Assembly: GCA_913064955.1 (NCBI GenBank)
Contig: CAJYBK010000002.1
Span: 1-40,011, forward strand
DNA: 40,011 nucleotides
Source of the DNA: an uncultured Flavobacteriales bacterium
Lineage (GTDB): Bacteria > Bacteroidota > Bacteroidia > Flavobacteriales_D > Parvicellaceae
Direction of reading: 5' to 3'
Shown: positions 1-40,011 of the stretch, piece after piece
Layout: every line of letters starts with the position of its first letter
How positions within the stretch are numbered: position 1 is the first letter of the stretch
The notes under the pieces: generated by a model
Database searches by the model: none
What the model saw: only the letters and a program-made list of their open reading frames with translations
What the model was told of the DNA's origin: nothing
Made by a program: the position numbers and the translations under genes

Positions 1-1437
1 ATTACACTTACTGCAGATGATGGTAACGATAATACTTCTACTTGTACCTTTGATGTGATATTGTCAGATGTTACTCCACCAACTATGGTATGTCAAGATA
101 TTACAGTTTATTTGGATGCTGCAGGTAACGCTACTATTGCTGATAGTGATTTAGATAATGGTTCAACTGATAACTGTGGCGCTATTACTTTTACTGCTTC
201 TCAAACTGCTTTTACTTGTGCAGACATTGCTGTCCCACCTAGCGTTACACTTACAGGTGAAGATGCTAATGGTAACACTGCTAACTGTTCTAGTACCGTT
301 ACAGTTTTCGACACGTTAGTGCCAGTACCTGATGTGGCTTCATTGCCTGCACTTACTGCAGAATGTTCGCTTACTGCTGTTGCTCCTACTGCTACTGATA
401 ACTGTGGTGGAACGATTACAGCCACTACAACTGATCCTTTAGTTTATAATACACAAGGTTCATTTACTATTACCTGGACTTACACTGATGCTAGCAGTAA
501 TACTACCACTCAAACACAGTCGGTTGTTATTGATGATGTGACTGATCCTGTTATTGTTTGTGGTGGGAATATAACTGAAAGCCCTGATGCATCTTGTCAA
601 TTTACTTTGATTGATTATACTGGTAATACAACAACACTGACAGATAACTGTGGTGGAACACCGACTGTTACTCAATCGCCTATTATGGGGACTGTAATAA
701 CAGATACTACTACTATTACACTTACTGCTGATGATGGCAACGGCAATACTTCTACTTGTACGTTTGATGTCTTGTTTGTAGACAATACGGCACCAACTAT
801 GGTGTGTCAAGACATTACAGTTTATTTGGATGCTGCAGGTAATGCTACTATTGCTGATAGTGATTTAGATAATGGGTCTACTGATAACTGTAGTGCCATT
901 ACTTTTACTGCTTCTCAAACTGCTTTTACTTGTGCAGATATTGCTGTCCCTCCTAGCGTTACACTTACAGGTGAAGATGCTAATGGTAACACTGCTAACT
1001 GTTCTAGTACCGTTACAGTTTTCGACACTGTAGTGCCAGTACCTGATGTGGCTTCTCTACCTGCTTTGACTGCAGAATGTTCGCTTACTGCTGTTGCTCC
1101 TACTGCTACTGATAACTGTGGTGGAACGATTACAGCCACTACAACTGATCCTTTAGTTTATAATACACAAGGTTCCTATACTATTACTTGGACTTATACG
1201 GATGCGAGTAGTAATACTACTACTCAAACGCAGTCGGTAACTATTGATGATATAACAGCACCAGCCATTACTTGTGGTGGTAACATTACTGTAAATCCAA
1301 CTGCATCTTGTGACTTTACTTTAATTGATTACACTGGTAATACAACTACACTTACTGATAACTGTGGTGGCACACCAACTGTTACTCAATCGCCAATTGT
1401 GGGGACTGTAATAACAGATACTACAACAATTACACTT
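1..1437 (+). repeat. 714-base tandem repeat, two full units plus 9 bases
   Basis: Position 1 aligns with 715, and 82 aligns with 796, giving a period of exactly 714 bases (238 codons). Unit one is 1-714 and unit two is 715-1428. A third unit starts at 1429 and is lost after its first 9 bases (ATTACACTT). The copies differ mainly at synonymous positions, so the array is recent or kept uniform by recombination. Confidence 0.85.
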
Positions 1438-1650
1438 TCCACTCATAACACTGCCTACGATACCGTTTCTCGTACGTGTGGTTTATACGTTGTCTCTTCT
1501 GCTCCACCAAGTTTTTTTTCTTTTTTAGTTTTAGTGAATTCTTTCCATTGGTACATTTCTACCTTACGCTTGAGTTTAAGTGCGTTTACTTCAATTCCAA
1601 ATTCTTCGTCTGACAGGATTTCATCCGAAGACGCCTCTCCACACGCATAG
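1..1650 (+). CDS. HYR-repeat surface protein, interior fragment, interrupted near its 3' end
   Basis: The frame is open from the first base, so the true start lies outside the window. The translation is a chain of immunoglobulin-like HYR modules of about 75-83 residues, recognisable from recurring TDNCG, GxxTITWTYTDAS and DxxGNTxxC motifs. Three module types alternate to make a 238-residue unit that is repeated twice almost identically. Proteins of this kind in Bacteroidota are very long secreted adhesins, often ending in a type IX sorting domain, but neither the start nor a sorting domain is visible here. HYR homology stops at about base 1437. The remaining codons to the stop at 1648-1650 are only the antisense of the TMEM43-like gene and are unlikely to be real protein. 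I take this as an interrupted or misjoined gene rather than a natural C-terminus. Confidence 0.75.
   Translation: MTLTADDGNDNTSTCTFDVILSDVTPPTMVCQDITVYLDAAGNATIADSDLDNGSTDNCGAITFTASQTAFTCADIAVPPSVTLTGEDANGNTANCSSTVTVFDTLVPVPDVASLPALTAECSLTAVAPTATDNCGGTITATTTDPLVYNTQGSFTITWTYTDASSNTTTQTQSVVIDDVTDPVIVCGGNITESPDASCQFTLIDYTGNTTTLTDNCGGTPTVTQSPIMGTVITDTTTITLTADDGNGNTSTCTFDVLFVDNTAPTMVCQDITVYLDAAGNATIADSDLDNGSTDNCSAITFTASQTAFTCADIAVPPSVTLTGEDANGNTANCSSTVTVFDTVVPVPDVASLPALTAECSLTAVAPTATDNCGGTITATTTDPLVYNTQGSYTITWTYTDASSNTTTQTQSVTIDDITAPAITCGGNITVNPTASCDFTLIDYTGNTTTLTDNCGGTPTVTQSPIVGTVITDTTTITLSTHNTAYDTVSRTCGLYVVSSAPPSFFSFLVLVNSFHWYISTLRLSLSAFTSIPNSSSDRISSEDASPHA
1438..1481. other. 44-base junction segment of unknown origin
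   Basis: This stretch lies where HYR-repeat homology ends and before TMEM43-like coding begins on the other strand. By my count it is about 50% GC, clearly higher than its flanks, and it fits neither protein family. It could be an assembly join, an adapter remnant or the footprint of a rearrangement. I do not recognise it. Confidence 0.5.
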
Positions 1651-1913
1651 ACCAAATGATCTTCATTTACGTCATCAATGTTTTTATAGTCGATTTTTTT
1701 GTATTCAGCAAGTCCTTCTTCAAGTCCTTTCGCTGTCCTTACTGCTCTACCTTCATTAAACCAAAGCACTGCAAATGCCCCGGCAAATATTAGAAAGCCA
1801 AAAAACATTCCCCCTACAGAGCCACTTAGTTTAGAGCCTAATCCTTGTCTTGTTACTTCTCTGTATGAATGCTTTCCTGTTCTTCCTGAAACATTTCGAT
1901 TAAACCAACTCAT
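1455..1913 (-). pseudogene. TMEM43-family membrane protein, N-terminal fragment
   Basis: The 152-residue product begins MSWFNRNVSGRTGKHSY and has a hydrophobic segment at about residues 33-50 (GGMFFGFLIFAGAFAVLWF) followed by NEGRAVRTAKGLEEG. This matches the start of bacterial TMEM43-family proteins. Full-length members are usually well over 250 residues with further membrane segments at the C-terminus. Here the family-like sequence ends after GGAEETTYK at about base 1482, and eight unrelated residues precede a TAG. The gene is therefore truncated at the junction with the HYR array. It lies 65 bases downstream of the Ppx/GppA gene on the same strand and may share its transcript. Family assignment is from recalled motifs. 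Function in bacteria is unknown. Confidence 0.65.
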
Positions 1914-1978
1914 AATTACGGTATTGTTTTTCTAAAAATAGAAAAAAATAGTAACCACCTAAACAAAAGGATGAGGAT

Positions 1979-2875
1979 TTAAATTTTGTCTGCTTTAATT
2001 TCTTGATACAATTTGTAGATGATTCCGTCACTTAAACCAACCTTGGGAACCATCATTTCTTTTGAATTTGCAGCTTTCATAAAAGTGGTGTAAATCTTTC
2101 CTGCTGGTACAATTACATCCGCTCTATCGGGTTTTAGTTTTAGCTTTCTGATTCTATCTTCATAACTAAAACTCTCTATGTGTCTGACGATTTTTTTTAT
2201 CTCTCTTAATTTGATTTTTGCGCCAAAACTATGCGGACTTTCTTTGTAAATTCTATTGATATTTCCCCCAGTACCAATGGCTATCACATCTTGTTCGTCC
2301 TGCACCATATCTCGGATTACTTTGTATGCAGCCTTCCATTCCGAAATGGAAATGTCTGTTTTAAGCAATCTAACAGAACCTAATTTAAATGAATGTGATT
2401 GGACTCTTTCATTCTTTTTGATAAGCGTTACTTCAGTACTTCCTCCTCCTACGTCTATGTATAGGTAGGTTTGATCCTTTTTGAAGTCAAAGTCTGATGA
2501 GGAGAAATTCCCAAAAAGCAAATCTGCTTCTTCATCACCTGAGATTATGTCTAGACTAACTTTGGACCCTTTTTTTATCAACTTTCTTACTTCAGCACCA
2601 TTGGTAGCTTCGCGCATTGCTGATGTAGCACATCCTCTAAAATTCTCTACGTCATTAGCTTCCATTAAAAGCCTGAATGCTTTCATTACCTTAACTAGTT
2701 TCTTGGCTTTGTTTTCCGAGATTTCTCCAGAAGTAAAAACGTCTTCACCTAACCTTATAGGTACCCTCGTAAGTGAAATTTTCTTGAAGTAAGTTGCCTC
2801 TGTAGAAGTTTCAAATGCTTCTTCGATTAACAGTCTTACCGCATTCGAACCAATATCAATAGCAGCTAGTTTCAT
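1979..2875 (-). CDS. Ppx/GppA family phosphatase (exopolyphosphatase-like)
   Basis: The 298-residue protein has the actin-like ATPase fold signatures of the exopolyphosphatase / guanosine pentaphosphate phosphatase family. They are AAIDIGSNAVRLLI at residues 4-17 (phosphate 1 loop), CATSAMREATNG near residue 103, YIDVGGGSTEVTLI near 138-151 (phosphate 2 loop) and AIGTGGNINRI near 200. Members hydrolyse inorganic polyphosphate or pppGpp in the cytoplasm. The length covers only the two core subdomains and lacks the C-terminal helical domain of E. coli Ppx, which is the normal short form. A TATCTTTG element lies about 20 bases upstream. The sequence does not show which substrate is used. Confidence 0.9.
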   Translation of the reverse strand: MKLAAIDIGSNAVRLLIEEAFETSTEATYFKKISLTRVPIRLGEDVFTSGEISENKAKKLVKVMKAFRLLMEANDVENFRGCATSAMREATNGAEVRKLIKKGSKVSLDIISGDEEADLLFGNFSSSDFDFKKDQTYLYIDVGGGSTEVTLIKKNERVQSHSFKLGSVRLLKTDISISEWKAAYKVIRDMVQDEQDVIAIGTGGNINRIYKESPHSFGAKIKLREIKKIVRHIESFSYEDRIRKLKLKPDRADVIVPAGKIYTTFMKAANSKEMMVPKVGLSDGIIYKLYQEIKADKI

Positions 2876-2894
2876 ATCTTTGTTTCAGTTATAT

Positions 2895-2902
2895 CAAAGA
2901 TA
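2895..2902 (-). promoter_or_regulatory. Bacteroidota -7 element (TATCTTTG) for the Ppx/GppA gene
   Basis: On the minus strand this reads TATCTTTG, an exact match to the TAnnTTTG consensus, ending 19 bases before the ATG at 2875. I see no clear TTG -33 element at the usual distance. Confidence 0.55.
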
Positions 2903-2966
2903 AGTGTAAGATAAAAGGGAAATGTACTTGACAGCAGAACCTTATGTACAGATTAATATTGAAAAG

Positions 2967-3611
2967 TTATAAATCTATTTCAAATTCGAGACTAATCGCA
3001 TTAAAAGTCTCAGGTGTTTGATAACCTAACGAATTTTGTCTAAAGTAAGCCAGACTGACTGAAAAGTCTTTGTTGATTTTGTAGGACATTCCAAAGCCAA
3101 ATCTATTTCGTTCTAAGCGATCTTTATATGAATCTGTCAATTTAAAAAACACTTCATTAAATATAAAGCCGTCCAATCCGTCTTGAAGGTCTATTTCTGC
3201 TTTTAACCTTATTCTATCTACCCAGTCATTAGAGTCCTCATCCTTAAGACTATATTGCAGCCTATTTCGCAATTGAAAAGCAAAAGAATTCAATTTTAGT
3301 TTATAGCTCAGGTCCCAAATGAAACGATGAGTCAAGTCAGCCGGCCCGTAATTAAATTTCAATGCATTTCTGTAAGAAATTGCCGTTTTCAAATCATCCA
3401 CTAATTCATATTTAGCCCCAATTTGGTAAAACACTTGCCTTACATGCGTAGAGTTGTCTTCAGTTCTGAGACTTAATGATCCTAATAAATCAAATTTCTT
3501 GTTGATTTTTTTAGAAAAGTCACTTCCCATCCAAATACCAAAGTCTTCGTTGTTTTGAGCGAAAACCTGAAGATTTGCGAAAAGCAATAATATGCCAAAG
3601 ATTATTCTCAA
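2967..3611 (-). CDS. DUF2490 family protein, predicted outer-membrane barrel
   Basis: The 214-residue protein starts with a signal peptide (MRIIFGILLLFANLQVFAQ). The mature part has alternating-residue beta strands and the DUF2490 layout: GIWMGSDFSKKINKKFDLLGSLSLR, then QIGAKYELVDDLKTAISYR, and closing strands with aromatic and charged ends. DUF2490 proteins are thought to be small outer-membrane beta-barrels of unknown function. The start codon overlaps the stop of the upstream lipoprotein gene by 4 bases (3608-3611), so the two are probably translationally coupled. The family call rests on overall pattern rather than a catalytic motif. Confidence 0.75.
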   Translation of the reverse strand: MRIIFGILLLFANLQVFAQNNEDFGIWMGSDFSKKINKKFDLLGSLSLRTEDNSTHVRQVFYQIGAKYELVDDLKTAISYRNALKFNYGPADLTHRFIWDLSYKLKLNSFAFQLRNRLQYSLKDEDSNDWVDRIRLKAEIDLQDGLDGFIFNEVFFKLTDSYKDRLERNRFGFGMSYKINKDFSVSLAYFRQNSLGYQTPETFNAISLEFEIDL

Positions 3612-3997
3612 TATTTATGGATAATAATGTCAGACAAATCAAGTTCATCTTTCTTTGCATCTATTTCAAAGGAAACTTTAACTGCGCTATCTCCAGATGC
3701 ACAAGTTCTACAATCAGAATAAACAAAAGCAGTATATGAGCCGGTTCTTAAATACTTAAATTCAAAAGAACCATCATAACTAGTAGAAACATCATCGTCT
3801 ACTAAGTTATCTTCAGATCCATAAATGATAAAAACCTTTTGATCTTGCGCTGGGTAAGTATCTAAAAGTGTTCCAAATGTATTGTATTCTTCAACAATCA
3901 CAGTACCTTTTACAGTAGCTGCACCGCCTGTTCCTTCCGTTTTTGTGCAAGAAGTTAAAGCAAGTAAAGTCAAAAAGCCGATTGAAAATATCTTCAT
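3608..3997 (-). CDS. Small lipoprotein with a carboxypeptidase-regulatory-like domain
   Basis: The 129-residue product has a lipoprotein signal, MKIFSIGFLTLLALTSC, with the lipobox Cys at residue 17. The mature region resembles a single beta-sandwich of the carboxypeptidase-regulatory or SdrB type: AATVKGTVIVEEYN, then YDGSFEFKYLRTGSYTAFVYSD. A Cys pair near residue 95 (DCRTC) could form a disulfide. The gene overlaps the DUF2490 gene by 4 bases, which suggests that the lipoprotein and barrel act together at the outer membrane. Its specific function is unknown. Confidence 0.65.
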   Translation of the reverse strand: MKIFSIGFLTLLALTSCTKTEGTGGAATVKGTVIVEEYNTFGTLLDTYPAQDQKVFIIYGSEDNLVDDDVSTSYDGSFEFKYLRTGSYTAFVYSDCRTCASGDSAVKVSFEIDAKKDELDLSDIIIHKY

Positions 3998-4076
3998 TGT
4001 ATGCTGTTGTTTATAGCGGTAAAATTAGTTTAAAATTCTAATATTTAAATAAGAAGTGGTAAAATCTTAGTAATTG

Positions 4077-4084
4077 TATCTTTG
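4077..4084 (+). promoter_or_regulatory. -7 element (TATCTTTG) next to the hydroxylase start codon
   Basis: An exact TAnnTTTG match ends 5 bases before the GTG at 4089. Transcription from it would start at or just after that codon. No TTG -33 element is evident. Confidence 0.45.
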
Positions 4085-4088
4085 CCTT

Positions 4089-5042
4089 GTGAAGAAAGGA
4101 GTTTATTATATATTGGTTTTTGTTTTACTGATGACCATTGGCACAATGGTTTATTCCTATTGGGATAAGTTGACTTCTCTCTGGCAGGACCCTGAAAGGT
4201 TTAAAAACCTGGTTTTGGATGCAACGCAACTTTCTCAATTAACGTTTAAAGTCATTCTTATAGGACTAATGTTAAGTACTGCTGCGGTCTTGATTGACTT
4301 AATGTCATTGGGATGGAAAAAAAGCGGTTTAAGAAGATTGATAATTAATCCTTCGGGATCTGCAAAAATTGACCTGTGGTGTTATTTTTTAAGTGTGTTT
4401 AAAATATATGAGGTACTGTACTTTGTGCTAACGATGGGTGTTTTCTATTTTGTAGCTGGGTTGTTTAGTAAGTTTATGAATGTAAATCTTAGTCAGTATA
4501 TCTCCAATGTGTATTTACAATTTGTATTCGTTTTTGTGCTCACTGATTTTAAGCATTATATAGGTCACAGGTTTATGCATATTCGTCCATTTTGGGAATT
4601 ACATGCTTATCATCACAGTGCCGATGAGTTTAATTTATTAACCACAACAAGAGGTCATTTGGTTGAGGCCGGGTTTTATTATCTTTTTACTGGTTTGTTC
4701 TTTGCATTATTAGGTGTTCCAGCGATGAGCATTTTCTTGGTATACGGATTTAGAGAATTCTATCAATATTTACTGCATTCGGATGTAAATTGGAAATTAG
4801 GTATAGTAGGAAAAGTATTACTGATAAGTCCAGCGGCACATAAATTACATCACAGCATTAATGAAAAGGATTACAACAAGAATTATAGTACCTTCTTTAT
4901 ATGGTGGGACTTGCTTTTTGGAACTTATCAGGCGCCTACGGCTGATTATGTAATTGGAATTGAGGATAATCCATATAATAAAGTTGGTTTTTTGAAAGGT
5001 CAATGGATTGGTATAAAACGATTCTTAAAATTAAAAGATTAA
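4089..5042 (+). CDS. Fatty acid hydroxylase / sterol desaturase superfamily membrane enzyme
   Basis: This integral membrane protein of about 317 residues carries the eight-histidine di-iron signature of the superfamily. It has HYIGHRFMH at bases 4554-4580, HAYHHS starting at 4603 and HKLHHS starting at 4839. Several hydrophobic helices precede and separate these motifs. Members hydroxylate or desaturate lipids using a di-iron centre and oxygen, and the substrate here cannot be read from sequence. I start at GTG 4089 because VKKGVYYILVFVLLM forms a natural N-terminal membrane segment. An upstream TTG at 4074 would overlap the likely promoter, and ATG 4131 would cut the first helix. The gene is monocistronic by position, with a tRNA following. 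Confidence 0.85.
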   Translation: MKKGVYYILVFVLLMTIGTMVYSYWDKLTSLWQDPERFKNLVLDATQLSQLTFKVILIGLMLSTAAVLIDLMSLGWKKSGLRRLIINPSGSAKIDLWCYFLSVFKIYEVLYFVLTMGVFYFVAGLFSKFMNVNLSQYISNVYLQFVFVFVLTDFKHYIGHRFMHIRPFWELHAYHHSADEFNLLTTTRGHLVEAGFYYLFTGLFFALLGVPAMSIFLVYGFREFYQYLLHSDVNWKLGIVGKVLLISPAAHKLHHSINEKDYNKNYSTFFIWWDLLFGTYQAPTADYVIGIEDNPYNKVGFLKGQWIGIKRFLKLKD

Positions 5043-5060
5043 GTATTTTGGTATAAAAGT

Positions 5061-5090
5061 TTTGGAGCATTAAATATTTTACTATTTTTG
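5061..5090 (+). promoter_or_regulatory. Bacteroidota housekeeping promoter for tRNA-Arg
   Basis: TTTG at 5061-5064 and TATTTTTG at 5083-5090 are separated by 18 bases. This is a full match to the TTTG/TAnnTTTG consensus and lies 25 bases before the tRNA. Confidence 0.75.
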
Positions 5091-5115
5091 CACCCGCATT
5101 TGGAAACAAATCGAT

Positions 5116-5189
5116 GGGCCAGTAGCTCAGCTGGATAGAGCACCTCCCTTCTAAGGAGGCGGTCAAAGGTTCGAATCCTTTCTGGCTCA
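5116..5189 (+). tRNA. tRNA-Arg (anticodon TCT)
   Basis: The 74-base cloverleaf folds cleanly. The acceptor GGGCCAG pairs with CTGGCTC with one G-T pair. The D stem is GCTC/GAGC. The anticodon stem CCTCC/GGAGG carries loop CTTCTAA with anticodon TCT, which reads AGA. The T stem is AAAGG/CCTTT with loop TTCGAAT. The discriminator base is A, and CCA is not encoded. A strong promoter lies upstream and a terminator hairpin starts two bases after the gene. Confidence 0.96.
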
Positions 5190-5190
5190 C

Positions 5191-5226
5191 AAAAAAAAGT
5201 TCAACAGCAATGTTGAACTTTTTTTG
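5191..5226 (+). terminator. Intrinsic terminator after tRNA-Arg
   Basis: AAGTTCAACA and TGTTGAACTT pair around a GCAA loop, extended by flanking A and T runs, and the hairpin is followed by a T tract. Confidence 0.85.
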
Positions 5227-5253
5227 TTTCATAACACATTGAAAGCATTAGCT

Positions 5254-5261
5254 TACATTTG
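5254..5261 (+). promoter_or_regulatory. -7 element (TACATTTG) for the PhnA-like gene
   Basis: An exact TAnnTTTG match lies 16 bases before the ATG at 5278, leaving a leader of about ten bases. The -33 element is not clear. Confidence 0.5.
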
Positions 5262-5277
5262 ACAAAACTATTATTCC

Positions 5278-5859
5278 ATGAGTATTATTAGAGATTTAGA
5301 AAAAAGAAGTGGTGGTGCATGCGAAATATGCACTGCAACAGAAAGCTTGGGTATTTATGCCGTTCCGCCTAATGGTGATGATGATTTAAATAAAAGTATC
5401 CATGCTTGCGCAACTTGCATTGAGCAGATAGGTGATGCAGCTAAAATAGATCCAAATCATTGGAGGTGTTTGAATGATAGTATGTGGAGCGAGGTTTCTG
5501 CAGTAAAGGTCGTAGCATATAGAATGCTTACAAAAATGACTGCTGAAGGATGGCCTCAAGATTTGTTGGATATGATTTATCTGGACGAGGAGGAATTGGC
5601 TTGGGCAAAATCTGCAGATTATGTTGACCCAAACGAAGAAGTAGTAATACATAGAGATAGTAATGGTGCTGTTCTCTCTGCAGGTGATTCGGTTGTCTTG
5701 ATAAAAGACCTAAATGTAAAAGGTGCTAATTTTATTGCCAAAAGGGGAGAGGCGGTAAGAAACATTACACTGGTTCACGACAATGCGGAACATATTGAAG
5801 GGAAAGTAAGTGGACAACGAATCGTGATATTGACACAATACGTTAAGAAAACCAATTAA
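5278..5859 (+). CDS. PhnA-like zinc-ribbon protein
   Basis: The 193-residue protein has an N-terminal zinc ribbon with two CxxC pairs, CEIC at about residues 15-18 and CATC at about 43-46. Its C-terminal domain is typical of PhnA/YjdM proteins: DSNGAVLSAGDSVVLIKDL, VKGANFIAKRGEAVRNI and HIEGKVSGQRIVILTQYVKK. Despite the name, PhnA-family proteins are not the phosphonoacetate hydrolase, and their role is not established. Nothing nearby belongs to phosphonate metabolism. The gene has its own -7 element and is followed by a bidirectional terminator shared with the convergent rplT operon. Confidence 0.85.
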   Translation: MSIIRDLEKRSGGACEICTATESLGIYAVPPNGDDDLNKSIHACATCIEQIGDAAKIDPNHWRCLNDSMWSEVSAVKVVAYRMLTKMTAEGWPQDLLDMIYLDEEELAWAKSADYVDPNEEVVIHRDSNGAVLSAGDSVVLIKDLNVKGANFIAKRGEAVRNITLVHDNAEHIEGKVSGQRIVILTQYVKKTN

Positions 5860-5877
5860 CGAATTACAAATTAAAAC

Positions 5878-5915
5878 AAAAAGCCTCGTTAGAATTTCTA
5901 ACGAGGCTTTTTTAT
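5878..5915. terminator. Bidirectional terminator between the PhnA-like gene and rplT
   Basis: AAAGCCTCGTTAGAA and TTCTAACGAGGCTTT form a long perfect stem with a very short loop. There are A residues on one side and T residues on the other, so it can stop transcription on both strands. It sits between two convergent genes. Confidence 0.9.
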
Positions 5916-5939
5916 AAGTAATAACTAATGATTAGTAAT

Positions 5940-6284
5940 TTATTTTACAGCGTCTACGACTGCCTTAAAAGCTTCAGGGTGATTCATTGCTAAATCAGCT
6001 AAAACTTTTCTGTTAAGATCAATTTGAGACTTGCTTACTTTACCCATAAATACTGAATAACTCATTCCGTGAAGACGAGCACCTGCATTAATTCTGGTAA
6101 TCCACAAAGATCTGAAATTTCTCTTTTTGGTTTTTCTATCTCTGTATGCATAAGTTAATCCTTTTTCTACGGAGTTCTTAGCAACAGTATAAACGTTTTT
6201 TCTTCTTCCAAAACTTCCTTTGGCAAGATTTAAAATCTTCTTTCTTCGAGCGCGACTCGCAACTCTATTTTTAGCTCTAGGCAT
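5940..6284 (-). CDS. rplT: 50S ribosomal protein L20
   Basis: The 114-residue protein has the canonical L20 start [18 protein letters not shown], a very basic N-terminal extension, and the core motifs [21 protein letters not shown] and [11 protein letters not shown]20 binds 23S rRNA early in assembly of the large subunit. It is the last gene of thrS-infC-rpmI-rplT. A 111-base gap separates it from rpmI. That gap is AT-rich with a short palindrome GATAGACTATC near 6372-6382, and I see no known leader RNA in it. In other bacteria L20 represses this operon by binding its mRNA, but nothing here demonstrates that. Confidence 0.98.
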
Positions 6285-6395
6285 AATTTTAAGTTTTTTG
6301 AAAATTAGTGACTATTATTTCTAACAGTTCTTAGGTACTAATTATCGGGTTAACAATTTAATAAACCAATCGATAGACTATCTATCAATTATTTT

Positions 6396-6590
6396 TTAGG
6401 CACACAATTGTACCAAAACATTCTTAACATCAGTCTTATTAACTAGACCAGCCTTTGTAAGATTTCTCTTACGTTTCTTAGACTTTTTAGTCAAAATGTG
6501 ACTTTTGAAAGCATGTTTTCTTTTGATTTTTCCAGAACCAGTGAACTTGAATCTCTTCTTTGCACTAGATTTTGTTTTCATTTTTGGCAT
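6396..6590 (-). CDS. rpmI: 50S ribosomal protein L35
   Basis: The 64-residue product starts [20 protein letters not shown] and continues [24 protein letters not shown], which is the standard L35 sequence in length and composition. It is a small basic protein of the large ribosomal subunit. It lies 28 bases after infC and before rplT in the conserved operon order. Confidence 0.98.
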
Positions 6591-6618
6591 GTTTCTGCTT
6601 TTTTATATCAGTTATTAC

Positions 6619-7176
6619 TTACTTCTTTTTCTTAGGTGCGAAAGTCATAATCATTTTCTTTCCATTCATTGCCGGCATTTGCTCAACTACAGCATCATCT
6701 GTAAGTTCCTGCGCAAATTTCAATAATAAAATTTCACCTCTGTCCTTATATACAATTGTTCTTCCTTTAAAGAAAACGTATACTTTTAATTTAGATCCTT
6801 CCTCCAAGAATTTCTTCGCGTGATTCAACTTAAAAGTAAAATCATGCTCATCTGTATTAGGACCAAATCTAATTTCTTTTACAACAACTTTCTGCTGTTT
6901 GGCTTTAAGTTCTTTTTGCTTCTTCTTCTGTTCGTAAAGAAATTTCTTGTAATCAATTATCTTACAAACAGGCGGATCTGCATTAGGGGATATTTCCACT
7001 AAATCCAAGTCTTGTGCTGTAGCCATTTCTAACGCTTTGGCTATAGGGTAAACTCCTACTTCAATATTTTCACCTACTAATCTAACTTCCGGAACTCTAA
7101 TTCTTTCGTTAATTTTGTGCAGATCTTGTTTCTTAAAATCTGTTCTTGGTTTTCGGCCTCTGTACGTGTTTGCGAT
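6619..7176 (-). CDS. infC: Translation initiation factor IF-3, probable ATC start
   Basis: The first ATG (7026) would give only 135 residues and remove most of the N-terminal domain. In the same frame upstream the sequence reads [20 protein letters not shown], the conserved start of IF-3. The frame is closed by the thrS stop codon at 7189-7191. Between that stop and the conserved region the only plausible initiator is ATC at 7174-7176, followed by AlaAsnThrTyrArgGlyArgLysPro. This gives 185 residues, the normal IF-3 length. IF-3 keeps ribosomal subunits apart and rejects non-AUG initiators, and E. coli infC uses AUU to autoregulate. The gene starts 12 bases after thrS. Confidence 0.92.
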
Positions 7177-7188
7177 AGTTGTAAATTT

Positions 7189-9132
7189 TTAGTTAAACTT
7201 AATTAATTTTTCTTCTATTTCTTTGTTGATTATCTGAGCAAATTCATCAATTGTAAATGAGCCCAAATCACCTTCTCCTTGTCTTCTTACGGATACTTTT
7301 CTGTCGTTCATTTCACTCTCTCCAACGATCAACATGTAAGGGATTTTCTCCAATTCGGAATCTCTAATCTTCTTACCTATTTTTTCGTTCCTGTCGTCAA
7401 CAAGACCGCGAATATCGTAATTTTTTAGCAATTCTGAAATTTCTTTTGCATAATCATTGAATTTCTCACTAATTGGGAGAATAGCAAACTGCTCTGGAGT
7501 AAGCCATAAAGGAAACTTACCTGCCGTGTGCTCTATCAATACTGCAAAGAATCTTTCTAGAGAACCAAAAGGCGCTCTGTGAATCATCACAGGTCTGTGT
7601 TTTTGGTTGTCTGCACCAGTGTATTCCAATTCGAATCTTTCAGGTAGATTGTAATCTACTTGAATAGTACCCAATTGCCAACTTCTACCCAATGCATCTT
7701 TGACCATGAAATCTAGTTTAGGACCATAGAAAGCCGCTTCACCATATTCCACTACGGTATTTAATTCTTTTTGTGAGGTTGCGTTAATAATTGCAGCTTC
7801 CGCTTTTTCCCAATTCTCATCACTACCAATATACTTACTTCTGTCCTCTTTATCTCTTAATGAAATTTGAGCGGTGTATTCTTTGAAATCCAATGCTTTG
7901 AATACATAGAGCACCAAATCAATAACTTTCTTAAATTCTTCCTCAACCTGATCTGGACTACAAAAAATGTGCGCATCATCTTGTGTAAAGCCTCTAACTC
8001 TTGTTAATCCATGAAGTTCACCACTTTGTTCGTAACGATATACAGTTCCAAATTCAGAAAATCTGATTGGAAGATCTTTATATGATCTAGGTTCAGCGTT
8101 AAAAATCTCACAGTGATGAGGGCAATTCATTGGTTTTAATAAAAACTCTTCGCCTTCATGCGGTGTTTTAATGGGTTGAAATGAATCAGCACCGTATTTT
8201 TCATAATGTCCTGAACAAATGTATAAGTCTTTATTGGCTATGTGTGGAGTAGAAACTGGTTGATACCCAGACTTAACTTGAGCCGCTTTCATAAAGTCAA
8301 CTAATCTATCTCTGATAGCAGTGCCTTTTGGCAACCAAAGAGGTAATCCCATTCCTACTTTTTGTGAGAACGTAAATAAACCTAACTCCTTTCCTAATTT
8401 TCTGTGATCCCTCTTTTTAGCTTCTTCAAGCATTTCAAGATACTCAGTCAGTTCCTTTGCCTTAGGGAAGGTAATACCGTAAATACGCGTCAATTGCTCT
8501 CTGTTTTCATCTCCTTTCCAGTAGGCACCAGCAACGCTCATTAACTTAACAGCTTTGATGATTCCAGTGTTTGGAATATGTGGGCCTCTACAAAGGTCTG
8601 TGAAATTTCCTTGAGTATAGAAAGTAATATTTCCATCTTCCAGACCATCGATTAATTCTAATTTGTATTTGTCGTCTTTTTCTGTGAAGTAAGCAATAGC
8701 ATCTGCTTTTGAAACTTCTTTTCTCACAAATTCCATTTTGGTACGAGCCAATTCCAGCATTTTATCTTCAATTTTTTTGAAGTCTTTGTCAGAAAACTCA
8801 TAATCACCAAAATCTACATCGTAATAGAAACCATTTTCAATTGGAGGTCCAATCGCTAATTTTACTCCAGGATAATGAAATTCAATAGCCTCAGCCATTA
8901 AGTGAGCAGAACTATGCCACATGGTAGATTTACCACCTTTGTCTTTCCACTGCAATAAACTCATGTTAACATCAGTATTGATAGGTCTGTTAGAGTCTAT
9001 GATCTCACCGTTGACCTCTGCAGCCAAAACATTTCTAGCCAATCCTTCACTGATGCTCATCGCTACTTCATGCGAAGTTACTCCTGCTTCGTACTCTCTT
9101 ATGCTACCATCTGGCAATGTAATCTTTATCAT
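7189..9132 (-). CDS. thrS: Threonyl-tRNA synthetase
   Basis: The 647-residue protein is full length. An N-terminal TGS domain (about residues 1-60) begins [17 protein letters not shown]. The editing domain has [12 protein letters not shown] and [14 protein letters not shown]. The class II catalytic core follows, with the zinc-site Cys and His in [10 protein letters not shown], motif 2 around [20 protein letters not shown], and motif 3 in [20 protein letters not shown]. The C-terminal anticodon-binding domain begins near [13 protein letters not shown]. It charges tRNA-Thr in the cytoplasm and heads the thrS-infC-rpmI-rplT operon. Confidence 0.98.
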
Positions 9133-9154
9133 AATCCATTAAAAATTAGGTGTG

Positions 9155-9162
9155 CAAAGGTA
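9155..9162 (-). promoter_or_regulatory. thrS: -7 element (TACCTTTG) for the thrS operon
   Basis: The minus strand reads TACCTTTG, an exact consensus match, ending 22 bases before the thrS ATG. No strong -33 element is visible. Confidence 0.6.
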
Positions 9163-9289
9163 CAGTATTTAAGAAAAATAATTAACTTTCTTGAAGATTA
9201 AATTAAGCAAGGAGTGAAGTCTTTGGTGTTTATTGTAGGATAAAGTAATCTGCAATAATCAAATATTTTCAAACTAGAACAAAATTATC

Positions 9290-10153
9290 ATGATGAATAA
9301 GTTTTTAATTTTCGCTTTTTCCTTTGCAATTATTGGCGCATGGAATTGTCAAGAACAGGCATTTAAGATTTACACTACATCGGGAAAGAAAACAACTTAC
9401 AAAAAAATGAGTAAGGATTTGCTCCAACAAGATGCTGTGTTTTTTGGTGAGTTGCATGACAATCCTATTGCCCATTGGTTGGAGTTTGAATTAGCAAAGC
9501 ATTTTCTTGCTTCTAAGAAGGTAACTTTTGGTGCAGAAATGCTGGAAGCTAATGATCAGGAGTTGTTAGATGCGTTTATGTCAGATTCTTTAAACCTACA
9601 TTCATTTGATTCTATTGCAGGGCTGTGGGGTAACTTTGAGACAGACTATTTACCTGTTGTGGAATTGGCCAAAGAGAATCAAAGTAGTTTTATTGCGACC
9701 AATATTCCTAGGAAATATGCTTCCCAAGTGTTCAAACAAGGTATAGCATCCCTTGAGTTACTTCCTGAAGAAGACAAACAGTGGATCGCTCCGCTACCAA
9801 TTGCATATGACAGTACTTTAAACTGCTATGCAGAGATGCTCAAAATGATGCCTGGAGGTCACGGTGGTCAAAACTTTCCATTAGCGCAAGCAATTAAAGA
9901 TGCTACTATGGCTCATTTTATTACTCAGCATATGAAGGTGGATACTGATAATATCTTCTATCATATAAATGGTTCATATCACTCCAATAACAAAGAAGGA
10001 ATTATCTGGTATTTAAACTTGTATAGGCCAGGCCTTAGAATTGCAAACATTTGCGTTGTCTCTCAAGCGGATATTAACGAATTGGAAAAGGAAAATATGG
10101 GACTTGCGGATTATGTTATTGTGGTAGATGAAGATATGACCAGTACGTATTAA
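9290..10153 (+). CDS. ChaN-like haem-binding family protein
   Basis: The 287-residue protein begins with a hydrophobic export signal (MNKFLIFAFSFAIIGAWNC). The mature part has the ChaN / Cofac_haem_bdg_2 pattern: DAVFFGELHDNPIAHWLEFELAK near residue 50, TFGAEMLEANDQ near 80, a middle helix with FIATNIPRKYA, and the late FYHINGSYHSNNKEGIIWYL. ChaN of Campylobacter is an iron-regulated lipoprotein that binds haem. Here a Cys ends the signal segment, but the preceding residues (AWN) make a poor lipobox, so lipidation is uncertain. The gene stands alone, facing away from thrS, and no iron-uptake genes are nearby. Confidence 0.8.
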   Translation: MMNKFLIFAFSFAIIGAWNCQEQAFKIYTTSGKKTTYKKMSKDLLQQDAVFFGELHDNPIAHWLEFELAKHFLASKKVTFGAEMLEANDQELLDAFMSDSLNLHSFDSIAGLWGNFETDYLPVVELAKENQSSFIATNIPRKYASQVFKQGIASLELLPEEDKQWIAPLPIAYDSTLNCYAEMLKMMPGGHGGQNFPLAQAIKDATMAHFITQHMKVDTDNIFYHINGSYHSNNKEGIIWYLNLYRPGLRIANICVVSQADINELEKENMGLADYVIVVDEDMTSTY

Positions 10154-10248
10154 ATGTTGCGAAATTCAGGAGGCATTGATTTGTGATTGTTTTGAAGAAT
10201 AGGTGCTATAAGTTATAATGATAACAGAAAAGTGGAAATCCAAAGATT

Positions 10249-10263
10249 GAACTTTAGAAGTTC
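10249..10263. other. Small perfect hairpin downstream of the ChaN-like gene
   Basis: GAACTT and AAGTTC pair across a TAG loop. There is no T tract, so it is a weak terminator candidate at best. Confidence 0.3.
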
Positions 10264-10277
10264 GAAGTTTGTTGTAT

Positions 10278-10296
10278 AAACTGTTGTGTACAGTTT
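10278..10296. terminator. Hairpin abutting the stop codon of the orphan lipoprotein gene
   Basis: AAACTGT and ACAGTTT form a perfect 7-base stem around a TGTGT loop, directly adjoining the TAA (10297-10299) of the minus-strand gene. It contains TGTTGTGTACA, which recurs inverted on the other side of that gene. Confidence 0.45.
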
Positions 10297-10969
10297 TTAT
10301 TTATCAAAATCAACGAACATTATATCTCCGTAAATACGATTAATTATTGTCGGAAATGTTGTGTATCCTTCTTTAAAATAAATTAAAGTTGGTCGAAGTA
10401 TAAAATTATTTGATGTATCCTTTAGTTGAATAGTAATCGTGTCTTTATTGCTATGAATCGGGAATTGATGAGATTGTTCATATTTAACTTCTTTACCTGT
10501 TGTGTCAACGGTGTAAATAATTAAGTTACGATACATTGAGTCCTTACTTACACTTGCGATATAAAAATCAAAAGTATGAAGCATTTTATTGTAATTACCA
10601 TACCAATAAGTGAACGACTGACCAACCTCCTTGATTAAGGAATCATCTCGATATGTTTGAACATGAACTAATTGGTCAAAAGTATCATACAATTTAACAT
10701 ACTTATATTCATTGTCAATTTCTTCAATAATACCAAAATTCTTATTTGTAATTACTACACTATTTCCTATTCCAGGTGCTTTAATTGGTCCCCAAGTGAA
10801 ATTACTATCAATATGATAAGAAGAGTATAATAATTCTTTGCTCGTATCTTGAACGTTAATTTTGTTTTCCTCAAAAACCTCTTTTGAAGAGTCTGTTTTC
10901 GGAGAATTACATCCAACAAATAAGAAAGATATAATAATAATTTTTTTCATTTTTTGATTGTACACAACA
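10282..10969. repeat. 11-base inverted repeat pair flanking the orphan lipoprotein gene
   Basis: TGTTGTGTACA at 10282-10292 and its exact reverse complement TGTACACAACA at 10959-10969 lie on either side of one gene. No transposase or integrase is present. Confidence 0.5.
10297..10950 (-). CDS. Orphan lipoprotein of unknown function
   Basis: I start at the ATG at 10950, not the one 16 codons upstream, because it gives a clean lipoprotein signal, MKKIIIISFLFVGC, with the acylated Cys at residue 14. The mature protein of about 200 residues is polar, with no Cys and many Lys, Asp, Thr and Tyr. It reads like a beta-rich secreted protein (TWGPIKAPGIGNSVVITNKNF, VKLYDTFDQLVHVQTYRDDS). I do not recognise a family. 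The gene is isolated between ChaN-like and rpsA, and the 11-base sequence TGTTGTGTACA flanks it in inverted orientation, so it may be accessory cargo. Confidence 0.65.
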   Translation of the reverse strand: MKKIIIISFLFVGCNSPKTDSSKEVFEENKINVQDTSKELLYSSYHIDSNFTWGPIKAPGIGNSVVITNKNFGIIEEIDNEYKYVKLYDTFDQLVHVQTYRDDSLIKEVGQSFTYWYGNYNKMLHTFDFYIASVSKDSMYRNLIIYTVDTTGKEVKYEQSHQFPIHSNKDTITIQLKDTSNNFILRPTLIYFKEGYTTFPTIINRIYGDIMFVDFDK

Positions 10970-11106
10970 ACGATATAAACACGATTGCATTTGGTCATCT
11001 AAGTTACTCAACTTTTTTCATTTTTCATTCTAATCCAATAGAGAGGTCCTCTAATGCTTGAGTAATGATTTGAATTTTGTTAGTCATATGCATCATAAAT
11101 CAGCAC

Positions 11107-11147
11107 AAAAAAAAAGCCTTGTTCCATTAATGAAACAAGGCTTTTGA
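11107..11147. terminator. Intrinsic terminator downstream of rpsA
   Basis: AAAAGCCTTGTT and AACAAGGCTTTT pair around a loop of about ten bases. On the minus strand the hairpin is followed by a long T tract, 20 bases beyond the rpsA stop. Confidence 0.9.
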
Positions 11148-11166
11148 GTTTATAGTGAATTGGAAA

Positions 11167-12984
11167 TTACTTTCCTTTCTCCATTTTTTCTTTCAATTCA
11201 GCTAAAGCATCTAAATCACCAAGAGTTGATTTCTCAGTAGAAGCATTGATGTTTTTAACCGCTTTGTTAGTGTTAGAAGTGTTTTCTCTACGTTTAGTTT
11301 CAACAACTTCACCCCAGATAGCAGCATGAGAAACGATGATTTTCTTAGCATCTTTGTTAAATTCAATAATCTTGAATTGAACTTTATCATCCGTCTTAAG
11401 GTTATCACCACTTTCTTTAGCCATGTGCTTCACAGGACAGAATCCTTCAATTCCGTAAGGAAGAGAAACAATACCTGACTTGTCTTTCACTTTAACAACA
11501 GTTCCTTCGTGTTCAGAACCTTCAGCGAAGATAGTTTCGTAAGTATCCCATGGATTTTCTTCCAATTGCTTATGACCTAAACTCAATCTTCTGTTGTCTT
11601 TGTCTAGTTCAAGAACTACAACATCCATTTTGTCTCCTACAGCGCAGAATTCAGATGGGTGTTTGATTTTCTTTTCCCAAGAAAGATCAGAAATGTGGAT
11701 TAATCCATCAATTCCTTCTTCTAGTTCAACAAATACACCAAAGTTTGTGAAGTTCTTAACGGCAGCAGTGTGCTTAGAACTTAATTCATACTTAGCTTCA
11801 ATTCCTTCCCATGGATCTGGCATTAATTGCTTAATACCTAGAGACATTTTTCTTTCTTCTCTATCTAAAGTAAGAATTTGAGCTTCTACTTCGTCACCAA
11901 TTTTCAAGAAGTCATTAGCAGTTCTCAAGTGTTGAGACCATGACATTTCTGAAACGTGGATCAATCCTTCTACACCTGGAGCAATCTCAATGAATGCACC
12001 GTAGTCAGCAAGAACAACAACTTTACCTTTCACTTTGTCACCAACATTAAGTCCTGTGTCAAGTGCATCCCAAGGATGAGATTGAAGTTGTTTTAAACCA
12101 AGTGCAATTCTTTTCTTGTCATCATCGAAGTCAAGAATAACAACATTGATTTTTTCGTCCAAAGCAACGATTTCTTCAGGGTGGTTAACTCTACCCCAAG
12201 AAAGGTCAGTGATATGGATAAGACCATCAACACCTCCAAGATCGATAAACACACCGTAAGAAGTGATGTTTTTAACGATACCTTCCAATACCTGTCCTTT
12301 TTCAAGACCAGACATAATTTGTTTTTTCTGCTCTTCCAACTCAGCTTCGATAAGCGCTTTGTGTGAAACAACAACGTTTTTGAATTCTGGGTTAATTTTA
12401 ACCACTTTGAATTCCATATTTTTACCTACGAATTGATCGTAATCTCTAATTGGCTTAACGTCAATTTGAGAACCTGGTAAGAATGCCTCAATTCCAAATA
12501 CATCAGCGATCAAACCACCTTTAGTTCTACACTTAACAAATCCAGTAATGATTTCACCTGTTTCAAGCACCTCATTAACTTTGTCCCATGCAGAGTGCAT
12601 TCTAGCTTTCTTATGAGAAACAACCAGTTGTCCTGATTTGTCTTCCATAGTTTCGATAAGCAATTCTACTGGATCACCAATTTTAAGGTCTTCATTGTAA
12701 CGGAATTCGTTTCTAGAAACGACACCTTCACTTTTGTAACCAATGTTGATTACAACCTCTTTTTTGTTTAATGAAATAACAGTACCGTTAATTACTTCTC
12801 CTTCTACAATAGAATTTAAAGTATCATCGTACCTTTCTAATAATGTATTTCTTTCCTCCTTAGAGTAAGTGTCTGCATCTTCTTCAAAAGCAACCCAATC
12901 AAAATCAGCAGGATCTACATTAGCAGCAGGATTGACCTTTACGATCTTTTCTGCTGTCTCTTCGTTTTTTGTTTCTTCAGCCAT
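11167..12984 (-). CDS. rpsA: 30S ribosomal protein S1
   Basis: The 605-residue protein contains six S1 RNA-binding domains, starting at about residues 58, 145, 228, 313, 400 and 485. Domains 3-5 show the classic pattern, for example SYGVFIDLGGVDGLIHITDLSW, DYGAFIEIAPGVEGLIHVSEMSW and NFGVFVELEEGIDGLIHISDLSW. An acidic N-terminal leader of about 50 residues and a charged C-terminal tail are usual for Bacteroidota S1. It binds mRNA on the 30S subunit and supports initiation, which matters in a phylum that rarely uses Shine-Dalgarno sequences. It is transcribed alone, with its own -7 element and a strong terminator. Confidence 0.96.
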   Translation of the reverse strand: MAEETKNEETAEKIVKVNPAANVDPADFDWVAFEEDADTYSKEERNTLLERYDDTLNSIVEGEVINGTVISLNKKEVVINIGYKSEGVVSRNEFRYNEDLKIGDPVELLIETMEDKSGQLVVSHKKARMHSAWDKVNEVLETGEIITGFVKCRTKGGLIADVFGIEAFLPGSQIDVKPIRDYDQFVGKNMEFKVVKINPEFKNVVVSHKALIEAELEEQKKQIMSGLEKGQVLEGIVKNITSYGVFIDLGGVDGLIHITDLSWGRVNHPEEIVALDEKINVVILDFDDDKKRIALGLKQLQSHPWDALDTGLNVGDKVKGKVVVLADYGAFIEIAPGVEGLIHVSEMSWSQHLRTANDFLKIGDEVEAQILTLDREERKMSLGIKQLMPDPWEGIEAKYELSSKHTAAVKNFTNFGVFVELEEGIDGLIHISDLSWEKKIKHPSEFCAVGDKMDVVVLELDKDNRRLSLGHKQLEENPWDTYETIFAEGSEHEGTVVKVKDKSGIVSLPYGIEGFCPVKHMAKESGDNLKTDDKVQFKIIEFNKDAKKIIVSHAAIWGEVVETKRRENTSNTNKAVKNINASTEKSTLGDLDALAELKEKMEKGK

Positions 12985-13074
12985 ATGGCATAAAATTAAT
13001 TGTATCTCAAATCTCGGTAATCATTGAGAGTTATTTATAATAACAGTACCGTCTGTTTTTCCCAAAATGGGCTG

Positions 13075-13082
13075 CAAAGTTA
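13075..13082 (-). promoter_or_regulatory. rpsA: -7 element (TAACTTTG) for rpsA
   Basis: The minus strand reads TAACTTTG, an exact consensus match, 90 bases before the ATG. This implies a leader of about 80 bases. No convincing -33 element was found. Confidence 0.5.
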
Positions 13083-13168
13083 GTGTTTTTTATAAAACAT
13101 TAATAAATTCAAGGATTTTTTATCTAAAACCTGTAGTGTGAAGTCAGAAATCCCAGCGTTGCTTTTAA

Positions 13169-14677
13169 TTATACACTAATTGGAGTGTTTTCCTTTTTGG
13201 AAATTACAGAGCCTAAATAAAGTAGCCCAAATGTTATCAGAGAATTGATAATGATGAGTTCATGACCGATAACATAGTTGCCCAAGAAACCGGGAGCGTC
13301 TTTTTCTAAAAGGAATCCTCCCTTGCTAAGCCCAGACACCAAAGTGGTGATGCCAATGGACAGAAAACAGATAACCGGAATAAATGAATCTTGTAGATTT
13401 CGCTTGGTTAGTATTCCAAAGAAAAACAGTCCTATTAAAGGTCCGTAAGTAAATCCGGCAAAGAACATGATAGAATTTAGAGCATCATCGCTGGTGGTGT
13501 ACTTTAATAAAATGATAACCAAAACTAGTATAAAAGACATGATGATGTGTATCCTTTGTCTAAACGATTTTTGTTTTTCTTTTGGTTTAGACTCAATGTT
13601 TAAGATGTCATGACTTACTGAGGTGGTCAATGAAGTTAATGCGCTATCGGCACTAGAGTAAGCCGCTGCAATAAGTCCAATTAAAAATAAAACACCTACT
13701 GCCATTCCTGTTTTGCTAGATAGAGCGATGGTAGGAAAAAGATTGTCACCAGATAATGTTGGGTCCATTCCCGGTTGCTTGGTGTACATGTAGAGCAAAG
13801 CGCCTAAACCTAGGAAAAGTAAGTTTACAAATATTAAGACTACAGATAAGGACATCATATTTTTCTGAGCATCCTTAAGAGAACGGCAGGTCAAATTCTT
13901 CTGCATCATGTCTTGATCCAATCCTGTCATTCCTATCGTAATAAACATTCCGCCCAAAAAGAATTTCCAAAAGAATGTTTTTTCATTAGGGTTATCAAAG
14001 AAAAAGGTTTTGGAGTATTCGCTATTGCTGATGGTTTTGAAAATCCCATTATTAAATATGTCCAATTCTGTTCCAACAACATAGAAGGTAAGAATGACCG
14101 CAGCAATCATAAAAGTAGTTTGTAGAGTATCTGTGTAAATAATTGTTTTAATACCTCCTCGGTTGGTATAAACCCATATTAAAGCAATAGATAGGATAAC
14201 TGTTAATTCAAAAGGAATGCCCCAGGCGTCAAAGATGAATTTTTGAAGCACATTAGCAACCAATAGCAATCTGATTGAGGCTCCAATAACTCTAGATATT
14301 AAAAAGAGTATAGAACCAGTCTTGTGAGAGAAAAAGCCGAATCTAGAACCTAAGTAACTATAGATGGATGTTAGTTGTAATTTGTAATAGATAGGCATTA
14401 AAACATAGGCAACCACTAAGTAGCCAACTGTATATCCTAAAACCATTTGCATATAGGAAAATTGACTAGCAGGATTTCCAACCCATCCTGGAACAGAAAC
14501 AAAAGTTACCCCAGATAGTGAGGCGCCTATCATTCCGAAAGCAACTAAATACCAAGGCGATTTTCTTTCACCTAAAAAGAATGAATTGTTGTCAGCCCCT
14601 TTACTAGTGAAATACATAATAGCAATCAGAAGTAAAAAATAACCTATTAGAATGGATAAAACTACAGTTGGAGTCAT
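13169..14677 (-). CDS. Sodium:solute symporter (SSS family)
   Basis: The 502-residue protein is almost entirely membrane helices, about 13 in all. It has SSS-family landmarks: FFLGERKSPWYLVAFGMIGASLSGVTF near residues 33-60 (the GxxxS motif of helix 2), RFGFFSHKTGSILFLISRVIG near 110-130, TDTLQTTFM near 180, and GLIAAAYSSADSALTSLTTSVSHDI near 335-360 (helix 8 with the sodium-site Ser residues). These transporters import sugars, amino acids, vitamins or nucleosides with sodium across the inner membrane. The substrate cannot be told from sequence and no catabolic genes are adjacent. Confidence 0.92.
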   Translation of the reverse strand: MTPTVVLSILIGYFLLLIAIMYFTSKGADNNSFFLGERKSPWYLVAFGMIGASLSGVTFVSVPGWVGNPASQFSYMQMVLGYTVGYLVVAYVLMPIYYKLQLTSIYSYLGSRFGFFSHKTGSILFLISRVIGASIRLLLVANVLQKFIFDAWGIPFELTVILSIALIWVYTNRGGIKTIIYTDTLQTTFMIAAVILTFYVVGTELDIFNNGIFKTISNSEYSKTFFFDNPNEKTFFWKFFLGGMFITIGMTGLDQDMMQKNLTCRSLKDAQKNMMSLSVVLIFVNLLFLGLGALLYMYTKQPGMDPTLSGDNLFPTIALSSKTGMAVGVLFLIGLIAAAYSSADSALTSLTTSVSHDILNIESKPKEKQKSFRQRIHIIMSFILVLVIILLKYTTSDDALNSIMFFAGFTYGPLIGLFFFGILTKRNLQDSFIPVICFLSIGITTLVSGLSKGGFLLEKDAPGFLGNYVIGHELIIINSLITFGLLYLGSVISKKENTPISV

Positions 14678-14780
14678 AATACTTGCAAAGTAATGAATAA
14701 AAGAAGTCGTATTTTTTGAGAGCTTGGAGGGATATTAACGTTCTACTTTTAGTAAAGCGCTAGAAATGATATTTAGTTTG

Positions 14781-14788
14781 TATTTTTG
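14781..14788 (+). promoter_or_regulatory. recR: -7 element (TATTTTTG) for recR
   Basis: An exact TAnnTTTG match lies 10 bases before the recR ATG, so the leader would be only a few bases long. The -33 element is not clear. Confidence 0.45.
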
Positions 14789-14798
14789 TTGTTAAATA

Positions 14799-15416
14799 AT
14801 GGAGTTATCGTCTAAATATTTGCAAAAAGCAGTTGATCAAATGTCGACTCTTCCTGGTGTTGGTAAAAGAACAGCGCTGAGGTTGGTGCTGCACATGCTT
14901 AAGGAAGATAAGAATTCTGTTTTGGAATTTGCAGATAGTTTTGTGGCTATGGTCAATAATGTTAAGTTGTGCAAGCAATGTCATAATATTAGTGACGTGG
15001 AGCTTTGCGAGATTTGTACTAATTCCAAAAGAGATATTGCTACAATTTGCGTAGTCCAAGACATTCGAGATATACTAGCCATAGAAAACACTATGCAATA
15101 CAAAGGTCTTTATCACGTTTTGGGAGGAATAATTTCACCTATGGAAGGAATAGGACCGAACGATTTAAATCTAGAGTCACTTTTGATAAGAGCGAAGGAA
15201 GATTATACACAAGAGATTATATTGGCATTAAGTGCTACCATGGAAGGGGATACAACCAATTTCTATTTGTTCAAAAAATTGAGTGACGCCAACGTAAACG
15301 TAAGTGTCATATCGAGGGGTATTGGTATTGGTAGCGAATTAGAATACACCGATGAAGTCACACTAGGTAGATCTATTATGAATCGATCACCATTTGAGAT
15401 TAATTTATCCAATTAA
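14799..15416 (+). CDS. recR: Recombination mediator protein RecR
   Basis: The 205-residue protein has the full RecR order. The N-terminal helix-hairpin-helix is in LSTLPGVGKRTALRLVLHML. A four-Cys zinc finger is CKQC-x8-CEIC. The Toprim domain begins ICVVQDIRDILAIENT, and the C-terminal motif is RGIGIGSELEYTDEVTLGRSI. RecR works with RecO and RecF to load RecA at single-stranded gaps. The length is typical. It is followed within 18 bases by a glycosyltransferase gene and probably shares its transcript. Confidence 0.97.
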   Translation: MELSSKYLQKAVDQMSTLPGVGKRTALRLVLHMLKEDKNSVLEFADSFVAMVNNVKLCKQCHNISDVELCEICTNSKRDIATICVVQDIRDILAIENTMQYKGLYHVLGGIISPMEGIGPNDLNLESLLIRAKEDYTQEIILALSATMEGDTTNFYLFKKLSDANVNVSVISRGIGIGSELEYTDEVTLGRSIMNRSPFEINLSN

Positions 15417-15434
15417 AAGTCAATATAGAAGTCA

Positions 15435-17378
15435 TTGGATATTTCAATAATCATAGTAAATTATAATGTAGAGCATTTTCTAGAGCAATGCTTGAAATCA
15501 GTGCGACTAGCAGTGAAGAATATTGATGCTGAGGTTTTTGTTGTGGATAACATATCAATTGATGGATCAGTTGATATGGTGAAAGAAAAGTTTCCGGAAG
15601 TTATTTTAATTGAAAATAAAGATAATGTTGGCTTTTCCAAGGCGAATAACCAAGCAATGAGAGTTGCAAAGGGGAGGTATCTCTTGTTGCTAAACCCTGA
15701 TACAGTAGTTGAAGAAGATACTTTTTCTAAAACTATAAAATTTATGGATGATACTCCCGATTGTGGAGGTCTTGGAGTTAAAATGATTGATGGTAAGGGA
15801 GTGTTTTTGCCAGAGTCTAAAAGAGGGTTGCCTACTCCCTTGGTTGCGTTTTATAAGATTTTTGGATTGTCAAGAGTGTTTCCTAAGAGCAAACGGTTTG
15901 GAAGGTATCATTTAGGGTATTTGCCAATGGAAGAGGTGAATGAGATAGAGATCCTTTCTGGCGCATACATGATGATGCGTAAAGAAGCGTTAGACAAAGT
16001 AGGGTTGTTAGATGAGGACTTCTTTATGTATGGAGAGGATATTGATTTAAGTTATAGGATTGTTTTAGGGGGGTATAAGAATTATTACTACCCGAAGACA
16101 AGTATCATTCATTATAAAGGGGAGAGTACAAAAAAGAGTAGTGTAAATTATGTTTTTGTTTTTTACAATGCGATGATCATTTTTGCCAACAAACACTTCA
16201 GTGCTAAGAATGCTAAAGTGTTTTCTTTCTTAATCAATATTGCAATTTACCTGAGAGCAGGATTTGCTATTTTTAGTAGGGTGTTGAAGAATTTGCTGGT
16301 GCCGTTTTTAGATTTTGCATTAATTACAACTGCACTTTTTATTGTAAGTCACTTTTATCAAGTGTACAAAGATTTAATCTATGATCCTTATCTTTTGATG
16401 ATAGCGCTACCATCATATGGTTTTGTTTGGGTCTTGTTTAATTATTTTTTCGGAGGATACGATAAGCCTATTAAACTGTTGAATTCGGTAAAAGGTATTG
16501 TTGCAGGGTCTGCTTTTCTTTTGATGATATACGGATTGCTTCCTAAAGATTTTCAGTTTTCTCGATTTATGCTGCTTTTCGGTAGTGCTTCATCAATTAT
16601 TTTAGTTTTGTTTGTGAGGTGGTTTTTAAGCCTTTTAAAAATTGATGGTTACTCTCTTGATGATGCAGGTAAGAAGCGGTTTTTAATTTTAGGGGATGAG
16701 GATGAGAAGGAAAGAGTACTTCCTTTGTTGAAGCAAACGACTACCGTAAGTTTTTTAGGTCAACTTTCGCCAACTGAATATGAGCAAGGGGAGGTGTTGG
16801 ACCATGGTAAGTTAGCGAAATTATCAGATTATATTTATATCAATAAAATTGATGAGGTTATTTTTTCTGCAAAAAATCTAAGTTCTCAAAGAATTATAGA
16901 ATTGATGTCAAATATTAGCGCTGCAAAAAGTGTAGATTTCAAAATTGCACAGCCTGATAGTATGTATCTGATAGGTAGTAATTCGATTCATACAGCAGGA
17001 GATTTATATATCTTGGATTTGAATACGATTAATACTACTAAAAACAAGAGAGTGAAGCGTTTGTTTGATTTTTCAGTAGCAATTGGAATGTTGGTTTGCC
17101 TGCCACTATTGTTTGTGATTAGTGGGTTTAATTTGAAAGTCATCAAAAACACATTTATGGTGCTGGTTGGAAAGAAAACATGGGTAGGTTATGTTGGAGC
17201 CAAGGAAGGGTCGAAAGTTAAATATCCCAAAATAAAACCATGGGTAATGTCTATTGCTGAAACTGAAATTTCGGCAGAAGATGTAGCGCATAAACTTAAT
17301 CTTATTTACGCTAAAGATTATACTGTTTCTAAGGATGTTACTGTCTTTGTTAGGAATTTGAAAAAGACTTGGCAATAG
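15435..17378 (+). CDS. Family 2 glycosyltransferase fused to a PHPT-like membrane module, TTG start
   Basis: Residues 1-250 form a GT2 domain of the rhamnosyltransferase type: DISIIIVNYNVEHFLEQCL, LLLNPDTVVEEDT with the metal-binding DxD-like Asp, and SGAYMMMRKEAL followed by DEDFFMYGEDIDLSYR. Next come several membrane helices (about 270-400), then a Rossmann-like domain (KKRFLILGDEDE onward) and a last hydrophobic segment starting KRVKRLFDFSVAIGMLVCL. That second half resembles polyprenyl-phosphate sugar phosphotransferases such as WbaP, but the catalytic region of that family appears to be missing. The start is TTG 15435 because the GT2 domain begins immediately. It probably acts in surface polysaccharide synthesis at the inner membrane. 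Confidence 0.85.
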   Translation: MDISIIIVNYNVEHFLEQCLKSVRLAVKNIDAEVFVVDNISIDGSVDMVKEKFPEVILIENKDNVGFSKANNQAMRVAKGRYLLLLNPDTVVEEDTFSKTIKFMDDTPDCGGLGVKMIDGKGVFLPESKRGLPTPLVAFYKIFGLSRVFPKSKRFGRYHLGYLPMEEVNEIEILSGAYMMMRKEALDKVGLLDEDFFMYGEDIDLSYRIVLGGYKNYYYPKTSIIHYKGESTKKSSVNYVFVFYNAMIIFANKHFSAKNAKVFSFLINIAIYLRAGFAIFSRVLKNLLVPFLDFALITTALFIVSHFYQVYKDLIYDPYLLMIALPSYGFVWVLFNYFFGGYDKPIKLLNSVKGIVAGSAFLLMIYGLLPKDFQFSRFMLLFGSASSIILVLFVRWFLSLLKIDGYSLDDAGKKRFLILGDEDEKERVLPLLKQTTTVSFLGQLSPTEYEQGEVLDHGKLAKLSDYIYINKIDEVIFSAKNLSSQRIIELMSNISAAKSVDFKIAQPDSMYLIGSNSIHTAGDLYILDLNTINTTKNKRVKRLFDFSVAIGMLVCLPLLFVISGFNLKVIKNTFMVLVGKKTWVGYVGAKEGSKVKYPKIKPWVMSIAETEISAEDVAHKLNLIYAKDYTVSKDVTVFVRNLKKTWQ

Positions 17379-17448
17379 TATCAATTTCTTTGAAGATATT
17401 ATAAAGTATATTTACTTAATAAATGTTTTCCAACTACAAATACTTTTT

Positions 17449-17456
17449 TACCTTTG
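17449..17456 (+). promoter_or_regulatory. -7 element (TACCTTTG) for the E2 gene
   Basis: An exact consensus match lies 45 bases before the ATG at 17502. The -33 region (GTTTTC near 17425) is only partial. Confidence 0.6.
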
Positions 17457-17501
17457 CGAGATTGATATAACTATATTAACAAAAGAATTATATACAAAGC
17501 A

Positions 17502-18860
17502 ATGGCTGAGATAGAGGTGTTATTACCAAAAATGGGTGAAAGTGTTGCGGAAGCAACAATTACAAACTGGCTAAAAAATGTAGGAGATTTCATCGAAGAA
17601 GATGAAGCGATAGTTGAGATTGCAACGGATAAAGTTGATTCTGAAGTTCCTTCACCTACTTCTGGTATATTAAAACAAAGATTATTTGAAGAGGGTGATG
17701 TTGTTCCTGTAGGAGCTGTTTTTGCTATTATCGGTGGTGATGGTGAAGAAACTGTTGTTAGCGCACCTGCTACACCTGCTGCATCATCAGAAACTCAAAA
17801 AGAAGTGGAAAAAGAGTTAATGGCGCCAGTATCAAATGCTGGAGGTAACATTGATTTACCAAAAAACTCTGAGTTAGGTAAGTTTTACTCTCCTTTGGTT
17901 AGAAGTATTGCAGAAAAAGAAGGAGTTACTCTTTCAGAATTAGAGAATATTCAAGGTTCTGGACAAGAAGGAAGAGTAACGAAAAAAGATATTTTAGGAT
18001 ATGTGTCCACAAGAGGAAACGTTGCAGTTGCATCTGATAATGTAGCAGCAGTTTCAAGTGGGGCTGCATCTACTGCAAAGGAGGTTGTTAAAACTCCAGC
18101 GCCAGCGGTTGCTGCACCAGCACATAAGGCTCCTCCGGTTCCAATTGGTCCTAATGATGAGATTGTGGAAATGGATCGTATGAGAAAGTTAATTGCTGAT
18201 CATATGGTGATGTCTGTTCACGTTTCTCCACATGTAACTTCGTTTGTTGAATGTGACGTAACCAATATTGTTCAATGGAGACAAAAAAATAAAGACGCTT
18301 TCTTTAAAAGAACGGGAGAGAAGTTGACTTTTACGCCAATTTTTATGGAAGCTGTAGTGAAAGCGCTTCAAGATTTTCCATTGGTAAATTCTATGCTGGA
18401 TGGAAATAGAATCGTAATTAAAAAAGATATAAATGTAGGAATGGCAGCGGCATTACCTTCTGGAAATCTAATTGTTCCTGTAATACATAATGCAGATCAA
18501 TACAATTTAGTTGGATTAGCGACTAAGGTCAATAATTTAGCATCTGCAGCAAGAGCTAATAAGTTGAAGCCAGACGATATTCAAGGTGGAACATATACAG
18601 TTTCGAATGTAGGTACATTTGGAAATGTGATGGGAACTCCAATTATTAACCAACCTCAAAGCGCTATTTTGGCATTGGGTGCAGTTAGAAAGAAACCAGC
18701 AGTTATTGAAACTCCACAAGGAGATACTCTTGGCATTAGACATATGATGTTCTTGTCTCATTCATATGATCATAGAGTAATCGATGGAGCATTAGGAGGA
18801 AGTTTTGTAAAACGAGTAGGAGACTACTTAGAACAATTTGATATTAACAGAGAATTTTAA
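17502..18860 (+). CDS. 2-oxo acid dehydrogenase E2 (dihydrolipoyl acyltransferase)
   Basis: The 452-residue protein has the three E2 parts in order. A lipoyl domain (residues 1-78) carries the lipoylated Lys44 in EIATDKVDSEVPSP. An Ala/Pro-rich linker follows, then a peripheral subunit-binding domain at about 125-165 (YSPLVRSIAEKEGV, GRVTKKDILGYV). After a second linker, the acyltransferase core ends HSYDHRVIDGALGG with catalytic His424 and Asp428. The core transfers an acyl group from lipoate to CoA. The sequence resembles the branched-chain or generic E2 of Bacteroidota. No E1 or E3 gene is adjacent, so the substrate is undecided. Confidence 0.93.
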   Translation: MAEIEVLLPKMGESVAEATITNWLKNVGDFIEEDEAIVEIATDKVDSEVPSPTSGILKQRLFEEGDVVPVGAVFAIIGGDGEETVVSAPATPAASSETQKEVEKELMAPVSNAGGNIDLPKNSELGKFYSPLVRSIAEKEGVTLSELENIQGSGQEGRVTKKDILGYVSTRGNVAVASDNVAAVSSGAASTAKEVVKTPAPAVAAPAHKAPPVPIGPNDEIVEMDRMRKLIADHMVMSVHVSPHVTSFVECDVTNIVQWRQKNKDAFFKRTGEKLTFTPIFMEAVVKALQDFPLVNSMLDGNRIVIKKDINVGMAAALPSGNLIVPVIHNADQYNLVGLATKVNNLASAARANKLKPDDIQGGTYTVSNVGTFGNVMGTPIINQPQSAILALGAVRKKPAVIETPQGDTLGIRHMMFLSHSYDHRVIDGALGGSFVKRVGDYLEQFDINREF

Positions 18861-18895
18861 ACCTTAAGAAATAGGTACCCCAATAAAAAAAGAAT

Positions 18896-21262
18896 ATGAA
18901 ATTAATTAGAAGTATTATAGCAATTGCATTACTAGTAGGCGGATTTACTGCAGTAGGCCAAGGAGAATTTGATCCAGTGAAGTTCAAAGAGTCTTTAAAA
19001 ACAGCTAGTTTTAAAGAGAAGTTTGAAGCCGCTAATTTATTGATTGAAGATCAGTTGTATGTTTATGCGGCTGATGTATTAAAATCCTTATGCGAAGAGC
19101 AACCAGATAATGGTAATGTGAATTACAAAACAGGTTTTTGTTTATTACAGATTTCTAATGAAAGAGCTAATGCACTTCCATATCTAGTTAAAGCAGAAAG
19201 ATATATTTCAAAGAGATATGATCCTTTTTCTTCCACTGAAACTAATGCACCATTTGAATCGCATTATTATTTAGGTAGAGCACATCACTTAAATGAAAAT
19301 TTAGAAGAAGCTAAAATTAACTTTACCTTATTTTTAGAAGATGTTTCTAAAAAGCACAGGTTATTTGATAAAGCTAATTTATACCTTAAGCAAATTGAGG
19401 TGGCTAAGTTAGAGATTCCTAATCCGAAGGAGTATATAATTACAAATGTTGGTGGTGTTATAAATGGTGCGGATGAAGACTTTAGTCCGGTAGTAACTTT
19501 GGATGAAGGAGCAATGTATTTTACTTCGAGAAGAATGCGTCCGGATAGTTCTAATAATAAAATTTATTCACCTCAGGATGGAATGCACTTTGAAGATATT
19601 TATGTGTCATACTATGATTTTGCCAATCAAAAATGGGGAGAGCCTGAAGTGAAAGCTACTATTAGTAGTCCGAAGTCTAATCAGGCAACAATAAGTGTCT
19701 CGGGTGATGGACAGCAATTATTCATGTACAAGGATATTAATGGAAACGGTGAGATATACGTTTCTAATTACGAATTAGAGTCAGATGATTTTGGAACTCC
19801 TGTGAAAATGGGGTCTGATATTAATACGGAGCATTGGGAAACACACGCTACAGTTTCCGCTGATGGTCAGACATTATATTTTGTAAGTGATAGACCAGGA
19901 GGTTTAGGTGGCAGAGATGTTTACAGATGTAAAAAATTGCCAAATGGAGAGTGGAGTTTAGCACAAAATGTAGGTGCGCCTATTAATACACCTAATGATG
20001 AAGATTCACCTTACTTTCATCCAGATGGCAAGACGTTATTTTTTAGTTCTAATGGAGAAACAAGTATAGGTGGATTTGATATCTACTTTACAAAAGTTCA
20101 AGAGGACGGATCATGGGGAGAACCTGTGAATATGGGGTACCCTTTGAACACAGTAGATGATGATGTATTCTTTACAACTAATGCTAAAGGAGATAAGGGT
20201 TATTACTCCTCTTCTAAAAAAGATGGATTTGGACAGAAAGATATTTATGAAATATCATTCAAAGAAGCTTTAACCAGCGAATTTGCTATTTTGAAAGGTT
20301 ATATTGACCCAGGTGCAGGTAAAACTTTGCCTGATGGGATTGTCATTTACGTAACAGATCTAACTGAAGGAGGAGACCCACAAGAGTACAAGCCTAATAA
20401 AAGAAATGGTTCGTATATATTCAATTTAAAACCATGTAATGAGTATCTAGTTGAGTATACTCAGAATGATGAAACATTCTATGAGACTGAATTCGAAGTG
20501 CCATGTGATGCTAACTACAATGAAACAAGTATTGTTTTGAACATGGATGGTGTAAGACTTGATGGTGGAGAAACTGAGAATGTTGCTGAATTGCCTAAAG
20601 GAGACACTTCTAAATGGAAATATAGACTATTAGTAGGAGATAAGCCATACTTGAAAACTGGTTTTGTAGAGTTCATGGACGGTGAAATCATTAAATTTGA
20701 TCAACTTCTTGATGAAAATGGATATTTCAAATACAGAGCTTTAGACGGAGGTGCTGAGCCTTTATTTGTAGTGAATATCGAAGATCAAAACCTTTGTGAA
20801 GATTTAGTAATTAGGTTATATGATGAGAATAACAACATGATCAAAGAGACCAAGCGTAGTGTTAGATGTAAGTCTGAGACATTTGCGTATGAACCTGTTG
20901 TTTATCAAAAATTCTATGGATACAACAAGAAAGGTGTAGAGTCTGATGAAGAAATGTGGGAGAAATATGTTGCAGGAGTGGTCTTGCTTATTGAGAAAAG
21001 AGGATATGCGAAAGTGGATATAGAAGGTAGTGCATCGTATGTACCTACAAGAACTTGGAAAACCAATGATATTCTATGTAAGAAAAGAAGTGAAGATGGA
21101 AAAGCGAAATTAATGGCTGAACTGAAAAAGAGAAATATCGATACTTCTAAAGTGAAAATTGGTGTTGTGAATTCAATTGTTCAAGGTCCAAAATATGAGA
21201 AAGACTTTAAAAATACTGACAAGTATGGTAAGTACCAGTATTTAAAAATGAAGGCTTACTAA
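18896..21262 (+). CDS. TPR-PD40 envelope protein with a divergent OmpA-like C-terminus
   Basis: The 788-residue protein has a signal peptide ending near VGQGEF, then TPR-like helices (about 30-170). A PD40 / WD40-like propeller with recurring blades follows, for example SPVVTLDEGAMYFTSRR, ATVSADGQTLYFVSDRPGGLGGRDVY and SPYFHPDGKTLFFSSNG. A carboxypeptidase-regulatory-like segment comes after that. The last 130 residues (GYAKVDIEGSASYVPTRTWK, LCKKRSEDGKAKLMAELKK) look like a diverged OmpA peptidoglycan-binding domain. The plan matches PorE-type periplasmic proteins linked to the type IX secretion system. It starts 35 bases after E2 and is the first of three related genes. Exact role unknown. 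Confidence 0.78.
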   Translation: MKLIRSIIAIALLVGGFTAVGQGEFDPVKFKESLKTASFKEKFEAANLLIEDQLYVYAADVLKSLCEEQPDNGNVNYKTGFCLLQISNERANALPYLVKAERYISKRYDPFSSTETNAPFESHYYLGRAHHLNENLEEAKINFTLFLEDVSKKHRLFDKANLYLKQIEVAKLEIPNPKEYIITNVGGVINGADEDFSPVVTLDEGAMYFTSRRMRPDSSNNKIYSPQDGMHFEDIYVSYYDFANQKWGEPEVKATISSPKSNQATISVSGDGQQLFMYKDINGNGEIYVSNYELESDDFGTPVKMGSDINTEHWETHATVSADGQTLYFVSDRPGGLGGRDVYRCKKLPNGEWSLAQNVGAPINTPNDEDSPYFHPDGKTLFFSSNGETSIGGFDIYFTKVQEDGSWGEPVNMGYPLNTVDDDVFFTTNAKGDKGYYSSSKKDGFGQKDIYEISFKEALTSEFAILKGYIDPGAGKTLPDGIVIYVTDLTEGGDPQEYKPNKRNGSYIFNLKPCNEYLVEYTQNDETFYETEFEVPCDANYNETSIVLNMDGVRLDGGETENVAELPKGDTSKWKYRLLVGDKPYLKTGFVEFMDGEIIKFDQLLDENGYFKYRALDGGAEPLFVVNIEDQNLCEDLVIRLYDENNNMIKETKRSVRCKSETFAYEPVVYQKFYGYNKKGVESDEEMWEKYVAGVVLLIEKRGYAKVDIEGSASYVPTRTWKTNDILCKKRSEDGKAKLMAELKKRNIDTSKVKIGVVNSIVQGPKYEKDFKNTDKYGKYQYLKMKAY

Positions 21263-21277
21263 AACATTCTAATAAGC

Positions 21278-23962
21278 ATGTTTAAAATAATATTTACTAC
21301 CACTATTTGCCTTCTTTTTAGTTTTGCCTTGCTTGGGCAAGAAATAAATGAAAAGAAGGCGCTGAAAAAAGCACAAAAGTATTTGGCAGAGGCCAATTAT
21401 GACCAGGCTAAGTCTGAATATGAAAAGTTGATTCAAAGTGATCCTGAAAATCCTTTGTATCATTTTGAGTGTGGGGTAACATATTATAATTCTTTTTATC
21501 AAAGAGAAAATTCTTTAACTCATTTCGAAAATGCGTTGAAAGCCTCATCAAAAGATACTATTGCGGAGATCTTTTATTATTTAGGTAAGGCTAATCATTA
21601 TATCGGTGAATTCGAGACCGCAAAAGATTATTATATAAAGTTTCAAAATTTTATTAAAGACAATAGACAAGGTGAGTATGTCACTAATCAAGTGACGCGT
21701 TTTATCGCAATGTGTGATAATGCAATTGCAATGAAATCTGATGAAACTTATGATCAGGACATTACTTTAAAGAATTTAGGAAGCCATGTCAACTCGAGAT
21801 ATGCTGAATATGGAAGCGTATCAAAGAGAGATGGGTCACTTTTATTATTTACCACTAGAGATAGATCCAATGTTGGTAAGCCATATTATTTTGATAATAA
21901 GAAGTATGAAGATATTTATGTTTCTCAAAAAGTAGATACTTCATGGTCTATTAGAACCAAAGTTGATTCTTCTAAAAACTTCTTTAATTCATCTATAAAC
22001 ACCAAAAAGCATGATGCAGTAATTGGCTTTTCTAAAAATGAAGACAAACTGTATGTTTATAGAAAGAATGGAATATGGGTGTCTCCTCTTGAAAATGGAA
22101 AGTATCAGGATCCTATTGAATTAAAAGAAATAAACACAAAAGGTCATGAACCAAGTGCGTATGTTACTCCAGATGGAAAGACATTGTACTTTACTAGTAA
22201 TAGTTATGATGGTTTAGGAGGAAGAGATATTTTCACTTCTACCTTGCAAGCAGACAATACATGGGGGGAGCCGGTTAATTTAGGAGGGGTGATCAATACC
22301 AAGTATGATGAAGATGCAGCTTTTTTAACAGATGATGGAAATACTTTGTTTTTTGCTTCTAGCGGACATAATACAGTCGGAGGATATGATATTTTTAAAT
22401 CTGAAAAAGATGAATCTGGAAATTGGACTACTCCTAGAAATCTAGGACTTGCCGTTAATTCTGGTGCAAATGATATTTACTATACGCAAGATACTTTAGG
22501 AGAGGTTGGTTATTTGTCTTCAGGTAGAGCTTATGGAAATGGAGACATGGATATTTATAGCGTAAGCCTTTTATGTAAGAATATTCCAAATACAGAGATC
22601 CGTGGATTGATTGTTATGGGTAATTCATTTAATCCTGTTAAAGCCGATATTACGGCAGTAAATGCTAAAACAGGAGAAAATGCTGGTACATTTTCAAGTG
22701 ACCCAACAACTGGAAAGTATTTGATGGTGTTACCACCGGATAATACTTATTATTTAACTGTTGCATCTGAACAACATAACATGTTGGATAGACCTTTTAG
22801 AGATACATTGATATTACCAAGACAATGTGAATATTATCAAATGTTTCAACACGTTGCTATCAATGAAGTTAATGAGGAACAAAAGTTAACCGCATATGAA
22901 GCGGTGTTTGATAATGCAACTTTTGATGTTAAAAGTGTAGCGAAGGAGAAATACAATGTGGAAAACATGGAGGAATTGCTAGCATCGGCTAATTTGAATG
23001 CTGCTGACTCCACTTATACTCTTGCGGGTTCTGTTATGCACAATGAAATATTAAGTGCAATAAATACTAGAGTTAGTTTAGTTAATTCAAAAGGAGAAGT
23101 AATTAAAACTGTTATGACTAATAATGCTGGACAGTTTGAATTTCAGAAATTATATCATGATCAGGATTACACTTTATTAATTAATGAAGAAGACCTCTTG
23201 ATGAGTTATTATGGAAATAGTCCAGCAAACTCTGAAAAAAGTATTATCTCAAAAGGGGCACTTGTATGGAAAAACGTTGATAGTGAAAATAAATTATTAA
23301 GTTCTCAGCCGGCTGATTCTGTTGAAATAGTATTAGTTAATTCTGATTTTAATGTGATTAATAAAACACATTCTGGTGTACAAGGTAAATGGTCGATTGA
23401 TAATTTACCGGCTAATGAAGTAGTAGATGCAAGAACTTTTCCTTACAACCTCCAAATGGAGGATGAAGATCTTATCTATAAAGATTTATTAAAGGATATA
23501 GATACTACTAATAACCCTTTGTACACCATAATAACAGATTTAATACCTGTTCCAGAGGATGTTATTATAGAAGGTTCTCCAATTGCTTTTGAACCTATTT
23601 ACTTTGATTTTGATAAATTCTTTTTGAGACTGAAGTCAGAAGAAGTACTAAACAAGATTTATGATCATATGAATGATAATCCTCAAGTCAGTATTGAAAT
23701 TATGGGACATACCGATTGGTTCGGAAGCGATGATTATAATCTGAAATTATCTAAAAGACGTTCCAAAAGTGCATTTGATTACCTCAGTAAAAAGGGAATA
23801 GACCAAAACAGAATGACAATGAAGTGGTACGGTGAATCGCAACCTGCTGTTCCAAATATTTCTGCAGACGGTTCTGATAATGAGGATAATAGACAGCTCA
23901 ATAGAAGATGTGAGTTCAAAATCAGTGACGGAATCACCGCCTACAGTATATTCTTGCAGTAA
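21278..23962 (+). CDS. PorE-like TPR-PD40-CRD-OmpA protein
   Basis: The 894-residue protein has a signal peptide (FTTTICLLFSFALLGQ) and TPR helices at about 25-150 (AQKYLAEANYDQAKSEYEKL). PD40 blades cover about 160-430 (SAYVTPDGKTLYFTSNSYDG, AAFLTDDGNTLFFASSGHNTVGG). Two carboxypeptidase-regulatory-like domains follow at about 450 and 590, then a canonical OmpA_C domain from about 768 (PIYFDFDKFFLR, IEIMGHTDWFGSDDYNLKLSKRR, NRRCEFKI). The OmpA domain should bind peptidoglycan. PorE of type IX secretion systems has this architecture but ends its signal with a lipobox, which I do not see here. It starts 15 bases after its paralog, so the pair is probably co-transcribed. Confidence 0.85.
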   Translation: MFKIIFTTTICLLFSFALLGQEINEKKALKKAQKYLAEANYDQAKSEYEKLIQSDPENPLYHFECGVTYYNSFYQRENSLTHFENALKASSKDTIAEIFYYLGKANHYIGEFETAKDYYIKFQNFIKDNRQGEYVTNQVTRFIAMCDNAIAMKSDETYDQDITLKNLGSHVNSRYAEYGSVSKRDGSLLLFTTRDRSNVGKPYYFDNKKYEDIYVSQKVDTSWSIRTKVDSSKNFFNSSINTKKHDAVIGFSKNEDKLYVYRKNGIWVSPLENGKYQDPIELKEINTKGHEPSAYVTPDGKTLYFTSNSYDGLGGRDIFTSTLQADNTWGEPVNLGGVINTKYDEDAAFLTDDGNTLFFASSGHNTVGGYDIFKSEKDESGNWTTPRNLGLAVNSGANDIYYTQDTLGEVGYLSSGRAYGNGDMDIYSVSLLCKNIPNTEIRGLIVMGNSFNPVKADITAVNAKTGENAGTFSSDPTTGKYLMVLPPDNTYYLTVASEQHNMLDRPFRDTLILPRQCEYYQMFQHVAINEVNEEQKLTAYEAVFDNATFDVKSVAKEKYNVENMEELLASANLNAADSTYTLAGSVMHNEILSAINTRVSLVNSKGEVIKTVMTNNAGQFEFQKLYHDQDYTLLINEEDLLMSYYGNSPANSEKSIISKGALVWKNVDSENKLLSSQPADSVEIVLVNSDFNVINKTHSGVQGKWSIDNLPANEVVDARTFPYNLQMEDEDLIYKDLLKDIDTTNNPLYTIITDLIPVPEDVIIEGSPIAFEPIYFDFDKFFLRLKSEEVLNKIYDHMNDNPQVSIEIMGHTDWFGSDDYNLKLSKRRSKSAFDYLSKKGIDQNRMTMKWYGESQPAVPNISADGSDNEDNRQLNRRCEFKISDGITAYSIFLQ

Positions 23963-24023
23963 ACTTTCCACCCTTTCCTTTGCTTAGTTAAATTAAACTT
24001 CATATTTTGGTATTCATTTTGCA

Positions 24024-25550
24024 ATGAACCAATTAGTGAAGAAACTTTTAACTATAATATTATTTTTTATCGCTGTTTTTGCGCAAGCTCAAATAGATCC
24101 TAGATTGGGTTATGACCTGTTCAAAGCAACCAATTATATAGAGGCGACAAAAGAGTTGAAAAAACACTTGAAAGTTGATCCTAAAGATTCAAAAGCGCTA
24201 TTCCACGTAGGTTTATGTTATCTCAATTCTAATATTGACAAAGCGGCCGCAGTAACTTATCTTGAAAAATGTAGAAATACAGACAAACCAGACAAAGAGT
24301 GTTTGTTTTTCCTTGCTATAGCATACTCACATGCTTATGATTATGATAAGGCTACCGAAGTAATGAATGAGTATATTGCAAAGCCCGGAAAAAATTTGGA
24401 AGAGGCCAGCAAGAAATTAAAAGAGTTTGGACAAGCGAAAGAATTATACCAGCATCCAGAAGACATTACTTTTGTGAATTTGGGAGAAAAGAATAATTCA
24501 CCTGATCCGGACTATAATCCTTTTTGCTCTAAAGATGAAAAGATGATTGTTTTCACTTCACGTAGAGAGGAGGGGAAAGGTAGAAGGGAATTTGATGGCT
24601 ATTATCCAGCAGATATTTTTCTGACAAAATTTGACGGATTTAGATTTGCTAACGCTAAGCCAGCAGGTCTTAACACCAGTTTCGATGAATCTTGCGTGGG
24701 GATTCACGATGATGGAAAGGAAATGTTTCTTTATTTTGATAATATTACAGAGTCTGGTGAGATTTACTATTCAGAACAATCAGGTGGTGGATTTTCAAAA
24801 AAGAAGAAGATTCCGCAAGGAATTAATGATGAGAAGTCTATTGAAACGGCCGGTTCTATTTCCAGTGATTTAAATACTTTATTTTTCGCATCCAACAGAG
24901 AAGGAGGAAAAGGTGGTCTAGATCTTTATATGACTAGAAAACTTCCAAATGGAGATTGGGCTAATGCTCAAAACATTTCTGCTATTAACACTGCTGGTCA
25001 TGAAGATTTTCCAACGCTTGCAGCGGATGGGCAAACGTTATACTTTTGTTCAGATGGTTTAGGTGGTCTGGGTGGGTATGATTTGTTCAAATCTACTTGG
25101 AATCCAGAATTGAATGAGTGGTCAAAACCAGTAAATTTGGGTTATCCCATTAATACAAGTTATGATGATAAGGTAATCAGTTTTACTGCCAATGGAAAAA
25201 GTGCTTATGTGTCACAAGTGCGTGAGGAAGGTTACGGAGATTTTGATATTTATAGGATAACATTTAATGAGAGGAATGTTAATCCCGCGCTTTTTGGTGT
25301 GGACGTTGTGGATGCCATAACAGGAACTAATGTCCAAGAGTGTCTGATTTATGTATACGATGAAAGTGATGAGTTAGTAGGAGAGTATAAGTCTATTGAA
25401 GGTAAAACTGTATTTATAGCGCTTATGCCGGGTAAATATTTGATAGAAATTGAAGCTGATGGTTATCAGTTCTCAGAACAAAAAGTAAAAGTTTCAGAAT
25501 TTGACGCAAGTAAAGGAATGACTAATTTAACTTACAAATTGAACAAGTAG
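24024..25550 (+). CDS. TPR-PD40 protein without an OmpA domain
   Basis: The 508-residue protein has a signal peptide (LLTIILFFIAVFAQAQ), TPR helices at about 30-140 (LGYDLFKATNYIEATKELKKHL, AVTYLEKCRNTDKPDKECLFFLA) and a PD40 propeller at about 160-420. Blades include SSDLNTLFFASNREGGKGGLDLY and PTLAADGQTLYFCSDGLGGLGGYDLF. A carboxypeptidase-regulatory-like beta domain (about 425-508) closes the protein (DAITGTNVQECLIYVYDES, LMPGKYLIEIEADGYQF). It is the third paralog in a row and lacks the peptidoglycan-binding domain, so it may dock on the other two or on outer-membrane partners. Function unknown. Confidence 0.8.
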   Translation: MNQLVKKLLTIILFFIAVFAQAQIDPRLGYDLFKATNYIEATKELKKHLKVDPKDSKALFHVGLCYLNSNIDKAAAVTYLEKCRNTDKPDKECLFFLAIAYSHAYDYDKATEVMNEYIAKPGKNLEEASKKLKEFGQAKELYQHPEDITFVNLGEKNNSPDPDYNPFCSKDEKMIVFTSRREEGKGRREFDGYYPADIFLTKFDGFRFANAKPAGLNTSFDESCVGIHDDGKEMFLYFDNITESGEIYYSEQSGGGFSKKKKIPQGINDEKSIETAGSISSDLNTLFFASNREGGKGGLDLYMTRKLPNGDWANAQNISAINTAGHEDFPTLAADGQTLYFCSDGLGGLGGYDLFKSTWNPELNEWSKPVNLGYPINTSYDDKVISFTANGKSAYVSQVREEGYGDFDIYRITFNERNVNPALFGVDVVDAITGTNVQECLIYVYDESDELVGEYKSIEGKTVFIALMPGKYLIEIEADGYQFSEQKVKVSEFDASKGMTNLTYKLNK

Positions 25551-25599
25551 TCCAAAGAAAATTCGCATTTTTGTATTCTAATAATACAAAATAATCTGG

Positions 25600-26367
25600 A
25601 TGAATTTACAACTGTCGAAACCATTAGCAACATTTGATTTAGAGGCAACAGGTCTTACCATTGGTAAGGATCGAATTGTTGAAATAGCTATACTAAAAGT
25701 AATGCCCGATGGTTCTCAAGAAGTTTTCGAAAAAAGAGTCAATCCAGAAATGCCGATTCCTGTCGAAGTATCAGAAATTCATGGAATTTATGATTTTGAT
25801 GTTTTAAACGAGCCTAAATTGGGGGAGATTGCAAAAGAAATTGTAGCATTCCTTGAAGGTTGTGATTTAGCGGGGTACAATTGCAATAAATATGATATTC
25901 CTTTTCTAATCGAGGACCTAGATAGAGTAGGTGTTGATTTTAATGTTGAAGGCCGAAATATCATAGATGTCCAGAATATTTTTCATAAAATGGAACAAAG
26001 AACCTTGTCTGCTGCCATGAAATTTTATTGCGGTAGAGAATTGGAAAATGCACATACTGCAATGGCAGATGTTCAAGCCACATTTGACATTTTAGAAGCA
26101 CAATTGGATCGTTATCCAGAGTTGGAGAAAACACCGGAGTTCTTATCAGAATTTGCAACTTTTGGAACTAAAACTTTAGATTTTGCCAGAAGAATTGGTA
26201 TAAATGAAAATGACGAAGCGGTGTTTAACTTTGGTAAACACAAAGGGGTTTTGGTAACGGATGTATTTAAAAAAGAGCCTGGTTATTATAGTTGGATTAT
26301 GAATGGTGATTTTGCAAAAGACACCAAGAACAAGTTTACTATACTTTGGAAATCAATAAAAAAATAG
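25600..26367 (+). CDS. DEDDh 3'-5' exonuclease with an ExoX-like C-terminus
   Basis: The 255-residue protein has the complete DEDDh active site of the DnaQ superfamily: Asp13 and Glu15 in FDLEATG, Asp99 in NCNKYDIPF, and His152 and Asp157 in AHTAMADVQAT. A C-terminal segment (FNFGKHKGVLVTDVFKKEPGYYSWIM) matches the small domain found at the end of ExoX-like exonucleases. It removes nucleotides from 3' ends of DNA, probably in repair or proofreading. Its stop is 3 bases before the next start, so the two are translated together, although the enzymes are functionally unrelated. Confidence 0.92.
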   Translation: MNLQLSKPLATFDLEATGLTIGKDRIVEIAILKVMPDGSQEVFEKRVNPEMPIPVEVSEIHGIYDFDVLNEPKLGEIAKEIVAFLEGCDLAGYNCNKYDIPFLIEDLDRVGVDFNVEGRNIIDVQNIFHKMEQRTLSAAMKFYCGRELENAHTAMADVQATFDILEAQLDRYPELEKTPEFLSEFATFGTKTLDFARRIGINENDEAVFNFGKHKGVLVTDVFKKEPGYYSWIMNGDFAKDTKNKFTILWKSIKK

Positions 26368-26370
26368 AAG

Positions 26371-26982
26371 ATGAAGATTATTTGTATAGGTAGAAATTAT
26401 GCAGATCATGCAAAAGAACTAAACAACCCTGTCCCAACGGAGCCGGTATTCTTTTTTAAACCAGACACTTCTATTTTGCCGAAGAAACAACCTTTCTATA
26501 TTCCAAGTTTTACCAATGACTTACATCATGAATTAGAGGTGGTAATCAAGATCTGTAAATTGGGTAAAAACATTTCTGAGAAATATGCTCATACTTATTA
26601 TGAGGAAATAGGACTTGGAATAGACTTTACTGCAAGAGATATTCAACAACAATGCAAAGAAAAAGGTCTGCCTTGGGAAAAAGCAAAGGCATTTGATTAC
26701 AGTGCTCCGTTAGGAGAAAGGTTTATTCATAAAAGTAATTTGGATTTGACAAACATTTCCTTTAAATTGCTTAAGAATAATGAACTGGCTCAGGAAGGGA
26801 ATACAAAGGATTTAATATTCAATTTTGATAAAATTATCAGTTACATTTCCCAATTTGTGACACTTAAAATAGGAGATTTAATATTTACTGGCACGCCAGC
26901 AGGAGTGGCAAAAGTTAACATTGGAGATGTGTTGGAAGGGTTTATTGGAGAAGAGAAACTACTTGAATTGAAAATCAAGTAG
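26371..26982 (+). CDS. Fumarylacetoacetate hydrolase family protein
   Basis: The 203-residue protein is a single FAH-fold domain. It starts MKIICIGRNYADHAKELNN. The metal-binding acidic residues fall in HHELEVVIKI and GIDFTARDIQ, and LIFTGTPAGVAKVNIGDVL is the typical late loop. Relatives include acylpyruvases, oxaloacetate decarboxylases and fumarylpyruvate hydrolases. The short N-terminus without the FAH SH3-like domain fits the acylpyruvase/FAHD1 group. The actual substrate is not evident, and the neighbouring genes give no pathway context. Confidence 0.92.
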   Translation: MKIICIGRNYADHAKELNNPVPTEPVFFFKPDTSILPKKQPFYIPSFTNDLHHELEVVIKICKLGKNISEKYAHTYYEEIGLGIDFTARDIQQQCKEKGLPWEKAKAFDYSAPLGERFIHKSNLDLTNISFKLLKNNELAQEGNTKDLIFNFDKIISYISQFVTLKIGDLIFTGTPAGVAKVNIGDVLEGFIGEEKLLELKIK

Positions 26983-27054
26983 TTAGGATATTATTAACAA
27001 AGTGTAACCAAAATGTTTTTACAACGTAATACAGGGGTCCAAACATCATACAGA

Positions 27055-29232
27055 ATGATAAAATTTTTACGATTATCCTTATGTTTTATAGCATTGATGT
27101 TCCTTCAAATGGAATTGAAAGCTCAAGATAATTCGGATAGCACAGATTTGGCCTCCGTAGAAGAGGTTTCAACAGAAACTGAAGATGCGTCAGCTACTTC
27201 TCAAGCGGATTTAGGTTTTATCTTTAGACCTAAACTCAGTTTAGGTATCGGGATGTTTACTTTTTACGGAGATGTAAGTACCAATCATAAAGGGTTTCAC
27301 CCAACAGTAAGTAGAATTGCTTATGAACTAAGATTGATCAATCCATTAACTGATTATTTAGAGTTAAATTTTTACGCATTATTTGGACAAGTAAGTGCGA
27401 ATGAAAGAACTCCGACAAGAAGTCTGAATTTTAATTCAAATATTACTACAGGAGGCTTAACTTTTACTTATAATTTTAAGAATTTCAGAACATGGAAGTC
27501 TAATGTAAATCCATATATCTCTACTGGAATTGAATCCGTTGAATTTCTCTCTAAATCAGATTTAAAGGATAAGGATGGCAATTATTATCATTACTGGTCG
27601 AATGGGACCATTATGAGTTTGCCAGAGGATGACCCGAATGCTGGGAGCGCTGTGGAATTATATAGAGATTACACGTATGAATCTGACTTGCGAGAACTTA
27701 ATTTAGATGGGTATGCGAAGTATCCTGAGCGAACTTTCGCTTTCCCGGTAGAAGTTGGGGCCAATTTTAAATTAGGCGAAAGAGTTGACTTTAGAGTAAG
27801 TACTGCAATGCATTTTACGTTAACAGATTTGGTAGATAACGTGACAAGTGAGAGTATAGGAAGTAGATCGGGAACAAAGGGAAATGATAAGTTTTTATAC
27901 ACTTCTTTTTCTTTGGTTTACGATTTGACTTTTGGCAATGAAGGAAGAGGAGGTAAAGGAGGGCCTGATGGAGATTGGATGGACTTGTATGCTCAAGATA
28001 CATCAGATTATGATCAAGATGGAGTTGGAGATTTGGCAGATTTGTGTGCTAAAACGCCATTAGACGCTAGACCAGTTGATGAGTTTGGTTGTCCTTTAGA
28101 TCAAGATAAAGATGGGGTTTCTGATAATAAGGATGATGAATTGGATACTCCTGAAAATGCTCCTGTTAATGAAAAAGGAGTCGCTTTAACTGATGAAGAC
28201 TTTAACTTAATGTATAGAATTTATAAAGATTCTATAGGTGAGTTTGCTGAAATGGCGGAATCTACCAATATATCTGAATCTGGCGGTGGAGGAAAGCCAA
28301 GAGACACCAGTGGCTTGGTTAATTCTGATATGTCTCCAAAGGAAAGTTACACCGTAATTATAGGATCTGATTCAACAGGTGTTTCTGCCAATGAACTTCA
28401 TAAATTCTTAAGTTTCAAAGACTTTAAAGTAATTGATGACGGTGATCATGTATACTACATTGTTGGTGAATTTGATAATGTGAATGATGCAATGGCTGCC
28501 AATAGCAATATAAAAGCAGAAGGTTTTGACTCCCATGTTGGGAAGACATCAATTGGTCCTAATGGGAAGGAAACAGTGGATGAAATTCCAGATAGTGAAT
28601 TGCCAAAGAGTGATGGTTCAACTTCTAATATAGAAGTAACGAAAGAAAAATTATACAAAGTACAGATTGGTGCATTCAGTAAGAAGTTGAGCAGTAAAGT
28701 GTTTGGTGACGCTGAGGACTTGACATACGTCAAAGGGGACGATGGTTTATGGAGATATTATTCCGGTACTTTTACAAGTAAAGGAAATGCAGCTAAACAT
28801 AGAATTGACTTGCTTGAGCAAGGGTATAATGGGTCATTCATAGTTGCTTTCCAAGAAGGGACAAGGTTGACCTTGAATGAAGCAGGTTATGACGTCAATC
28901 CGGATTATAATGATACTAAAGTAGAGTCTTCTGTTGCGAGTGTGCATGCGGTGAATCCTGAATTAATCAAATTCAAAGTTCAAGTAGGTGCATTCGAAAA
29001 CAAAATTCCAACAGATATTTTAGACTTGTATCTTTCTATTGGTAATGTAATTCCAAGAAAAGATGAGGCAACAGGTATGACTAAGTACTTCATTGGAACT
29101 TTAAATAGTTACCAGGAGGCTAGTGAATTGAAGGAGGAACTTAAAGTTAAAGGATTAACAGATTCTTTTATCATTGGAGATTTCAATGGGAAAATAATCA
29201 CAGCACAAGAAGCATTAGATTTACTTAAATAA
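27055..29232 (+). CDS. Outer-membrane barrel fused to TSP3 repeats and SPOR domains
   Basis: I start at ATG 27055 because MIKFLRLSLCFIALMFLQ forms a clean signal peptide ending near LKAQD. An ATG at 27013 would add 14 residues. A beta-barrel-like N-terminal domain (about 45-300, GIGMFTFYGDVSTNHKGF) is followed by calcium-binding thrombospondin type 3 repeats (YDQDGVGDLADLC, DQDKDGVSDNKDD). Three SPOR-like units close the protein: ESYTVIIGSDS, LYKVQIGAFSKK and KFKVQVGAFENK. SPOR domains bind denuded glycan strands of peptidoglycan. The protein could tie the outer membrane to the wall at sites of wall turnover or division. The next gene overlaps its stop by one base. Confidence 0.82.
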   Translation: MIKFLRLSLCFIALMFLQMELKAQDNSDSTDLASVEEVSTETEDASATSQADLGFIFRPKLSLGIGMFTFYGDVSTNHKGFHPTVSRIAYELRLINPLTDYLELNFYALFGQVSANERTPTRSLNFNSNITTGGLTFTYNFKNFRTWKSNVNPYISTGIESVEFLSKSDLKDKDGNYYHYWSNGTIMSLPEDDPNAGSAVELYRDYTYESDLRELNLDGYAKYPERTFAFPVEVGANFKLGERVDFRVSTAMHFTLTDLVDNVTSESIGSRSGTKGNDKFLYTSFSLVYDLTFGNEGRGGKGGPDGDWMDLYAQDTSDYDQDGVGDLADLCAKTPLDARPVDEFGCPLDQDKDGVSDNKDDELDTPENAPVNEKGVALTDEDFNLMYRIYKDSIGEFAEMAESTNISESGGGGKPRDTSGLVNSDMSPKESYTVIIGSDSTGVSANELHKFLSFKDFKVIDDGDHVYYIVGEFDNVNDAMAANSNIKAEGFDSHVGKTSIGPNGKETVDEIPDSELPKSDGSTSNIEVTKEKLYKVQIGAFSKKLSSKVFGDAEDLTYVKGDDGLWRYYSGTFTSKGNAAKHRIDLLEQGYNGSFIVAFQEGTRLTLNEAGYDVNPDYNDTKVESSVASVHAVNPELIKFKVQVGAFENKIPTDILDLYLSIGNVIPRKDEATGMTKYFIGTLNSYQEASELKEELKVKGLTDSFIIGDFNGKIITAQEALDLLK

Positions 29233-29849
29233 TGAAAAAGATGAAAAAAATTGCAGGTTTTTTAATGATGACCACACTTTTCTTCACGATGACAAGTTGT
29301 GGAGATGAAACTAAGGATAATGAAAATGCCGATGTTAAAGTAGAGAAGGAAATTCCTCATATTGATTTTTGTGACTGTATAGAACCACAACCAGAAAACG
29401 TTGAAAATTGCGGGTTGCTATACCCTGCGCCAATTACAGAGGAGGATTCGCTACAAAGAAATGCAGATATTGCAATTTGTTCTGGTGAAGAAGTATCGAT
29501 GTTGGACACTTTGACTAAGGTGGAAATAGATAGCGCGATGACAGCGTATGAAAATGATATGTCTTTAGAGATAAAAGAAATTGCTGAAGAAAAAGAAGAT
29601 CCGATTTCTGAAGAATGTAAGTTGTTTTTGGAAGAGTATGCTGAGTCAATAAAAGCATTTTCAAGTTTAGCAGATAAAATTGAAAAAAATCCTGATGACA
29701 TAAATTTGATGATTGCAAGACCTGCTCAAGAGGAAGAATTGTATAGTTTTGCATCGAAACCTCAAATGTTTAAATGTTCACAAAATGAAGCATTCAAAAA
29801 GCAGGTTGAAATATTAAATAACAAAAGAGATAAATTATTGTCAAACTAG
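29232..29849 (+). CDS. Cys-containing lipoprotein of unknown function
   Basis: The 205-residue protein has a lipoprotein signal, KIAGFLMMTTLFFTMTSC, with the lipidated Cys at about residue 22. The mature part is acidic and has scattered cysteines (DFCDC, ENCGLLYP, ICSGEE, EECKLF, FKCSQNE), which could form disulfides in the periplasm. No family is recognised. The start codon overlaps the stop of the barrel-SPOR gene (TAATG), so the two are translationally coupled. That suggests a partner role at the outer membrane. Confidence 0.72.
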   Translation: MKKMKKIAGFLMMTTLFFTMTSCGDETKDNENADVKVEKEIPHIDFCDCIEPQPENVENCGLLYPAPITEEDSLQRNADIAICSGEEVSMLDTLTKVEIDSAMTAYENDMSLEIKEIAEEKEDPISEECKLFLEEYAESIKAFSSLADKIEKNPDDINLMIARPAQEEELYSFASKPQMFKCSQNEAFKKQVEILNNKRDKLLSN

Positions 29850-29864
29850 TAAAGTAGAAAGAAA

Positions 29865-30431
29865 ATGATGGAAAACATTAAAATTGGATTGTTGGGATTA
29901 ATTACCGTATTGTCAGGATACAGTGTGTATCAGGTGTCTACAGTAAAAGGAGAAATGGAAACTCTAAAAGAGGAAATGTCCGCAAAAATGACAATGTTTA
30001 ATGCGGCATCTTCCAATGCTAATCAACAAAATGCAACAAGTGTTAATACGAATCCAACCACAAACCCAAACACTAATTTACCTTCAACTGAAGTGAAAAA
30101 TGTAGGACCAACAACTTCCATAAAATTTGGTGAAGAAGTGCATGACTTTGGTACCGTGGAGGTGGAGTCTGAAAACTTATATGCTTTTACTTTTACTAAC
30201 ACAGGTTCTGAGCCTTTGAAAATTACCAATGCAAAAGGATCTTGTGGTTGTACGGTGCCGCAATGGCCTAAAGAGCCAATCTTACCTGGTCAGACTGGCA
30301 CAATTGATGTTAAGTTTACACCAAATGCAGGACAAGCAGGACAACCTATTGAGAAAATAGTTACGGTTACTGCAAACACAAGCCCTGCTAACACTATGGT
30401 AAGAATAAAAGCTAATGTTATTGCAAAATAG
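29865..30431 (+). CDS. DUF1573 domain protein, membrane-anchored
   Basis: The 188-residue protein has an N-terminal membrane segment (IKIGLLGLITVLSGYSVY), a short charged helix, and an Asn/Thr/Pro-rich linker at about residues 50-75. A DUF1573 domain follows, with its signature HDFGTVEVES, NTGSEPLKITNAKGSCGC and PGQTGTIDVKF. DUF1573 is an immunoglobulin-like fold common in secreted Bacteroidota proteins, and its function is unknown. It lies 15 bases after the lipoprotein gene and its last codons overlap the start of the DUF3108 gene, so it belongs to the same operon. Confidence 0.88.
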   Translation: MMENIKIGLLGLITVLSGYSVYQVSTVKGEMETLKEEMSAKMTMFNAASSNANQQNATSVNTNPTTNPNTNLPSTEVKNVGPTTSIKFGEEVHDFGTVEVESENLYAFTFTNTGSEPLKITNAKGSCGCTVPQWPKEPILPGQTGTIDVKFTPNAGQAGQPIEKIVTVTANTSPANTMVRIKANVIAK

Positions 30432-31287
30432 AATATTGAATAGAATTAATTTTAAAATAGCCAGTACAATTATTTTTGTATTGGCTTTTTTGATATCTAT
30501 TGATTCCTCTGCTCAATGTGATCCTGGAGAATTACCTTTTCAGGCTGGTGAACGTTTGGATTATGATGCTTATTATAATCTAAAGAAAATATGGGTGCCA
30601 GCAGGTAAAGTTCGTTTTGAGGTTTCAGACAGTACTGTCAATGGAGAGAAGTGTTTTCTACTAGATGGAAAAGGAAAGTCACTCAAAGGATATGATAGTT
30701 TCTTTAAAGTAAGAGATCACTATTCCTCTGTTGTTAATAAAAGTACATTACAACCTTATCTATTCGAGCGTGATATCCATGAAGGAGGATTTGACCTGTA
30801 TTATTATTACAACTTCGATCTTCAAAAAAAAGAGGCAAGGGTCGCTTGTAGTAAAAAAGATACTACTACAAAGAAAATATTTGAGTTCCCAGAATGTACT
30901 TTTGATGTGATTTCAGCAGTATATTACGCCAGAACTTTAAACTTTGACAATATGGAAATTGGAGACACTATTCCGTTACAGTTAATGATGGACAAGGAAG
31001 TTTATTCCAATGTTTATGTCAGGTACATGGGAAAGGCAAGAGCGCAAGATCAAAATGGAAAGTATTACAAGTGTATAAAATTTCGACCTTTTCTTGTGGA
31101 AGGAACGCTTTTTGAAGAAGGGGAATTCATGAATGTATACGTTACTGATGATAAAAACCATTTACCCATTATGGTAGAAGCGGAGATATTGGTTGGTTCA
31201 GTAAAAGCCTTTTTGTCATCATATAGGAATGTCAAATATCCAATAGATGCTCGTATTGATTTAATCAGGTTACATAAACTATGTTAG
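30415..31287 (+). CDS. DUF3108 domain protein
   Basis: The 290-residue protein has a signal peptide (IASTIIFVLAFLISIDSSAQ) and a DUF3108 domain, shown by LPFQAGERLDYDAYYNLKKIWVPAG at the start, FKVRDHYSSVV, and the late HLPIMVEAEILVGSVKAFL. DUF3108 proteins are exported beta-rich proteins of unknown function, possibly lipid-binding by similarity to other large beta folds. The ATG overlaps the end of the DUF1573 gene by 17 bases. No better start is visible. Confidence 0.85.
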   Translation: MLLQNRILNRINFKIASTIIFVLAFLISIDSSAQCDPGELPFQAGERLDYDAYYNLKKIWVPAGKVRFEVSDSTVNGEKCFLLDGKGKSLKGYDSFFKVRDHYSSVVNKSTLQPYLFERDIHEGGFDLYYYYNFDLQKKEARVACSKKDTTTKKIFEFPECTFDVISAVYYARTLNFDNMEIGDTIPLQLMMDKEVYSNVYVRYMGKARAQDQNGKYYKCIKFRPFLVEGTLFEEGEFMNVYVTDDKNHLPIMVEAEILVGSVKAFLSSYRNVKYPIDARIDLIRLHKLC

Positions 31288-31348
31288 CGATATAAACGGA
31301 ACTTCATGGTATAAAGTTTGCCTTACTAGTATTTCTTAACTTGTATTT

Positions 31349-33325
31349 ATGAGAAGTGTTATCTATATCATTCTTTTTTTAATTTGTCTCACTAACGTTG
31401 GAGCACAATCAAATCTAGTAGTCAATCCAGGGTTCGAGGGCTGTACTTATCCTATGGGGGCAACGAGAGAATTAAAAAAGTCTGGATACCTTGCTAACAA
31501 TTGGCTAAGTCCATTAGATAAAAGGTCCCCTCATTTTTACAGAGCTCCAGAAAGAAGTGTGGCAAAAGCAAACTCAGGAAAAGCGGCAATAGGATTAGTA
31601 CTTGGAGGTTCTAAAAAAGGAAAAACAAAAACAGAATTTATTACCGGAGAACTTAAATCGCCTCTAGTAAAAGATCAAGCGTATTGTGTTAGTTTTCATT
31701 TGCTATTACACCGGTCTTCAAATTGGTCTGCTTCGCAAATTGGCGTTTTATTTCACAACGAAGAAAATCTCATTGAAGACATTTCTGACCTTACCACTTT
31801 ACGTGCAAATTTATATGCCAACAACGGAGATTTTGTTACCAATTCAAAATGGCAAAAGTTTAATGGCTATTATATTGCCAATGGAGGAGAAAAACATTTA
31901 AGTTTTGGAGCATTTTCCAATAGTGAATCCATAGAATTAAAGGATTTGGGAATTAGATCAGATTTTCAACTAGATGGACTACAGGGAAAAGCATATTACC
32001 AATTGGATGATTTATCGGTTGTACCATTCAGTGATAGTGTTGACTGTGGTTGTGCAGATCCTCCAAAGCAGGAAACGATTGAACTAAGTAGCACTGTCAA
32101 GTTAAAACCGTATTTATTTGCTATTGATGCTTCGGGATCAATGAGAAAAGATGGAGTTTTCGATTCATTGAGAAATAATCTAAAAGCTCTTGTTTCGAAA
32201 TTACCATTGGGTACTCCTATCACATTTTCAACATTTTCTTCAAATGCAAAAATGCTTTTTTCTGGAAAGATGGAGCATAATACACCTAAAGACATTGATG
32301 ATTTATTGGCAAGAGTAAATTTAGGAGGAGGAACTAATGTCTTTGCTGGATTAGATAAAACTTCTAAAAGTTGGACATCATCTGGAATAGATTCCGCACG
32401 AGTCATTTTAATTTCGGATGGAAATTTTACAGTAAATAATAATATAGAAGCAATTGTAAAAAAAGACTTTGAAGAAAAAGGAAGACTATTGACTGTTATT
32501 CATATCGATAGTAAAGCGAAGGGCGCTGAAAGACTAGAGCCGTATCAAGCCACTTTTATACATATTTCTCCTTCCGAACTGAAAAGTGCCATTTTTCAGT
32601 TGTACAAGCCTACCAATGTTGGTGCTATTCCATGTGAATGTATAAACGAATATAACGATACGATGAACTATCATTTTGTAGTGGATTATTCAGGTTCAAT
32701 GTCCAAGAATAAGAATAGGGCTATCAAAGTACTGAATGGGTTGTATGACCAAGTTCCACCAACTGCTGTGATTTCAATTATAGCTTTTAGTCAGGAAGCA
32801 ACTCAATTGTATATAGGACGTAAGTCTGAAATTTCAGAAGATGAATTAAATACTTTATTAGAAGATCATATTGTAAAAGGAGGTACCGACCCAACACCTG
32901 GAGTGAAAGTCGGACTTGACCTGGCCAAAAAGATGTCCGATAAAAGGTTCAGTCATTTGATTATTATAACTGATTTAAAATCAAACTTATTAAATGCAAA
33001 AGTGGAAATGCAAAATGACATTATTAAAATGTCAAAAAATATTGACTTGGCAGTTTCATCTGTGGCAGTGGATTTAGGAACTTCAACCGATATAATGTTA
33101 TCCGGTAGAGCGCAATTTGATATCTCAACAGGTATTTTTAGAGAAGTTTCTAAAGCCAAATTTGAAAAAGACTTGTTTGATACATATCGATCTGCCTGCG
33201 ATTATACTACACAACCTTATCATTACAATCCAGCGAATGATGAATTTAAGAAAGATGTGAAACGCTCGGCTAAAATGATATTAAGAGAATTAATGAAAAG
33301 TGGAGGAGTGTCAATGGGTCTCTGA
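31349..33325 (+). CDS. Secreted protein with two von Willebrand A domains
   Basis: The 658-residue protein has a signal peptide (VIYIILFLICLTNVGAQ). Its N-terminal domain starts NLVVNPGFEGC and resembles a carbohydrate-binding jelly roll. Two vWA domains follow, each with a metal-ion-dependent adhesion site: Asp260 in DASGSM with a later GGGTNV, and Asp446 in DYSGSM with a later GGTDPTPG. Two vWA modules in one secreted protein suggest binding of two partners or one repeated ligand. The 61-base gap from the DUF3108 gene leaves operon membership open. Its last 15 bases overlap the 3' end of the convergent barrel gene. Confidence 0.85.
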   Translation: MRSVIYIILFLICLTNVGAQSNLVVNPGFEGCTYPMGATRELKKSGYLANNWLSPLDKRSPHFYRAPERSVAKANSGKAAIGLVLGGSKKGKTKTEFITGELKSPLVKDQAYCVSFHLLLHRSSNWSASQIGVLFHNEENLIEDISDLTTLRANLYANNGDFVTNSKWQKFNGYYIANGGEKHLSFGAFSNSESIELKDLGIRSDFQLDGLQGKAYYQLDDLSVVPFSDSVDCGCADPPKQETIELSSTVKLKPYLFAIDASGSMRKDGVFDSLRNNLKALVSKLPLGTPITFSTFSSNAKMLFSGKMEHNTPKDIDDLLARVNLGGGTNVFAGLDKTSKSWTSSGIDSARVILISDGNFTVNNNIEAIVKKDFEEKGRLLTVIHIDSKAKGAERLEPYQATFIHISPSELKSAIFQLYKPTNVGAIPCECINEYNDTMNYHFVVDYSGSMSKNKNRAIKVLNGLYDQVPPTAVISIIAFSQEATQLYIGRKSEISEDELNTLLEDHIVKGGTDPTPGVKVGLDLAKKMSDKRFSHLIIITDLKSNLLNAKVEMQNDIIKMSKNIDLAVSSVAVDLGTSTDIMLSGRAQFDISTGIFREVSKAKFEKDLFDTYRSACDYTTQPYHYNPANDEFKKDVKRSAKMILRELMKSGGVSMGL

Positions 33326-34072
33326 TAGTGAATTCTGCTTTCCAAAAGAAAATTTTAAGCCCAAATTGAAATAATAGCCCCAATTTTTTAGATCGCTAAT
33401 TTCGAATTCTCTATTTCTAGACCATATACCTAATTTCTTAAAGTCGAATTGATAACTAACGCCTAATGGAATAGAAACATATTCGCTTATTATAAACTCA
33501 TATTCAATTCCCAATAGTCCTATCAGGGATTTTGGATTTAATCTAGAGGTCCAGTCATATTCACTCACTTCATCATATCCCCAATCTCCTACAGGTGTTA
33601 GTTCGTGTGCAAATGTCATATCACCTTGAAATACAGCTGAGTCAAGTCTGCCTGGAATAATTCCAACATTTAAAGTCAGGTTTCTTTTAGATAAAAAATG
33701 CACTTGAGTTATTACAGGTATGGCATAATAATCTAGTGTTAGTTTTATGTCTCTACCATAGTAATAACTATAAGGACTAGTATTATAACCAAAATCTGTT
33801 TGCATACCTCTTCTCATTATTGAAAAACCCATAGAAATCGAGAAACGATCTAGCAACCTTACACCTCCTGATAATTGAATGCCTCCACTTTGAATTGCGG
33901 ATTTAGTGCCGTCATAAAAAACAATAGGATAGTAACTATCAATATCACTATCAAATTCTGTTTTTGAAAGTCCAGATAAACCAAAATGACCATTGACTGA
34001 AATAAATCCTTCTACCTGTGATAAAGCATGTAGTGATAACAGAAGGAAAATAAAAGCGAATAGGTGTTTCAT
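33311..34072 (-). CDS. Predicted outer-membrane beta-barrel protein
   Basis: The 253-residue protein starts with a signal peptide (HLFAFIFLLLSLHALSQ). The mature part is a series of alternating strands with aromatic girdles (GGVRLLDRFSISMGFSIM, LTLNVGIIPGR, ISEYVSIPLGVSYQF), ending in YFNLGLKFSF before a short tail. This is typical of the PorT-like or OMP_b-brl family of Bacteroidota. A matching TTG/TATATTTG promoter lies just upstream. The 3' end overlaps that of the vWA gene by 15 bases with no terminator between them. Function unknown. Confidence 0.78.
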   Translation of the reverse strand: MKHLFAFIFLLLSLHALSQVEGFISVNGHFGLSGLSKTEFDSDIDSYYPIVFYDGTKSAIQSGGIQLSGGVRLLDRFSISMGFSIMRRGMQTDFGYNTSPYSYYYGRDIKLTLDYYAIPVITQVHFLSKRNLTLNVGIIPGRLDSAVFQGDMTFAHELTPVGDWGYDEVSEYDWTSRLNPKSLIGLLGIEYEFIISEYVSIPLGVSYQFDFKKLGIWSRNREFEISDLKNWGYYFNLGLKFSFGKQNSLSETH

Positions 34073-34113
34073 CTAATAATTTAAGGTGATTATTATTGGT
34101 GCTACAATTATTT

Positions 34114-34144
34114 CAAATATAACAATTCTATATAGTTTAGACAA
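34114..34144 (-). promoter_or_regulatory. Promoter of the beta-barrel gene (TTG, 20-base spacer, TATATTTG)
   Basis: On the minus strand TTG (34144-34142) and TATATTTG (34121-34114) are separated by 20 bases, inside the normal range, about 42 bases before the ATG. Confidence 0.6.
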
Positions 34145-34154
34145 TATAGTAGAG

Positions 34155-34796
34155 TTATTCCAATTTCACATATTCTTGGTTTGTTTTATAATATTTGATG
34201 GTTTTTGGGTGATTACTAAAATTACCCACCCAAAAGGAATTAGAATTTTCTAGTGCATAAGAATTTTCAATTGATTCTTTTCTCACTCCATCTTCCGAAG
34301 AATAGTCGCTGTGAAGGAAGTAGCCTTTCCCATTCTCAATGGATAGAAACCCTACATGATTGCTTAATCCTAATATATAAATGCCATCCTGCATGTTGTC
34401 GCAATATCTTTGAAATGATTTAAAGTCATAGAATGTTTTTGAATCATCATGACAAAGCACTTTTATAATATCAGAAGAATACATTTTGGCAATATCGTAT
34501 CGGTTTAAATTAAAACCTAAATGCTTTAACGTGGTGCTTATGAAATAGCCACATGCTATTTCTCCTTTTTGTGGAATGTTAGTGTATCCATTGTAATCCC
34601 AAGGTGTGCCATACCAATGAGGAAAAATGTTTTCTAAAAGTTCAGTTTGAAGTTGAGACTGAAAAATACTGTCAGCGGTATTACTCAATCTTTTTTTACT
34701 AATAGCCAGTTGAGTTTGGTAATTAACGGACTCGTTCTTTTGAGAATTGGCAGATAACGTGGTTGTCAAAAACAAAATAAGGTATAAATATTTCAT
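34155..34796 (-). CDS. Secreted protein, possible NlpC/P60-like cysteine hydrolase
   Basis: The 213-residue protein has a signal peptide (YLYLILFLTTTLSANSQ). I see a possible papain-like triad. Cys82 in GEIACGYFIST corresponds in position to the DCSGF motif, His147 lies in GLSNHVGFLS, and His162 in the strand GYFLHSDYS. The upstream WYGTPWDYNGYTNIPQKG also resembles the approach to the catalytic Cys in NlpC/P60 proteins. If correct, it would cleave peptidoglycan peptides or a related amide in the periplasm. The residue before Cys is Ala instead of Asp, so the call is tentative. Confidence 0.6.
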   Translation of the reverse strand: MKYLYLILFLTTTLSANSQKNESVNYQTQLAISKKRLSNTADSIFQSQLQTELLENIFPHWYGTPWDYNGYTNIPQKGEIACGYFISTTLKHLGFNLNRYDIAKMYSSDIIKVLCHDDSKTFYDFKSFQRYCDNMQDGIYILGLSNHVGFLSIENGKGYFLHSDYSSEDGVRKESIENSYALENSNSFWVGNFSNHPKTIKYYKTNQEYVKLE

Positions 34797-34860
34797 AGAA
34801 ATCTTTATACCTTATAATGCTGACCATTGAAAACGGTACAGTTTATTTTTTTTGAAATGA

Positions 34861-35202
34861 TTATGCTTTCGCTACATCTTCCACTCTTTCTTCTTTGTCA
34901 AGTTTTGATAATGTTAACCGCACTACACTCTCTTTAAGTGCCTTTAAGTCGTGAGGTACATTCCCGTCAAGCGTGAGAATGTCACCTGAAGTAATGATGG
35001 TTTTAACGCCATCTACTCCAAATTCAATCTCTCCTTTTAATAGGTGAATAACAATTGCAAAAGGAGTTTTGTGCTCCTTCATGATCTGTCCTTGTTTAAG
35101 AAGGATTCGTATTTCTTTGGTGAAAGAAGTCTCAAGTATTAATTTGACATCGACCTTCTCTTCTGCAAATACAAAATCTTTTTCAAAAGAAGAATACTTC
35201 AT
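34861..35202 (-). CDS. Small cupin-domain protein
   Basis: The 113-residue protein is a single cupin barrel. The first motif region is QGQIMKEHKTPFAIVIHLLKGEIEFGVDG and the second is SGDILTLDGNVPHDLKALKES. It retains His residues in both motifs, so metal binding is possible. Its ATG is 6 bases after the stop of the unknown 138-residue gene, so the two are one operon behind the Crp/Fnr-like dyad. Small cupins of this sort in Bacteroidota are often seen with nitrosative or oxygen-limitation genes, which I offer only as context. Confidence 0.85.
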   Translation of the reverse strand: MKYSSFEKDFVFAEEKVDVKLILETSFTKEIRILLKQGQIMKEHKTPFAIVIHLLKGEIEFGVDGVKTIITSGDILTLDGNVPHDLKALKESVVRLTLSKLDKEERVEDVAKA

Positions 35203-35208
35203 TAACTC

Positions 35209-35625
35209 TTAAAACAAAGAGATAAATGACTTACTAGGGTCTATAGATGCAGGAGCTGGGAAATCAGCATGTACAATCAAAGTATTTTCATGTCTTTGAA
35301 CCAAAGATTCAATTTTCTTTCTGTTTAATAAGATAACAGTAGCATGTCCATGATGATCTAACTTATCTGAAATTGTTTCTCCGTTAAAATCACAAACCCA
35401 ATGAGTTTCTGACATGTTTTCAGAATACTGAAATTCAATAGTTGGTACAGCAGAAAAATGAACATCAGTCAAATTGTTAACTTCAATTACAAAACGTAAG
35501 TTTCCGCTTTCTAATTTTAAATCTGAAGCAGTCAATCCTAAATCTTTAAGATAAACTTTGCCGCTATGACCTTCGTTGAATGTTAATTTTATCTCTCCTG
35601 GGTTTAATTCTATTTGATCTTTCAT
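35209..35625 (-). CDS. Conserved-looking protein of unknown function, operon with cupin
   Basis: The 138-residue protein has no signal peptide or membrane segment. It looks beta-rich (ELNPGEIKLTFNEGHSGKVYL, GNLRFVIEVNNLTDVHFSAV) and has a histidine cluster, DHHGHATVILLN, that might bind a metal. I do not recognise a family. It is the first gene of a two-gene operon with the cupin. A consensus -7 element and a perfect 6-4-6 inverted repeat lie directly upstream, which points to regulation by a dimeric activator. Confidence 0.7.
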   Translation of the reverse strand: MKDQIELNPGEIKLTFNEGHSGKVYLKDLGLTASDLKLESGNLRFVIEVNNLTDVHFSAVPTIEFQYSENMSETHWVCDFNGETISDKLDHHGHATVILLNRKKIESLVQRHENTLIVHADFPAPASIDPSKSFISLF

Positions 35626-35650
35626 GTTTTATGTTTTTATTATTATACTG

Positions 35651-35678
35651 CAAAATTATAGCAACAGGAATGAACAAA
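35651..35678 (-). promoter_or_regulatory. Promoter of the unknown-cupin operon (TTTG / TAATTTTG)
   Basis: On the minus strand TTTG (35678-35675) and TAATTTTG (35658-35651) are separated by 16 bases, slightly short. The start codon at 35625 follows by 26 bases. The dyad at 35679-35694 adjoins the -33 element. Confidence 0.6.
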
Positions 35679-35694
35679 TATGACCTATGTCATA
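35679..35694. promoter_or_regulatory. Crp/Fnr-like operator, TATGAC-N4-GTCATA
   Basis: A perfect inverted repeat with 6-base arms and a 4-base centre (CTAT) sits immediately upstream of the -33 element, the usual position for a class II or adjacent activator. It differs from the DNR/NnrR-type site TTGAC-N4-GTCAA by one base in each arm. No regulator gene is nearby. Confidence 0.55.
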
Positions 35695-35724
35695 GTTTAA
35701 AATGACCTTTCTCCAATGAGAGTA

Positions 35725-37806
35725 CTAGTTGTTTTTCAAAATGTAATCGATAATCTTAGTCATCAAATGCACTCTGTCTTTACCTCTTACATTATGCTCG
35801 TGCATTGGGTAAGGAAAGAAATCCATTTGTACACCATTGCTAACACATTCTTGCACAAAAGCCAGATTATGCTGCATCACTACTACATCATCCACAGTGC
35901 CATGTATCATTAGAAGATTTCCTTCTAGGTTTTTGACTTTGGTTTGTAAAGCAGCTTCTTCATACCCTTTTGGATTCTGTTCAGGTGTATCCATATATCT
36001 TTCACCGTACATGATTTCATACCATTTCCAATCAATCACAGGTCCACCTGCAACTCCAGTGGTGAATACTCCTGGTTTCTTAAGCATTAATGTAGTAGTC
36101 ATAAAGCCTCCAAAACTCCAGCCGTGAACAGCCATTCTTTTCGAGTCTACAAAAGGTAAAGATTTTAAATAATCCACACCTACCATTTGATCCTCAACTT
36201 CAGCAACACCTAATTGACGATGGATTACTTTTTCAAAGTCATAGCCTTTGTTGGCAGAGCCTCTTCCATCTAATGTAAACACTACATAACCTTGTTCCGC
36301 CATATAATGCATCCATAGTCTTGCTCCTCCGAGCCAGTCATTAGTGACTAACTGCGCATGAGGTCCGCCATATACATACACCAACACAGGGTATTTTTTC
36401 TTAGCATCAAAATCATGAGGCTTCATAATTCTACATTCCAAATCAAAACCATCTTTAGATTTTAGTTTTAAAAACTCAACTTTTGCAAGGTTGTAATTTT
36501 CCAAAGGGTTACCAGCAGAATGAATAGAAGTTACTTTTCCTTTTTTTAGATCTATTAAATCAACTGTATTTGGAGTAGTAACACTAGACCAAGTGTCTAG
36601 AATATAATTCCCGTCAGGAGATAGTTGACAATGGTGGGTTCCTTTTTCAGAAGTTATTTGTCTAAATTTTTTAGAAGCTATTTCTATTTCATAACAATGA
36701 TTTTCTTTCGCATCTTCACTAGTTGCTTCGATATAAACCTTAGACCCATCTACCGAGAATCCAATAATAGATTGAACTACAAATTTAAAGTCAGTTAACT
36801 GTCCTATTAATTCTCCTTCAGTGTTATAGTGATATAGATTCATAAATCCATTTCTTTCACTAAACCACAAAAACTCATTGTCTTTTCCAGGAATGAACTC
36901 AACAGCATGCTCTGGTTCGGTCCATTCTTCATTTGTTTCTTCAAAAAGAGTTTTAATCTTTTTTCCTGTAACTGCATCGTACTGATTTAACCACATGTGA
37001 TTTTGGTCTCTATTAACCTCCGCTAAATAAATTCTTTTTTCAGCGGGACCCCAACCTAAATTAGTTAAGTAATGGTCTTTTTCACCTTCTGTTTCTAGAA
37101 ATACAGTTTTGGAATGTAACATGTCATAAACGCCAACTTTTCCATATTCACTTTTCTGCCCCGCCATTGGATATTTTACCGATTTTAAACTACCTGGAGT
37201 TGTTGTTATATCAAGAAGAGGGTAGTCTGCAACATCAGTTTCGTCCTTTTGATAGAAAGCCAAAACATTACCTTTCGGAGACCAAAATGTTCCTTTACTA
37301 ATTCCAAATTCAAATCTATGTATCGCTTGTCCAGAAACAATATTCTTATCTGACGATTTAGACACAACTGCTTTCTCCTTTCTTGAAGTAGCCAAATATA
37401 GATTGTTATCTATCGTATAAGCAACTTGATAGTTTTTTGAATGCCTATCCATATTAACGGCTTCTGCCGGAACACTTACTAAAGTGGTTCCAATCTTCTT
37501 ACTGATATTATATTTTTTATACTTTCCGTTGCTGAAATAAATAAAAGTTTCTGGATCTTGCCAAGTTACATAAGGCATGTACTTAAGGGTCGAATCGGCT
37601 TTAAGTAAAGTAGCTTTGGAAATGTATTTTTTCTTGCCTTTTAAATTTGCTATTACAATGCTATCTCCACTGTTATAGGAGTAACTTAATCCATCAGGAA
37701 GCCATTGCAACGCTGATAATCTTTCGGGATAGAGTCCTTTGTAGTATCCTAATTCACAATCTTCAATGGTTAAATCCTTTTTCTGAGCAATAGTGTTGAC
37801 ACTCAT
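35725..37806 (-). CDS. S9 family dipeptidyl peptidase (DPP-IV type)
   Basis: The 693-residue protein has an N-terminal eight-bladed propeller domain (DPPIV_N, about 30-420) and a C-terminal alpha/beta hydrolase. The triad is Ser564 in HGWSFGGFMT, Asp639 in HGTVDDVV and His671 in HEHNV, counted from the ATG at 37806. Spacing matches DPP-IV. Such enzymes cut dipeptides, often X-Pro or X-Ala, from peptides in the periplasm. The start gives MSVNTIAQKK, which is only the end of a signal peptide. The rest (ATG 37854, hydrophobic NNILIATLLFA) lies upstream in frame but is broken by a TGA at 37840-37842. The protein may therefore be cytoplasmic or read from a non-AUG codon, or the stop may be an error. 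Confidence 0.9.
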   Translation of the reverse strand: MSVNTIAQKKDLTIEDCELGYYKGLYPERLSALQWLPDGLSYSYNSGDSIVIANLKGKKKYISKATLLKADSTLKYMPYVTWQDPETFIYFSNGKYKKYNISKKIGTTLVSVPAEAVNMDRHSKNYQVAYTIDNNLYLATSRKEKAVVSKSSDKNIVSGQAIHRFEFGISKGTFWSPKGNVLAFYQKDETDVADYPLLDITTTPGSLKSVKYPMAGQKSEYGKVGVYDMLHSKTVFLETEGEKDHYLTNLGWGPAEKRIYLAEVNRDQNHMWLNQYDAVTGKKIKTLFEETNEEWTEPEHAVEFIPGKDNEFLWFSERNGFMNLYHYNTEGELIGQLTDFKFVVQSIIGFSVDGSKVYIEATSEDAKENHCYEIEIASKKFRQITSEKGTHHCQLSPDGNYILDTWSSVTTPNTVDLIDLKKGKVTSIHSAGNPLENYNLAKVEFLKLKSKDGFDLECRIMKPHDFDAKKKYPVLVYVYGGPHAQLVTNDWLGGARLWMHYMAEQGYVVFTLDGRGSANKGYDFEKVIHRQLGVAEVEDQMVGVDYLKSLPFVDSKRMAVHGWSFGGFMTTTLMLKKPGVFTTGVAGGPVIDWKWYEIMYGERYMDTPEQNPKGYEEAALQTKVKNLEGNLLMIHGTVDDVVVMQHNLAFVQECVSNGVQMDFFPYPMHEHNVRGKDRVHLMTKIIDYILKNN

Positions 37807-37939
37807 CGCAAACAGTAAGGTTGCAATAAGTATGTTGTTTCAGTTTGAAATCATGTTGTGTTTTTTTAATCTTTATCCTATTTAGCAAATTTGATGCTAA
37901 ATGACTAAATAGTGTTGTTTTTCAATAGATGAAGGCGTC

Positions 37940-39646
37940 CTATACCTCCTTTTCCAATTTAGTAATCTCTTTCATTTTTTGCTTCAATGCATCAATTTCA
38001 GATTTACCCTTTTGGATATTATCCATTACTCCTTTAAGATGGGCTTCTGCACTTTTACTTTTGCCAAAAAAACCAAGGTTGTTTTCATAGTTGGTCACCT
38101 CTTTAGTTAGCTCGTTGATTTTCTTTCTTAAGAAATCTTTTTCTTTTTGAAACATTCTTGAAGGATCAGCAGCACCTTTTATTGAATCTAATTTGGCTTG
38201 GAAGAAAACTTTGTCTTTCTCTTTACCACTTAATTTCAATTTATCATACTGAGCATCTAGCGCAGTTTTATAATCCTTATATACTGCGTCTTTTTGCTTA
38301 AAAGGTACATTTCCAACTTCTGCAAATCTGCTTGAGAAACTTTTAAGCGCTTCAATGTTTTCTTTGGCGTTGTCAGATCCTTTGAAATCATTGATTTCAG
38401 CAATAATAGCCTGTTTTAATTTCAAATTACCCTCATTAGCAGCATCTAATTCTTTGTAGTAAGCATCTTTCTTTGCGAAGAATTCATCACATTTAGATCT
38501 AAACTCTTTCCAAAGTTTTTGCTCTGCATATTGACCGGCATGACCAATTTTTTTCCAATCATTTTGTAATTTAATTGCTAAATCCGTTCCTGCCTTCCAA
38601 TCTGTAATCTCTTTTAGTTGATCTGCTTTTTCTATGATTTGCTCTTTTAACGTCTTCTTTTCATCATTGCCTTCTTTTCGCTTTTCGTAAAATTTCGCTT
38701 TTGTTTCATAGAATGTGTCGAAATAACTCCTGAATTCTGACCAGATTTTATCATTCACTTCTTTAGGCGCAAATCCAATTTTCTTCCATGATTCTTGAAA
38801 AGCATTCATAGCCTGTGTTGCTTTTTCCCATGCTCCATGTGTTTCAGGAAGGGATGATGCAAAAGTTTTTACCTCTTCAATTAGTGCCTGCTTTTTGTGC
38901 AAGTTCTCAGTTTTCTCATTCTCTCTCGCCTCTCTTAGAGAGTTTATTTTATCGTAGATAGCTTTGATGGTAGTCCAATACTCTTCTTTCAATTGCTCCC
39001 AATGCTCTTGGAAGGTAGGACCTACTTCTTCCCATTGATTCTGAAGTGCTTTTACTTGTTGGTCTAATGTTTTTAGGTTCTTTTCTCCTAATAATTCCTT
39101 AGCCTGATGTATAATTTGATTTTTCAAAGAGTAATTCTTTTTCAAATCGTTTTCTTGTAATTCTTTGTAGATGTTTACATTATAGTTAAATAATTCGTTT
39201 AACTGACTGTATTGAGCTTGTATATCTTGAAATTTAGCTTTTGGAATATTGCCAATTGCATTCCACTCTTCTCTAATTTCTTTAATTGTGTTAAAGAGAA
39301 TACCAATGTTTTCCTCATTTTGCATAAGCAATTGAAAACGCTTGATTAGAATTTGCTTTGCACTAAGATTTTCTTTTTCTTCTGCTTCCGCAGCTTTCTT
39401 TAGTTCTACAATTCTAGTCTTAATGTCTTCAATGGAAGCAATAATATCCTTGTTAAGTTGATCATTTTCTTCATCAATTTCTATTTCCGCTTCTAGATCC
39501 AGTTGCTTTTCCTCCAGTTCTTTTTGTTCCTTATTATATAAGGAGTAAAATTCTGAAGTAATAGGACGTAATTCCTTCTGAATTGCTTTTGTATCTGTTA
39601 AAGATTTTAAAGCGTTTAATTTTTCTAAAATTTCTGTTTTACTCAT
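37940..39646 (-). CDS. DUF349 repeat coiled-coil protein
   Basis: The 568-residue protein is almost all charged helix, rich in Lys, Glu and Gln. Five DUF349-like units are marked by a recurring hinge: EEWNAIGNIPKAKF, NQWEEVGPTFQEHW, ESWKKIGFAPKEVN, NDWKKIGHAGQYAE and SRFAEVGNVPFKQK, spaced about 70-75 residues. The last 80 residues form a coiled coil. DUF349 proteins are conserved in Bacteroidota and Actinobacteria, and their function is not established. No signal peptide is present, so it is probably cytoplasmic. It faces away from rmuC, with its own -7 element. Confidence 0.9.
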   Translation of the reverse strand: MSKTEILEKLNALKSLTDTKAIQKELRPITSEFYSLYNKEQKELEEKQLDLEAEIEIDEENDQLNKDIIASIEDIKTRIVELKKAAEAEEKENLSAKQILIKRFQLLMQNEENIGILFNTIKEIREEWNAIGNIPKAKFQDIQAQYSQLNELFNYNVNIYKELQENDLKKNYSLKNQIIHQAKELLGEKNLKTLDQQVKALQNQWEEVGPTFQEHWEQLKEEYWTTIKAIYDKINSLREARENEKTENLHKKQALIEEVKTFASSLPETHGAWEKATQAMNAFQESWKKIGFAPKEVNDKIWSEFRSYFDTFYETKAKFYEKRKEGNDEKKTLKEQIIEKADQLKEITDWKAGTDLAIKLQNDWKKIGHAGQYAEQKLWKEFRSKCDEFFAKKDAYYKELDAANEGNLKLKQAIIAEINDFKGSDNAKENIEALKSFSSRFAEVGNVPFKQKDAVYKDYKTALDAQYDKLKLSGKEKDKVFFQAKLDSIKGAADPSRMFQKEKDFLRKKINELTKEVTNYENNLGFFGKSKSAEAHLKGVMDNIQKGKSEIDALKQKMKEITKLEKEV

Positions 39647-39666
39647 TGTTAATCATCTTAATAGAA

Positions 39667-39674
39667 CAAATTTA
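39667..39674 (-). promoter_or_regulatory. -7 element (TAAATTTG) for the DUF349 gene
   Basis: The minus strand reads TAAATTTG, an exact consensus match, 20 bases before the ATG. No TTG is found at the normal spacing. Confidence 0.45.
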
Positions 39675-39799
39675 ATGCAATAGGTTGATTTTAGTGAATT
39701 ATTCTCAAAAAAATGAGAGCAAAGATGGCTTCTTCAAATAATTGAGTTGGTTTTTAAGGAATAACATTCCAATCGTATAATTTTTACGTTCAACTAATA

Positions 39800-39807
39800 T
39801 ACCTTTG
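39800..39807 (+). promoter_or_regulatory. -7 element (TACCTTTG) for rmuC
   Basis: An exact consensus match lies 46 bases before the ATG at 39854. The -33 element is unclear. Confidence 0.55.
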
Positions 39808-39853
39808 TGTGGAGATAATTTAAAATCAATATCTCAGTTAAGAAAAATAAAAA

Positions 39854-40011
39854 ATGGAAATAATTTTACTCATAATTGGTTTAGTCATTGGAACTGCTTT
39901 AGGGTTTTTGATTGCTAAGTTTATAAATAAGGAATCTTCAGACTTATCTAAGGTGGCAAAAGATTTATTGAGCCAGAAAGAAAGCGAAATAGTCCAATTA
40001 AAGTCATCTAT
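39854..40011 (+). CDS. rmuC: DNA recombination protein RmuC, N-terminal part
   Basis: Only the first 52 codons are in the window. They encode an N-terminal membrane helix (MEIILLIIGLVIGTALGFLIAKF) followed by a charged coiled-coil start (DLLSQKESEIVQLKSS). That layout and the wording match RmuC proteins, which have a membrane anchor, a long coiled coil and a PD-(D/E)XK-like nuclease domain and limit inversions between short repeats. The nuclease domain lies beyond the end, so the call depends on the N-terminus alone. Confidence 0.65.
   Translation, partial: MEIILLIIGLVIGTALGFLIAKFINKESSDLSKVAKDLLSQKESEIVQLKSS

Follow-up and report, generated by a model that had tools for sequence, protein, structure and literature searches.

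The start of the analysed DNA raises the question of whether two unrelated genes, an HYR-repeat gene and a TMEM43-family gene which run into each other tail to tail, were broken by a genuine rearrangement or were brought together by the assembly. The window, i.e., the whole stretch of DNA under analysis, is the entire contig C2 (40,011 bases); the draft genome to which it belongs amounts to 3.45 Mb, is divided into 372 contigs and has an estimated completeness of 97.8% and an estimated contamination of 2.19%. Window position 1 therefore coincides with the end of a contig. The contigs sampled from this genome came in falling order of length from 63.8 kb down to 2.07 kb, and these sizes suggest a fragmented assembly with a contig cut-off near 2 kb. 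The features discussed below are collected in Table 1.

Table 1. Features on both sides of the junction and on the contig with the second TMEM43 piece (positions refer to the window unless a contig is named)
Feature	Position	Strand	Basis
HYR / HYR_4C repeat gene fragment	1..1437	+	Pfam HYR and HYR_4C; 714-bp spacing; contig start at 1
Junction part fitting neither partner	1438..1462	.	HYR in register 8/22 (1438-1459); nothing like TMEM43
Short stretch like both partners	1460..1482	.	HYR in register 16/23; minus-strand shifted frame with TMEM43 T-Y-E-K
TMEM43-family gene, N-terminal part through GGAEETTY	1483..1913	-	Similarity to full-length relatives, alignment
ppx (Ppx/GppA phosphatase)	1979..2875	-	Pfam Ppx-GppA; upstream neighbor of TMEM43 as in G001 and G002
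TMEM43 C-terminal part	G000:C278:3374-3916	-	Pfam TMEM43 positions 112-250; alignment with relatives

The gene fragments and the bases between them

The Pfam profiles HYR (48.4 bits) and HYR_4C (52.3 bits) both scored over their cut-offs in the fragment at the contig start, which is organized as a compound repeat with a period of 714 bp and comprises exactly two units plus 9 bases; Tandem Repeats Finder, whose longest period is 500, missed this repeat. The likeness to the preceding unit ended after ATTACACTT at position 1437, in agreement with the initial observation that the HYR homology breaks off 9 bases into a third unit. The frame is open at the contig start, and neither a start nor a T9SS sorting domain was found before the join, so that the fragment does not have the secretion and sorting ends of a complete gene. 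The open frames of HYR genes in relatives span about 750 to 3,789 aa, and several of their arrays are situated at contig edges too (from base 1 in G040:C121 and from base 39 in G041:C14). Clear DNA similarity to the fragment (121 bases, 86%) was otherwise confined, within the bin, to C319, where an HYR array also runs from base 1 and the first base falls mid-unit; this contig probably carries upstream sequence of the same HYR gene or of a sister gene. No other strong match, as would be expected of the downstream half, was found in the own genome. C319 consists of one open frame throughout (L013 1-3151; 1,050 aa) that passes into HYR units, and its protein had no close match among the three other genomes of the genus.

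On the opposite strand, the N-terminal ~143 residues of a member of the TMEM43 family are encoded next to ppx between 1913 and about 1483, with 42-48% identity to the full-length relatives (48% to the TMEM43 of G001), and this part alone gave no Pfam TMEM43 match. The open reading frame (1455-1913, minus strand) ends in GGAEETTYKPHVRETVS, followed by a stop. The first-pass annotation had the TMEM43-like coding stop at about 1482 after GGAEETTYK: the clear in-frame homology to full-length relatives indeed ended about there, but the homology probably continues past this point in a shifted frame. On the plus strand, the HYR frame stays open across the junction and proceeds through ~70 codons antisense to TMEM43, resulting in a spurious 549-aa ORF (1-1650), which might be accepted by gene callers.

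The 45 bases in between (1438-1482) had a GC content of 49% against 34.6% for the contig, which bears out the earlier remark on an AT-richer background, the difference being unusual and not extreme (2.9% of the 45-base windows were as GC-rich). The tail-to-tail layout with an odd stretch of this size was also confirmed, but the description of 44 bases that fit neither partner was overstated, because part of them resembles both shifted-frame TMEM43 and the HYR unit in register; what fits neither is the stretch from 1438 to about 1459/1462 (~22-25 bases). In the relatives, a strongly conserved Y-x-Y-x-x-x-W motif, often in the form YSYEKxW, comes after GG-x-E-E-T, and the shifted minus-strand frame of the junction reads INHTYEKRY against the family TYSYEKxW (profile score 13.0 bits; P = 0.0065, 20,000 shuffles). 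Judging from this resemblance, about 20 junction bases are probably frameshifted TMEM43 with the T-Y-E-K of the conserved motif. Compared with the HYR unit in register, 24 of the 45 bases were identical, the better matching part (1460-1482) including ATAC and GTACGT; this was the best of 1,393 same-strand HYR positions, five others of which reached 23. We infer that 1460-1482 is a short similarity common to both sequences, where a false overlap or a chimeric read could form.

No second copy of the junction bases was present in the own genome within 3 mismatches; a 22-base core had no match among 84,980 collected genomes, nor had an 18-base core among 2.9 million viral contigs, and both of these searches may have excluded records from the genome of the window. 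A foreign insert as the source of the junction was rejected on account of these absences.

The second TMEM43 piece and the locus in relatives

Within the own genome, the Pfam TMEM43 profile matched only once, on contig C278, with a score of 150 bits (cut-off 23.3), and the open frame concerned reaches the last base, 3916, of this 3,916-base contig. In the alignment with full-length proteins of three relatives, the pieces on C2 and C278 were complementary and non-overlapping, with ~60 residues missing between them. The gene order in a member of the same genus represented by a single contig (G001) is ppx, TMEM43 (390 aa), a TPR protein on the opposite strand, SSB, SSB and TlpA-like, and the order on C278, starting from the TMEM43 C-terminal part and continuing with a TPR protein, SSB, SSB and TlpA-like, matched it together with the orientation (the TPR and TMEM43 names were taken from Pfam, and SSB and TlpA-like from reading the sequences). 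The comparison of the ppx-TMEM43 neighborhood proposed in the first-pass annotation thus recovered the G001 gene order across the two contigs, which, on the sequence evidence, very probably adjoin through TMEM43. Because the C-terminal half is found on C278 with G001-like downstream genes and the pieces are complementary, in the organism itself the gene is very probably whole, and its earlier description as truncated very probably wrong.

The open frames of TMEM43 in the three relatives carrying the gene had 390-412 residues, and the 80 top-ranking loci of other genomes in the collection matched over essentially the whole query; no relative with the same short gene was found among them. The possibility of a naturally short TMEM43 was rejected, since the relatives carry full-length genes.

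Two tandem SSB-like genes (111 and 112 aa; L012 1333-2063) are located beyond TMEM43 and the TPR protein, and G001 likewise has two SSB-like genes at the locus, with an extra ORF between them. In G002 (L015 2-6134), the gene facing TMEM43 belongs to an operon of PKD/CHU_C, PorP/SprF and OmpA-family genes instead of the TPR-SSB-SSB-TlpA block. The region downstream of TMEM43 is variable, G002 differing from both G001 and the window's genome. An HYR gene beside TMEM43 was not found at any of the intact relative loci examined, the neighbor being the TPR protein in G001 and the operon without HYR in G002.

Origin of the junction

An assembly misjoin at the contig end is the highly likely source of the HYR-TMEM43 junction. 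The join lies in a 714-bp repeat and near the contig end at position 1, the displaced half of the gene is situated at the edge of another contig with its expected neighbors, and the downstream genes follow the order of the single-contig relative, which supports the suggestion made at first reading that the repeat caused a misjoin. The metaMIC paper (PMC9661791) describes repeats as the main contributor to misassemblies. The organism would then have an intact locus with the order ppx-TMEM43-(TPR protein)-SSB-SSB-TlpA-like, and the assembly would have broken inside TMEM43, leaving the N-terminal part to C2 and the C-terminal part to C278, while the ~60 codons between them either remained unassembled or ended up in a piece under the contig cut-off of ~2 kb. 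Two units of a long HYR-repeat gene unconnected with this locus would subsequently have been fused to the open end of C2, with the similarity at 1460-1482 (GTACGT core) acting as a false overlap and error-rich bases making up the rest of the junction. No DNA molecule carrying the HYR-TMEM43 join would, in that case, exist. What counts against a misjoin is that a plain one at a shared k-mer should not leave ~22 bases fitting neither partner.

The same bases are what a real rearrangement can draw upon. An inversion or insertion between the HYR repeat and TMEM43 would have broken both genes by illegitimate joining at GTACGT with a few added bases, and the sequence is continuous as given, the GC-rich bases are like filler DNA at an end-joining junction, and the similarity at 1460-1482 is common to both partners. 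Between the end of C278 and the junction ~180 bp are missing, so that C278 does not by itself contradict such an event. It is nevertheless unlikely: the C-terminal half on C278 keeps the ancestral downstream genes and ends at a contig edge and not at a new junction, the join is less than 1.5 kb from the contig end and within a repeat, a setting in which misassembly is to be expected, and no relative examined shows it. In its most specific form, with part of the cell population carrying an inversion or insertion between TMEM43 and an HYR adhesin repeat that was sealed by ~22 bases of untemplated filler, it is likewise quite improbable.

Very unlikely is a mixture of strains, in which a minority strain carries the HYR-TMEM43 arrangement and the bin holds C2 from one strain and C278 from the other. 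A draft bin with some estimated contamination and the different TMEM43 neighbors of the two congeners are in line with this, but no second copy of the TMEM43 N-terminal part was found in the bin, the neighbor in G002 has PKD and CHU_C and no HYR domain, and the HYR sequence ends mid-unit; the conserved arrangement on C278 makes both a rearrangement and a strain variant unnecessary. Leftover adapter, linker or barcode sequence between two fragments would fit with a GC content unlike the contig and a sequence unique in the genome but is scarcely credible, as the longest run shared with 21 common adapters or linkers, searched for as the first-pass annotation had proposed, was 7 bases, the level of shuffled sequence, the 22-base core was in no other genome of the collection, and part of the stretch resembles TMEM43 and HYR.

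Annotation and comparison with known systems

The consequences chiefly concern the annotation: the initial 1.48 kb of C2 should not serve as genomic context, TMEM43 should not be listed as a pseudogene in this genome, and the 549-aa ORF made up of HYR and antisense-TMEM43 sequence does not merit deposition as a protein. The case also illustrates that HYR arrays are sites of breakage in draft assemblies of Bacteroidota.

In comparison with the TMEM43 family (Pfam PF07787), both pieces are clearly members and the gene adjoins ppx as in G001 and G002; the protein has about 390-400 residues in congeners, while here it is split over two contigs with ~60 residues missing. With the HYR / HYR_4C repeat proteins of Bacteroidota (PF02494, PF23237) the fragment has in common the alternating HYR-type domains and the compound repeat, but it is represented by two units only, with both gene ends missing. 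As in repeat-associated (meta)genome misassemblies, two unrelated loci are fused within a repeat close to the end of a contig and the displaced gene half is left on another contig edge; in contrast to a simple shared-k-mer misjoin, the junction here contains ~22 bases fitting neither partner.
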